From the NCBI RefSeq assembly GCF_002243045.1, contig NZ_MBKP01000019.1, forward strand, positions 59,054 through 123,053: a stretch of DNA of 64,000 nucleotides, read 5' to 3'. The DNA is from Methanolobus psychrotolerans (lineage in GTDB: Archaea; Halobacteriota; Methanosarcinia; Methanosarcinales; Methanosarcinaceae). The position numbers and the translations under genes are program-made. This document shows, piece by piece, positions 1-64,000 of the stretch (positions are counted from its first letter, which is position 1; every line of letters begins with the position of its first letter). The notes beneath the pieces are model-generated. The model was not told the origin of the DNA, searched no databases, and was given only the letters and a program-made list of their open reading frames with translations.

Positions 1-289
1 AACCTGCATTTACAAATATATGAGGAATTCCTGTCAGTGAAAGAGCCGCACGCGTAATAAGGGCAGGTGTAGGCGTATCATACGGAGGCGTCATTGGCAG
101 GATAGGAATATCAATGATAGTGCCCGTTTCAAGGACTTCAGCATCGCCCGCCGGCGTGTAGTCGGTTAGTTTTGCAGTCTTGCCTGCCGCAGACAGACCT
201 TCTATATAGGCCGTCTCTGTGTTTCCAAGAACGCATACGAACAATGGTTTTTCAGGTAACCGGACTTTTTCAGGTGCTATTGTATCCAT
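1..289 (-). CDS. UPF0284 / archaeal CobT-like nicotinate-nucleotide-dimethylbenzimidazole phosphoribosyltransferase (partial, runs off left edge)
   Basis: Minus-strand translation [83 protein letters not shown]...; not in ORF track because it is truncated. Confidence 0.8.
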
Positions 290-343
290 ACCAATCGCCT
301 AGATGTATTTTAGAAGGTGTATATGACTTTTTCCAGAGAAACT

Positions 344-1780
344 TCAGTAAGTCCTGGCAACATATACCTGCGTGTTTGCATCCAAGCCGCATACAGGACA
401 TTTGCCGGAACATCCTTCTGCCTGATCAGTGGGTATGCCAAGTATACCCGCGCCGATCTCATCCTCAAGCTTCAGGCCGCATTCCTTATTACCGCACCAG
501 AAGATCTTTGCGATCCCCTGATTGAGTTTCTCTTTCATTACATCAAATTCCTCACATTCAAAGATGCGTTCCTGGACGCGTGCCTTTGCCTTATCATATA
601 GATCCTCATGGATCTTATAGAGCAAAGAAAGGACTTCATCTTTAATAGTATCCAGAGACACCTGCTGTTTCTCACCCGTGTCACGACGGGCAAGCATAGC
701 GGCATTATTTTTAAGATCCCTCGGACCAAGTTCCAGTCTTACAGGAACGCCGCGCATTTCCCATTTATAGTATTTGGCACCCGGACGGATGTCGCTTGCA
801 TCCATCTTTACACGCAGCCCTGCTTCTTCAAGAGTGACCTTTAAATTTTCGCAAGCTTCAAGAACATCCTGAGATTCCTTGAATATAATAGGAATTATCA
901 CGACTTGCACAGGAGCAATTGCCGGAGGAAGAACCAGACCTTTATCATCACCATGTATGGATATCATGGCAGCAATGGAACGTTCGGATATGCCATAACA
1001 TGTCTGGTAAGCATAAACCTGCTCCCCATCCGTATTTTCATAAGTTATATCGAATGTTTTTGCAAAATTATCGCCAAGGTGATGAGCCGTACCTACCTGT
1101 AAAGTCTTGCCATCGGGCATCAAGGCATCAGTGGCTATTGTATAATCAGCACCTGGGAACTTGTCCCAGTCCGGCCTCCTGGATGCAAGAACAGGAACAG
1201 CAAGCTGACGGTAGAACTCAGTATAGATCCTTATAGCCTCATCAACCTGTGATGCCGCATCTTCCCATGTAGCATGGACCGTATGAGCTTCCTTAAAGGA
1301 AGTTATCTCACGCAACCTGATCAACGGACGCGTGTGTTTAGTTTCATATCTGAATGTGTTGACTATCTGGTAGAGTTTTAGAGGCATATCTGCATGAGAC
1401 CTGATCCACAACTTGTACATCGGATAGATAGCAGTCTCGCTTGTAGGCCTCAGTGCCAGTTTAACATCCAGCGGAGTAGTACCGCCATGGGTTACCCAGT
1501 AGACTTCGTCCTCAAAGCCTTTGATATGTTCGGCTTCTTTCATGAACTCATTTTCAGGAATAAGAAGTGGAAACAGTGTTTCCTGATGATCCTTGTCAAG
1601 CAGCTTGCGAATAATATTGTAAACATTCCTTCTGATGCTAAAACCAAAAGGAAACCATACATATAATCCTTTGACAGGATAACGTACATCCATGATCTCA
1701 CCTTTCATAAGAAGATCATTATACCATTCACTGAAATTATCTTTAGAAGGAAGTGCAGCCTCTTTTTCTTGCTCTGCCAT
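344..1780 (-). CDS. proS: Prolyl-tRNA synthetase, archaeal type
   Basis: 478 aa; class II motifs, e.g. [39 protein letters not shown]. Confidence 0.97.
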
Positions 1781-1919
1781 TTATTCACCTGTTTATACTT
1801 GATTTTGGCTACATTAATAAGTACATTGCTTATAGCCATTTCCTTTCATAGCCCAAACAGTAGGCCAAAGTCGACAGAGTAAAACAAATAAAGAATAAAA
1901 ATGTAAAATGGATATGCAT

Positions 1920-2648
1920 TTAAGGCCGATTAATGTCCTTTTTAAAACAAAGGAACCAGTCAATACATCTCAGGCCCTCATCTGACGTATCAGTTCTTTC
2001 CTTGGCTCCGATCCACGTAACAGGACATGGCAAAATTACATCATCTCCCGGAAGCCACCCCTCAGGAGTTGATACTTGTTCACTATCAGACTTTTGTATC
2101 GCAACTAATAGACGCTTTACCTCATCCATGCTTCTGCCATTGGAAAAAGGATAGTAGAGAATAGCCCTTATTTTACCCATTGGATCAATTATGAAAACAG
2201 CCCGGATAGTTTCTGTTGTAAATTCCTGTATTTGTACAACTCCTCCGGACTTTTCAAACCTCTCAAGGATAGATTCGGGCGTATAATGGGCATTCGGATG
2301 GATCATGCCGTACTTACGTGCAACCCCCATACTCAGGTCCTCTATGACCGGGAACATCACATCTATATTCTTAAAGCCCTTGTAATCGATCCTATCCCGG
2401 ATAGTTTCCAGCCATGCGATGTGGGAGTAGATACTGTCAACAGAAAGACCTATTAGTTCAGTATTGAGCTGTTTCAACTCTTCCTGCATAGTAGCACATT
2501 TTATGAATTCCGTAGTGCAGACCGGAGTAAAGTCAGAAGGATGGCTGAAAAAGATAACCCATTTTCCTTTGTAATCTTCCGGGAAATTTACCAGTCCCAG
2601 AGTAGTCCTGGCTTTAAAAGAAGGCGCATCATCGCCGATCAATGGCAA
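1920..2648 (-). CDS. Peroxiredoxin (AhpC/TSA, Prx6-like)
   Basis: MPLIGDDAPSFKARTTLG...VIFFSHPSDFTPVCTTEF peroxidatic motif. Confidence 0.95.
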   Translation of the reverse strand: MPLIGDDAPSFKARTTLGLVNFPEDYKGKWVIFFSHPSDFTPVCTTEFIKCATMQEELKQLNTELIGLSVDSIYSHIAWLETIRDRIDYKGFKNIDVMFPVIEDLSMGVARKYGMIHPNAHYTPESILERFEKSGGVVQIQEFTTETIRAVFIIDPMGKIRAILYYPFSNGRSMDEVKRLLVAIQKSDSEQVSTPEGWLPGDDVILPCPVTWIGAKERTDTSDEGLRCIDWFLCFKKDINRP

Positions 2649-2774
2649 GCTTGCCCCTTTACATGATTCGTCGTCCAGATAACTTCCCCCATGTATAATT
2701 TAGTTAGGATAGTATCTATTCAGCAAATAAATACTTAAGGGTTCTCAGATAAAATAGAAAAGAGAATACAAAAA

Positions 2775-3413
2775 TTATTCCTTTAGTATGTGTTCGGAGT
2801 CACATGCATCAAGCTCCACCTCCGAAGAGTTCACATCAAAGACGATCATTCCTGTCTTTAGATGTTCAGCTTCATCAGGAGCAAGCACATATGATTTTGC
2901 CTTTTCAGAAATAATAGCACTGTTACCAAAAGGATCCTCTATTATAACGGTAAGAACCTTTTTACCATCAATAGCCTCTTCCAGAGCTTTCTGGACCTCA
3001 AGCCCACGGGAATGCTTTTCCTCATCCCCTTCTGACCATTTAGTAGCAGTGACAACTACGCTGTATATCCTGTCAAGTACACCTTCAATATTGGTAATAT
3101 AAGAATCAGAGATAGAACCAGGCTCAACGTCAATTCCAAGTTCGGGTATCCTGATAGTACCTGAGGTGGAGCGCACAACCCTACTATTGAGATCTTCAAG
3201 ACATTCTACTTTCAGCTCGTACCGCATTGGCTCTTTCTGCGCGAGAATAATAGTGTCAGTAAACCGGAAACTGCATTTGCACATTGCAGTTATGTACATT
3301 ACTTCGCCAAAAAAAGGAATCTCATCACCCTGCCAGTTGATTATCAAATCATCGTGGCAAAGAGGACAGGAAGTCCTTGTTTGAAAACTCTGACAGGAAT
3401 CCCGATCTATCAA
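2775..3413 (-). CDS. ZPR1-type zinc finger protein
   Basis: CPLCHDDLIINWQGDEIPFFGEVMYITAMCKCSFR resembles the ZPR1 zinc finger; overlaps downstream sepF-like gene by 4 nt. Confidence 0.85.
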   Translation of the reverse strand: MIDRDSCQSFQTRTSCPLCHDDLIINWQGDEIPFFGEVMYITAMCKCSFRFTDTIILAQKEPMRYELKVECLEDLNSRVVRSTSGTIRIPELGIDVEPGSISDSYITNIEGVLDRIYSVVVTATKWSEGDEEKHSRGLEVQKALEEAIDGKKVLTVIIEDPFGNSAIISEKAKSYVLAPDEAEHLKTGMIVFDVNSSEVELDACDSEHILKE

Positions 3414-3790
3414 TATCTTCCACCAATGATCTTTGATCTGTCTATCTTAATACCTGTAGGTGTTACAAGAACTTGATCGTCCTTGATGCCGGCAATATCG
3501 CCATGAACATCCAGTACTACTTCCTTGAGGTCTTTTAAAGCACGATCAAGCAACAATTTGTCCACTTTGATGTGGGATATATCGATCATTACGATATTAC
3601 CATCATATATCTCTTTTTTGAGTGAGGTAAGCTCATTAAGGTTTGTTAGTTCTGCAACCCTGATGTAGGTCTGTGCAGGCTCATCATCCATTACCTCTTC
3701 GTACTTGGTAAGGTCAAGTTCCGTATATTCATCCTCAGTGGTTGAGCTTTTACTGCTTCCACCGAATAATTTGTTCATGATATTTGCCAT
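3410..3790 (-). CDS. sepF: Archaeal SepF-like cell division protein
   Basis: 126 aa; N-terminal MANIMNKLFGG, then TYIRVAELTNLNELTSLKKEIYDGNIVMIDISHIK...DIAGIKDDQVLVTPTGIKI. Confidence 0.85.
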   Translation of the reverse strand: MANIMNKLFGGSSKSSTTEDEYTELDLTKYEEVMDDEPAQTYIRVAELTNLNELTSLKKEIYDGNIVMIDISHIKVDKLLLDRALKDLKEVVLDVHGDIAGIKDDQVLVTPTGIKIDRSKIIGGRY

Positions 3791-3924
3791 AATTCACCCT
3801 CATGTATTCAAAAACATTGTTATATTGATATCGCTACTACTTAAAATGTTACTGGAATGTTAGTATTAGGTGTCATGTGTTGCTGACATTTATATACAAA
3901 CTCATTCTATTTTAATGATTTCTT

Positions 3925-4407
3925 TCATATGTCAAGATTCCAGAGCTTGTCCCCTACGTAATGAACAGATTTTACTGCTTTACCCTTATTTCCTGCCATA
4001 TCTGTCCCCGGCATCATAGCCGTCCCAATGGCAAGGGGTTTTTTGTGAGCCTCTTCGATAATTATAACAGGATCATTCTCCTTGATATCGGGATCTGCGC
4101 TGACAATTCCCGGAGACATGACATCAGCACCGTTGATAACAAAGCGCACTGCTCCGGAGTCAATTACTACTACATTCTTCCTGAGCCCCAGCTTCAATGC
4201 TCCCCTTACAGTCGGGAAATAGGTACCGTTTACCTGAAACAGAAGCGGTTCACCATCTACTAATATAAGGGAAAGTTCATCTACGTTTGCTGTTTCAAAC
4301 TTGCTGTTTTCAAGCTGTTTTACCTCTTCGCCAAAAATGGAATTGATATCGCTTAAAAGTTGATTCTTTGCAGATTTCCTTAACTGGACCCTGGATTTTA
4401 TTTTCAA
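3925..4407 (-). CDS. PUA-domain RNA-binding protein (MCT1/Tma20-like)
   Basis: 160 aa; KNVVVIDSGAVRFVINGADVMSPGIVSADPDIKENDPVIIIEEAHKKPLAIG PUA signature. Confidence 0.85.
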   Translation of the reverse strand: MKIKSRVQLRKSAKNQLLSDINSIFGEEVKQLENSKFETANVDELSLILVDGEPLLFQVNGTYFPTVRGALKLGLRKNVVVIDSGAVRFVINGADVMSPGIVSADPDIKENDPVIIIEEAHKKPLAIGTAMMPGTDMAGNKGKAVKSVHYVGDKLWNLDI

Positions 4408-4508
4408 CTAACCACCTGTCAGGCAATAAATATTAATTTGGATAAAATAAGGGATGGATGCTCTTAAAGTTTATGAGGGCAGGACCCACACAAAGCATCC
4501 ATAGAAGT

Positions 4509-7100
4509 TCACCTTACAATAACAATGGGAACCCCGCTGATATCCAGAACATCAACTGACCTTCCTGCCGAAACCACTTCCTTCTCGACCTCAACACATT
4601 CAGGGTCAAGCTCAAGCATATCCCCGTTAACCATTACAGTGATCTTTCCTTTTGCAATTTCATCAGCAATCTTTTTGGGATTCTCTTCAATCAGTGCATT
4701 GATTATGTCCTTTGCCTGTCCCCTGAATTTCGGACCGATGATGCCCATGTTGGGCTTGACATTTACCGGAACATGCTCAAAATCAGGTTCACCTGCAATG
4801 ACCTCCACAGGAGAGTTTGTAGCACCAAGTACATCGGTGATGTCTGCAAGGCTGCCATATATCTCTATTTTTGCAAGAGGGGCATTGAGTGCCATACCAT
4901 GCTCAGACTTGTATCTTCGAACGCTGCTTGCAATATCCTTTATGAACTCACCAGACTTCTCGACATCCACATCGACCATAGACTCACATGCTTTTGGCCA
5001 GGACTGGATATGTACGCTGCCACAACCTATGTGGGAGAACATTTCCTCTGCAAAGAACGGAGCAAATGGCGCAAGCAGACGGGAAAGAGCATCAATGGTT
5101 ACATACAGAGTATATTTTGCAGCCATCTTTCCGGAATCATCGTCGCTATATAGACGTGATTTTACTAGTTCGATGTAATTGTCAGCAAGGATATCCCATG
5201 TGAAACCCCTGACAGCCTTGAATGCCTCATCAAACTGATACATTTCCATAGATTCCGTAACTGATCCGATAAGCCGGTAAAGATTACTGAGAAGCCACTT
5301 GTCTACGATCTTCAGTTCTGAGATATCCACTTCGCAGTGCTCGTAATCTTCAAGATGAGACATGGCAAACCTGTAGATACTCCACATCTTTGCAAAGAAC
5401 CTTGATGCAGAAACCACATCTTTCCAGCGGAACATGACATCAGATCCTGGTGAGCCACCGATAGCGGCCCATTGCCTGAAAGAATCCGCACTGTAGTCCT
5501 TAATCACTTCTTCGGGAGCTATGACGTTACCAAGTGATTTGCTCATCTTATGACCATCTTCACCAAGCACCATACCGTTGATCAGGATAGAATCCCATGG
5601 TCTTTTGCCTGCAATAGCCATAGAGCGTAATATAGAGTAGAATGCCCATGTTCTGATAATATCATGGCCCTGTGGACGAAGTTGTGCAGGAAGTCTCATC
5701 TCATGATCAGTAAGCCAGCCTGTGACATGAAGCACTGTGATGGACGAATCCATCCAGGTGTCCAGGACGTCCTCTTCAGGCTCGAACTCTGTGCTGCCAC
5801 ATTTGCATGCTTCAGGTGGTTGCTGTTGTGTCGGGTCAATAGGCATCCATTCTTCCTTTGCGACCATTACCTCGCCACAGTGTTTACAGTACCATACAGG
5901 AATTGGTGTTGCAAAGAGTCTCTGGCGGGAAATACACCAGTCCCATTCCATCGTGTTCGTCCAGTTGTCAAGCCTGACCTTCATGTACTCGGGCAGCCAT
6001 TTAATCTCATTTGCTGCCTTTGAAACCTCATCTGTGTCGATCTTGATAAACCACTGGCGCTCGGAAAGGATCTCAATAGGAGTGTCACATCTCCAGCACA
6101 TACCGACATTCTGTTCAAGAGGTTTCTGTTCAAACAGATAACCTTCTGCTTCAAGATCCTCGATAATGGCTTTCTTACATTCAGGAATGCTCATTCCGTG
6201 GTACTTGCCGGCAATCTCGGTCATATGACCGTTCTTGTCAATTGCCTTACGCAGCGGGAGACTGTGCTCCATCCACCACCTGACATCCTGCTTGTCACCG
6301 AAGGTACATATCATGACCACGCCGGTACCGAATGCAGGATCTACATCCTTGTCACCTATGACCTTTACCTCGTGACCGAAAAGTGGAACCATGACCATTG
6401 AACCGAGATACTCCTTATAACGCTCATCCTCGGGGTTGATAGCAACCGCAACACAGGCTGCAAGTAATTCCGGTCTGCTTGTTGCGATCTCAAGCTTATC
6501 AAAATGCAGGTAATTGAGTTTGGTTTCCCTGGAATCATATTCAACTTCTGCAAAAGCAATTGCAGTCTCACATCTTGGACACCAGTTGACCGGATGCTCA
6601 GATTGGTAGAGACGCCCCATATCATACATCTTCCTGAAAGACCTCTGGGTCTTTGAATAGTATTCAGGCTCCATTGTCACGAATTCATTGCTCCAGTCAG
6701 TAGAGAAACCGAGGTTCAGCATTGTATTCCTCATTTTCTCAATGTTGCCAACAGTAAGCTCACGACACATGTTCCTGAACTCTTCCCTTGGAACCTCGTT
6801 CTTTGTGATACCGTGGATCTCTTCTACCTTTACTTCAGTAGGAAGGCCATGGCAATCCCAGCCCTGGGGGAACATCACATTATACCCGCACATACGCTTG
6901 TATCTTGCAACAAAATCAATGTAGCACCAGTTAAGGGAATTGCCTATATGGAAATTTCCCGTAGGATATGGTGGTGGCGTATCTATTATGAACTGGGGTC
7001 TGTTTTTGTCTTTCCAGTCAAAATGATACATGGACATATTCCATGAATCACGCCATTTAGGTTCTATAATGTGTGGGTCATATTCTTTTGGGACGGTCAT
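4509..7100 (-). CDS. valS: Valyl-tRNA synthetase
   Basis: 863 aa; [17 protein letters not shown] (HIGH-like) and [10 protein letters not shown] (KMSKS). Confidence 0.97.
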
Positions 7101-7199
7101 TGTGACACTCCGATAAACGTAATCTTGTAATTGAATGTAGTGATTGTGTTTTTATCCTAAGTGGTGTATCATTATTTAAATTATCTGGTTAGAGCAGGG

Positions 7200-7483
7200 A
7201 TGATGAAATATGCAGACAATTCAAAAAAAATGGAACAGAACGGAAACTGAACATATTTTCAAAGGGAGGCTGCCCCTGCACAAAAGAGAATCTTGTAGAA
7301 AAACCCGACTGGACAAAAGGCAATTGGTGTACGATCGAAAGCAAATATTTCCTTGACGAATGGGTGATGATACCGTCCGGAACATATGCCATATTCTTTG
7401 ACCAGCTATGTGCAATGGGACAAGCCACTTCATGTGAGGATAATTTACTATATCAACCTTACTATTTTGTTCCAGTCAAATAA
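7200..7483 (+). pseudogene. Frameshifted ORF of about 94 codons, interrupted only at an A8 tract
   Basis: ATG at 7200 reads MMKYADNSKK then hits TGA at 7248-7250; a -1 slip (or +1 nt) at A8 (7223-7230) continues to TAA 7481-7483: ...NGTERKLNIFSKGGCPCTKENLVEKPDWTKGNWCTIESKYFLDEWVMIPSGTYAIFFDQLCAMGQATSCEDNLLYQPYYFVPVK. Confidence 0.6.
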
Positions 7484-7602
7484 ATACAGTCACAGTACTT
7501 CTATATTTTGAATAAAAGTATGGGAAACCGAAAACACTTTATACAAATCTAAATCATATTAACCCGGGGAAGGAAAAGCGATTTGTCAGATAAAGGGGTC
7601 CT

Positions 7603-7950
7603 ATGAGAAAAATAGCTGTTTTTGCTTTTAACGGAGAGGAAATGTGTTTCACCCATGCTTTGATGAATACACTTGATATGAAAAAGAAAGGTTATGATGT
7701 TAAATTGATAATCGAAGGTTCTGCAACCAAGCTTATTAAAGAGGCAGAAGGTGAAAACAGACCATTTACAAACCTTTATACAAAAGCGAAGGATGCGGGA
7801 TTGATAGACTGCGTATGCAGAGCATGTGCATCTAAAATGGAAAGCCTTGAAAGCGCAAAGAACCAGGACCTCCAATTGTGTGATGAAATGTTTGGACATC
7901 CAAGCATGTCACGATATATGGATTCAGGCTATGAGGTAATTGTATTCTGA
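7603..7950 (+). CDS. DsrE-family-like protein
   Basis: 115 aa; MRKIAVFAFNGEEMCFTHALMNTLDMKKKGYDVKLIIEGSATKLI. Confidence 0.7.
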   Translation: MRKIAVFAFNGEEMCFTHALMNTLDMKKKGYDVKLIIEGSATKLIKEAEGENRPFTNLYTKAKDAGLIDCVCRACASKMESLESAKNQDLQLCDEMFGHPSMSRYMDSGYEVIVF

Positions 7951-7979
7951 TTATATAAAGTAAAGAATGGAGAAAATAA

Positions 7980-8498
7980 ATGTTAAGCGAAAAGATGACA
8001 GGAGCCCTTAACGATCAGATCAATAAGGAAATGTACTCTGCATATCTTTATATGGACATGTCAGCACACTGCACTTATGCCGGTCTTAATGGTTTCGCCA
8101 ACTGGTTCATGGTCCAGTATCAGGAAGAAATGACCCATGCCATGAAGATATATGATTACATAAACGATCAGGGTGAAAAGATTGTCCTTAATGCAATCGA
8201 GAAACCACCCGGCAACTTTGGAACTCCATTAGAGATGTTTGAGGCAACACTGAAACACGAACAGTTCATCACAAAGTCAATACATGACATTGTAGACCTT
8301 GCAAATGGAGAAAAGGACTATGCAACCCAGATATTCCTCCAGTGGTTCGTCACAGAACAGATAGAGGAAGAAGCAAATGACAATGAACTGATCGCAAAGC
8401 TCAAACTTGTAGGCAATGACGGAAATGGCCTTTTCATGATTGACAAAGAGCTTGAATCAAGGACATTCACTGCACCTGCAAAGAAGAATGATCAATAA
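7980..8498 (+). CDS. Ferritin
   Basis: 172 aa; MLSEKMTGALNDQINKEMYSAYLYMDMSAHC...EEMTHAMKIYDYI; carboxylate-bridged four-helix pattern. Confidence 0.95.
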   Translation: MLSEKMTGALNDQINKEMYSAYLYMDMSAHCTYAGLNGFANWFMVQYQEEMTHAMKIYDYINDQGEKIVLNAIEKPPGNFGTPLEMFEATLKHEQFITKSIHDIVDLANGEKDYATQIFLQWFVTEQIEEEANDNELIAKLKLVGNDGNGLFMIDKELESRTFTAPAKKNDQ

Positions 8499-8530
8499 TC
8501 ACACGAAATAAACGATAAAAGGTGAAATAT

Positions 8531-8881
8531 ATGGAATTTGGGGAAATATTGAAAGGAAAAGAAGTCGAAGGAAAAGAGAAACATGTTCCTGAAATAGAAA
8601 TAATCAGGGGGCATGGCCAGTCAAAAGCTGACTTTGTACGGGTAGTTGTAGGAAAAGAAGTACCACACCCAAACACAGTCGAACACCACATAGAATGGGT
8701 TGAACTCTATGGTATAACAAAAGAAGGAAAAACAATTGACTTTGGAAAAATGACCTTCGAGCCAGTCCACACGGACCCTGTCGCTACATTCCATGTGAAC
8801 AATATTGATAACTTCAAGGCATTCTGCGCCCTTGAATACTGTAACATTCACGGAATCTGGCAAAACTGCATAGAAATCTGA
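8531..8881 (+). CDS. Superoxide reductase / desulfoferrodoxin (neelaredoxin type)
   Basis: EGKEKHVPEI...HPNTVEHHIEWVELY...CALEYCNIHG metal-centre motifs; ORF track start is 8522, ATG at 8531 preferred. Confidence 0.9.
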   Translation: MEFGEILKGKEVEGKEKHVPEIEIIRGHGQSKADFVRVVVGKEVPHPNTVEHHIEWVELYGITKEGKTIDFGKMTFEPVHTDPVATFHVNNIDNFKAFCALEYCNIHGIWQNCIEI

Positions 8882-9001
8882 TTATACATATCAAAAATAC
8901 ATAATTTGTGACATCAGTAGCCACATCTTTTTTATACCTGTTCACTTCACCCTTACATAGAGGCACAATGAAAGCCTGCAAAAAGTAAAGAGGTGATGGT
9001 A

Positions 9002-9100
9002 ATGTTAGCAAAGCTTATAGCTAAATTTGCATTTCTTGCTCTTGTAGTATGGATCATGGCTTATTTATTGCTGAGTTATATGGCCCCGCATATGCGTTAA
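9002..9100 (+). CDS. Small membrane protein, 32 aa
   Basis: MLAKLIAKFAFLALVVWIMAYLLLSYMAPHMR*; preceded by AAAGAGGTGATGGTA Shine-Dalgarno; below ORF-track length cutoff. Confidence 0.6.
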   Translation: MLAKLIAKFAFLALVVWIMAYLLLSYMAPHMR

Positions 9101-9119
9101 AAATTAAATGAAAAAGAGG

Positions 9120-10322
9120 TTACTGGAAATCATCGTAACCTATCTCTTCATTGCTCAGGTAGCATGCCGGATCATCTGCCCATATATTACCACGGACAGA
9201 TTCTGCACGTACACGGAAGTCTCCGTTACAGACATCGAACCACTTGCATCTGGCACATCTATCAGCATTTCCCCTGATCAGAGGCTTTCGATCTTTTAGC
9301 CCGGCCATAAGCTCGTCGCTGGTGTCCCCCCATATCTCACTGAACTTACGATCCTTTACATTTCCAAAGGAGTAATGCCTCCAGAACTGATCCGGATGAA
9401 CCGAGCCATCCCATGAAACACAACCAAAACCAATACCTGAAGAGTTACCCCTGTTCATTTTTAAGAGTTTCAGGACTTCAGCTGCTCTTTCAGGATCCTC
9501 TTTCAGGAGACGCAGATATATATATGGACCATCACAGTGATTATCAACGGTCAGAACCTCAACCGCCTTACCCTTGTTGTGAAGCTCTCGTGTTTTATCC
9601 ATCAACATATCAACAGTCTTGCGGCTTTCCTCAAGAGAGAGATCCTCATTTATCATTTTCGAACCACGTCCGGCATACACAAGATGATAGAAACAGATAC
9701 GTGGAATATTTTCCTTCTCCATCAAGTCAAATATTGCCGGAATGTCATGTACATTATGGCGGTTGATGGTAAATCTCAACCCCACTTTTATGCCTTCTTT
9801 CTGGCAGTTGTGGAGACCTTCTAATGCTCTGTCAAAAGAACCTTCGACACCACGGAATTTATCGTTGGTTTCCCGCATACCATCAAGAGAAATTCCTACA
9901 TAGGAGAGACCTATGTCCTTGAGAGTTCTTGCCATATCAGGAGTGATCATCGTTCCGTTAGTGGATATTACTGCCCTGATCCCTTTTGATGTCGCATAGC
10001 CTGCCAACTCAGGAAGGTCTTTTCTCATGAGAGGCTCACCACCTGAAAACAGAATTACAGGACATCCAAAATCAGCAAGATCATCTATGAGGGCTTTACC
10101 CTCCTCCAGAGTAAGCTCATTTATGTAATCAATATCCCTGGAATGTGCATAGCAATGAACACACCGAAGATTACAGCGCTGAGTAACATTCCAGACTACA
10201 ACCGGCTTTTTATCCTTTGAGAACTGGAGCAAATGAGAGGGAAGTTTCTTTGAGTCACGCCCATAGCGAAGCGCATCTGAGGGCTCCACAGTTCTGCAAT
10301 AAAGTTTTGAAATACCTATCAT
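9120..10322 (-). CDS. Radical SAM/SPASM protein, AhbC-like (alternative heme/siroheme-dependent pathway)
   Basis: CNLRCVHC radical SAM cluster; MIGISKLYCRTVEPSDALRYGR start; C-terminal CARCKWFDVCNGDFRVRAE; adjacent to hemD and cobA. Confidence 0.8.
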   Translation of the reverse strand: MIGISKLYCRTVEPSDALRYGRDSKKLPSHLLQFSKDKKPVVVWNVTQRCNLRCVHCYAHSRDIDYINELTLEEGKALIDDLADFGCPVILFSGGEPLMRKDLPELAGYATSKGIRAVISTNGTMITPDMARTLKDIGLSYVGISLDGMRETNDKFRGVEGSFDRALEGLHNCQKEGIKVGLRFTINRHNVHDIPAIFDLMEKENIPRICFYHLVYAGRGSKMINEDLSLEESRKTVDMLMDKTRELHNKGKAVEVLTVDNHCDGPYIYLRLLKEDPERAAEVLKLLKMNRGNSSGIGFGCVSWDGSVHPDQFWRHYSFGNVKDRKFSEIWGDTSDELMAGLKDRKPLIRGNADRCARCKWFDVCNGDFRVRAESVRGNIWADDPACYLSNEEIGYDDFQ

Positions 10323-10442
10323 GATCAGACTCCGAAATCGAAGAATAAAAGAAGATCGTTCTAATATATGCGAATTCTTATACAATCATCCTATATTATA
10401 TCTATGGTACTGAACATAAAAACAGGAAAATTCCGGAAAAGC

Positions 10443-11240
10443 TTAATTGAGCAATTCCAGAACTTTCTTAAGAATATCTTCAAATGTGAACTTTCCAGGC
10501 GTAACTGAAACCTTCACACCATAGCTTTCAAGCGTTTGGGCGGTAGGTATGCCTATAGCTGCTACTATAGAATTGTTCATGATATTGACTATGTCGTTCT
10601 TTGTAGTCTGGCTCACAGCACACTCAAAGAAGTTACGTACCATCATGGAACTGGTGAATGCAAAGACAGTAATCTCACCATCAAATACCTTGCGTATGAA
10701 TTCTTCCTGTTCATTACCCTCGGGTTTTGTAAGCGTATAAACATTGGTTTCATGTACGTCGGCACCACACCCTTTCAGACCATCTATGAGTAAGGATGAA
10801 CCATAAAAACTCCTTGCAGTGTCAATGACTTTTCCTTTTATCTCAGGACAGAGAAAATCCACCAGTCCTTCAGAACTGTACACACCTGGCATTCCAATTA
10901 CATTGATACCCAGATGCTCCAGAGACTTACGGGTTGTGGGACCAATGGCTATGATCTTTGTAGCATTCAGTGCTTCAATGAACCTGCCCCTGTCATCTGA
11001 AGGGAGTTTGCTGAGAGTGAAATCAATTCCATTGGCACTTGTGAAGATCACATAATCCGATATACCAGAATAAATCCTTTCGACAAAGCCATCGAAGTAT
11101 TCATCCCTCATATCGGCAAGTTCTATCATAGGCACTGCTACGGGCTCAAAACCCATGGACTCAGCAAGAGCTACCGATTCGTTAATGTAGCGCTGTGGCC
11201 TCATTATTGCAAGTACTGGTCTTTTGACTTGTTCTGTCAT
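10443..11240 (-). CDS. hemD: Uroporphyrinogen-III synthase
   Basis: 265 aa; IFTSANGIDFTLSKL, IAIGPTTRKSLEHLGINV, TVFAFTSSMMVRNFFE. Confidence 0.9.
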   Translation of the reverse strand: MTEQVKRPVLAIMRPQRYINESVALAESMGFEPVAVPMIELADMRDEYFDGFVERIYSGISDYVIFTSANGIDFTLSKLPSDDRGRFIEALNATKIIAIGPTTRKSLEHLGINVIGMPGVYSSEGLVDFLCPEIKGKVIDTARSFYGSSLLIDGLKGCGADVHETNVYTLTKPEGNEQEEFIRKVFDGEITVFAFTSSMMVRNFFECAVSQTTKNDIVNIMNNSIVAAIGIPTAQTLESYGVKVSVTPGKFTFEDILKKVLELLN

Positions 11241-11251
11241 ACGAAAACCTT

Positions 11252-12019
11252 CTACTCCAAACTGTCTGAAACCTGTTCACCTAGTATCTCATGAAGCGTG
11301 ACAACGTTTCCAATAACTGTTATGGCAGGAGCCTTAACGCCTCTTTCTTTTGCAATATCGGCTATATTGTCAAGGACACCAACTGTGACACGCTGATCAG
11401 GTCTTGTACCTCTTTCTATGAGAGCCACAGGAGTCTTTGGGTCCTTTCCGTATTTCATAAGCTCACCGACATTCCTGCCAAGCATCTTGACACCCATGAA
11501 TACGACAATGGTTCCATCAAATTTTGCAAGTGTCTCCCAGTCAAGGGAGCTTTCCTCTTTGGTTGGGTCCTCATGCCCCGTGATGAAAGTGACCATTGAG
11601 GCATGGTCCCTATGTGTCACCGGTATGCCCGCATACGCAGGAACAGCAACTGCTGATGTTATGCCTGGTACGACTTCAAATTCTATTCCCTCTGCTATCA
11701 GTTCCTGAGCCTCTTCGCCCCCACGGCCAAACATATAAGGGTCACCACCTTTCAGGCGAACTACATCATTTCCTTCCTTTGCCTTCTGAATAATCAAAGC
11801 ATTGATCTCATCCTGAGTGAGCGTGTGATCCCCTGCATGTTTACCTGCATCTATCTTTTCAGCGGTTTCGGAGATGGAATCAATTATAGCCTTCCCAGGA
11901 AGCTGGTCATATACCACGACTTTAGCAGTATCAAGAAGCCTGCGCGCTTTAAGTGTCAATAGTTCCGGGTCACCCGGGCCTGAACCAACCAAATAGACTT
12001 TACCATATTTCTGGGCCAT
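11252..12019 (-). CDS. cobA: Uroporphyrinogen-III C-methyltransferase
   Basis: KVYLVGSGPGDPELLTLKA...VVRLKGGDPYMFGRGGEEAQEL. Confidence 0.95.
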   Translation of the reverse strand: MAQKYGKVYLVGSGPGDPELLTLKARRLLDTAKVVVYDQLPGKAIIDSISETAEKIDAGKHAGDHTLTQDEINALIIQKAKEGNDVVRLKGGDPYMFGRGGEEAQELIAEGIEFEVVPGITSAVAVPAYAGIPVTHRDHASMVTFITGHEDPTKEESSLDWETLAKFDGTIVVFMGVKMLGRNVGELMKYGKDPKTPVALIERGTRPDQRVTVGVLDNIADIAKERGVKAPAITVIGNVVTLHEILGEQVSDSLE

Positions 12020-12225
12020 GTTAGTGAAATCCTGTTTATCTTTTTTAGATGGTAATGAACTTACTAAGTTATAAATATGCATCGTCCCGGAGAATTAAAG
12101 AAAACAAGGTAACTTTATAATAGGTACATAAAAAGGAGTACACTAGTGAAAATAAAATAATTAAAAACAAAACATGCAATAAAAACAATCTTGCAACTAA
12201 AAATTATTATGTGATAAATAAAATG

Positions 12226-12252
12226 AAGTGCTGTATCGCTAGATACTGCACC
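12226..12252 (-). terminator. Hairpin 3' of the DUF1699-like gene
   Basis: GTGCTGTATC-GCTA-GATACTGCAC inverted repeat with one mismatch, just 3' of the gene at 12273. Confidence 0.5.
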
Positions 12253-12272
12253 TTTTCCAACCCGTTGAAATT

Positions 12273-12671
12273 TTATTTTTTGCTCAATATGTAGAACAGC
12301 ATTTCCCTGTTCAGCTTCCCTTCCCGTTCCAGTTTGTTCACTATATTTTCATCAGACATGCCTTCTGACTTAAGCTCTTTGATCTTATCAAGTAATGCCG
12401 GAGCGATACTATAGTATTCGTTAATATCTTTCCTGTGACCCCATACATCACCCTCAACGAGCTTGATGTCCTGCATTGCCATGAACATTTCAATGGACTT
12501 TGAGACAGTGCGTCTGTAAGAACTCGGAATCTGGATAACTTCCACTTTGGGGCATGTCTGGACCAGTGAAAAAATATCCTTGTTCGATGGCCTGAAAGCA
12601 AGATGAATTACCTTTTCATTCGGATTTAGATGCGGTATTTCTTCTCGCGAACTTACAACTCTTATTTTCAT
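12273..12671 (-). CDS. DUF1699-like protein (Methanosarcinales family)
   Basis: 132 aa; MKIRVVSSREEIPHLNPNEKVIHLAFRPSNKDIFSLVQTCPKVEVIQIPSSYRRTVSKSIEMFM. Confidence 0.75.
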   Translation of the reverse strand: MKIRVVSSREEIPHLNPNEKVIHLAFRPSNKDIFSLVQTCPKVEVIQIPSSYRRTVSKSIEMFMAMQDIKLVEGDVWGHRKDINEYYSIAPALLDKIKELKSEGMSDENIVNKLEREGKLNREMLFYILSKK

Positions 12672-12774
12672 GAGTCTCCCTCACCTCCAGTTCGTAGAGA
12701 ACTTATTAAAATAATGTATGTACTCACCTATTAAATAATTATCGATTTAACAACGAAAAAAATGTAGGGGTCAT

Positions 12775-14052
12775 TTATTCGAATCTTGCCCGCACAGAAT
12801 CTGCGTGCGCCTTCAGGCCTTCTTTTTCAGCTATGGAAATAACAGAATCTTTTAATGTTTCAAGTCCCTTTTTACTTATTTTCTGTATGCTGGAGGACTT
12901 AAGGAAATGCGCAATGTTCAGGCCGGAGTATATCCTCGCATAACCTGCCGTAGGTAGGACGTGATTGGTCCCGGAGGCATAGTCGCCTACAGGGACGGGG
13001 GCATAATTGCCTACAAATATAGAACCTGCATGCTCTATTTTTTCAAGGACGGTATCGGAATCTTCAACCATTATCTCAAGGTGCTCAGGAGCAAACTCAT
13101 TTGAGAAAGCTATACACTCCTCCATAGAATCAGCCACTAGCACCGCAGCATTTTCAAGAGAAGTATTCACAATCTCTTTCCTGAGAGTTACCTTTGCCTG
13201 CTTAATAATCTCATCCATGACAGCAACTGCAAGATTTTCAGACGTTGTCACAATTACAGAGACCGCGTTTGGATCATGTTCCGCCTGAGCTATCATATCT
13301 GATGCAGCCATTCTTGCATTACAGGAATCATCAGCTATGATAAGCACTTCACTTGGACCTGCCGGAAAATCAATTTCTGCCATATCCCTTACCTGCATTT
13401 TTGCCGCAGTCACAAAGACATTTCCAGGACCTACGATCTTGTCGACCTTCATGACGCTTTCTGTACCATAGGCCATTGCTGCAACCGCCTGCACACCCCC
13501 CAATCTATAAACATGGTCTGCACCGGCTACCTTTGCTGCCGCAAGTGTAAGAGAGTTAACCTTCCCATCCTTTCCCGGAGGAGTACACATAACAACATTC
13601 CTGACACCCGCAACCTTTGCAGGGACTATTGTCATTAGTGCAGTGGAAGGATACGATGCTCTTCCACCCGGAACATAGGCACCTACACTTTCAAGAGGAG
13701 TAACCTTCTGCCCCAGCTCAATCCCCGGTGAAAGTTCAATGAACCACATCTTCTGTGGCATCTGTGCCTCATGGAACTTCCTTATATTGTGAGCAGCAAA
13801 TTCAAGGTGAGCCAGAAGAGCCGGATCCACACTTCTTGCAGCAGCATCGATCTCCTTCTTTGAAACTTCAATCACTTCAATGTCAGCACCATCGAATGTC
13901 CTGGTGTATTCCCGTAGTGCTGCATCACCATTCTGCTTTACATCTTTAAGGATAGATGCAACCGTATCCCCAACGTCTGCAAGCTCTCCACCACGACCAA
14001 CTAATTTATTCCTTTCTGCATCGGTAAGTTCAGATAATTTCTTGTAAAGCAT
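12775..14052 (-). CDS. hisD: Histidinol dehydrogenase
   Basis: 425 aa; [46 protein letters not shown]. Confidence 0.97.
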
Positions 14053-14190
14053 GATATTTCCCCTGAATATAATGTAAATTGCTAATGATCAGTGATATTC
14101 GTAAATCGTTATGACTATTTCCTGATGTTATATCTGTTCATCATATATAATGCTTAAATAATGCTTAAAGCATAATCTTCCAAATAAATT

Positions 14191-16431
14191 TTAAATGTAT
14201 TTATCAAAATCGCTGAAAGTCCTCTGCTCATTTTCCATCAACGAATCCATGGTCTTTTGGATTATTTTTCCAGATTCATCAGATACTACCTTCAAATGGA
14301 TACCAATTTCCCCAAAAAGCTTTGCTGCTGTTTTTTGACCAATTAGAGATGAAACAGTGCCGATATCGGATTTTCGTATGTCATCCACAGTCTTAAGGCC
14401 ATTGTCATAGAGCTTGCGGGCACGCACACGACCGATCCCCCTTATGCTGACAAGTTCAATAAGTTCAGGAGAAGCACCGTAATGTATCCTCTTTTCCAGT
14501 ATCTGTGCCATCATGCCAGCATCACTGTTCATTTCCAGAGATAAAAGACCTGCAAGCCTTGAAGTGGAATGCATCAACCACTCCGCAATATCAGCAAATG
14601 CATGCACATCACCGTCACCGACATTGAATTTTCGAGTGATGGAATCAAGAGACTTCTCATTTATCCAGTCAAGTATAAGAAGAGCGGTTTTCACCTCACC
14701 CAGGAACCACTCATAATCAAGTTCACTAGAACGGGGAGGAATCTCTGCAAATTCCTCACTGTGAGAGAGGACAAAATCATTGATAATCTCATAATCGCAC
14801 GACCTCATGTAGAGCTGCTTCATATCCGGTGTCTTACAAATAAGATGCATGAGAGTGAGGTCTGTGATATGCTCTGCTTTCTTCAATCCATCAATTATGT
14901 AAGCACCTGAAAGAGGATCTATATAAAGAGTGGATATCAGTCTTCCAAGGGATGTGGGTAATAGAGTTTCTTCACCTTCAAGCATCTTATTGCCCCTAAG
15001 GAAAGTAAGACACTCATCCACCACTTCCACAATGCTCCATGTGTCGTTCTGGTGAGCAAAGAAGGTAGCTTCAATGAACTCCATCAGGCCATCCCTTGTA
15101 GTTGCAAAACCATTCACTATCGTTGAGAGGATATGCGTCCTCAGGGCATTCTCTGTTCCTAGCTTGGACCAGATATCCTCAGCATCTGCATCAACATAAT
15201 TGTTAAAAAGTCCTTCCATTTCATCGTATGAACGTGCTATAAGAACAGATTCACCGTAAGGATCAAGGTGTGGTCTGCCTGCCCTGCCTGCCATCTGCTT
15301 GTAGTCCAGTACAGGTATTGGCTGCATGCCATAGTTAGAGTCATAGCGTCTGTAACTTCTGATAATGACCCTTCTTGCCGGCAGGTTCAGACCTGCTGCA
15401 AGAGTTGGCGTGCTGCATATCACCCTTATCTTGTTATCCCGGAAGCCGTCTTCCACCAGTTTGCGATGTGCAGAGTTAAGACCAGCATGATGAAATGCAG
15501 TGCCATTCCTTACACATTGTGCCAGGATATTAGATGCTTCGGTCTCACCATTTTCTATTATCTGCTCAACTATTTCATCAAGTGAGTTACGAGTGGGTTT
15601 ATCAAGCAGTTCTGAAACCTTAGTGCCTGCCCTTTTCGCAAAGGCAACACAGTTCTTGCGACTGCTTTCAAAAACAAGGCACTGACCTCCATCATGAAGT
15701 GTGTCCAGCAGGAGATTGATGGCATCATCCGGGGTTAGAGTATCAATGCGTTTCTGAGAACTCCTGTAATTAATGTTACCACCGTAATAAACACCTTCAT
15801 GCAGATCGGTGGGACGCCATTCACTGAGCACAAGCTTTGCCTTTAGCCAATCTGCAACCTCATAGGCATTTCCCACGGTTGCCGAAAGAGCGATTATCTG
15901 GCATCCAGGATTAAGTTTCATGAGTTTAGTAAGAGTAACTTCAAGTGTCGGACCCCTGTTAGCCGAATCAAGTAGATGGACTTCGTCAACAACGATGGTG
16001 GTTATCTCCTGCATCCATGAAGTCTCATTACGCAATAGGGAATCTGTCTTTTCAGATGTGGCAACAATTATATCATTGGAACCAAGCCACTCATCCCTGG
16101 ATTCAAAATCACCAGTAGATATACCAACTTTCAGGCCTCCTTTTTTTACTGCTATCGAAGAGAAGGACCTGAACCTTTCAAACTTTTCAGTCGCAAGGGC
16201 ACGCAGAGGGACTATATAAAGTGCTTTGCCACCATTTGCAATTGCTTTTAGCATGGCAAGCTCGGCAAGCAGTGTCTTTCCGGAAGCCGTTGGAATTGCA
16301 GCAAGTATATTGTTGCCATCCAGCAGTCCTTTTTCAATGGTCTGCGCCTGGGGCGGATAAAGTTCTTTTATGCCGGAACAAAGGTAAAAACGGATAACTT
16401 CATCCGGCAGGTCCAGAGATTCAATTTTCAT
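14191..16431 (-). CDS. hel308: Hel308 (Ski2-like) DNA helicase
   Basis: 746 aa; [17 protein letters not shown] Walker [22 protein letters not shown]-terminal Hh[16 protein letters not shown]. Confidence 0.95.
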
Positions 16432-16862
16432 GATAACTGAGATTTAAGAGAGAGTTATATCTAATTAAAATTGCCCTATCAGCAAAATCCGGGATAATAT
16501 CTGCTGCAACTACAAGACCGATTAACAGACCTGACAAATTTGAAGTGCCATTTTATCATATCTTTCGTTCACCTTAACCTCTTAATTACTTGAAAGTGTA
16601 CAAGCATGTCTGGCAGAGATAGAACAAAATACTTTAAATATGAATCGCAAAAAAACAGGATGCATGACCAACTATAGCTAAAGCTTTCTTGCTATTATGC
16701 ACACATACTTCCGACTCGAAAAGTTTGTTCACCCCACTCAGCATTTGTGGGAGACATAAAATAAACATTTCAAAAATCATATAACTTGGAAAATATTCAC
16801 TGTTGCTGGTAAATAAAATATGCAGATGAATGTTAAGTAAGTAAAATAAACTATACAAAAAG

Positions 16863-16887
16863 AAGTGGCATGTACATCATGCCACTT
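16863..16887 (-). terminator. Perfect 10-bp hairpin 3' of trpB-like gene
   Basis: AAGTGGCATG-TACAT-CATGCCACTT. Confidence 0.6.
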
Positions 16888-16907
16888 AACTCATTTAAAC
16901 ATTAAGA

Positions 16908-18206
16908 TCAATCGTTGGTCAGATCACCAGTGAAGTACTTGTCATAAGAAGCCATGTCAAAGTGACCATGACCACTAAGATTGAACATGATCGTCTTCTC
17001 TTCGCCTGTTTGCTTACATTTAAGTGCTTCATCGATGGTGCATTTGATAGCATGAGCCGATTCAGGAGCAGGAGCTATTCCTTCACTGCGTGCGAATGTA
17101 ACTGCTGCTTCAAATATCTCTATCTGATGATAGGAGGTTGCTTCCATAAGACCATCTGCAACAAGCTTACTGACGATTGGTGATGCACCGTGGTACCTGA
17201 GACCGCCTGCATGGATAGCAGGTGGTATGAACTCTGAGCCAAGTGTGTACATCTTAAGCAATGGCGTCATCTGTGCCATGTCACCAAAGTCATACTTGAA
17301 CTCTCCACAAGTAAGGGTCGGACATGCGGATGGTTCTACTGCAATGATCCTTGTGTTGGTCTTGCCAGCGATGTTGTCCCTGATGTAAGGCAAGCTCACA
17401 CCGGCAAGGTTGCTTCCACCACCACAGCATCCGATAACGATGTCAGGATAGTCTTCAGTCTTATTGAATTGTGCCTGGGTTTCAAGACCTACCACTGTCT
17501 GGTGCAGACAGGTGTGGTTAAGAACACTGCCTAATGCATATTTGGTATTGTCGTTGAGCGCTGCATCCTCAATTGCTTCACTGATGGCGATACCCAGACT
17601 GCCTGTTGTGTCAGGGTACATTTCACGGATCTTTCTTCCAAACTGCGTCTCAGTGCTTGGAGATGGAACCACGGTTGCCCCCCAGAGATTGATAAGGGAC
17701 TTGCGGTAAGGCTTCTGGTAGTAGCTTGAACTTACCATGTAGACCTTACATTCAATGTCAAAATAATTACAGCAGAGTGATAATGCACTGCCCCACTGGC
17801 CTGCACCTGTTTCAGTCGTTATCCGTTCAGTGCCTTCCTTCATGTTGTAATATGCCTGTGCAACGGCAGTGTTTGGCTTGTGGCTTCCTGCAGGACTGAC
17901 ACTTTCGTTCTTATAGTAGATCTTTGCCGGTGTCCCCAGTGCCTTCTCAAGCCTGTGTGCCCTGTACAGAGGAGATGGCCTCCAGAGAGTGTATATCTCC
18001 ATGATCTCTTCAGGAATATCGATATACCTCTCAGAGCTTATCTCCTGTTTTATTAACTCCTTAGCAAATATAGGTTCAAGGTCCTTCGGGTTCATGGGCT
18101 CATTGGTTGCCGGATTCAATGGCGGCTCAACCTGCAGGTCCGCAAGGATGTTATACCACTGCTTTGGCATTTCGTTCTCATCAAGTAAAATCTTTGTATG
18201 CTCCAT
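16908..18206 (-). CDS. TrpB2-type tryptophan synthase beta chain-like protein
   Basis: 432 aa; [50 protein letters not shown]. Confidence 0.93.
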
Positions 18207-18328
18207 AGTTATACCTCTGTAGAAAGGGAATCAATGATGTATAACTGAGTACATTAGAGTGGTATTTAATGGTTTTGATTTGTGATGAGTAAGCAAAGAA
18301 ATTAGATAAAGAGATTCCAGGACGGAAT

Positions 18329-18928
18329 CTACTCTTTCCTGTAAACTACCGCCGCAATCAAAGCAAACACAGCAAACAAAGCCGTAAATGCAGGAGTTGT
18401 TGGTGAACTGCTCTCGCTGGTGGGGTCATTTGTGGACTCTGATGGAATTGCCGGACCATCGTAGTATTCGTTGGAAATTGTGACGTAGGCGGCGGTGAAT
18501 TTCCCATTAGCAATTGTCTTTGGTCTTTCTAAATCCATCATTTGATAATAGAAATTTATAGGTGCACTACCTCCTGCCCATTCTTCGTTAGGAGCAACAG
18601 TCCATTCAATAATCCAAGTTTCATTAGCTTCCATAATTTTGTCTGTATAAGCCCCTAGTTTGGAAGTAGGTCCTTCAATTATATCAAAATCATTATCTCC
18701 AATAGAAGTTAATTTTGCTGATAATTCATTCTTTTTGTAACAGGTTACTTCAAATCTTAACTGGAATGGCTCACCGATTTTTAAGAGTGGTTTCGGCGTT
18801 GAAGCACCAGGATACAATTGATCATTATAATAGACATCTATTTTAAGGTTTGAACTTTCTGAAGATGCAGGTATTGAAAACAAAACAAACAAACAGATAA
18901 GACTTATAGCAAACATTTTGTAATTCAT
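18329..18928 (-). CDS. Sarcinarray-family-like secreted protein with C-terminal sorting-like tail
   Basis: 199 aa; signal peptide; LKIDVYYNDQLYPGASTPKPLLKIGEPFQLRFEVTCYK; C-terminal SPTTPAFTALFAVFALIAAVVYRKE (Ser/Thr/Pro-TM-basic). Confidence 0.65.
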   Translation of the reverse strand: MNYKMFAISLICLFVLFSIPASSESSNLKIDVYYNDQLYPGASTPKPLLKIGEPFQLRFEVTCYKKNELSAKLTSIGDNDFDIIEGPTSKLGAYTDKIMEANETWIIEWTVAPNEEWAGGSAPINFYYQMMDLERPKTIANGKFTAAYVTISNEYYDGPAIPSESTNDPTSESSSPTTPAFTALFAVFALIAAVVYRKE

Positions 18929-18937
18929 ATTTGTTCC

Positions 18938-21900
18938 TCAATATTGTGATTCAAAATTATCATAAGCAACTGATTTTTCATCCCTTTCCCCAATCTTATC
19001 ACCAACTCCCTTTGGCCCAGGCCCTACTATTGTTGCTGCATATCCTGAAAATCTAAACTCAATTGGCTGGTTATCCCCGATATAAATATAGCCGCCCTCT
19101 TGGTCTTTTTCAGTAGGATGAACAATCCTGTCATCTGTACGAATATATGTTTGTGCATCATGGCCAAAATACGGATTGAACATACATTCGTTATCGTTAT
19201 CAATAATTTCAAAAGATTTGTATTCGCCCTTCACATCATACTCCCACACATTCACAGTACACACCCAGTGCGGCGGAATCACCGGCAACCCACATGGAAC
19301 AAGCTTCATAGACTTCTGTAACCTCTTTTCCATCTTCTCAGCAAGTTGCCCTGTCAGCTTCTCACTTGATTCGTCAAGCTTTTTCTGTAATTCTGTATTT
19401 ATATTTACAAAGCACTCATCAATGCTTTCCTGACACATCTTTACAGCCTCGCACACTCCATCTACCACAGCTATCCGCAGGTCTGCTTCCAGACGATACA
19501 ACACTGCATCCATCTCATTAGAAGCTACACTGGGATTATCGTTTCTGATCTTATCACTTATCAGGACAAGTATCTCTTCCTGAAGAGTGTTATCTGCTAC
19601 CATATTTACGAGTTCTTCATCAGAAAGAGTGTAAAGGTAAGTCTCAGTTATCAGAATGACTTCTGAACTGCTTATCCAGATACCCAGAACCGGGTCCTTT
19701 GCAACTTCATCAGCTACCATATCCGGGACCTGTTGCCTTATACTTGAGCCATATTCACTCATCAGCCTTGTGCGGTTCTGTTCAATGAGTGTAGTATCTG
19801 CCGACATACCACCCATGGCAAGTTCAGTACTCTGTATCTGGATATCTGCCATAAGAGAATCCACTTCAGCATTCATGTCCGAAATACTCTGGCTCATGGA
19901 TTGGGATATTACATCTTTCAGGGGTTCAGAAGCAGCAGCAAGCATTCTTGCAATATCATCACCTATCCCCGTGGAGAATACACAGACATTGCGCACAGCC
20001 AGAGGATACACTTCCTTACCATTGGCTTCATCGACCCATTTATACTGGCTTTGCAGGTCAAACTCGGGATCATGGTAGAGGTAATCAGGGTACTGGTCAA
20101 CTACAAGAGTGATGTTTTCGGTCCAGTTGTATTTGCTGCCAGGGAGACCTTCAACCTTCATTGTTTCGATGATGCCCATTTCAGCGGCAAGGGCTGTGGA
20201 TGCTTTATCCATGGCAGGGTTGTTGAAGAGTACGTCGGTGGAAATCTTGTTCTTAACAAGATCCAGAATGGAGTGGCCCTGCTCCCTGGTAAATGAATCG
20301 TCTATGTAATCCTCAAATGAGCCTTCTACATTTTTATTTCTCTCCCTGAGCTCCTTGAGCAAGTAGTTGTAGGCTTCATTCTTTGCGATAGCACGACTGG
20401 CATCACTACTTGTATTGAACTGATCCCCATTCATGTACTGGGTCTGTCCGATGAAGGATTCACGCTTTGTTGTTTCTGCCATCTCTGCGGCAAGGTCAAG
20501 AGATGCTTCCTGTATCAGCGTGGTAGGGTTCTTACCAAGGTTCTCTCCTAGCAGAGATACCTCCCTGGCCGGGTTATTGGTGTTAATGGCGTCGAACATA
20601 TCCCCCATTTCTCTGGTCATTTCAGAATGAAGCCATTCCGGGACATCACAATATACCTTTTCCACGGGGAGAAGCGTCCCGTTCGTGTAGACAAGGTAGT
20701 TACCCTGGATAATGCGTAGTTTAGGTAAGAATTCCTGTTCACGGTACTTATCTGCTGCATCACTGCAGTCATTATCATTTTCCGCAATGCCATTGACAGT
20801 GACAGTGGTAGTTTTGTAATCGTTGCTACTTCCGGCATCATAGGAACTAATGCCTGTGTAGCCTCCTGAAGGGAGAAACTGATGATAGACAATACTTAAG
20901 TTCTCTGTCTCGGTCCGGGCATGAGATACCTTTTCATAATCTGTAAGGGGATAATTGGTCCGTGAGCCGGAAGAGTCACCACTATAATGATTCCACCCAG
21001 TGGGACTGAAAGTCTTGTATGACCAGTGATAGGTGTAATAGATATCCCATCGTGTTTTTATCCTGAATTTAATGTTGTATGTTACTTTCCAGTTGAAACT
21101 ATGGTCTTCATTTAATAGATATCCGTCTGTACGTTCAATATTATGTACAGTATCATTTCCAAGGTATTCATAAGTAGTATCCACTCCCTCACAGACTATA
21201 TCCGTAGATACATGATCCACCCTCACAGATTTGTAGTACCATTTGTGAGATGATGCATCGATATTGACCTTGTGAGCCACATCCAGCATGCCACTGAAAT
21301 TGTAATCTGGTGTCAGGGCACAGGTATGTGAAATAGTGACAGGATAGTGTGCTGTCCATTTGACATCTTTACCTGTTTTTGATGTTCCCCCCTGATATGT
21401 AGCGGATCCATAACTGGTCGGACCTACCTTTAGATCATAAGGAGTTGCAACATTGAATCCATCCCTGAAAACCTGCCCCTGTATGTTAGCACTGTAGACC
21501 TCGTGGCTCACCTTATGTATAAGATCCGGCTGATATTCATCCCATTTTTCGTCGTTGTAGACCCAGTTGCTATACACTTCATTTGTAAAATTGGAAACCG
21601 AAACCACGATCTTGGAAGTATTTGCCACTTCTTCTATAGTAGTATTTGCATCCTTCATGGATTCGTTAATTCCGCTGGATACGCTGATGTTAAATGAACC
21701 AGCCTCTGAGAGTTGATCATATGTGGCACTCAGATTGTTTTCTTTGTAACCCTCATAGTTACTCGTATCACTTTTGACATCACTGTACAGAACTTTCCCA
21801 TTGTAGTAAGTTGTATAAGTGAGGGCCCATGGGTCCACAGAATCAAAGACACGTTTCTGGGCATAAAGAGCCCCGGCATTCACTGAAGCAGACAACGATG

Positions 21901-22987
21901 GACCTGTCACGATGTTCAGCGGACCATTCAGGTAATGCTGCCATGGACCATATGTAAAAGTCCTGATATTGGTGGTGCCAAGCACAATGTCCGATGTCAC
22001 ACCGCCATTAAGTTCCCTTTCATATTCATTCACCAGCTCTTCGAGCAAAGGCTCTCTGGAAGTGATAAGAGCCGTCACATCCATGGAATAGTTTATGGAA
22101 GTGTTTTTGGTAAGGTCCACAAGGGTGCAATTCAAATCCTCAACGGTCATAGTATAATATATAGGATAACCGGGGTCATCAGATGTGGACCTTGAAATCT
22201 CCCTATTCAAAGTTCCGTTTATCTTATCTATCCTTATCTGGGAAGGGGCGACATCCGGCTCCACATTGATTGCATAGTTGTTGAAAGTATGCTGGTTTGC
22301 CTGATAATTTGTCCTCAGGTACTCATTGAAGTACTCTGCAGTTATATCCTTCAGGGGACTACTGCCTACATGAAACCAGTTTACTGCTTTAGTTTCATTA
22401 TCACATTCCATTATTAGATAGGTATATCCATATTCCGCATTTGCAGGAATAACGATTTGTTCCTCAAAGCTGGAACTGGTCCAGAATGAACTGGCAAAAG
22501 TATAGTCTATAGTCTGATAAACTGTACCAGAGTTACTTTTTACAATAAGGGTCCTTTGTTTGCCGATTATGGAATAGGCAATTTTGTTAAGGGCGTTAGA
22601 AGGGAGGTTCACAGATACCCAGAGAGTATCACCAGGTTCAGCATTCCGACAATCAGGAGCTACGGTAAAACCATCCGATTCCATAGATTCATATGCCAGG
22701 TTTTCAGGCTTTATGACCGGATGTTCACCATGCCATACTAGAGCCTCCATTCCTGCATAGTTTAAACAGCGTGCAAGATCAGCAGATGCAAGCTCAACAG
22801 CTGTTTTTTCTATATCATTAGTATCGGTGGTATAGATGATCTCAGCCAATTCATAATCAGTCTTTGCAATGTATACCGATGCCATTACGGCAAAAAGAAG
22901 CATGAGCATACCAATGACCGCAAAAGGAATATAAGCCCGGGTATCCTGGCTGAAGCAACATTTTTTGTTCGCGGGATCTGATTTCAT
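18938..22987 (-). CDS. Giant single-TM extracellular protein (DUF7286-like)
   Basis: 1349 aa; N-terminal TM PFAVIGMLMLLFAVMASVYIAKTDYEL, long Asn/Ser/Thr/Tyr-rich extracellular region with many NxS/T sequons. Confidence 0.65.
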   Translation of the reverse strand: MKSDPANKKCCFSQDTRAYIPFAVIGMLMLLFAVMASVYIAKTDYELAEIIYTTDTNDIEKTAVELASADLARCLNYAGMEALVWHGEHPVIKPENLAYESMESDGFTVAPDCRNAEPGDTLWVSVNLPSNALNKIAYSIIGKQRTLIVKSNSGTVYQTIDYTFASSFWTSSSFEEQIVIPANAEYGYTYLIMECDNETKAVNWFHVGSSPLKDITAEYFNEYLRTNYQANQHTFNNYAINVEPDVAPSQIRIDKINGTLNREISRSTSDDPGYPIYYTMTVEDLNCTLVDLTKNTSINYSMDVTALITSREPLLEELVNEYERELNGGVTSDIVLGTTNIRTFTYGPWQHYLNGPLNIVTGPSLSASVNAGALYAQKRVFDSVDPWALTYTTYYNGKVLYSDVKSDTSNYEGYKENNLSATYDQLSEAGSFNISVSSGINESMKDANTTIEEVANTSKIVVSVSNFTNEVYSNWVYNDEKWDEYQPDLIHKVSHEVYSANIQGQVFRDGFNVATPYDLKVGPTSYGSATYQGGTSKTGKDVKWTAHYPVTISHTCALTPDYNFSGMLDVAHKVNIDASSHKWYYKSVRVDHVSTDIVCEGVDTTYEYLGNDTVHNIERTDGYLLNEDHSFNWKVTYNIKFRIKTRWDIYYTYHWSYKTFSPTGWNHYSGDSSGSRTNYPLTDYEKVSHARTETENLSIVYHQFLPSGGYTGISSYDAGSSNDYKTTTVTVNGIAENDNDCSDAADKYREQEFLPKLRIIQGNYLVYTNGTLLPVEKVYCDVPEWLHSEMTREMGDMFDAINTNNPAREVSLLGENLGKNPTTLIQEASLDLAAEMAETTKRESFIGQTQYMNGDQFNTSSDASRAIAKNEAYNYLLKELRERNKNVEGSFEDYIDDSFTREQGHSILDLVKNKISTDVLFNNPAMDKASTALAAEMGIIETMKVEGLPGSKYNWTENITLVVDQYPDYLYHDPEFDLQSQYKWVDEANGKEVYPLAVRNVCVFSTGIGDDIARMLAAASEPLKDVISQSMSQSISDMNAEVDSLMADIQIQSTELAMGGMSADTTLIEQNRTRLMSEYGSSIRQQVPDMVADEVAKDPVLGIWISSSEVILITETYLYTLSDEELVNMVADNTLQEEILVLISDKIRNDNPSVASNEMDAVLYRLEADLRIAVVDGVCEAVKMCQESIDECFVNINTELQKKLDESSEKLTGQLAEKMEKRLQKSMKLVPCGLPVIPPHWVCTVNVWEYDVKGEYKSFEIIDNDNECMFNPYFGHDAQTYIRTDDRIVHPTEKDQEGGYIYIGDNQPIEFRFSGYAATIVGPGPKGVGDKIGERDEKSVAYDNFESQY

Positions 22988-23356
22988 AAACTGACCTTTT
23001 GGCGTTAATATAAACGAAGCAGGACTGGACAGAAGAATATATAAACTTTGTTATTTTGTTCTTTTTTAATCAAAAATTTATAATCCAATTACAATATTCG
23101 TTCATCTTAAATATAAACAAAAATAATCGAGCATTTCAGTTAAGTACGCTCTATTTCTGCAGAATATATTGTAGGATAGTAACAGACAGGACCCAAATGT
23201 CCAAAATGTTCAAATCACCAGATAGAAGTGAAAACTAATCGAAACTGTAAAATATACTCCATTTATACTACCAGACATACTTGATTAAAAATACATGAAC
23301 AGCTATTCAAACAATTATCTTTCAGCACATAATTCATATTATTAGGTTGACCAAAA

Positions 23357-24625
23357 ATGAAAATAAGCAAACCACGAGGAACACGTGATTTCCTCCCAGA
23401 GGATACAAAGCAAAGAAGGCATGTAGAGAACATATTACGCCAGATTGTCAGGAACTGGGGATTCAACGAGATAATTACTCCCACATTCGAGAGCCTAGAA
23501 CTTTTCACACTCAAATCCGGTGAGGGGATAATAGGAGAACTCTACAACTTCACTGACAAAGGAGACAGGGAAATGACCCTACGTCCGGAACTGACAGCTC
23601 CGGTCATGAGAATGTATGTCAATGAAATGCAGGCATACCAGCAACCATTGAAGTTATTCTATTTTGAGAACTGCTTCAGGTATGAGAGGCCACAGAAAGG
23701 ACGTTTCAGGGAATTCTGGCAGTTTGGCGTGGAACTCATTGGCAGCAACAAAGCAGATGCTGATGCCGAAGTTATCGCACTGGCGACATATATGCTGAAA
23801 GCTGTGGGCATTAAAGGTGACCTTCACGTCAATAACCTGGGAGTGATAAGACATCTCCTTAACATCCTGGAAACCGAACACCAGAGCAAAATAATGAGGC
23901 TTGTTGACAAAAAAGATGACATTGGACTCAATGACTTCCTCGAGGAAATTGATGCACCTGCTGATTTGCGTATGAAACTTCTTGAACTGATATGCCTTAC
24001 CGGAGATGAAGCGATTTCAAATGCAAAGGAACTTGTGGGTGAAATCCCTGAAATTCAAAGATTCCAGGAACTATTGACACTTCTGGATACCTATGGAGTT
24101 GAATATACTATTGATTTTGGCATCGCCAGAGGACTTGACTACTACACAGGCACGGTTTTTGAAATATATGCAGAAGGACTCGGTGCCCAGAACCAGGTTT
24201 GCGGAGGAGGTTCATACCAGCTTATTAAGCTTTTTGGCGGCGGGGATGTACCATCAACAGGATTTGGCCTTGGATTTGACAGAATAATGGAAGTCTGTGA
24301 GATAGAAGCACCTGATGACAAGCCGATTGTCATTATCGCAAAGGACAGCACTCGTCTTGAGGCCGTGAAAACTTCCATAAAACTCAGGCCACACATGCCA
24401 GTCTACAATGACCTGATGAAAAGAAACTTCAAGGCACAGCTGACCTACGCTAACAACATCGGTGCCAACCACGTAATAATAATAGGTGAACAGGAAGTTG
24501 AGGCTGGAAAAGTCACCCTGAAAAATATGAATAGCGGTGAGCAGGAACTTCTGACCATCGAAGAGGTCATCCTGAAACTTGGAAAAAATAATGATACCAT
24601 CCCTGAGAAGAATAAAAAAAGATGA
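23357..24625 (+). CDS. hisS: Histidyl-tRNA synthetase
   Basis: 422 aa; [49 protein letters not shown]. Confidence 0.97.
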
Positions 24626-25082
24626 AAGGGCAGCAGATGCCCTTCCCATGAGAATGGTAGTTGCAGCCATATCTATAGGAACATTACTGCTTCTGCTGTC
24701 AACCGGAATTTATTCACTTATGGAAAAAGAGGAGATATATGCTGCTCAAGCTGTTATTTCAAAGATAGAGTCCCATGCTGACCAGATGGCCTCCATGGGG
24801 GCAGGCAGCAATGTAACGCTTGACATAGACATTCCATCAAATACAAACCTTGTAATGGGAGCCATACCCGGGAAAGAGAATGAATGGCCCTCCGATGCCC
24901 ATAACTACTACTTAGAGATCAATGGCAAGCAGATAACAGAAGAATCTGTTGCATATTATTCTAATGATACACTTGACGGATGTGTTGTTCTGAGTCCCGG
25001 ACCTCACATAATAATTCTGAAAAGTGTTCGCGATAAAAATGGAAAAATTTTTATTACACTTGATGATAAGTCGCAATTGTAA
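24591..25082 (+). CDS. Pilin/pseudopilin-like single-TM protein
   Basis: [48 protein letters not shown]; overlaps hisS 3' end. Confidence 0.6.
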
Positions 25083-25738
25083 TGAAAAAACGAACTGAAG
25101 TTAAAACAACAATATCTGCTTTTTCAGTCAATACTAAAGAACTGACTGGCGACAATAGTGCATGGACAGATCTTATACTTTCAAAAACAGCACTTGTTTT
25201 TGCAACTGTGGTTGTCCTTGCAGCAGTATACAGTCTAGCTGCCAGTTCCTCTGACATCGTCAAAAAGAATGAGCTGGAAGTAATAACACTTGACCTGACA
25301 TCAAACATTGATTCAATTGGGAGCATTCATTCAAATACAGATAAGCCAGCGACAATATATTTTTTTGATACATCTTCACGACAATTGATTGACAATAGCA
25401 AATTGAAGATTTCAGTTTCAGGAGAATATGTAAGTAGCACTTTTGCAGACAACGGACGAAATATGTCCGCAGTCAGAACGCTTAGCTACAGGACACTCCC
25501 ATTTAGTCCTGATGAATTCAGAAACATGCTCAACGGAAAATTTGCTGCCGATGGAAACATCAACCATCCAGTTCATTCGTTATTCCCATACACGGATGTA
25601 ACTGACTTTTTGGCTATTGCAGCAGCAGATGACCTTAGTTTGAACACAAGTAAAGGGGTACGCATTGAAAAGACATCAGTGTTCGTAACAGACGGAAACG
25701 AGGTGAATGAACTTGAATATATCCTCGTTTACCAGTGA
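25082..25738 (+). CDS. Single-TM pseudopilin-like protein
   Basis: 218 aa; TM segment SKTALVFATVVVLAAVYSLAAS near N-terminus; start overlaps previous stop. Confidence 0.6.
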   Translation: MKKRTEVKTTISAFSVNTKELTGDNSAWTDLILSKTALVFATVVVLAAVYSLAASSSDIVKKNELEVITLDLTSNIDSIGSIHSNTDKPATIYFFDTSSRQLIDNSKLKISVSGEYVSSTFADNGRNMSAVRTLSYRTLPFSPDEFRNMLNGKFAADGNINHPVHSLFPYTDVTDFLAIAAADDLSLNTSKGVRIEKTSVFVTDGNEVNELEYILVYQ

Positions 25739-26216
25739 CGAAAAAGCTTTCCTTGAACCTAACAATGATATAATAGTCACCGCTCTGGTAGTAATCGGAT
25801 TTGTAGTATTTGCAATGATCCTCTCAAAGACTTTCATTGCATTCAATGATAACTCACAGGCACTTGAAAACTATGAGCATGCTGCCATGATAGCAAAAGA
25901 CATTGCATCTTATCCGTCGCTCCAGGGAAGCAGGCCTGAATTAATTTCTGCGGAAGCACTTGACAGGATAGCAAGTCCTGTTGCAGATGAGGAACGCTAC
26001 TTATTATTCCATCATTTTTCTGCAAACATGGATTTTTATGTTGAAGCAGGGACTGATGATGGAAACTATAAATGGATCATTGAACAAGGAACCGTTTCCC
26101 AGCAAGGAAGGGATGTCATTGCAGCATCATTACCTGTTGTAATAGAACTTGGAAGCAATGCACGTTGTGTTCCCGGAACGATTACTGTGAAGATCATGCA
26201 GAACAAGTGGAAGTGA
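25707..26216 (+). CDS. Single-TM pseudopilin-like protein
   Basis: 169 aa; NNDIIVTALVVIGFVVFAMILSKTFIAFNDNSQALENYEHAAMIAKDIA; overlaps previous ORF by 32 nt. Confidence 0.6.
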   Translation: MNLNISSFTSDEKAFLEPNNDIIVTALVVIGFVVFAMILSKTFIAFNDNSQALENYEHAAMIAKDIASYPSLQGSRPELISAEALDRIASPVADEERYLLFHHFSANMDFYVEAGTDDGNYKWIIEQGTVSQQGRDVIAASLPVVIELGSNARCVPGTITVKIMQNKWK

Positions 26217-26248
26217 ACTAGACTGAAGATGGAAGAGAAGAGATTTAA

Positions 26249-27472
26249 ATGACATTAAATAGAAAACAGGGTAAGAATGACAACCGGAACATTGTATATA
26301 GTATATTAAGAGATGAGAATGCATTCTCATCGAGCATCGATGCCATCCTATTTCTGATATTGGTTTCCATTTCGGCGATCATTCTTATGCCTTCCATTGC
26401 TGCCGATGAACAATATCGTTCTGCAAGCTACATATCAGCACAGGACATGGATGCACGCCTCATGAACACCATTATGTGCAGCACGGTGGATGAATACGAG
26501 TACACATTAAAACCTACTGAATTAGCAGACATTGATGTAAACCTCTCGGAACATTCGATTCTGGAGAATGCTGAGAAGACCATGTTTACAAAGGAACAAC
26601 ATCATCGTACCTTTTCAGACCTGGTGGCTGAGAGTCTTGTAATGAACCTGTTCTTGGAGGAAAACAATACTATAAAAGTCCTCAATCCCATGACAGGAAT
26701 GCAAAGGATAGAAACAGAAAAAGTTATTGAAGCTCATCTTGAAAAGACTATAGGGAACAGATACAATTACAGATTCGAAGCCCACTGGGAGCCTGTTGTT
26801 GGATACGACATACAAAGTGAAATAATAATAGGAGAGAATGCACCGGTAAATGCCATTCGTCAAAAGGCGAGGATATCAATGCCAATGATATATCCGGTAA
26901 CAATGGAAGATGTATACCTACCATTCAACGAAAGTAGTATTTACAATGCTGTAAATTCCCTCGATCCTGATAAAGAACTGCATGAAATGTTCAACAACAG
27001 TATTGACATTGCATCCGGAGGATCTGCGGAGATGGTCACAGAGATTGTCTTTCCCTATGAATACCTGGAATCACTTAACAGCACGGAGATAAGTGTAAAC
27101 AGCGAGCAACTTGCATGTATTAGAGGACCTGCCGATATGAACTACAGCAGTCCTGTGATACAAAGTGCTCTTGGATGCATGAACTACACTGTAAACGGAC
27201 TTTATGGACTGGACATAAAACTTACTCAAGAAGAACAAAGCATCAGCCTTGATATTGTAGATACTGTTAAAATTAGTATTATGAACAGGAATATAGAAGT
27301 TATTTCAAATCACATAAAAGACAATTTGAATGATGATGTCAACCAGACAGTTGCACTTATGCGCAATGCCACAGATAACAGTACCAGATATGAGCTTGCC
27401 GATGAACAGCTTGGAGCAATATACAGGACAGCAAATCCGGCAGGTGCGGATATTGTACTTCTGCTCTGGTAA
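26249..27472 (+). CDS. Single-TM extracellular protein of the same cluster
   Basis: 407 aa; SSSIDAILFLILVSISAIILMPSIAADEQYRSASYISAQDMDARLMNTI. Confidence 0.6.
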   Translation: MTLNRKQGKNDNRNIVYSILRDENAFSSSIDAILFLILVSISAIILMPSIAADEQYRSASYISAQDMDARLMNTIMCSTVDEYEYTLKPTELADIDVNLSEHSILENAEKTMFTKEQHHRTFSDLVAESLVMNLFLEENNTIKVLNPMTGMQRIETEKVIEAHLEKTIGNRYNYRFEAHWEPVVGYDIQSEIIIGENAPVNAIRQKARISMPMIYPVTMEDVYLPFNESSIYNAVNSLDPDKELHEMFNNSIDIASGGSAEMVTEIVFPYEYLESLNSTEISVNSEQLACIRGPADMNYSSPVIQSALGCMNYTVNGLYGLDIKLTQEEQSISLDIVDTVKISIMNRNIEVISNHIKDNLNDDVNQTVALMRNATDNSTRYELADEQLGAIYRTANPAGADIVLLLW

Positions 27473-27661
27473 GTATCGGGGACCTTTCACAAAAACAATT
27501 CCAACAATCACAACATATATATTATATGATGATATTCATAAGAACCACTTCGCCAATCATATTAACATTTTATCAGATTGACTCCCAAGTTCAACAATCT
27601 GATAAGGATCTATATCTTAAACCTATAACAGATTCGATTTACAATTATCAGGAGGAATTCA

Positions 27662-28120
27662 ATGGCAAAAATGCACACCCGGAGAAAAGGGAACTCCGGA
27701 CCAACAAAGCCACTTCGTACCGAAGCACCGGCATGGTCCACAGTGACCAATGAAGAAGTGACAAAAGTAGTGACTGACATGTGGAGACAGGGTGTCAGTA
27801 CAAGTGAGATCGGTATGACACTCAGGGACAAATACGGCGTACCTGATGTCAAGATCGCTACAGGTAAAAAGATCACGCAGATACTTAGAGAGAATGGTGA
27901 GAAATTCGCTGTGCCTGAGGATCTGTACAACCTTATCGTAAAGGCAATCGGACTAAGGAAACACATGAACAACAATCACAAAGATGTTCACAACAAACGT
28001 TCCCTTCAGAATATTGAGTCCAAGATCAGGAGATTGGTCAAATATTATCAGTCTACAAAGATTCTGCCAGCTGACTGGAAATACAAGCCAGAGACAGCTG
28101 AAATGTTGATCACAAGATAA
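27662..28120 (+). CDS. rpsO: 30S ribosomal protein S15
   Basis: 152 aa; [26 protein letters not shown]. Confidence 0.97.
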
Positions 28121-28135
28121 ACACGATTTGCAAAT

Positions 28136-28155
28136 GTTTGACCGTAAGGTCAAAC
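28136..28155 (+). terminator. Hairpin after rpsO
   Basis: GTTTGACC-GTAA-GGTCAAAC followed by CCCATCTCTTTTTTT. Confidence 0.7.
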
Positions 28156-28263
28156 CCATCTCTTTTTTTAGTATTATTTCCCTTCGTTTAGACTATAGAA
28201 CTTCAGTTACTTCAAAATACCTAGAAGGTAACTTATAAATTGTTTTAAAGAGCATTATATGCC

Positions 28264-29481
28264 ATGAAAGCAGTTATTCTTGCAGCCGGTGAAGGTAAAA
28301 GATGCCGGCCTCTTACACATACTAGATCTAAGGTTATGCTTCCGGTGGCAAACAAGCCAATCCTTGAGCATGTTATCAATGCCCTTGTAAAAAACGACAT
28401 CCGGGAAATAATACTGGTCGTTGGATATAAAAAAGAACGTATAATGGACTACTTTGAAGACGGGATAAACTTTGGTGTCAAAATAGAATACGTTGAACAA
28501 AAAGCACAGATAGGAACTGCACATGCTATTCTCCAGGCACGTGAGATGATTGATCACGCTGAAGAGAAATTTGTCGTTGTGAACGGTGACAATATAATCG
28601 GACCTGATGCAATACATGACCTCATAAGTGGAGCAGAGGGAGATGCAACACTCCTTGCCTGTAAAAAGGACAATGTCAGCGGATATGGAGTAATAGTTGC
28701 CAGAGGAAAGAGCGTCAGGGAAATTATTGAAAAACCTAAAACACTCGTAAGTCACCTGATCAACACAGGGATCTATCTTTTCAAACTGGAAATATTCGAC
28801 ATGATAGCAAAGACACCTATATCGACGATCGGCGAGTATGCTATTACAGACACCCTTCAGGCAATGATCGATAATGGGATGAATGTAACAATGGCAGCAA
28901 CTAATGCAGAGTGGCTTGATGCAGCATATTCCTGGGACCTTCTGGAAGCAAACACAATTGTTCTTGGTGATGTAGAAACCGATCTCACAAAAGGAAAGGT
29001 TGAAGAAGGAGTACACATAAAAGGAAACGTATCCATCGGAAAGAACACGACCATCAGGGCTGGATCATACATTGTGGGACCTGTCATCATTGGTGATAAT
29101 TGTGATCTAGGGCCAAATGTAGTTATACTGCCGTCCACAAGCATTGGTAATAACGTTTCAATAGCCTCATTCTCACATATCAAGAACAGTATCCTCATGA
29201 ACGACGTACGTATCAGTACCCACAGTAATGTGTCAAGTTCAGTCATCGGAAGTAACGTTTCAACTGGTCCCAACTTCATTACTGATGAAGGCAACAATGT
29301 GCTTATTCAGATAGAAGGTGAACTTCGAAGTGCTGAAAAACTCGGAACCATCGTAGGCGATGATACTGAGATCGGAGGCAACGTCCTTGTCCGTGAAGGA
29401 AATATGATCTCCACAAACTGCCGCATCAGTTCCGGTAAAACAATATCTGAAGATATACCTACGGATTCAATTGTAATTTAG
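28264..29481 (+). CDS. Bifunctional sugar-1-P nucleotidylyltransferase/acetyltransferase, GlmU-like (paralog 1)
   Basis: [38 protein letters not shown] plus left-handed beta-helix hexapeptides. Confidence 0.9.
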   Translation: MKAVILAAGEGKRCRPLTHTRSKVMLPVANKPILEHVINALVKNDIREIILVVGYKKERIMDYFEDGINFGVKIEYVEQKAQIGTAHAILQAREMIDHAEEKFVVVNGDNIIGPDAIHDLISGAEGDATLLACKKDNVSGYGVIVARGKSVREIIEKPKTLVSHLINTGIYLFKLEIFDMIAKTPISTIGEYAITDTLQAMIDNGMNVTMAATNAEWLDAAYSWDLLEANTIVLGDVETDLTKGKVEEGVHIKGNVSIGKNTTIRAGSYIVGPVIIGDNCDLGPNVVILPSTSIGNNVSIASFSHIKNSILMNDVRISTHSNVSSSVIGSNVSTGPNFITDEGNNVLIQIEGELRSAEKLGTIVGDDTEIGGNVLVREGNMISTNCRISSGKTISEDIPTDSIVI

Positions 29482-29491
29482 GGTGATTAAA

Positions 29492-31321
29492 ATGTGTGGA
29501 ATTGTTGGATATATTGGTGATGCTCAGGCAGTACCTATTTTACTTGAATCACTCAAAATGCTGGAATACAGAGGATATGACTCTGCAGGTGTTACGGTTT
29601 TTAACGGAAAGCTTGAAACATATAAGATAGCAGGAAGAATAAAAGACCTTGAAGCCGTGATTCCATGGAATATGCAGGGAAGCACTGGTATTGGGCATAC
29701 AAGATGGGCAACACACGGAAAACCGGAAACAAGAAACGCTCATCCACATCTATCATCTGATGTGTCGGTAGTTCACAACGGGATTATCGAAAACTATATG
29801 GAACTGAAGGAAAGGCTGATAGGGCTTGATTACGAGTTCAAGTCCGATACAGATACAGAAGTTATTGCACATCTTTTACATTTCAATATGAAATGCAGAG
29901 GTCAGAAGTGCCTGCTTGACGGCCTGGCAGAAACCGTAAAAGAACTCAAAGGTTCGTACGCAATTGCAGCTCTTTGTGCTGAAGAACCCGGCCTGCTGGC
30001 TTTTGCCAGAAAGGATAGTCCCCTTGTAATAGGAGTTGGGAAAGGCAGCAATTATGCTGCATCTGATGTTACTGCTTTTTTAAAGCACACAAAGGAAGTA
30101 ATCTATATCAATGACAATGAGATCGGGCTTTTAAAACCCGATTCCATAGAGATATTTGACCTTGAGGGAAAACAAGTATCCAGAAACGCGGAAATCATTG
30201 AATGGGATTTAGAAGCTGCTGAAAAGGCAGGTTATGAACATTTCATGCTAAAGGAGATACATGAACAACCCACATCGATCCAAAATACGTTTGCAGGCAA
30301 ACTATCCGAACTTGAGGGAACTGTTACACTGGAAGAACTATATCTTAAACCGGACGAGATCAAAAGACTGAAAAGAGCAACTATTATAGCCTGTGGAACT
30401 TCATGGAATGCAGGCATACTTGGCAAATACATTTTTGAAAAACTCGCAGGACTCCACACTGACGTGGAAACTGCATCAGAATTCAGGTACAGTAACCCTG
30501 TCCTGTGTGGAGAGGAATTGACAATTGCTATCACACAATCAGGTGAGACCGCTGATACCCTAGCTGCAGTCAGGAGTTCAAGCTCCTACGGATGCCGCAG
30601 TATTGCAATCACAAATGTTGTGGGAAGTACCATCACCAGGGAAGCTGATAGTGTACTTTATACCAGGGCAGGACCTGAAATAGGAGTTGCGGCAACCAAG
30701 ACATTCACAGCCCAGCTAGTAGCACTCTACATGCTTGCCATCTATCTTGGAAGGATACGAGGAGTTGTCAGCGCAAATGAGGCAAAGGACCTTATTGTTG
30801 GAATAAAGCGTCTTCCCGGACAGATACAAAAAGTGCTCAACAGGAAAGATGCAATAAATGAGTGTGCTGTGCAGTTTGCAGACAAAAGGGACTACTTCTT
30901 CATCGGGCGCTATCTCAACTACCCGGTTGCTCTTGAAGGAGCATTGAAACTAAAGGAAATCTCATACATACATGCTGAAGGCTATGCAGCAGGCGAACTC
31001 AAACATGGTCCTTTGGCACTTATCACAGATGAAACACCCGTAGTTGCAATAGCAACCAGAGGACATACTTATGAGAAAATATTGAGCAACATCAAAGAAG
31101 TCAAGGCACGAAATGCCACTGTTATTGCGGTAGCTGATGACGATGACACTGAAATAGACAAGTATGTAGATGTTGTGCTTCGGGTGCCTTCTTCACATGA
31201 ACTGCTTGCACCAGTTCTTTCGTCTGTGGTATTGCAGTTACTTTCATATTATACTGCACTGGCAAAAGATTGTTCCATTGATAAACCACGAAACCTTGCA
31301 AAAAGTGTAACCGTTGAATAA
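29492..31321 (+). CDS. glmS: Glutamine-fructose-6-phosphate aminotransferase (isomerizing)
   Basis: MCGIVGYIGDAQAVPILLESLKMLEYRGYDSAG; SIS domains ACGTSWNAG, QSGETADT; C-terminal KPRNLAKSVTVE. Confidence 0.97.
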   Translation: MCGIVGYIGDAQAVPILLESLKMLEYRGYDSAGVTVFNGKLETYKIAGRIKDLEAVIPWNMQGSTGIGHTRWATHGKPETRNAHPHLSSDVSVVHNGIIENYMELKERLIGLDYEFKSDTDTEVIAHLLHFNMKCRGQKCLLDGLAETVKELKGSYAIAALCAEEPGLLAFARKDSPLVIGVGKGSNYAASDVTAFLKHTKEVIYINDNEIGLLKPDSIEIFDLEGKQVSRNAEIIEWDLEAAEKAGYEHFMLKEIHEQPTSIQNTFAGKLSELEGTVTLEELYLKPDEIKRLKRATIIACGTSWNAGILGKYIFEKLAGLHTDVETASEFRYSNPVLCGEELTIAITQSGETADTLAAVRSSSSYGCRSIAITNVVGSTITREADSVLYTRAGPEIGVAATKTFTAQLVALYMLAIYLGRIRGVVSANEAKDLIVGIKRLPGQIQKVLNRKDAINECAVQFADKRDYFFIGRYLNYPVALEGALKLKEISYIHAEGYAAGELKHGPLALITDETPVVAIATRGHTYEKILSNIKEVKARNATVIAVADDDDTEIDKYVDVVLRVPSSHELLAPVLSSVVLQLLSYYTALAKDCSIDKPRNLAKSVTVE

Positions 31322-31348
31322 TTATTTTATTAAAAGTGAGGATATCGA

Positions 31349-32650
31349 ATGAAATTATTTGGCTCTTCAGGCATCCGTGGACTTGCAAATATAGAAGTCA
31401 CAGTTGACCTGGCCCTGAAAGTAGGAATGGCTCTTGGAAGATCAAAGAAGACTGCAGTCATCGGAAGAGATCCCCGCATAGCTGGAGAAATGATAGAACT
31501 TGCAGTCATTTCCGGCCTTATGTCTGCTGGATGTGACGTTACAAGAGTTGGTCTTGTCACAACACCCACACTTGCATATGCTGCACGTAATTACGATTGC
31601 GGAGTTATGATAACTGCATCGCACAACCCTGCAAAAGATGTAGGAATTAAACTATGGAACCTTGATGGGATGGCCTTTGATTCTGCCCAGCAGGAAGAGA
31701 TAGAATCCATCATCGAGAAAGAAGATTTTATCAATGCATCATGGAATATGGTCGGGAAAATAGCCACATATGAAAATGCAGTTCGAGACCACATTGATAT
31801 GATACGCAGCCACTCAACCGATGCAGCCATCCGGGTTGTTGTGGATTGCGGAGGCGGTGCCGGTGGAACAATAACACCTTTCCTTTTGCGTGAAATGGGA
31901 TGTGAGGTCATAACACTTAACTCCCAGCTTGACGGACACTTCCCTGCACGCAATCCAGAACCTAATGATAAGAATCTCTGGATGCTCAAAAAAGCAGTGA
32001 CGGAATTTGAGGCTGACCTTGGTATCGCGCATGATGGTGATGCTGACAGGATGATGGCTGTGGATGAGCACGGGAGGTTTGTATCGGGAGATGAGATGCT
32101 TGCCATCTTTGCACGCTATGAATGTAAAGGCAGTCCAACAATTGTGGTCCCTGTGGACACCTCAATGATAGTTGACGACGCACTGCCAGACTCCACTATA
32201 ATCCATACAAAAGTTGGTGACGTATATGTCGCAGAGGAGATTAAAAAACAAAAAGCAGATTTTGGGGGAGAGCCATCCGGAAGCTGGATATTCCCTAGAA
32301 TATCATATTGTCCCGATGGAATCTATGCTGCAGCTTTACTTGTTGACATTGTCAAAGAGAAGAAATTGTCTGTCCTGAGAGAGGAGTTACCACAGTATCC
32401 TACATTAAGAAGCACAGTTGCATGTGATAATTCAAGAAAGGTAAAAGCCATGGAAGCCATCAGGTCAAAACTTGAAACCATGGGTACGGTTTCCAATATA
32501 GATGGGATCAGAATAGACATGGAGGACGGCTGGGTACTTGTCAGGCCATCGGGAACCGAGGCAAAGATAAGAATTACAGCAGAAGCCCGAAAGAATGTAA
32601 AAGAACTCCATGCCAAAGTTGAGAGTATTGTAAAGGAGTGCCTTCAATGA
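31349..32650 (+). CDS. glmM: Phosphoglucosamine mutase
   Basis: [41 protein letters not shown]. Confidence 0.93.
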
Positions 32651-33855
32651 AGGTCGTGATCCTTGCAGCCGGTGAAGGCACACGTATGAAGCCGCTGACC
32701 GCCTCTAAGCCAAAAGTGATGCTACCAATAGCGAACAAACCGATGATGGAACATACTATTGACGCTGCAGTAAATGCAGGAGTCAGTGAATTCCTTATTG
32801 TTTCAGGATACCGCGAAGATTCTATAATAAATTACTTTGGAGATGGCAGTGGTCTTGGAATTAGCATTGAGTACGTGCACCAGGAAGAACAGCTTGGGAC
32901 GGCAAACGCCATAGGTTATGCAAAAGAATTTGTAAAAGGACATTTCATCGTCCTCAACGGGGATATGCTTGTAAGCACTGAACATATCAGCCACCTCATA
33001 TCCAGGACCGAGGATGCCATTATCAGTGTGAAGGAAGTGGAAAATCCTTCACAGTTCGGTGTTATTGAAACTGCGGACTATAAGGTCACCAGAATAATCG
33101 AGAAACCACAGAATCCCCCCACAAACCTTGCAAATGCAGGCATATACCTGTTTGACGACATTATTTTCGATTACATTGACAGGACAGGAAAATCTAAAAG
33201 GGGAGAATATGAGATCACAGACTCTCTGCAGATGATGATAGACGATGGCTGCAGCGTAGGTTATGAGATACTTACAAGTGAGTGGATTGATATCGGAAGA
33301 CCCTGGGACATGCTGGACGCAAACAAGATATTGCTTGATAAAATCGATAATACCCGTGAAGGAATCATTGAGCCTTATACGACCCTTAATGGAAACGTAA
33401 AAGTTGGCAGGAATACCATTATCCGAAACGGAGCCTATATAATCGGACCAGTCGTCATCGGCGACAACTGTGATATCGGACCAAACTGCTTTATCAGAGC
33501 TTCAACTGCTATCGGCAACAATGTCCACATTGGCAATGCCGTTGAAGTCAAGAACAGCATTATCATGGATGGCACAAAGATAGGACACCTCAGCTATCTT
33601 GGTGACAGTGTCATAGGCACAGCCTGCAATTTCGGCGCCGGGACAAAGGTCGCTAACCTTCGTCATGACAACAGGAACATAAAGTCAATGGTAAAAGGCG
33701 AACTAGTTGATACGGGACGCAGGAAACTTGGTGTCATCATGGGAGATGATGTCCATACAGGCATCAATACCAGCATCAATATCGGTACTGTAATGGAACC
33801 TGGAAGTTCCACGGCGCCCGGAGAAATTGTGATGTATAAAAGAAAAACTAATTAA
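32647..33855 (+). CDS. Bifunctional sugar-1-P nucleotidylyltransferase/acetyltransferase, GlmU-like (paralog 2)
   Basis: [38 protein letters not shown] plus hexapeptide C-terminus; overlaps glmM end. Confidence 0.9.
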
Positions 33856-33888
33856 GGCACATTGCTATCTTTACACCGGAGATATCGG

Positions 33889-35229
33889 ATGAACTTTAAT
33901 ATTGAGATGCAAAAACTGAAGGAACTGGCAAGAGAAGCAGCAGATGTCATTGAAAAGCATAAGTATGTCCGTGTCATTTCACATAATGATGCTGACGGTC
34001 TTACATCTGCCGGGATAATTTGCCAGGCACTCCTGAGAAAAGACATCCGTTTTCACACTACCATCGTACCTAGGCTTGACAGGGCCGTAGTTGATATGGT
34101 AAAGACAAGTGCTGCGGATGATGACCTTGTGCTTTTCTGTGATATGGGCAGTGGCCAGTCAGAGATAATATCAGAAATAAAACAGGAAATAGTTGTACTT
34201 GATCACCATGTTCCCGTGGGAGATACACCTGCAAAGGTCCTTGTAAATCCACACCTTGTGGGAATTGACGGGGCAATGCACGTTTCAGGATCAGGAACTA
34301 CATTTTTAGTGGCAATGGAAATGGAACCTGCAAACATAGATCTTGCAGGACTTGCCATTGCAGGTGCGGTGGGCGATAAACAGCTTTTCACTACAATCAA
34401 CAGCTACATACTGGAAGAGGCTGTGAATGCAGGCGTGGTGTCTGTAAAAAAAGGACTGAAAATAGGCGATGGAGAACTTGCCAGATTACTTGAGTACACA
34501 CCTGAACCGTATCTGGATATAACCGGCGACCGGGATAAAATAGATAGTTTTCTGGACATCCTTGGACTGCATGGCAACATTGAAGACCTTGACACTGACA
34601 AGACAAAGAAACTGACATCTGCAATCACACTTAAACTTGCAAAGCATGCAAGTCCGGAAGCCATCGATGCAGCCATTGGTGACGTGTACATCCTGAACAA
34701 GGAGATTGTACACAACGTATATGACCTCGTTGCGATACTGAACACCTGCGGCAAGGCTGAAAAAGGTGGCATGGGTCTGTCGGTCTGTATGAGAAATCCA
34801 ACACATCTTGAAGAAGCAAGGGATATGGCAATGTCCCACCAGATATCCATTGTAGAGAATATCAAAAAAGGCATGGATATGGTAAAGCAGGGAAAGAGCA
34901 TTGGTTACCTGATAGGAGAGGACATGGAATCCACAGGTATGATAGCCAGTACTTTTGTCAGGTATGTTAACCCTGAGATGCCATTTGTTGCGGTTAACCA
35001 GGTAGAGGACCTTGTGAAGGTTTCCGCAAGAGGCACCCGTGCACTTGTGGAGAAGGGACTTGACCTTTCATTTGCACTCCGTGAAGCTGCTAAAATGGTC
35101 GGTGGTGAAGGCGGAGGACATAATGTAGCATCGGGTGCCTCAATTCCGCCGGGAACGGCAGAACAGTTCATCAGCAAGGTCGACGAGATCGTTGCAGAAC
35201 AACTTCCCCGGCAGGAGAAGGCCAAATGA
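33889..35229 (+). CDS. RecJ-like DHH-family phosphoesterase/nuclease
   Basis: ISHNDADGLTSAGI, VLDHHVPVGDTPAKVLVNPHLVG, GGGHNVASGASIPPG (DHH/DHHA1). Confidence 0.9.
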   Translation: MNFNIEMQKLKELAREAADVIEKHKYVRVISHNDADGLTSAGIICQALLRKDIRFHTTIVPRLDRAVVDMVKTSAADDDLVLFCDMGSGQSEIISEIKQEIVVLDHHVPVGDTPAKVLVNPHLVGIDGAMHVSGSGTTFLVAMEMEPANIDLAGLAIAGAVGDKQLFTTINSYILEEAVNAGVVSVKKGLKIGDGELARLLEYTPEPYLDITGDRDKIDSFLDILGLHGNIEDLDTDKTKKLTSAITLKLAKHASPEAIDAAIGDVYILNKEIVHNVYDLVAILNTCGKAEKGGMGLSVCMRNPTHLEEARDMAMSHQISIVENIKKGMDMVKQGKSIGYLIGEDMESTGMIASTFVRYVNPEMPFVAVNQVEDLVKVSARGTRALVEKGLDLSFALREAAKMVGGEGGGHNVASGASIPPGTAEQFISKVDEIVAEQLPRQEKAK

Positions 35230-35459
35230 AGATAAGCACTGTCATCGAATTCAAAGACGAGGGTGCTATGCAGGTAGCTAAGCGGGTCGCAAACTCACTT
35301 GCTCCTGATAACATGACAAACATGCATACTGAGATCAAGAACGAAAGTGTGTGTATTTATATCTATACTGAAAAGATCACGTCACTTATAGCCACCGTTG
35401 ACGATCTTCTGATGAATGCAAAAATCGCGGAAGAGATAGCAGAAGATCTTGAAGAATAA
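35226..35459 (+). CDS. KEOPS subunit Pcc1-like
   Basis: 77 aa; MKISTVIEFKDEGAMQVAKRVANSLAPDN...IYTEKITSLIATVDDLLMNAKIAEEI; 4-nt overlap with DHH gene. Confidence 0.75.
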   Translation: MKISTVIEFKDEGAMQVAKRVANSLAPDNMTNMHTEIKNESVCIYIYTEKITSLIATVDDLLMNAKIAEEIAEDLEE

Positions 35460-35515
35460 AGCTTGCTTTCAAAAAGCACTTTACTAAATTCTCACTTTTA
35501 TTTATGTAGTTAGCC

Positions 35516-36088
35516 TTATTCCCACAAATGCCTGTTGCTATCGATAAGAGCATTCTGCTCCTCGATTCTTGAACGCTGGTATATGAGTGCCGCCGGATGA
35601 TAGATTTTCAGGAGGGTAGATTTTCCGTCGACAATTCGGGGAACGCCCCATTCGAGTTTCTCAGCATCACAAAAGGCTTTTTCCGCAGTGTTCCCCAGCA
35701 GGATGATTACCTTAGGAGCAAGGAGTTCGATCTGGGCCTGAAGGAATGGCTTGCAGGCGTTTATTTCGTTTTTAAGGGGACTGCGATTATTAGGAGGGCG
35801 GCACTTTATGGTGTTTATTACCGCATAGTCATTTTCAGAAAGACCCATGTAAGCAACCATGACATCAAGGTTTTTTCCGGCCCTTCCGCAGAAAGGAATA
35901 CCAGTCTCATCCTCATTCTTGCCGGGAGCCTCCCCTACAAATACAACCTTCGGACTGCGGGAGCCTTTGCTGATGACCTTATTTGTGACGGTTTCATGGA
36001 GCTTGCAGTCAGTGCATTCCATTATCTCTTTTTCTATACCTTCGAATCCCTGCTTTACAAGTTCATTCACTGACCTTACAGTTGCCAT
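35516..36088 (-). CDS. Type-4 (Fe-S) uracil-DNA glycosylase
   Basis: VVFVGEAPGKNEDETGIPFCGRAGKNLD, INTIKCRPPNNRSPLKNEINACKPFLQ. Confidence 0.93.
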   Translation of the reverse strand: MATVRSVNELVKQGFEGIEKEIMECTDCKLHETVTNKVISKGSRSPKVVFVGEAPGKNEDETGIPFCGRAGKNLDVMVAYMGLSENDYAVINTIKCRPPNNRSPLKNEINACKPFLQAQIELLAPKVIILLGNTAEKAFCDAEKLEWGVPRIVDGKSTLLKIYHPAALIYQRSRIEEQNALIDSNRHLWE

Positions 36089-36128
36089 ATGAAAACACTC
36101 CTTTACCACAATTTACAGATCAATAATA

Positions 36129-37058
36129 TCAAGCCTGTTTTTGTTTTTCCGCCTGAAGAGCTTCCATGAAACGTATCTGCTCTGAGATGAAAGTATTATA
36201 AGGCGCGTCGATACCCAGTTCCTTTGCCCTTACGGCAATGGCACCATTGAGGAAATCAATCTCAGTCTTCCTGCCTGATGAGATGTCCTGGAACATTGAA
36301 GAATGGTGTTCTGCTGTGTTCGGGAGCTGGAAGTCATGCAGGTAATAAAGATACTCTTCCGCAGTTTTCCAGGGAAGAGCAACACTTTCGGCTTCTGCGA
36401 CCATGAAAGCCTCTTTTACCAGATTGATAATAATATTCCACGCATGGGTATTTTCCAGTTTCCCGTAGGGGACACCCATTACAGCGCCAAGGGGATTGAG
36501 AGCTGAATTGTATAATACTTTTGACCAGACGGAACTCATAATATTTTCCGTCGCAGTGACCTGTATGCCTGCACTCTTTACAAGTTCCACCAGTTGAAGC
36601 ACCCCTTCATCAAGACCTGAGGGGAACCTGCCAAGATTCATAGGACCTGTTTCTACGGAAACGTGTACCTGTGCATCGCCTGCCCATTCAAATCCGGTGA
36701 TGATGGTGCCGCCAATTACCTTATCAGTATATCTGGCAATTATCTCCTCGTTGCCCAGGCCGTTCTGCATACTGACAATCTCCCGACCTCTTACAACATT
36801 GGAGAATTGTTCACATATAGATTCAGTTGCAGTTGACTTGGAACTGATGATAATGTAATCGTAATCGTCTTCCGGCACATATTCCGAGCAGCTGAAATTA
36901 CTGGTTGATTCACCCCAAAGACCGGTCATCTTAAAACCAGCATCTTTTATCCTGTCAGCATGCCTCTTACGACAGACCGCGTGCACATCACAAACGGAAG
37001 AGAGTTTTGCAGCAAGAGTAAGACCCACTGCCCCTGCACCTAATATCAGGACTTTCAT
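36129..37058 (-). CDS. Ketopantoate reductase-like (2-dehydropantoate 2-reductase)
   Basis: MKVLILGAGAVGLTLAAKLS Rossmann; VSMQNGLGNEEII; SVWSKVLYNSALNPLGAV. Confidence 0.9.
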   Translation of the reverse strand: MKVLILGAGAVGLTLAAKLSSVCDVHAVCRKRHADRIKDAGFKMTGLWGESTSNFSCSEYVPEDDYDYIIISSKSTATESICEQFSNVVRGREIVSMQNGLGNEEIIARYTDKVIGGTIITGFEWAGDAQVHVSVETGPMNLGRFPSGLDEGVLQLVELVKSAGIQVTATENIMSSVWSKVLYNSALNPLGAVMGVPYGKLENTHAWNIIINLVKEAFMVAEAESVALPWKTAEEYLYYLHDFQLPNTAEHHSSMFQDISSGRKTEIDFLNGAIAVRAKELGIDAPYNTFISEQIRFMEALQAEKQKQA

Positions 37059-37262
37059 AAAGCACCTCTTTTTCTGGCTTAGATGTTTTTTTCCGTTAAA
37101 AGAATAACTCTTGGAGGACATCCAATAAAGAGAAGCTCTTAATTAGCAAAAGATACATCATGCATAACATAACCAGACACATAAAAGTATTATATAGAAA
37201 TACGTAGAAATCATAGATTTCTGCTTTACTTATCCCTATCATCAAAGAGGAATGGAATCACA

Positions 37263-38834
37263 ATGGAGTCAAAGAAAAGAGATGAATGCTGCCCGGCAGA
37301 TAAACCGGAAAATGCCGGAAATCCGATCAATTTCAAATTCAGGCTGGAGTGTTCACTGAAAACAAGTGCAGATGCAACAATTGCTGCAGATATTGTTGGC
37401 GCATATATTGATGAGGCTAATCAGACCATTCTGACCAAAGGAGCACCTGAAGGGCAGGGAGCAAAGGTAACAGCATGGAATGTTGAAGGAGACAGGATAA
37501 ATCTTACCTTTGAATCCGGCAGGCATGTACGTGTCCATGATGCGCTGCTCCGTATGAGGAAGCCCCTTGCAGCCAAGCTCGGGAAAGATTATAAAATAGG
37601 TGTACGTGGAATTGAGGTAAGATCATACACCATAGAAGTACCAGCTGAAAAAGAACTTCCAAAAATGAAGATCCCTTATGTCGCAGAGATGACATATGAA
37701 AACGGGAACATCAGACTTGTGCTTGATGTTGATGAGGCTGCAATGTCAAACCGCGTGCCTGACAGGATACTTTCCCTTATGGAAGATAAGCTGGAACAGC
37801 AGACATATGGTGGGAAGACCGAGCACTGGAATGTACTCTGGCAAAGCGAGAAAAAGGAACATACGTTTTCAGACGACCCTACGAAAGCCATGGTGGAAGC
37901 GGGCTGGATCAAGAGAGGCGCCAGCAGAGGACAGTGGATACATGGCCCTCAGTCAACCAAGATGTTCAGGACCTTTGAGAAAATAGTGCTTGATGAATTG
38001 CTTGAACCTTTGGGATACAGAGAAATGATCTTCCCGAAACTTGTGCCCTGGGAAGTCTGGCAGAAATCAGGACATGCAAAGGGTGTTTATCCAGAGATCT
38101 ATTACGTATGCCCTCCAAAGACCAGGGACCCGGAGTTCTGGGAAGAGGTAATTGACCACTACAAGGTAACCCTCGAAGTCCCTACATCACTTATCAAAGA
38201 GAAGATAGGCGACCCCATTGGTGGAATGTGTTATGCACAGTGTCCTCCTTTCTGGACATACCTGCAGGGTGAAACGGTACCTACTGACGAATTCCCGATA
38301 AAGGTATTCGATAGGTCAGGAACTTCACACAGGTATGAGAGTGGTGGTATCCACGGCATGGAGCGTGTTGATGAGTTCCACAGGATAGAGATAGTTTGGG
38401 TCGGAACCAAAGACCAGGTTATCAAAGTCGCTAACGAGTTGCACGACAGGTACATGCACATCTTCAATGAGATACTTGAACTGGAATGGAGAAAAGCATG
38501 GGTCACACCCTGGTTCATGGCACAGGAAGGACTCACAGGAGTTGCCGAGCAGACCGAAGCCGGTACAACTGACTATGAAGCAGTCCTGCCTTACCGTGGC
38601 GAAGGTGCAGAATGGTTGGAATTCCAGAACGTCAGTGTGAACGGCAACAAGTACCCATCCGGATTCAACGTTAAATGCCAGTCCGGAGAAGAACTCTGGT
38701 CCGGATGTTCCGGTGTCGGACTTGAAAGATGGGCTTCAGCATTCTTTGCACAGAAGGGACTGGACCCTGCAAACTGGCCTGAGGAATTCAGGAAAAGAGT
38801 AGGAGAAGTACCAAGAGGGATCAGGTTCCTCTGA
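37263..38834 (+). CDS. serS: Atypical methanogen-type seryl-tRNA synthetase (SerRS type 2)
   Basis: 523 aa; distinctive N-terminal domain, [41 protein letters not shown]..., [39 protein letters not shown]. Confidence 0.9.
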
Positions 38835-38866
38835 ACCCACTTTCAATATCATCTTAAAGTATTAAC

Positions 38867-38901
38867 AAGGAATCCTGCAAGTATCATAGGTTGGATTCCT
38901 T
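38867..38901 (+). terminator. Hairpin after serS
   Basis: AAGGAATCC ... GGATTCCTT, 9-bp perfect stem. Confidence 0.45.
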
Positions 38902-39304
38902 AATCTATTTCGATTACAACTTTCTCTTTCACACTACCTCTCGCTGGTACTACAGTGCTTTTCCTGCTTAATCAAATGGAAATTCCCTTTCAATGTTTGC
39001 TTTGATGGATTCCCTTCAAAGAGTTCCGCTGACTTATTCTGATTCTCACTGGATTATTGTACTTGTCCCACAGCATTTACCTGGTACTTGTCTATTACGC
39101 TTTGTCCAGATTCAAGCATTGACACAATTATGCCCCTTTCTTCAATACCTGGAACAATCCCATTTACGTATTTCCTCCTATAGTTTGATTCATTATATAA
39201 CATACATAAAAAGTTACTTTCAAATATATTTATTATATGAAATATATATATCGGCATCTATAAATATTAGTTGAGAAAAACTGCGATTTATTTATGAACT
39301 TAAC

Positions 39305-39329
39305 ACTTAAACTTAAACTTAAACTTAAA
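39305..39329. repeat. Short tandem repeat (ACTTAA)x4 upstream of the VWA gene
   Basis: Read directly: acttaaacttaaacttaaacttaaa. Confidence 0.95.
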
Positions 39330-39392
39330 TCATTTATGTTACAGGAATAAGTTCATAGGTGGTACTTAATAGAGAAGTGGAGTAATATAGAA

Positions 39393-40556
39393 ATGATCAA
39401 TAAAAAATTATACAAGTTATTGATAGTAATACTATTGGTAGCCATAGTTACTATCTCGATGGGGGGGACGGTAAATGCGAATAGTATTGTTGCACCTCCT
39501 ACAGTTACAAAGACTGCATCACCAACAAATATCAATATTGCTGGTAGTGGCACAAATGAATATACTACAGTAGCCATAACGGTAACTGGGGCAGGCAGCA
39601 GTACTACGGCAGCTGTGCCTGTAGATATTGTGTTTGCAATAGACAGTTCTGGAAGTATGGCCGGTACGAAAATAGCTGCTGCAAAATCTGCTGCAAAAGA
39701 TTTCGTAGGAAGGCTGGACGCGAAGGATCAGGCAGGTGTTGTCAGCTGGGCTTCCTCCGTAAGATCTACGACGGCTTTAACCAGCGATTTCTCCTCTGTA
39801 AATACTTCCATAGGCACTATGTATGCAAGTGGAGGTACAAATCTTGATCGTGGCCTGACTGGAGCAATAAATGTCTTAAATGCAAATACGAGAACTGGTC
39901 CGTCGGCAGAAGTAATTCTCTTTCTGAGCGATGGAGATGGGACTTATACTCCAAGCACTGCAGTGAATGCTGCTGCCGCAGGGTACACGATTTATAGCAT
40001 AGGTCTTGGTAACCCGGGTGCTGGTGCTGAAGGCAAATTAAAGGATATGGCTAATAAAACAGGAGGGAAGTATTTCTCATCACCAACTTCAGATAACCTT
40101 GATGCTATCTATCAGGAGATCTATTCTGAAGTGGCCACTTCTACAATTCCTCATTACGTGGATGTCATTGAAGTAACCCAGGATTACATAGTTGAAGAAA
40201 GCTCATTTTCCATTACTCCGGATAGCATAACTACAGATGCTAGTGGAAATACAGTGATAACATGGACCAATATAGGTATGGGTGATTCTAACCCTGACAT
40301 GTCTAATGATGAAACTGTTGTCCTGTCTTTTGAAGCAAAGTGTTCTCAGAGTGGAAGTAACTTGCCCGTTGATGTTCTTGGAGATGCAAAAGTGTGCTAC
40401 AAGGACAGTGAAGGGAATGCTGCAGGATGTGTGGATATCCCTCAGGCTTACATAAATGTTGGGACAACGAATGAAGAAATTCCAGAGTTTCCTACCATAG
40501 CAATCCCTATGGTTGCAATAATTGGACTGGCATTTGTCTTCAGTAGGAGAGAATAA
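39393..40556 (+). CDS. Secreted VWA-domain protein with PEF-CTERM sorting signal
   Basis: Signal peptide; DIVFAIDSSGSMAGTKIAAAKSAAKDF (MIDAS); C-terminal IPEFPTIAIPMVAIIGLAFVFSRRE. Confidence 0.93.
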   Translation: MINKKLYKLLIVILLVAIVTISMGGTVNANSIVAPPTVTKTASPTNINIAGSGTNEYTTVAITVTGAGSSTTAAVPVDIVFAIDSSGSMAGTKIAAAKSAAKDFVGRLDAKDQAGVVSWASSVRSTTALTSDFSSVNTSIGTMYASGGTNLDRGLTGAINVLNANTRTGPSAEVILFLSDGDGTYTPSTAVNAAAAGYTIYSIGLGNPGAGAEGKLKDMANKTGGKYFSSPTSDNLDAIYQEIYSEVATSTIPHYVDVIEVTQDYIVEESSFSITPDSITTDASGNTVITWTNIGMGDSNPDMSNDETVVLSFEAKCSQSGSNLPVDVLGDAKVCYKDSEGNAAGCVDIPQAYINVGTTNEEIPEFPTIAIPMVAIIGLAFVFSRRE

Positions 40557-40870
40557 TTCATTATCCTCTCTTTTTTACTGGAAAATTTAAAGTCCATTAC
40601 TCCTACAATTTCTACTATACATCAATAATCCTCATTGAAGTATTTTTTTCAACAAAAACAATATCAATAACTGATTTTACCTTTCTTTATAGAATATTTG
40701 CAACTATATATAATGGTGTGAGTTTCCTGATACAGCTTGCTGTATCAACACTTTAAGTAAATATTAGACATGCCATTAAATCACAAATTTAAAAGATTTC
40801 CAGATTTCTAACCTGAAACAAATACAATCATCCTTTGCTTATTCTGTTGCACGTAATACTTAGAGTATTT

Positions 40871-41080
40871 CTCCATTTGTAACTATTCAGCCTATCACAA
40901 TCTGCCTATTGATACTAATTTCATCGAAACGGAGATGTTTGCTCATTAACAGCCTAATAATCAAAAAAGCAATCAATAGCAACAATCAAAATAAATAGTC
41001 ATAATAAAATTTACGTCTCAAATTTGTGTTAAGATTGCGATTGATAGTGTTGTTATCAGGCTGAATAGCTACCTCCATTT
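40871..41080. mobile_element. MITE-like element with IS66-type ends (element 40879-41072; TSD CTCCATTT on both sides)
   Basis: Left GTAACTATTCAGCCT, right AGGCTGAATAGCTAC (14/15 inverted match); perfect 8-bp direct repeats CTCCATTT at 40871-40878 and 41073-41080; no internal transposase. Confidence 0.85.
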
Positions 41081-41207
41081 TAAAATAAGACATCAAAGTA
41101 AAGTGAGAAGTATGTGTTTGACAGAGACAATGGTCAATATATTTAGACAGATCGTGCATAATTATATGATGAATAAACTCCTCATTCTGTACATCCAGTT
41201 GTCAGTC

Positions 41208-41882
41208 CTAAATTCCCATCTTTGTATTCTTGATAATATCGATAAAATCCTGCGTTTCCTTTTTTACATCTTCACTACATAAAACTGCTGATATTGCAAC
41301 CAAGCTGTCAGCACCATCCTTGATAACACTTTTACAATTCTGTTTATTAATACCGCCAATTGCAACAACGGGGATAGATATAGCATCCTTCACAACCCTT
41401 ATGCTTTCTGGACCAATCCCATTACCTGCATCATTTTTGGTAGTTGTGTCAAAGATCGGACTCAGGCCAACATAATCAGCACCGCTTTTTTCGGCCTCCT
41501 GGGCTTCCTCAACATTGTGGACTGTGAGACCGATTATCTTATCTTTACCCAGTAAAGCTCTGGCAGTAGCTATGGGCATATCATCCTGGCCTATATGGAC
41601 TCCATCGGCATCAACTGCCATGGCAACGTCAACCCTGTCATTCACAAGGAATATTGCTTTGCTGCCACACAGATTTTTTATCTGTACGGCTTCAAAGATC
41701 ATATCTTTTGTACTTCTTGACTTTTCTCTGTACTGGACTATCCTGCAACCAGCAGCAACTGCATCCTCTACATCTGACAGCGTTCCTTTTTTAGACAGGC
41801 TTGAATCGGTCACCAGATAAAAGTCTATAAGCTCTAGCAAAGATCTTTTTTGGTTCATGGTGAACTCAGTAATCTTCGACAT
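41208..41882 (-). CDS. thiE: Thiamine-phosphate synthase
   Basis: [45 protein letters not shown]. Confidence 0.95.
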
Positions 41883-42651
41883 CCATCATGGATTGCGCTT
41901 TTTCATCTGAAAGGTTGAATACCTCATCATATAGATACATCTTGAAAGTTCCCGGACCCGCAGATTTTTCGGCTGCAAGTTCCCCGGCAATTCCAAAATA
42001 GCATAGCGCATCCTTTGCTGCATCGCAGTAATCTGCATTGACTGCGGCGAAGGAACCGATGACCGATGCAGCCATGCATCCCGTCCCTACAATGGAACCC
42101 ATTAGCTCATGACCGTTTCTCACAACAAAGGTTCTTTTACCATCACTGATGATGTCCTCTTTACCTGTCATCACAATAACACATGATCTTGAACTTGCAA
42201 ATTCTTTTGCAACCTGCTTTGGATCAGCATCGATAGCTGTTGATTCGACTCCCCTGGTCTGGGCATTCTCACCTGCCAGTTTTGCTATCTCGGAATAGTT
42301 ACCTTTGATTATGTCGATCTGAACAGAGTCAAGTATCTTTGCTGCCATATCATCACGGAACTTCGTGGCACCGACACCTACGGCATCAAGCACTACAGGA
42401 ATCTTCTTTTCATTTGCAGCTGTCGCTGAGAGTATCATAGCATCAATCAATTCGATTGTAAGGGTACCAATATTAAGTACAAATGCAGAAGATATGCCAG
42501 TCATTTCTGTACATTCTTCGGGGGCATGCGCCATTACAGGAAGAGCACCCAATGCCCTTGTCATGTTCGCACAGTCATAAATAGTCACCCAGTTAGTAAT
42601 GTGGTGTACCAGTGGTTTTGTTTCCCTTATTTTGTTCAGTGAATAATTCAT
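41866..42651 (-). CDS. thiM: Hydroxyethylthiazole kinase
   Basis: [63 protein letters not shown]; overlaps thiE. Confidence 0.95.
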
Positions 42652-42724
42652 ATATGATGGACTCCTGTTAGACTCATATATCACAAGAGACTGTTTTACA
42701 AATATGTAAATAACAGGTTTGTTA

Positions 42725-42779
42725 TTGTGAATGTCTTAGAGAGAGTATTTATTAATAAAATACTTTTTGTCATTCACAA
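42725..42779. promoter_or_regulatory. Nested inverted repeat between thiM and rps3ae
   Basis: TTGTGAATG (42725-42733)/CATTCACAA (42771-42779) outer arms; AGTATTT/AAATACT inner arms 42744-42764. Confidence 0.6.
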
Positions 42780-42961
42780 GCGTTCAATTGCCGGCCCAAA
42801 ATCCTTAACCGATCTCTTTATATAGAGATATGCATAGTATAGAACGCCAAATTATCAGTGCATACCTTATTTCAGAATCATATTATGACAGCTTGTTGAA
42901 CAATTACATTATAGTATTAGAATTACATCTATTATCAATCATATTTATTCGGAGGAATTAC

Positions 42962-43552
42962 TTGGCAAGGAAAGTGCAGAGAAAATTAGACAAATGGAAG
43001 TCTAAGACATGGTACAACGTTGAAACACCGGGATTCATTAGCAGGACAAACATTGGTGTCACACCTGCAGAAACACCGGAGCAGCTCATTGGCCGTATCG
43101 TTGAAACCACTGTCGGAGAAATTGCTAACGATTTCACAAAGCATAACACAAAACTCAGGCTCGAGATCAACGAGGTTAACGGTGACGTTGCAAACACAAG
43201 GTTCCTTGGGCACGAGATTACCACAGATTATCTGCGATCTATCGTAAAGCGTCAAACATCAAGGATTGATGCAAACCTTGACATTACAACAAAAGACGGA
43301 TACGTCATCAGAGTAAAACCTATATGCTTCACTGTCAAAAGGGCAAGAACAAGCCAGATAAAAGGCATAAGGGAAGTCATGAACATTATTGTTAAGGAAC
43401 GTGCAGCAGAGCTTAACTTCGAGCAGTTTATCGAAGAAGCGATCATGGGCAAGCTTTCCGCAAACATTTACAGGAACGCAAAATCTATTTACCCACTCAG
43501 AAGAGTAGAGATCAGAAAGACAGAAGTAAGATCTGTCCCTGTAAAAGTTTAA
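42962..43552 (+). CDS. rps3ae: 30S ribosomal protein S3Ae (TTG start)
   Basis: (M)[28 protein letters not shown] start preceded by CGGAGGAATTAC. Confidence 0.93.
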
Positions 43553-43572
43553 ACCTCTTTGAAATATATATG

Positions 43573-43588
43573 GGTGGCTTTGGCCACC
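43573..43588 (+). terminator. Hairpin after rps3ae
   Basis: GGTGGC-TTTG-GCCACC then T-rich ATCTTTACTATTTTT. Confidence 0.65.
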
Positions 43589-43643
43589 TAATCTTTACTA
43601 TTTTTACGTATTTCCCGTGTGCTTTATACTACAAATGGCCACT

Positions 43644-43955
43644 TTATTCAGAAACCCTGAGCTTACGCTCATATTCATCACGGATCAGTTGCATCATTTT
43701 CAGATTGGCATCAATAACAAAACCACCAATATAACCACAGTATTTACAATGGTAAAGACCTTCGATACCACCTGCTTCATAATAGATGTCCGGGCTGCCA
43801 CAGACTGGACACACTTCCACAAGTTCTTCATCTTCATCCGACTCTGGAATATCTGTTAGTTCTATACCATTATCTTCCACGACAACATCCTCCTTTTGTG
43901 CCACCCCAACGGACACTGCACAGACATTATAATATGGATTTTTAAGACATATCAA
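43644..43955 (-). CDS. Small zinc-ribbon protein
   Basis: 103 aa; CPVCGSPDIYYEAGGIEGLYHCKYCGY. Confidence 0.75.
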   Translation of the reverse strand: MICLKNPYYNVCAVSVGVAQKEDVVVEDNGIELTDIPESDEDEELVEVCPVCGSPDIYYEAGGIEGLYHCKYCGYIGGFVIDANLKMMQLIRDEYERKLRVSE

Positions 43956-44914
43956 ACTATCCGTAAACTACCTGACAGTTCAGGAGGATAAGGGCAGAAT
44001 AGAGTTTGCTTTAAAAGATAGTCAGCACTGAATTCCTCTGCCTTGGATATGAACCATTTTCTCAGTTCAAAGATGACAGAACCATCTTCACGATATTTCT
44101 GCAGTTTCTGCATGAAGTTAAACTTTTCACTGGCACTGAGATTCCGGGATAAATAACCGAATGCATGCATCAAAGCATTGATGGTAGAGCCGGTACCTGC
44201 CTGTTTTGATAGGACTTGCAATAACAGGGACAGGTAATTTTCATAGGCATTCTCAACCGGAAAATTGCCCCTATTTGCAACAATATTCCCCATGCATGTC
44301 ATAAGCTGTTTGTCATATGCCATAAACAAAAACTTGTTTTTAGTATGATACTCAACCAATGAATTCAACGTCTGCATCTTCCCGCAAAAGGAAGCTTCCC
44401 TGAAGGAGGACAGTGCAAAGACCCGGGTCAGAAAATAATCCCTTAGTAAAGGATCATCTACATGTTTTTCATCAATAACAGGCAGATCAGGGAAAGATCT
44501 TAATACAGCATCCACGAAAAAACCATTTTCATGATGGTGCAAATATTCTTTGCTGAATGAATCCTGAAAAACCTTTGTAGTCCCAATTCCACATGAAGGA
44601 GACTTTGATTTGAGGATAAATCCATCAAAGTCTTCAAGTTTTTCAAGATATGATTTACCAAAAGCCACCATTTTATCAGTAAAATCAAGCCCTGTAGCAG
44701 GCTGAATTAGTCTTTTTTTATCTTTAAAGACTATGCGAATGGGTTCTCTGGGAACACCTAGTCCGATCTCACACTCCGGGCAGATATCGATGAAATCAAC
44801 ATATGGTTTCATGGATTCAACTAAAGGAAACTGTATCATTCCTACATCGTAGCGACAGGGAGCAAAACCAAGACATTTGCTGATTACAATGATTGGACGG
44901 GGAAATATGGACAT
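43952..44914 (-). CDS. DUF523 + DUF1722 fusion protein
   Basis: 320 aa; ISKCLGFAPCRYDVGMI...CPECEIGLGVPREPIRI...SKSPSCGIGTTKVF. Confidence 0.85.
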   Translation of the reverse strand: MSIFPRPIIVISKCLGFAPCRYDVGMIQFPLVESMKPYVDFIDICPECEIGLGVPREPIRIVFKDKKRLIQPATGLDFTDKMVAFGKSYLEKLEDFDGFILKSKSPSCGIGTTKVFQDSFSKEYLHHHENGFFVDAVLRSFPDLPVIDEKHVDDPLLRDYFLTRVFALSSFREASFCGKMQTLNSLVEYHTKNKFLFMAYDKQLMTCMGNIVANRGNFPVENAYENYLSLLLQVLSKQAGTGSTINALMHAFGYLSRNLSASEKFNFMQKLQKYREDGSVIFELRKWFISKAEEFSADYLLKQTLFCPYPPELSGSLRIV

Positions 44915-45003
44915 TTGGAATACCTCAATAGTAGGTTAAAAGAAGGAACAAAAAGGAGTTTGTGGATAAAACATAGAATAAAAAGGGAATGTTATGAATC
45001 CCC

Positions 45004-46713
45004 TCACTTATGCGTGAAATAAGCCACTACGTCCTCACCCACAGCATCGATCCTGCAGAAACCGAACCTCTCGAACTGCACGACCTTGTTCAGTTCTGAA
45101 GTAACCTGCTTCTCAGCAATACCTGTGAACTCACCATCCGGTGAAAGAACCTTTACAGGAACCCCGTCCATTGGAGCCCAGTGGATTATCCTCATTTTTT
45201 CCTTTTTCATAGATTCCATGGAGTCACCGAGATACTTTGCCTGCAGAGGTTCCAGGGATGTAATTTCCACATTATACAGGTCCTTGAGCCTGAGCTTTGA
45301 ACCTGCCTGTAGTTTTTCCACATCTTCCTTGCAAAGATAAACTTTATTGTTCACTTCAATCTCACGGCATCCACGGTCTTCTGTAGGGTGGAGAGCAGGA
45401 CTTATAGTACATGGACCTGTGCCTGTAATTTCAAGCTCGACCGGATCCCATACAAAGAAATATCTGTTGGCTATCGGGTCAACGAGCTTACGGTTCTCTG
45501 CATAGAGAGAATCCATACTGATACTGATATCAGTCTCACCGACACCCAGCTCTATCATGAATTTTCGGATTGCTTCGGGCAAAATGCCTCTCCTGCGGAT
45601 GGCACGAATCGTTGGCAGACGGGGGTCTTCCCAGCCAGTGTATTCACCTTCCTCTATCGCCTTACGCAATCCACTGGTACTGAACTTGCCGAACTCGTGC
45701 ATCTTCACACGACCCCAGTGAGTGGTTTTAGGATACTGCCATCCCAGATATTTGTAAATGTAACCCTGGCGCTTCTCACTGTCCATCAGGTCCTTGCCTC
45801 TGATGATGTGGGTCATGCCAAGCTCATGGTCCTCAATTGCACCCTCAAAGTCGAGCAATGGCCAGACACAGTATTTGTCCCCAACCTCATGACGTGGATG
45901 CGGGGTCTTGACTATCCTGAATGCACCATAATCACGCAGTGCCGGATCTTTGTGATCAATATCGGTCTTGATACGCAGGACAGCAGTTTTCTCCTCGTAC
46001 TCACCAGAAAGCATCTTGTCCCAATACTTCAGGTTCTCCTGCGGACTTACATCCCTGTGAGGACAGGCCTGCTTTGCATCCTTGAACTTCTTGAAATCCT
46101 CACCATCACAAAAACAGACATAAGCATGTCCCATTTCTATGAGCTTGCGGGCATAATCATAGTAGATTGGTATCCTGTCCGAGGCAATAACTATCTCATC
46201 AGGTTTTGCACCAAGCCATTTACAGTCATCCACATACCAGTCGTATGCTTCAAGCATCGGACGCTTTGTCTGGGGGTCAGTATCATCAAAACGTATGATG
46301 AACTTGCCACCGTATTTCTTTACATACTCGGAGTTTACAATGATACCACGGGTACTTCCAAGAGTTGGCGGACCATTGGGGTTTGGAGCAAAACGCATTA
46401 CAACCTGCTTCCCTACTTCAATATCCAGTACTTTTAAGCCCTTATCAGGTTCTTTTTTAACACTCAGCTCCTCAATGAGTTCAGGAGCAATGGCCTCAAG
46501 GCGGGCCTGCCACTGTTCAGGCGTTTCCTTTGCAACTTCTACAAGGATTTCCTGTATGAGTGGAGTAACATCCTTCGCTTTGGAACGAAGTTGTGGGCAC
46601 TCGCCCATGACACGGCCCATAACAGCACCGATCTGTGGTGCCTGGCCGTATTTCACAGCATTCTGGAGAGCATATTTCTCTATCGTTTTCTTATCATCAT
46701 CAGTTAAAGTCAT
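45004..46713 (-). CDS. gltX: Glutamyl-tRNA synthetase, archaeal type
   Basis: VVMRFAPNPNGPPTLGSTRGIIVNSEY; KMHEFGKFSTSGLRKAIEEGEYTGWEDPRLPTI. Confidence 0.95.
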   Translation of the reverse strand: MTLTDDDKKTIEKYALQNAVKYGQAPQIGAVMGRVMGECPQLRSKAKDVTPLIQEILVEVAKETPEQWQARLEAIAPELIEELSVKKEPDKGLKVLDIEVGKQVVMRFAPNPNGPPTLGSTRGIIVNSEYVKKYGGKFIIRFDDTDPQTKRPMLEAYDWYVDDCKWLGAKPDEIVIASDRIPIYYDYARKLIEMGHAYVCFCDGEDFKKFKDAKQACPHRDVSPQENLKYWDKMLSGEYEEKTAVLRIKTDIDHKDPALRDYGAFRIVKTPHPRHEVGDKYCVWPLLDFEGAIEDHELGMTHIIRGKDLMDSEKRQGYIYKYLGWQYPKTTHWGRVKMHEFGKFSTSGLRKAIEEGEYTGWEDPRLPTIRAIRRRGILPEAIRKFMIELGVGETDISISMDSLYAENRKLVDPIANRYFFVWDPVELEITGTGPCTISPALHPTEDRGCREIEVNNKVYLCKEDVEKLQAGSKLRLKDLYNVEITSLEPLQAKYLGDSMESMKKEKMRIIHWAPMDGVPVKVLSPDGEFTGIAEKQVTSELNKVVQFERFGFCRIDAVGEDVVAYFTHK

Positions 46714-46828
46714 TATAAATCTCCGAAAAAATAAGATCAACATGAATAAGGGATCTGGAATGTTCCTTAGTCTCTTTAAAGACAGACATAATAGGATGAA
46801 TTATAAGAACTGAACTTAAAAGATATGG

Positions 46829-47128
46829 TCAGAAAGATTTTCCAATCTCCCTTATCACTTCTGATCTGATGATTATGCCAGTAACATCCTTCTCAAAATC
46901 AGAAAAGAATTTGTCCACTGCATCACCTGCCATGGCACCGTGAGATGAAGGCTTTATCAACTGCTCCTGTTCAAGCACACGCAATGAATACCGCACCTTG
47001 TGTGTCGGCATGCCTGTTTCTTCTGCCAGTTTGAGTATGCCGATTGGCCCGCGGTCGATAACAACTTTTAAAACTTCCAGATGGCGCTGGGAAAGTTCCA
47101 GCTCCCTGTTAACCTGATCGAATAACAT
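46829..47128 (-). CDS. Winged-helix transcriptional regulator-like protein
   Basis: 99 aa; LEVLKVVIDRGPIGILKLAEETGMPTHKVRYSLRVLEQEQLI. Confidence 0.75.
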   Translation of the reverse strand: MLFDQVNRELELSQRHLEVLKVVIDRGPIGILKLAEETGMPTHKVRYSLRVLEQEQLIKPSSHGAMAGDAVDKFFSDFEKDVTGIIIRSEVIREIGKSF

Positions 47129-47859
47129 TATGCAACCTCGTTGATCAAAGTTCCTATTCCCTCAATCTCCACCTCTACAACATCTCCCGGATGAAGTTCA
47201 CCCACGCCTGGAGGAGTACCTGTTGCAATGATATCCCCCACTTCCAGCGTCATTACTCCCGTAATGAACTCTATCAGGTAAGGCACATCGAATATAAGCT
47301 TGGAGATATTTGAATCCTGCATCACTTCACCATTGACACGGCTTATGATCGAAGCATCCTCCGGGTTGAAATCCGCAACCGTAGTTATGAAAGGACCCAC
47401 CGGGGCAAAAGTATCAAAACTCTTGGCTCTTGTCCACTGTCCATCCTTCTGCTGCAGGTCACGGGCAGTTACATCATTAAAGCATGTAAAACCTGCAATA
47501 ACATCATAAGCTCTTTCATAGGTTATGTTCTTGCATTTTTTTCCAATTATAATAGCCAGCTCCGCTTCAAAATCCACTTTTTTGCTGATCTTCGGGTAAA
47601 GGATCTTCCCATGGTGTCCAATCACAGCAGATGATGGCTTGATAAAAAGTATTGGTTCTTCAGGAACGCTCAGGCCAAGTTCCTTTGCATGATCATGGTA
47701 ATTAAGACCCACACAAACTATCTTGGAAGGATTCGAAGGCGGCAGTACCTCTAACTCTGAAAGTTCATACTCCATACATGAACCTTCCTGTGAAATTACG
47801 GCATTACCACATACCTCTCCGTAAAATACTTCATCATTGTACCTGAATCGTCCAAACAT
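47128..47859 (-). CDS. Fumarylacetoacetate hydrolase family protein
   Basis: KIVCVGLNYHDHAKELGLSVPEEPILFIKPSSAVIGH; TGTPPGVGELHPGDVVEVEIEGIGTL. Confidence 0.93.
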   Translation of the reverse strand: MFGRFRYNDEVFYGEVCGNAVISQEGSCMEYELSELEVLPPSNPSKIVCVGLNYHDHAKELGLSVPEEPILFIKPSSAVIGHHGKILYPKISKKVDFEAELAIIIGKKCKNITYERAYDVIAGFTCFNDVTARDLQQKDGQWTRAKSFDTFAPVGPFITTVADFNPEDASIISRVNGEVMQDSNISKLIFDVPYLIEFITGVMTLEVGDIIATGTPPGVGELHPGDVVEVEIEGIGTLINEVA

Positions 47860-47967
47860 TAGTGGAACTGTTTTGTTTTCATTCTAGATAAGGGTGAGTG
47901 TTCAAAAGAGTACAAAATACAAGGTGCAGATAAGTATTTAAGTACTGTCGCAGATTCCAGTTTTCTA

Positions 47968-49203
47968 ATGATAATACCTGTAATAATACTTGCAATTGTA
48001 TTTTTCCTTACAGCTGTGAGGCAGGTTGGAAACATCCGCCTTGAAATATGGCAGATAATGACCCTTGGCACCCTGGCAGTACTGATAACCGGCCAGATAT
48101 CGATAGCTTATGCCATGGGTGCTGTGAATCTCGATGTCATGATTTTTCTTTTCGGGATGTTCACAATAGGACAGGCTCTAGAAATGAGTGGATACCTGTC
48201 TCATCTATCATATCGTTTTTTCAAAAATGCAGGCTCAATTGATGCAATTATACTTTACATCCTGTTTGGAATGGGATTTGCTTCTGCATTTTTGATGAAC
48301 GATACACTTGCGATCATAGGTACACCTGTAGTATTGCTTCTTGCAAAAGAACACCGCATAAACCCTAAACTATTACTGATGGCGCTGGCTTTTGCAGTGA
48401 CAACAGGAAGTGTTATTAGTCCAATCGGAAATCCGCAGAATCTCCTGATAGCGCTTGGAAGCGATATGAAAAACCCATTCCTGACATTCATGAAATACTT
48501 GCTGCTACCAACGGCTATCAACCTCTTCATCGCTTACCTGCTCCTCAAAATATCCTACAGGGAACACTTTACTTCACCCTCACTGAACCATTCAAAGCCG
48601 ACAGTCACTGATATCAGACTTGCAAGGCTTTCCAGGATGTCGCTCTTACTTGTACTTTCAATGGTCTGCATAAAAATACTATTGGCTTTATCAGGATTGC
48701 AATTTGACCTTAAACTGACATATATCGCCCTTATATCAGCACTTCCGATACTGTTGCTGAGCAAAAGGAGAAAGGAAGTTCTGAAGAGCATGGACTGGCA
48801 CACGCTCATTTTCTTTGCAGCGATGTTCATTCTCATGGAAAGCGTCTGGAACAGTGGTTTTTTCCAGAATGCCATCAGTGGTTCCGGAGTAGATATCACA
48901 GCAACCCCCATGATACTGGCAATAAGTGTCTTCCTTAGCCAGTTCATCTCAAATGTGCCCCTGGTAGCTCTTTATATGCCAATACTCTCACATGCAAATA
49001 TCACAACCGGAGGGTTGCTTGCACTAGCTGCAGGTAGTACCATTGCAGGAAATCTCTCCATACTCGGAGCTGCAAGTAATGTGATTATCATACAGAATGC
49101 AGAGCGTAAAGGCAAAGTCTGCCTTAGTTTCATTGAGTTTGCCAGGGTAGGGATTCCACTAACCATTATGCAAGTATTTGTATACTGGCTCTTCCTGTCA
49201 TAA
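47968..49203 (+). CDS. SLC13/ArsB-type anion transporter
   Basis: 411 aa polytopic; SPIGNPQNLLIALGS, QFISNVPLVALYMP. Confidence 0.85.
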   Translation: MIIPVIILAIVFFLTAVRQVGNIRLEIWQIMTLGTLAVLITGQISIAYAMGAVNLDVMIFLFGMFTIGQALEMSGYLSHLSYRFFKNAGSIDAIILYILFGMGFASAFLMNDTLAIIGTPVVLLLAKEHRINPKLLLMALAFAVTTGSVISPIGNPQNLLIALGSDMKNPFLTFMKYLLLPTAINLFIAYLLLKISYREHFTSPSLNHSKPTVTDIRLARLSRMSLLLVLSMVCIKILLALSGLQFDLKLTYIALISALPILLLSKRRKEVLKSMDWHTLIFFAAMFILMESVWNSGFFQNAISGSGVDITATPMILAISVFLSQFISNVPLVALYMPILSHANITTGGLLALAAGSTIAGNLSILGAASNVIIIQNAERKGKVCLSFIEFARVGIPLTIMQVFVYWLFLS

Positions 49204-49315
49204 AATTTGAGCACACAACCTGTAAAATATCATAAATTTAAAAATGACATCTGACCCTTCAGACATCATATAATAATTGCCGGATGCGCAAATATGTTCC
49301 CACAGATAGTACCTT

Positions 49316-50377
49316 TTAAAGAAGAGAGTTTACTAATAGAACAATAAGCATTGCAACAATACCTATTGCCCAGAATTTTATTGTTTCATTCAATGGTATC
49401 CTGATGTCCATGATATCAACTCCAGAAGCAACAACTGACTTTGGACTGGCAATGGTATTGGAAGATGCACTATATCCTGAGATTACATGGTTTTCTATAG
49501 ATTCCCCTGCATCATACTCAGCTGCCTGTTTATTATGTTTGGGAGCTTGAGAAATGTCTGCCAGAGAAGAGCGGGTACGTTCGGATACAGAAGTCACAGG
49601 TTGCCTGCTACGGATAATATTTTCATCTGAACTGAATGAAGAAGGTGATTCTTCCTTAACTCGCATAGGAGTGGAAGAAAATGTATCTTCTCTTTCTTCA
49701 ACGGTTTCCACTTTAACTTCAGAAAGTGCTGGTGCTGTAAATGAAGAGATTGCCTCATCTTCTTTATCGTCCATGTAGTTGCTATTTGAAACAGCCTCCG
49801 GTTCTGATTTCACAGGCGATTCGTCATAACCTTTACCAAAAAAGTCTTCCCGATCATTTCTGATAATTGAAGGGGAACCATTATCCTCTTCTTCAGAAAC
49901 TACGTTGCTGAATATGGACTCATCACCCTCGGGAGGCCTGAAAGAGTATTCACTTTCCTGTGAAAGGTCGCTCTTTTCTGCCATAACAGGATCCGGTGTT
50001 TCTATGATCCATTGCTCTTCATTGTCGCTTTCATCTGCCACAACAGGTTCATGAGGGCTAGGAGGAAACACTGCATACTCATCAACAGAAGGAGCTGGAG
50101 ACGCAGTTGCTTCATATTTCTTACCAATAAGACCCTGATAATCGGGATCAATCTCTATTGCAAGATCAAAACATTTCTTTGCTTCCTCGAAACGTCCGAG
50201 TTTTTCAAGACACCTGCCCTTCTTGAACCAGGCTTCCGCATTATATGGATCAATATCCAATGATTTGGTATAATATTCTATCTGTTTTTCAATTGTTTTG
50301 GCTGTATCGGCCATCTTCATCCAGTTCTCTGCAGCTTTCTGTTTTTTCTTGGATTTTACGTCATCTAGCATTCCCAT
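49316..50377 (-). CDS. TPR protein with acidic linker and C-terminal TM anchor
   Basis: TKSLDIDPYNAEAWFKKGRCLEKLGRFEEAKKCFDLAIEIDPDY; C-terminal FWAIGIVAMLIVLLVNSLL. Confidence 0.8.
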   Translation of the reverse strand: MGMLDDVKSKKKQKAAENWMKMADTAKTIEKQIEYYTKSLDIDPYNAEAWFKKGRCLEKLGRFEEAKKCFDLAIEIDPDYQGLIGKKYEATASPAPSVDEYAVFPPSPHEPVVADESDNEEQWIIETPDPVMAEKSDLSQESEYSFRPPEGDESIFSNVVSEEEDNGSPSIIRNDREDFFGKGYDESPVKSEPEAVSNSNYMDDKEDEAISSFTAPALSEVKVETVEEREDTFSSTPMRVKEESPSSFSSDENIIRSRQPVTSVSERTRSSLADISQAPKHNKQAAEYDAGESIENHVISGYSASSNTIASPKSVVASGVDIMDIRIPLNETIKFWAIGIVAMLIVLLVNSLL

Positions 50378-50555
50378 ATTAACACCTTTTTTTAATCGAT
50401 TAACACACCTATTACTGGTCCGGCAATGTTTGAAATGATTAGTATTTGTCAGTTATAAGGTTTTATTGAATAACTGTTTTTGCTTATTTTCAAGCATGTG
50501 TAATTAATATAAAAATGTGTTTACAGAATAGAATAGATTACTATTTGTTAAAAGA

Positions 50556-51089
50556 TCAGCTTTTTATTTCCTCATATTCAAAAGCCCACATTGGAAGGCC
50601 ATCAATTTCAATGTGTTCCAGGTGTTCCATTTCATGATCAGCATAAAAGGCAGAAGGACCTGTAAACGACACGTTCTTTTCATCAAGCTCTTTGACGAAT
50701 ATCTTCTTCCTTTCTGTACTCACCGACGCAACTATTATCCTTTCTGCTTTAAGGACCACTGAATATGGTCGTGTGAGAAGGACACGCTCGTCCCTGCCAC
50801 CACACTTCTCAAGTCTGTAGACGATCCCTTCCTTTGAAACATATTCCGGATTTAAAAGAAGGTATACTTCTTCAATGGTATGGCCTGTTCTGGTTTCCTC
50901 GTTGTATGTCGTGAACACCTTCATCACTGAAATGCTCTTAAGGTCTTCTGTAGAATAGCTCCAGGCACCGCCGACCTTCAGGGAAAGTACCATTGGATAA
51001 AAAGCATCCTTTGGTAAATCGAACCTGCCAAACATTGCCTCTTCCCTTGCACTGAATTTCAGAATTGCTTTGAGATCATTGATTTTCAT
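50556..51089 (-). CDS. Divergent peptide-deformylase-like protein
   Basis: NPEYVSKEGIVYRLEKCGGRDERVLLTRPYSVVLKA (EGC-like Cys motif) and FYADHEMEHLEHIEIDG (HExxH, as QHExDHLxG). Confidence 0.65.
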   Translation of the reverse strand: MKINDLKAILKFSAREEAMFGRFDLPKDAFYPMVLSLKVGGAWSYSTEDLKSISVMKVFTTYNEETRTGHTIEEVYLLLNPEYVSKEGIVYRLEKCGGRDERVLLTRPYSVVLKAERIIVASVSTERKKIFVKELDEKNVSFTGPSAFYADHEMEHLEHIEIDGLPMWAFEYEEIKS

Positions 51090-51277
51090 TTTTACTCTAA
51101 TCAACTATTGATGTAGACAATTAAATAACTTAAGGAAAACATATTTGAACCTTTTATTATTATAAGCATTATTCATCCAGTTCCCAAAGAGAAAGAGGGA
51201 GAATCTGATAACAAAAAACTATGTTTATATTCTACTACACATATTAGTTTTTATTCAGAATCAATGGAGCAGCGCTT

Positions 51278-51505
51278 ATGAAAATGAGAATGGTAAAATG
51301 CAGCGATGTCGGAATTGACAATTGCAGCTATATAGCACTTGGAAATGACCTTGATGAAGTTGAGCAGAACATGCTCTCACATATCGAAACCGAACATCAC
51401 GAATTCCTTGCGAACCTGAATGAGCATGAAGTCCATCTCCTTAAACATAGGATATCCACATTCCTTGGGAGAAGTTGTGGTTGTGGGCACCTTGAAATGC
51501 CCTGA
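51278..51505 (+). CDS. DUF1059-like small protein
   Basis: 75 aa; MKMRMVKCSDVGIDNCSYIALGNDLDEVEQNMLSHIETEH. Confidence 0.7.
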   Translation: MKMRMVKCSDVGIDNCSYIALGNDLDEVEQNMLSHIETEHHEFLANLNEHEVHLLKHRISTFLGRSCGCGHLEMP

Positions 51506-51679
51506 TCAGACTTATTCTTTATTTAACTTTTCACTATTTTATGATTCCGCCTTTAATTTTACGCTTTACCAAGAAATTATGGATCTGGTGTAGATGGACG
51601 GAATGTTATGTAATCAGGCTATCGTTATTTTAATGTCTTTAGTCCATCGTATTAATATATAGGGAACTTCCAATAATTA

Positions 51680-51792
51680 TATAGCTATTTTGGAATATGG
51701 ATGCAGGGGTTATGGCATCCACTCCGCTACGTTTGGATCTAAACCTGTTACTTGATCAGGATTGACCTGAGATTGCCGGAAAAATAGCTATA
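51680..51792 (+). ncRNA. Candidate structured 5' leader RNA
   Basis: 12-bp perfect closing stem TATAGCTATTTT (51680-51691)/AAAATAGCTATA (51781-51792) enclosing TGGATGC/GCATCCA (51698-51721) and TCAGG/CCTGA (51756-51770) hairpins; TATA-like ATTAATATATAG about 25 nt upstream. Confidence 0.5.
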
Positions 51793-51813
51793 CAAACATG
51801 TGGGAGATATTAT

Positions 51814-52155
51814 ATGGACAACATAAAGAAAGTCGGTCTTTTAGGAGCTGCAGCACTTATTGGGGCAGGACTTGCAGCATTGTCAGAAGAAAGAATAAGA
51901 GAATTTATAAAAGAAAAAGTTGAAGCTGGAAAGCTCAGCAAAGAGGAAGGCAAGATTCTTGTGGATGATCTTGTCAGTGAGACAAAAAAACAGAAGTTGA
52001 ACCTGGAAAAGAATATCATTGAAAAGCTTCACAGTTCGGTAAAGATGGCAAATCAAGAGCTTGCAGACCTATCAGATAAGATAGATGAAATGAAAATACA
52101 GGAACTTGAAGCTGAACTTGAAAGAATGAAAAGTCTTAGGAAAGCAGGAAAATAA
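51814..52155 (+). CDS. Phasin-like coiled-coil protein
   Basis: 113 aa; Gly/Ala-rich N-terminus, then ERIREFIKEKVEAGKLSKEEGKILVDDLVSETKKQKLNLEKNI; SD GGGAG. Confidence 0.7.
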   Translation: MDNIKKVGLLGAAALIGAGLAALSEERIREFIKEKVEAGKLSKEEGKILVDDLVSETKKQKLNLEKNIIEKLHSSVKMANQELADLSDKIDEMKIQELEAELERMKSLRKAGK

Positions 52156-52298
52156 TAGCTTTCTCTTTCTTTTTTGGTAATGCTATCCCAGAGTCAGCTA
52201 TTATCTGACCTTATTATATGACAGAATATGTATCTTTGTTCCTTCATAATTCTTATAACAATGATTCTTTAGAACAAAAGAAAACAGGAGATACTCTG

Positions 52299-52763
52299 TC
52301 ATTTGACTATCATGACCCTTGTCTTTGCATGCCTGCCAACGTCTGATGCCACGCTTCCAACAATCACCCTGTCCAGACCGGTCCTTCCCAGGGTGCCCAT
52401 TACAATCAGATCAAACTCGTTCTTTTCAGCAAAATTTATGATCTCTGAACCGGGATGTCCTTCAAGTAGCACGGTTTCCACCTGAACACCTGCTTTGGAT
52501 CCCATATCCTTTACAATTTCAAGTACATTTATCCCATCCTGCTCAAGCTGTTTATGGAAGTTTACCTCATCGGTTGATACTTTTTTTGGCGGTTCAATCG
52601 GTACCCCGAAATAAGAAAGATGAGGTATCATTGGCATTACATTCACCGCATAAAGCTTCGCTTCAGCCAGTCTTGCAATCTCGATCCCGGAAATCGCTGC
52701 CTTGTTCGCATTTTCAGACCCATCGGTTGCGATCATTATTTTTTTGTACAATTCACTTTCCAT
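52299..52763 (-). CDS. Universal stress protein UspA family
   Basis: KKIMIATDGSENANKAA...DLIVMGTLGRTGLDRVIVGSVASDVGRHAKTRVMIVK. Confidence 0.95.
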   Translation of the reverse strand: MESELYKKIMIATDGSENANKAAISGIEIARLAEAKLYAVNVMPMIPHLSYFGVPIEPPKKVSTDEVNFHKQLEQDGINVLEIVKDMGSKAGVQVETVLLEGHPGSEIINFAEKNEFDLIVMGTLGRTGLDRVIVGSVASDVGRHAKTRVMIVK

Positions 52764-53016
52764 AGTATGCACTCCCTAATAAAGTTATAAAACACTTATA
52801 GGATTAATTATTTGTGGTTATGTGTGACACTTATAGTAAACCAACCCTGATCCATATATCCTGATATAGTTACAAAAAGAATTAATATATAATGAGGTTT
52901 CATTGAATTATCGAAGCAAACATGAAGAATTTAAGATGACATGGATCAATAATCCGTTTCTGTGATTTTAACCTGACATTTTTTGATGTCGTTTTAGCAT
53001 AAGGAGTGGGCCGACA

Positions 53017-53790
53017 ATGGAAGAAAATGGAACTCAAAATAAACTAGCAGTGCTGATTGATGCTGATAATGCACAACCATCGATAATAGAAGGGTTATTG
53101 GATGAGATCGCGATTTATGGTATTGCCAGTGTGAAAAGGATCTATGGAGACTGGACCAAACCAAACCTTAACTCATGGAAAGATGCACTGCTTGAGCATT
53201 CTATACAGCCGATGCAGCAATTCGCGTATACCACCGGCAAGAATGCAACGGACAGTTCGCTCATAATTGATGCTATGGACCTGCTTTACACTGAAAAGTT
53301 TGATGGTTTCTGCATTGTTTCAAGTGACAGTGACTTTACACGCCTGTCACAGAGGATAAGGGAATCAGGACTGAAAGTCTATGGTTTTGGTGAAAAGAAA
53401 ACTCCACAGCCTTTTATTTCAGCATGTGACAAATTCATCTATACTGAAATCCTGAGGAAGCAGGAAACAGGAACTGAAAACATCTCTACTTTATCAAAAA
53501 CAGAAAAGTGGAACGCAAATGAACTCAAAGGAGATACAAGACTTGTGAATCACCTGCGAAATGCCGTTGAAGACTCTGCCGACGAGGACGGATGGGCTTT
53601 CCTTGCTGAGGTTGGCGGCAATCTCATCAAACGCAATCCAGCTTTTGACCCCAGAACCTATGGATTCACGAAACTAGGAGAACTTGTAGAAGCGACTAAC
53701 CTTTTTGAGATAGATAAGAGGGCACAGAATGGTGCAGGGAAGAGCGTTGTTGTGTATATAAGGGATAAAAGAGGGAAGGGGAAGAAGTGA
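53017..53790 (+). CDS. NYN-domain ribonuclease-like protein with C-terminal OST-HTH/LOTUS-like domain
   Basis: LAVLIDADNAQPSIIEGLLDEIAIYGIASVKRIYGDW...DGFCIVSSDSDFTRLSQRIRESG; C-terminal DEDGWAFLAEVGGNLIKRNPAFDPRTYGFTKLGELVEA. Confidence 0.88.
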   Translation: MEENGTQNKLAVLIDADNAQPSIIEGLLDEIAIYGIASVKRIYGDWTKPNLNSWKDALLEHSIQPMQQFAYTTGKNATDSSLIIDAMDLLYTEKFDGFCIVSSDSDFTRLSQRIRESGLKVYGFGEKKTPQPFISACDKFIYTEILRKQETGTENISTLSKTEKWNANELKGDTRLVNHLRNAVEDSADEDGWAFLAEVGGNLIKRNPAFDPRTYGFTKLGELVEATNLFEIDKRAQNGAGKSVVVYIRDKRGKGKK

Positions 53791-53797
53791 TAGATTG

Positions 53798-55600
53798 TTA
53801 ATGATTTATTTGAAGAGACGGGAAAACAGGAGAATAATCTGGAATTAGTTCATCATCTGTAGGACAACTACAAGATAAAAGTTGATTGAATACTTCGCCA
53901 CCTTCTGATTTGTAGGAATGGATATAGAGCTTTTCTGAAGCCCTTGTAAGACCTACATAGACGAGCCTTTTATTCTCCAATCTATCAACATTGAGAAGAA
54001 TGCAAACTTTATTCTCTAACCCTTTTGATGAATGATATGTAGTTATCAGCAATTTGTTTTCGTCAAATCTTTTTGATACTTTTGCGACATGCTTTATTGA
54101 ATCATCTAAATTCTCATACAAATTCTCATTACCCGCATGAGAAGGCCCAAGAACAAGAATATCTTCCGGGTTATAGTTGTTATCAAGTAGATCAAGCAAG
54201 ACATTGTTTATTTTTCTGTAATTTCCGGTGAAAAAAGTTACTGAATTTTCCGAATCAAAATTCTGACAAATGCCATCTCTGCCTTCATAGAAGTTTTCCA
54301 CTTCCTTCCGAAGTTCATCATGGAGCATCAGATAGTTCATCGCAAGATCAATATGTGAACCACCAGAACGGTATGATGTTTTTAGTAACTTCGATCTGCC
54401 TATGATAGTTATTCCAAGGCTTTTCCAACTATGACTTTTTGGATTATAGATGCTCTGTAACCTGTCACCTGCAAGGAAGATATTTTCACTGATCACTCCA
54501 TTTTTATCTTCGTGTTTTTTACAGACCTTAAGGCACAACTTAATCCAGGAATTGTGGAAATCCTGGTACTCATCTATCAAAACCGCATCATAAATAGGTT
54601 GAGCTTTGTCCATCGCAATGTATGGAAGAGTTACATCCCAGAATTGGCCATCTTCACTACCTGTGATATTGACAGCAGCGATTTCACGAGCCATTTGATG
54701 GAAAGTTGATATATCTATATTCTCGTATTTTATGCCCATGTAATGAAGGTCTTCACGCTTAGAATTAAAGTGCTGTTCCAGCTTCTTTTCTAAAGACTTA
54801 TTGTAGGTCAATATTCGTATCTTCCACTCCGGATTTTCTCTTAAAAGATGGATTGCCCTTGCAACTAGGATCACGGTTTTACCGCTTCCGGGAACACCTG
54901 TGATCATATAATGACCATAGGGGATTCTTCTTGCAAATTGTTCCTGTTCATAATCCAACGTAGCAATCACTCTGTTGTCCTGAGTATTTACCCTGTTGAA
55001 CTGCCATATTTCAGTCTGGACTCGCTTTATCTGCAATTCCGGGAAAATTTTTCCCCTTATTGTTGATACAGTCCCTCTGTCGAGAAAAATAGTATCATCG
55101 GTGAATAAAGTATTGACAGAAAGTGAAGCCAATTGATCAGAACTGATACATTCGGTAACTGGCTGACAAAGTACCTCTTTCAGGGATGAAATCTCTAAGG
55201 AATTCATTTTTGTGAAAATAACCTTGGAATACAATCTAAATCTTAGTTCCTTTTTCTCGTTCAAAAGGAACTCTTCCCTTTCAAGAAGATTCTTGATAGC
55301 ATTGAAATACTGCCTTGCACGATAGGCAGGATTATGTAATTCCTCACCATTAGCATCTATAACTGAGATTTGATTTATAGATTGGATATACGAAAGCGAC
55401 CAGTCCTTGACCTCAACAATGCATACACCTTTAAAAGGATCTATAAGAATGAAATCAGGATTGTAAGATAGAATTAGCGGCTGAGGATACAGGAAAGCAT
55501 CGTAATCCTTAGTACCGTAAATTGCTTTTAGCTTGTTGAGTACCCTGTTTTCCCCAAGTGTCAGCCCTGAGAGATCAGATTGCATCACTTTTAATGGCAT
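53798..55600 (-). CDS. NERD-domain nuclease fused to UvrD/Rep-type SF1 helicase
   Basis: NERD-like GVCIVEVKDWS; Walker A GVPGSGKTVIL; VLIDEYQDFH; TYHSSKGLENKVCILLNVD; VYVGLTRASEKLYI. Confidence 0.88.
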   Translation of the reverse strand: MPLKVMQSDLSGLTLGENRVLNKLKAIYGTKDYDAFLYPQPLILSYNPDFILIDPFKGVCIVEVKDWSLSYIQSINQISVIDANGEELHNPAYRARQYFNAIKNLLEREEFLLNEKKELRFRLYSKVIFTKMNSLEISSLKEVLCQPVTECISSDQLASLSVNTLFTDDTIFLDRGTVSTIRGKIFPELQIKRVQTEIWQFNRVNTQDNRVIATLDYEQEQFARRIPYGHYMITGVPGSGKTVILVARAIHLLRENPEWKIRILTYNKSLEKKLEQHFNSKREDLHYMGIKYENIDISTFHQMAREIAAVNITGSEDGQFWDVTLPYIAMDKAQPIYDAVLIDEYQDFHNSWIKLCLKVCKKHEDKNGVISENIFLAGDRLQSIYNPKSHSWKSLGITIIGRSKLLKTSYRSGGSHIDLAMNYLMLHDELRKEVENFYEGRDGICQNFDSENSVTFFTGNYRKINNVLLDLLDNNYNPEDILVLGPSHAGNENLYENLDDSIKHVAKVSKRFDENKLLITTYHSSKGLENKVCILLNVDRLENKRLVYVGLTRASEKLYIHSYKSEGGEVFNQLLSCSCPTDDELIPDYSPVFPSLQINH

Positions 55601-55803
55601 TGTTACGGTCCATTTTTAGTTCACATACTATATTTTAAATTATATATTGTGTTGCCGAGTATAAAAATGAAGTTATCAAATCAGCTAGAAATCAGATATT
55701 CTATCCACAAACTGCCATTAAATAATACTTTCACTCTGCTAAGCAGACGAATATAAACCATCATTGTAATTTGATTGTTAAGAAGATTTTTCAAGGTGGT
55801 TGG

Positions 55804-56022
55804 ATGGAAAAACAAACATGCATCAAATGTAACGACAATATGAAACTAATCGATAAGTACAGTCAGTTTTTAGAGCCAGATGAGATGAAGAAATTCACAA
55901 ACCAGCAAAAGGTCAATAGTATGACCTCAAAGATAACTGAAGTTCTTAATCCATCGATTGTGAATGTTGAAATATATAAATGCGATAAATGTGGGGATTA
56001 TAGAGGAGTGGAGGATGTGTAA
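55804..56022 (+). CDS. Small zinc-finger-like protein
   Basis: MEKQTCIKCNDNMKL...EIYKCDKCGDYRG. Confidence 0.6.
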   Translation: MEKQTCIKCNDNMKLIDKYSQFLEPDEMKKFTNQQKVNSMTSKITEVLNPSIVNVEIYKCDKCGDYRGVEDV

Positions 56023-56053
56023 TATAGTTTCTCTTGGTTTAATCAATATAATA

Positions 56054-57381
56054 CTATCTGTTCTTCCCAATACGTTCTCTTTCCAACAACCACCACCACA
56101 ACGGCACATACTTCACCTTCTTCCCCTCAACAGTTTCCTCGCCAAAATCATCCGATGTGATGATGGTGCCCTCCTGCATCCTGAAATTCTTCATGCCAGC
56201 AAGCAGGCCATTCACTTCGCGCTCTTTGGTTTCGGGATCAGACAGATCCGAACATACCTGTATCAATTGAGTGGGGTCAAGCCCCTGCTTTGTAACAAAA
56301 TCAACTTCAAGACCCTTCGGGTCCTGCCAGTAGTATATTTCCTGGCCGGAGCGTAAGAGCTGGATGAACACTATGTTCTCGTATAACCTACCGGTGTCAG
56401 AGGAGAGCTTGAAAGAAACTGCGTTGATCATGCCTGTGTCGATGCAATACAACTTTCTGGGTTTGTTTATCTGCTGTTTCAGGGATTCATCGTAATGGCT
56501 TACGCTGAAAAGCAGGAATGCATCCTCAAGGTATGCAATGTAATTTATTATCGCATCAGTGCTGAGGGATGAATAATTAGCAAACAGTCTTTTGAGAGAG
56601 TTGTATGTATGCGGTTTTGCGATGTTTGATATGCAGAAAAGCGCCAGGTCCTTGAATATAAGGGGATTGCGTATTCCGTATCTTGAAATGATATCACGAT
56701 GGATGATGTCATCAAAATACGATTGCAGCGTTTCCCTGTGCCGGACCGATGGATAGACAATTATTTCAGGGAAGCCGCCTTTTTCCAGATATTCATTGAA
56801 CTTGCGCTTTATCACTGTTTTGTCTTCTGAATACGGAAGTGTCTTTATATCAAAATCAACGGAATGATAATCAAGGAATTCTGTAAAACTGAAGGGGAAC
56901 ATCTTTGTGCTCAGATGCCTGCCGGTCAGGAGGGTAGATATATCCTGTGAAAGCAGGGATGCATTTGAGCCGCTTATCACAATCTTCACATTTTGTTTTC
57001 GGTCATATATGCCTTTGACCCACCGTTCCCATGAAGGAAAGGTCTGGACCTCATCGAGAAAAAGGTACAGATGATCTTCCTCGGATATCTCCTGCATTTC
57101 CCGGAATGTCCCGATCAGCAGTTGAAGCTCGTCCCCATTCAGCGGCTGTAACCGGTCATCATCAAGGTTCAGGTACAGTATATTGCTCTTTGGCACACCC
57201 TTTTCAAGCAGTTCCAAGATCAATTGATACATATAGTACGTTTTACCACATCTTCTGACGCCTACTATGTCATTTACATGTGGCGCATCAATGTTTGCTT
57301 CATACCTGCGATTCTGCAGCGGTGGTAATTCTCTTCCCTGCCAGTCAACAATGGCACTTTTCAGCTTTTCCCTTGTATCCA
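56054..57381 (-). CDS. DUF4143-type AAA ATPase (GTG start proposed)
   Basis: GVRRCGKTYYMYQLI Walker A; LFLDEVQTFPSWERWVKGIYD; C-terminal QEIYYWQDPKGLEVDFVTKQG. ORF track extends to 57517, but a TATA-like box at 57403-57414 argues for start VDTREKLKSAIVDWQ at 57381. Confidence 0.85.
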
Positions 57382-57414
57382 CATGAATAATTGTGATTTC
57401 TTGCTTTATATATC

Positions 57415-57468
57415 CATCGAGTATAGACGATAAAATATGCATTTTTTGTCGAGTATAGACGACAAAAT
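57415..57468. promoter_or_regulatory. Two tandem dyad operators, 32-bp spacing
   Basis: ATCGAGTATAGACGATAAAATA (57415-57436) and GTCGAGTATAGACGACAAAATA (57447-57468); arms ATCG..CGAT vs GTCG..CGAC covary. Confidence 0.7.
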
Positions 57469-57607
57469 AGTATGTACTAATAAGATTTAACCCCAGCAAG
57501 TATCTATGCTTACACATTTTCTAAATGAGAAAAACCACAAAACCGGATAGTGACCTATATAATTGAAAAGAACTCAGTTCCTGTATCACAAAAAAGAGGC
57601 ACACAGC

Positions 57608-58264
57608 ATGAAAATAATGGCATTTAACGGAAGTCCCAGGAAAAATAAGAATACTGCGACACTCCTTGAGCACGCACTTAAAGGAGCGGCGTCACAGGGA
57701 GCAGAGACAGAACTCATCCACCTTTATGATCTTGATTATAAAGGTTGCATCAGTTGTTTTGCCTGTAAAAGAATAAACGGACCAAGTTATGGCACTTGTG
57801 CCATGACGGATGACTTAACCCCGGTTCTTCAGAGAATAGAGGAAGCTGATGCCCTTATTTTTGGGTCGCCAATATATTTCGCAGGAGTGACCGGGGAAAT
57901 GAGGTCTTTCCTTGAAAGGTTGCTATTTCAGTATCTTGTATACGACAAGCAAAGGTCTACTCTTTTCAAGAGAAAGATATCGACAGGTCTGATCTACACG
58001 ATGAATGTAAATCAGAGCCTTATGGAACAAGTTGGATACCAGCAGAATCTGAAAGTCATGGAAATGGTTTTAAACAGAATTTTCGGAGCGGCGGAATCGC
58101 TTTTTGTTACCGATACCTATCAGTTCGATGATTATTCCAAGTACGTTTCAACAGCATTCGATGCTGAAGAAAAAGCAAAGAGGCATCGTGAAGAATTCCC
58201 AAAGGACTGCGAGAAAGCATTTGAGATGGGAGTCAGATTTGCACAGCAAAACGATACATATTAA
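57608..58264 (+). CDS. NADPH-dependent FMN reductase / flavodoxin-fold protein
   Basis: MKIMAFNGSPRKNKNTATLLEHALKGA...CISCFACK...ADALIFGSPIYFAGVTGEMRSFLERL. Confidence 0.9.
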   Translation: MKIMAFNGSPRKNKNTATLLEHALKGAASQGAETELIHLYDLDYKGCISCFACKRINGPSYGTCAMTDDLTPVLQRIEEADALIFGSPIYFAGVTGEMRSFLERLLFQYLVYDKQRSTLFKRKISTGLIYTMNVNQSLMEQVGYQQNLKVMEMVLNRIFGAAESLFVTDTYQFDDYSKYVSTAFDAEEKAKRHREEFPKDCEKAFEMGVRFAQQNDTY

Positions 58265-58524
58265 TTTTTTGACTTGTTAACTTCTCTTCTACAAGTATCA
58301 GAGATGACATCATGGAAAGGAAGTAGTGGAATTTAGCAAAATAAGTCAAATTCAAGCGATTATGCCATAACCTTGACAATATATCAGGCTGTATTTGTTA
58401 TTTCAACGAGGACTTCTGCAAAACCGGGATTTGTCTTTTTAAATAATTATGCAATTATAAAATAATAAGTAGGTTTTCTACAGAGCCCATTAAGTTCATA
58501 ACTAAAAGTAGCATCAATATATTG

Positions 58525-58620
58525 ATGGACGCAGATCTTGAAATTCTATTGTACATGGCACTGTTTGCATTTATGGGACTTGGGTTATCCAGTATTCTTT
58601 ATGCCCTTGCCTATTTATAG
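58525..58620 (+). CDS. Small membrane protein, 31 aa
   Basis: MDADLEILLYMALFAFMGLGLSSILYALAYL*; no strong Shine-Dalgarno. Confidence 0.35.
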   Translation: MDADLEILLYMALFAFMGLGLSSILYALAYL

Positions 58621-58734
58621 TTACTAATAGTATCCAGTGCTTTTAGATTAGACTGAACTTCATACAACAATTGTATGAACTATTTGGATTACTGTAAGGC
58701 TTCAACTGCGCATTACCAGGGAAGGGGAGTATAC

Positions 58735-59322
58735 ATGGAACATGATGAAATCATTAACAATGTAAGAAATGCTATTATCCATATAATGGGTGTAGAAACT
58801 ACCTATTTACTCAGTGAAGAGGACCAGGAAATTGTCAGGGAACTTGAGAAGAAGGCTGATGAGATGACCCTGATGGGACTTGGAAGGGGTGATAATAAAG
58901 GTGTAAAAGCTGTCCTGAAAAATAATGTGATCTTCGCTTTCACCACAAATATGGATTTCAATTGGCCTGAAGGACCAAGTGTTATCCTGATGCACGGCGA
59001 TCGTATTGTAGGCCAGAACCTTGACGATGAAGCTAAACTTGAGGAAATGAGATCCTGCAAGGATAAATTATTGATCGGTAACATTGTCATATATGACACA
59101 AGCGTCTTAAAGGGAATGAATTCCAAGACAAATCCACTTATCGTGGTATTGCCTCCTAAGCCCTGTAAGGAAGTAGAGTGTGTAGATAAGGTATGCAATG
59201 TAGTCCTCGCATCACCATCCACGCCAAGCGATGAATATCTGAAGGGAAAAATGGGACTTGAGTGCCTCCACGGGAAAGGTACTTTCCTGCTGGGATTCGA
59301 CTTTGATTCATCTTGCAGTTAA
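58735..59322 (+). CDS. Hypothetical cytosolic protein with Cys-rich C-terminal half
   Basis: MEHDEIINNVRNAIIHIMGVETTYLLSEEDQEIV...PKPCKEVECVDKVCNVVLASPSTPSDEYLKGKMGLECLHGKG. Confidence 0.7.
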   Translation: MEHDEIINNVRNAIIHIMGVETTYLLSEEDQEIVRELEKKADEMTLMGLGRGDNKGVKAVLKNNVIFAFTTNMDFNWPEGPSVILMHGDRIVGQNLDDEAKLEEMRSCKDKLLIGNIVIYDTSVLKGMNSKTNPLIVVLPPKPCKEVECVDKVCNVVLASPSTPSDEYLKGKMGLECLHGKGTFLLGFDFDSSCS

Positions 59323-59332
59323 AATATCCGGA

Positions 59333-59349
59333 TGCCTGCTTTGCAGGCA
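59333..59349 (+). terminator. Hairpin after the 58735-59322 gene
   Basis: TGCCTGC-TTT-GCAGGCA followed by CTTTAACTTTTCTTTTTC. Confidence 0.7.
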
Positions 59350-59858
59350 CTTTAACTTTTCTTTTTCTGCAGCAACCTGCTTTGGAACTAAAAGCTGTAA
59401 GTCTTTAAAAGCACCTACCCTGTAATTGTGATTAAGCAGCTTAAAGCTTAAGGAACTTGTGAAGAACGCACTCATTGAACATCTCATTCTTAATCTCTTA
59501 TCCTTGTGGGAATTTGACATCTCTTCTTTAATAAAGAAGCACTGTACCCCCATACTAAACCACAATCATAATCATCTTAATCATTAACAAAATAAATATA
59601 GTATTGATTAATATAGACTACTGTGTATAATAAGTGTTTAGCAGAAGTTAGCGGCTCAAATACAATCACCCCTTCATGTGAAACATAGAACTTAAACAGA
59701 ACAACAGAAATTCAATACTTATTGTACTAATTTGAGCTTTCGAAATATCCTGATGAATCCAGCTTAGAACTGTTGAAGATAAGCCGGGTGAACTGTATCA
59801 GGTGGAAACTGATATTTTAGCATTTTAATTTTAAGTTGAATTTGACAGGTGATACGTT

Positions 59859-60773
59859 ATGAATCTTTTTAAAAATCTACTTTGTGTTATGTTAATTACT
59901 GTTCTCTTGCTGGCAGTTGCTGGTTGCGTGCAGTCAGAAAAAACAGTTGTTATTGAACAAGAAGAACAAATAAATGAAAATGAACAGAACGAACTGTTAG
60001 TCCAGAAAGAGAATAGTATGTCGCTGGTCAATGCCGCTATTGACCTCATGAATGAAAAAGGAGAGCTGGCATTTGATGATTTCCGAGAAAAGGACAGCCA
60101 GTGGTATCATAATAATTCCTACATCACTGTCTGGACAACTGAAGGAATACGTGTTGTCTTCCCTCCTAAAGTAAGCGGCGAGGGCGAGAATGTGAGCGAT
60201 CTTAAAGATTATAATGGGAAACCGTTGGGCAGGATGCTCATAGACACTGCTTTAAGGGAAGATGGCGAAGGATGGGTTAATTATGACTGGCCAAAACCAG
60301 GTGAAACAGAACCTTCAAAGAAGTGCACATTCACCAAGAGAACTTCTATCGGCAACCAGACATACCTTGTCCATTCGGGCTTTTACGTAGATGACTACGT
60401 CTATAACAAAAACCTTGAAGATATTGAAGATATCAACTACTTTGGAGATGCAACCGTTAGAAATCTGATCAACCCGAATAGAGTTGAAATGGATATGGAC
60501 ATGGACATAGATTACAGCATTGCACATTTTACAGTTAAAACAGGTGCTACCCTTGATTCCCTCATTATGAAGAACCCGGAAACATACTATGTTATTGAGG
60601 GCGAAGGAATGCTCTACATAGAAGATGTACCATTTGAACTGAAAAAAGGGCAACTTGTCCTCGTACCTGCAAACGCAAAGCAATACATCAAGAATACCGG
60701 AGATGTTGACCTTGAGCTCCTTTCCATAAACCAGCCTGCATGGGAACCGCAGAACGAGATAATTCTGGAGTGA
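59859..60773 (+). CDS. Lipoprotein with Cache-like domain plus C-terminal cupin
   Basis: Lipobox LAVAGC; Cache-like SLVNAAIDLMNEKGELAFDDFREKDSQWYHNNSYITVWTTEGIRVVFPP...; cupin TYYVIEGEGMLYIEDVPFELKKGQLVLVPANAKQYIKNTGD. Confidence 0.75.
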   Translation: MNLFKNLLCVMLITVLLLAVAGCVQSEKTVVIEQEEQINENEQNELLVQKENSMSLVNAAIDLMNEKGELAFDDFREKDSQWYHNNSYITVWTTEGIRVVFPPKVSGEGENVSDLKDYNGKPLGRMLIDTALREDGEGWVNYDWPKPGETEPSKKCTFTKRTSIGNQTYLVHSGFYVDDYVYNKNLEDIEDINYFGDATVRNLINPNRVEMDMDMDIDYSIAHFTVKTGATLDSLIMKNPETYYVIEGEGMLYIEDVPFELKKGQLVLVPANAKQYIKNTGDVDLELLSINQPAWEPQNEIILE

Positions 60774-60784
60774 TCTTTCACTCC
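60767..60784 (+). terminator. Hairpin overlapping the stop codon of the cupin lipoprotein gene
   Basis: GGAGTGA-TCTT-TCACTCC followed by ACTTTTTTAAT; TGA stop lies in the stem. Confidence 0.65.
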
Positions 60785-61104
60785 ACTTTTTTAATAGACG
60801 TTTGTTTTGAAGTGAAATTGAACAGATTAATATCGATTGAATATAGGTCAAGTTCGTCCTTTTCCTATAATATCAATTTCTTGTTTGTGCTGATTTCTAA
60901 CCGACTATATATGGAACTTAAAGAACTTGGGATTGCCATAAGAATAGGTGTAAGGTCAAATCACAATACAATGAGATATAGTCGTGTATTCTAATAGCCA
61001 TAGCTATGCAAAAATAAACAGCTTGGATAGCAAGATGAATAAAATAAACCGGGTTTCCGGTTACCCATAATAAAGGAAATAAAGAATGGGACCATTAAGG
61101 AATT

Positions 61105-61353
61105 ATGGATGATATGTTTATATTCTTTGCAAGTGGCGCATTTGGTTTATGTGTAGGAATAATAGGTAGTCTATGGGTAACGCTTAAATTTCGAGTAAAA
61201 GATATGCATATGTGGAATCCTAATTATGAAGATGAGGTCAAGCAGCTTAAATACGTAGAATGGCTTATAAATTTAATTGCGGTGCCGTGTGCTTTTGTTG
61301 TGCTTAGCTATGTCATACTTGTATCAATATCCCTGTGTCTACAATTTACCTAA
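61105..61353 (+). CDS. Small two-TM membrane protein
   Basis: MDDMFIFFASGAFGLCVGIIGSLWVTLKFRVKD...INLIAVPCAFVVLSYVILVSISLCL. Confidence 0.5.
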   Translation: MDDMFIFFASGAFGLCVGIIGSLWVTLKFRVKDMHMWNPNYEDEVKQLKYVEWLINLIAVPCAFVVLSYVILVSISLCLQFT

Positions 61354-61426
61354 ACTGCCAAGTAAAGGAAGATTGAAATACTGTCAATATTGTTGTTTTA
61401 TACACAATTAGAAGGAGTAATGGGTA

Positions 61427-61924
61427 GTGAATTATAAATTGAACCGATTAGATACAATAACCATTTTTCTAGTTATTGTGCTTGCTATGGCTTTCTTTAA
61501 AATACTAACATTATCATCTGATCCTACTAAACAAACAGAGATTCAAATTGCATTAAACGTGATACTAGTTTTTGTCACGGTGGTATATGTAATTATAACA
61601 AACCTCATTTTATCAGATAGTAAAAAATCACGAGAGATTGATTTTAAAAGATTACAACTTGAGACGTTTTATCTTCCTCTTCATTTTGCTCTTACTAGTA
61701 TGGAGGAATTTAAGAAACCATCACCAGAATTAGATTTCCTGTTTTCACACATATACCTTGGCGAGGGTGATGTACCTCAATTGTTAATAAAGTATGCAGA
61801 TTACAAAGAAAAAAAGAATCTTTCTGATGAAGAGGTGGGCGAATTACGAACGAACCTTTCTACTAAAGTTAATAAAGATATCGAAATCATAAAAAAAGAT
61901 ATTCAGAAACTGAGGAATGTATAA
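61427..61924 (+). CDS. Two-TM membrane protein, GTG start
   Basis: 165 aa; SD AAGGAG; TMs ITIFLVIVLAMAFFKILTL and QIALNVILVFVTVVYVIITNLIL. Confidence 0.6.
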   Translation: MNYKLNRLDTITIFLVIVLAMAFFKILTLSSDPTKQTEIQIALNVILVFVTVVYVIITNLILSDSKKSREIDFKRLQLETFYLPLHFALTSMEEFKKPSPELDFLFSHIYLGEGDVPQLLIKYADYKEKKNLSDEEVGELRTNLSTKVNKDIEIIKKDIQKLRNV

Positions 61925-61971
61925 ATTTAACCTAAACCGCCAAGAAAGGGAAATAAAGAATAAGATCATAG

Positions 61972-62247
61972 GTGTATATCATGACAGGTGAAGATAGACT
62001 TATTGAGATTTTAGAAAAAAAGATAGAGGATATACAATTATTATGTGACAATGCAGGGGAAAAGGGGGCTTTTGACGAATATAATGGTCACTGCTTTGAC
62101 ATTTCGATTATTGAAGATATTATCGACCACGTTCAGAATGCAGATGATTTTGATTCAGCTGTCGTAAAGAATGATGGTGATTTTTTGATTCAGCTAATTG
62201 AACAGGGAGATTACAAGTCTGCTCATGACCTTTTTTTGAGGTACTGA
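61972..62247 (+). CDS. Hypothetical 91-aa acidic protein
   Basis: MYIMTGEDRLIEILEKKIEDIQLLCDNAGEKGAFDEYNG...; likely start at internal M (MTGEDRL). Confidence 0.5.
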   Translation: MYIMTGEDRLIEILEKKIEDIQLLCDNAGEKGAFDEYNGHCFDISIIEDIIDHVQNADDFDSAVVKNDGDFLIQLIEQGDYKSAHDLFLRY

Positions 62248-62423
62248 TATAAATGTATTATTCAGTAACACTTTTGTACTTCCAACGACATGTTGAAAAA
62301 ACGCTATTTCTTTTTAAACAATCTCGGTTTTACTCGCATCATTTGCAGGTGTGGAAAAATATTTCCTTGATGGTTGACAAATCGGAAGAAAATATTTTAC
62401 AAAACACTAGGTTTGTGTAACAT

Positions 62424-62651
62424 TTAATCTATGTATTCATTATAAATATCATCAAGCTCTGCCAAGTATTCTTTTCTCATTTGTTCCAAAACATCACGAT
62501 CTTTGTTTTTTACAGTTTCTACGACCTTAAACAATGTAATCAATCCAGCGATATCAAGTTTCATCCAATGGTCTGCTTGCACATCTCGGATATATATTGT
62601 ATTTTTGTCTTTAAGTTCAATTTCTATGTTGTCTTTTCTTGTTTTACTCAT
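62424..62651 (-). CDS. Hypothetical small protein
   Basis: MSKTRKDNIEIELKDKNTIYIRDVQADHWMKLDIAGLITLFKVVETVKNKDRDVLEQMRKEYLAELDDIYNEYID. Confidence 0.5.
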   Translation of the reverse strand: MSKTRKDNIEIELKDKNTIYIRDVQADHWMKLDIAGLITLFKVVETVKNKDRDVLEQMRKEYLAELDDIYNEYID

Positions 62652-62907
62652 TGTACCTACTTCCTGTATTAAATCCACCCAGCTAATATTTGCTTAATTT
62701 CTTATTTCTTGTTATAATAAAACTGCAGGTTTTTATAATTGTGGACTGTCAAAATTTGCCGGATATCATGCGTATCTAATATAAAAATCTGTGATTCTAT
62801 CCTAAAATAACAGGGTTAAACCCTGCTATGTTTCTACTGGAACTATAAATTTTAGAGTATCTGTGGTACTGTTATTTTTCTATCCTGAAAATTAACCGAT
62901 GGCGTTT

Positions 62908-63084
62908 TTAAAATTCCAGTAAAACCTTACCTACCCAGCACTCGCGCCGCTTCACAGCACCTATATCTTTTTCCCCCGTTCCCTTAGGTACACGATTAAG
63001 GCGTGTGTGCCACGGTTGGCCTGCAACTTGATTTCTAACAACCTTTGTGCCTTGAAACTGACATATTAAATTTGAAATGTTGCA
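62908..63084 (-). pseudogene. Start-less, GC-rich open frame; probable gene or mobile-element relic
   Basis: CNISNLICQFQGTKVVRNQVAGQPWHTRLNRVPKGTGEKDIGAVKRRECWVGKVLLEF*; no ATG; GC-rich inside AT-rich surroundings. Confidence 0.35.
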
Positions 63085-63145
63085 TCAGATCCATGAAAAT
63101 CATATGCCATACATATTTATTAATCGAAGTATATTATTAAGAGAT

Positions 63146-63700
63146 ATGAAACCAATTTTTTTTATACTTACACTAATACTGGTAGTAATCCTTGCTACCG
63201 GTTGTACAGACAAAGATGTAACTTCCCCTCAAAACCAATCTGAAGCAACGCCGACTTCGGTTTCCAGTTCCACAATATCTCCTGAAGAACTCGTGATATT
63301 CGTTGAGTCAGCTTATGAATATGCACAAATCCATGGGCAAGAAGCTGCTCTTAAAGAGTTTAACAACCAAACTGGCCAGTTTGTTGACGGCGAACTCTAT
63401 ATCTTTGCCTACGACTTAGAAGGGAACACACTTGCTCTACCTTTCCAGCCCAAGTTGATTGGAACGGCTAGATGGAACAACACAGATGCAAACGGCGTCG
63501 CATATGTCCAGAATTTTATAAGCACCGCTCAATCCGGTGGAGGTTTCACTCAGTATCTTTACATAGACCCTGCAGATAATTTCACCGTCAAGCAAAAAAC
63601 CAGTTACGTGATGATGGTGGATCAGGATTGGCTTATTGGGGCTGGTTTCTACAATTCGCAGGAAGATGTACCAATTGGAAATACAGAACAGATTTCCTGA
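63146..63700 (+). CDS. Lipoprotein with single Cache-like domain
   Basis: MKPIFFILTLILVVILATGCTDK lipobox; ELVIFVESAYEYAQIHGQEAALKEFNNQTGQFVDGELYIFAYDLEGNTLALPFQPKLIGTARWN...WLIGAGFY. Confidence 0.88.
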   Translation: MKPIFFILTLILVVILATGCTDKDVTSPQNQSEATPTSVSSSTISPEELVIFVESAYEYAQIHGQEAALKEFNNQTGQFVDGELYIFAYDLEGNTLALPFQPKLIGTARWNNTDANGVAYVQNFISTAQSGGGFTQYLYIDPADNFTVKQKTSYVMMVDQDWLIGAGFYNSQEDVPIGNTEQIS

Positions 63701-63732
63701 TCAGGAAAATCATGAAATATAGCTAAACAGGA

Positions 63733-63754
63733 AAAGAGCAGTTATCCGCTCTTT
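63733..63754 (+). terminator. Hairpin after the Cache lipoprotein
   Basis: AAAGAGC-AGTTATCC-GCTCTTT followed by CTTTTCTTATTTTT. Confidence 0.65.
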
Positions 63755-63770
63755 CTTTTCTTATTTTTCT

Positions 63771-64000
63771 GTAACTATTCAGCCTAGCTCCCTTCCACCA
63801 AGCTGATTTCTCTCTCTACGATCAATTCTGCAATATTGGAATAAGTGAACCCTCATAGAATATTGCATTAATCGAGTCTATAACAGACATGGAATTCTTG
63901 CTAACAGTAGAAACGTATCCTCTTATCCGGCAGAAATTTCTCGCACCTTGTTCACTACGGAAGGTACCGGATATCTTCTGTTGTACTTTCGTCATTCTGA
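63771..64000. mobile_element. IS66-family insertion sequence (partial; terminus at 63771, continues past window)
   Basis: Terminus GTAACTATTCAGCCTAGC at 63771 and adjacent C-terminal IS66 transposase. Confidence 0.85.
63822..64000 (-). CDS. IS66-family transposase, C-terminal part (partial)
   Basis: Minus-strand: ...RMTKVQQKISGTFRSEQGARNFCRIRGYVSTVSKNSMSVIDSINAIFYEGSLIPILQN*, characteristic IS66 C-terminus. Confidence 0.9.
   Translation of the reverse strand, partial: RMTKVQQKISGTFRSEQGARNFCRIRGYVSTVSKNSMSVIDSINAIFYEGSLIPILQN

What the first reader, a model, noticed from the sequence alone, without database searches (positions are those of the whole stretch)
40871..41080. 194-bp IS66-derived MITE with intact TSD
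In the spacer after the VWA gene, GTAACTATTCAGCCT (40879) and AGGCTGAATAGCTAC (ending 41072) form terminal inverted repeats (14/15 match). They are flanked by perfect 8-bp direct repeats CTCCATTT. GTAA-type ends and 8-bp duplications are established hallmarks of the IS66 family. The first 16 nt are identical to the end of the IS66-family element at 63771. There is no ORF inside, so this looks like a non-autonomous element mobilised in trans. The unmutated TSD suggests recent insertion.
Basis: partly seen in the sequence, partly recalled or inferred. Interest (0 to 1): 0.7.

Follow-up and report, generated by a model that had tools for sequence, protein, structure and literature searches.

The report
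Length-locked IS66-type MITE in methanogen
The 194-base segment is a short jumping DNA element with no gene of its own that shares its ends with an IS66-type jumping gene in the same genome; related copies, 121 of them in one relative, are spread through methanogens and are almost all 194-197 bases long, which is the only unusual point.

Summary
It is a real, multi-copy MITE. The genome has 10 copies, 6 with perfect, different 8-bp duplications. Homologues occur in Methanolobus, Methanosarcina and Methanohalophilus. One Methanolobus genome carries 121 exact-ended copies beside 31 full-length IS66 (ISBst12-like, single-ORF) elements with the same ends and 8-bp duplications.

The empty-site test passes: the window copy sits in a decayed IS5-family remnant, and other copies of that remnant align through the joined flanks. 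A nested MITE-in-MITE gives the same proof.

"IS66-derived" is not shown: only 15-17 terminal bases are shared with IS66, so "IS66-mobilised" is better.

The surprise is length. In 112 Methanosarcinaceae genomes, exact-ended elements are almost all 191-197 bp, despite up to 43% divergence, no coding potential and no conserved fold beyond the end stem. An unrelated ANME-3-type family with the same ends is also 195-196 bp. I infer a geometric constraint on pairing the ends; a 10.5-bp helical period was tested and is not established.

The parts
40871..40878 (.). left 8-bp target duplication CTCCATTT
   Evidence: sequence; present once in the reconstructed empty site
40879..41072 (+). 194-bp MITE, non-coding
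   Evidence: 10 copies in this genome; homologues across Methanosarcinaceae
40879..40893 (+). left terminal inverted repeat GTAACTATTCAGCCT
   Evidence: identical to the IS66 end at 63771
41058..41072 (-). right terminal inverted repeat, GTAGCTATTCAGCCT on the minus strand (one mismatch)
   Evidence: the sister copy on C106 shares the variant and has its own different TSD, so a lineage with this variant end has moved
41073..41080 (.). right 8-bp target duplication CTCCATTT
40592..41129 (-). host site: decayed 5' part of an IS5-family transposase gene plus its leader, split by the MITE (remnant about 40592-40878 and 41081-41129)
   Evidence: the open homologue in L304 matches NF033579 (IS5 family), E 5.5e-32 but below the curated cut-off
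63771..64000 (-). transposase-3' end of an IS66 (ISBst12-type) element with the same 16 terminal bases; cut by the contig end
   Evidence: PF03050 copies elsewhere in the genome

Best explanation
The element is a MITE: a gene-less transposon whose terminal inverted repeats are recognised in trans by the transposase of a resident IS66-family element of the single-ORF ISBst12 type, which inserts it into A/T-rich, mostly intergenic DNA with an 8-bp target duplication. Shown: the anatomy, the copy number, the distinct 8-bp duplications, the shared ends, the co-occurrence with IS66, the empty sites and a burst of near-identical copies in one relative. Inferred: that the IS66 transposase is the enzyme, and that the near-fixed length reflects a constraint on bringing two closely spaced ends together in the transposition complex.
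For: TIR and 8-bp TSD are shared by MITEs and IS66: in the fetched loci 110 MITEs and 19 IS66 have perfect 8-bp duplications, 113 distinct sequences among 129. IS66 identity of the partner: PF03050 E 5.6e-50, NF033517 E 7.1e-93. G020 has 31 full-length IS66 with an intact 495-aa frame (36 PF03050 matches in all) and 121 exact-ended MITEs. Co-occurrence in 112 Methanosarcinaceae genomes: 21 of 25 MITE+ genomes have IS66 against 25 of 87 MITE- genomes, p 1e-6; within the genus p 0.008 (inputs). Empty sites: IS5-like remnants, and a nested MITE in L171 (396 = 194+8+194 bp) whose outer copy is again 194 bp when the inner copy and one duplication are removed. The sister copy differs at 3/194 positions. 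Length: 15 of 20 subfamily representatives are exactly 194 bp over about 646 inferred substitutions, with seven 1-nt gaps, all in single-copy rows. In 112 genomes only two TIR pairs lie at 120-180 bp.
Against: No transposition was observed. No intact IS66 transposase is assembled in this genome; IS copies break the contigs, so intact copies may exist but are not seen. Four MITE+ genomes lack any IS66 match, which fits relics or incomplete assemblies but is not proof. IS66 and MITE share no consistent internal sequence, so the origin is unexplained. The length constraint has no experimental support, and bacterial elements with the same TIR vary from 161 to 271 bp.
Confidence: 0.93

Rival explanations
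1. The MITE is a simple internal-deletion derivative of a resident IS66 copy ('IS66-derived').
For: Shared 15-17 terminal bases, including the asymmetric CCTGA / CCTA next to the ends. One 47-bp match of the window copy to IS66.
Against: Across 20 subfamilies and three IS66 elements, best internal scores (19-30) lie within the range of shuffled MITEs (means 21-23, maxima 25-36); the window copy's match recurs in no other subfamily.
Confidence: 0.12
2. The element is a conserved structured RNA or small-protein locus that happens to have TIRs.
For: Near-fixed length with few indels; the window copy folds better than shuffles (z -3.76).
Against: All frames broken across subfamilies; no 3-base periodicity; the consensus fold keeps little beyond the TIR stem; no relevant Rfam match; nearly every copy lies at a different target duplication.
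Confidence: 0.03
3. The near-fixed length has no mechanistic meaning; it only reflects few active source lineages and rare indels.
For: Amplified subfamilies descend from few source copies; MITEAba12 is also 113 bp in 90% of copies (PMC6382973).
Against: Seven gaps over about 646 inferred substitutions, against 4-12 gap openings per 28-71 mismatches in the IS5-like remnant aligned in the same genomes (a rough control); the unrelated ANME-3-type family is also 195-196 bp.
Confidence: 0.4

Closest known systems
IS66 family, ISBst12 group (for example ISDge4 of Deinococcus geothermalis)
   Same: 8-bp direct repeat, single transposase ORF and TIRs GTGACTACTCAGCA / GTAACTGCTCAGCA close to GTAACTATTCAGCC (PMC12898284)
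   Different: The window element has no transposase and is 194 bp instead of about 1.6 kb
Archaeal MITEs of the 2013 survey PMC3852290
   Same: Short, gene-less, multi-copy elements in Methanosarcina and relatives that match their partner IS only at the borders, generally under 20 nt
   Different: None of the 18 new MITEs in its Table 4 is assigned to IS66; the 26 reported earlier could not be checked here
MITEAba12 (113 bp, Acinetobacter, partner ISAba12)
   Same: Identity to the partner confined to the TIR; length 111-114 bp, 90% at 113 (PMC6382973)
   Different: 9-bp duplications, a different partner IS, and a highly conserved sequence; here length holds at up to 43% divergence
Paramecium internal eliminated sequences
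   Same: Element lengths constrained, interpreted as DNA looping in a transpososome-like complex (PMC3464196)
   Different: There the sizes show a clear ~10 bp period; here a period was tested and not established

Membership tests
MITE | short, no transposase gene | tested here: met
   194 bp; all frames broken
MITE | terminal inverted repeats | tested here: met
   14/15; the consensus fold keeps the TIR stem
MITE | multi-copy at different sites with target duplications | tested here: met
   10 copies here, 6 with perfect 8-bp TSD; 110 MITEs with perfect TSD in the fetched loci
MITE | insertion shown by an empty site | tested here: met
   IS5-like remnants read through the joined flanks; nested MITE
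MITE | mobilised in trans by a partner transposase | not testable with these tools
   only co-occurrence and shared ends
IS66 family (ISBst12 group) as partner | ends shared with an element encoding an IS66 transposase | tested here: met
   1622-bp elements with the same TIR; PF03050 and NF033517
IS66 family (ISBst12 group) as partner | 8-bp duplications | tested here: met
   exactly 8 bp in 129 elements
IS66 family (ISBst12 group) as partner | intact transposase in the host genome | tested here: inconclusive
   all assembled copies broken or partial, contigs end inside the IS; intact in G020 and G021
Internal-deletion derivative of IS66 | sequence homology to IS66 inside the TIRs | tested here: not met
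   scores at shuffle level

The most novel reading that the evidence does not exclude
Selection on transposition fixes the end-to-end distance of these elements at 194-197 bp because the two ends must meet in the IS66-type transposition complex on a short DNA loop, so the family is a natural length-and-phase experiment for a poorly characterised transposase family; the unrelated ANME-3-type family reached the same length independently.
Probability: 0.3. Interest if true: 0.6.

Novelty: new member of a known kind. Interest (0 to 1): 0.4.

Why it matters
It adds a Methanosarcinaceae-wide MITE family tied to the ISBst12 group of IS66, whose transposition is poorly characterised, and identifies a relative with 121 exact-ended copies and intact transposases, a good system for testing mobilisation in trans. 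If the length constraint is real, these elements record what spacing between ends the transposition complex tolerates.

Tried and rejected
Coding potential and 3-base periodicity: rejected. Conserved RNA structure and Rfam: nothing beyond the TIR stem. IS66 internal homology: not found. A 10.5-bp helical period in element lengths: weak (R 0.32, p 0.03) and hardly clearer than other periods tested (p 0.04-0.12), so not claimed; that length list was typed by hand. The Anaerolineales 196/197 versus 205/206 pair looked helical but reflects a 9-base repeat GATTACGCA. The same TSD CTCCATTT in a G020 copy suggested an orthologous site; the flanking genes differ, so it is independent. An earlier count said 7 of 10 copies have perfect duplications; a recount, with L005, gives 6.

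Full report
Observation. The sequence is as described: a 194-bp unit at 40879-41072, 15-bp terminal inverted repeats with one mismatch, and CTCCATTT on both sides. It lies between a VWA-domain gene (39393-40556) and a thiamine-phosphate synthase gene (41208-41882).

Copies in this genome. The full unit has 10 copies of 193-194 bp at 70-100% identity. Six have perfect 8-bp duplications, all different. The closest copy (contig 106) differs at 3 of 194 positions and shares the GTAG variant of the right end, yet has a different duplication. So a lineage with that variant end has moved, and the window insertion is probably recent.

Empty site. Matching the flanks to 27 genomes of the genus showed that the 300 bp upstream belong to another repeat. 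With the two flanks joined and one CTCCATTT kept, other copies align across the junction (L298: 350 bp, E 3.8e-56, against 310 bp, E 1.4e-50, for the occupied sequence). The host repeat is the decayed 5' part of an IS5-family transposase gene; its homologue in L304 matches the IS5 model at E 5.5e-32, below the curated cut-off.

Partner. The same ends bound 1622-bp elements with one 495-aa IS66 transposase. Single-ORF IS66 elements with similar ends and an 8-bp duplication form the ISBst12 group (PMC12898284). In relative G020 there are 36 matches to the transposase, 31 of them full length with an intact 495-aa frame, and 121 exact-ended MITEs. Read from 400 kb of it, these are two 194-bp subfamilies. 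In the window's genome every assembled transposase copy is broken or partial, and contigs end about 210-230 bp inside IS ends, so intact copies cannot be excluded.

Target choice. In 378 kb of G020, 7 of 33 MITEs with duplications lie in ORFs of 120 aa or more, against 75% of random positions. Targets are A/T-rich, most strictly just outside the duplication. Four adjacent pairs in 400 kb are spaced exactly 7 bp, against an expected 0.008 for any one spacing. The duplications there fit a target made of 7 bp plus the terminal base of the neighbouring element, so element ends themselves serve as targets (inference).

Origin. Beyond 15-17 terminal bases no consistent similarity to IS66 was found. 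That is usual for archaeal MITEs (PMC3852290). 'IS66-mobilised' is therefore safer than 'IS66-derived'.

Length. Twenty subfamily representatives from the genus differ by up to 84 substitutions, yet 15 are exactly 194 bp and the rest 191-193. The tree implies about 646 substitutions against seven 1-nt gaps, all in representatives that stand for one copy. In 112 family genomes, listed exact-ended elements of 180-210 bp are 191-197 bp, with one at 206 (for G020 only part of the 121 is listed), and only two TIR pairs occur at 120-180 bp. Above 210 bp six archaeal genomes were examined, with none found. Methanosarcina 195-197-bp elements are homologous to the window's (z about 5-10); ANME-3-type 195-196-bp elements are not detectably so (z about 0-2). 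Bacterial elements with the same ends range more widely, 161-271 bp. I read this as a constraint on end pairing, with precedent in IS50 experiments cited by the Paramecium study and in Paramecium excised sequences (PMC3464196), but it is inference and a helical period was not established.

Verdict. It is a new member of a known kind; the length conservation is the part worth an experiment.

Noticed in passing
L173 16462-16470, L176 13962-13970, L182 11380-11388, L183 6128-6136: Four pairs of elements in G020 are spaced exactly 7 bp; the duplications fit a target that includes the terminal base of the neighbour, and insertion next to element ends is strongly enriched.
   Followed up: partly
window 40871-40878; L109; L197: The same duplication CTCCATTT recurs at three sites with different flanks in three genomes of two genera, though it is not a typical A/T-only target.
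   Followed up: partly
G119 (L212, L275): A proteobacterial MAG carries at least 56 copies of an unrelated element with the same 12-nt ends, about 218-263 bp, with frequent indels, unlike the archaeal family.
   Followed up: no
L171 9980-10375: A MITE inserted inside another MITE, 396 bp = 194 + 8 + 194.
   Followed up: yes
window 40592-41129: Decayed IS5-family 5' remnant, a repeat found at several places in other genomes of the genus.
   Followed up: partly
G043 (15 IS66 matches, 493-aa frames): A relative of another genus has many intact IS66 transposases but no exact-ended MITE of 180-210 bp.
   Followed up: no
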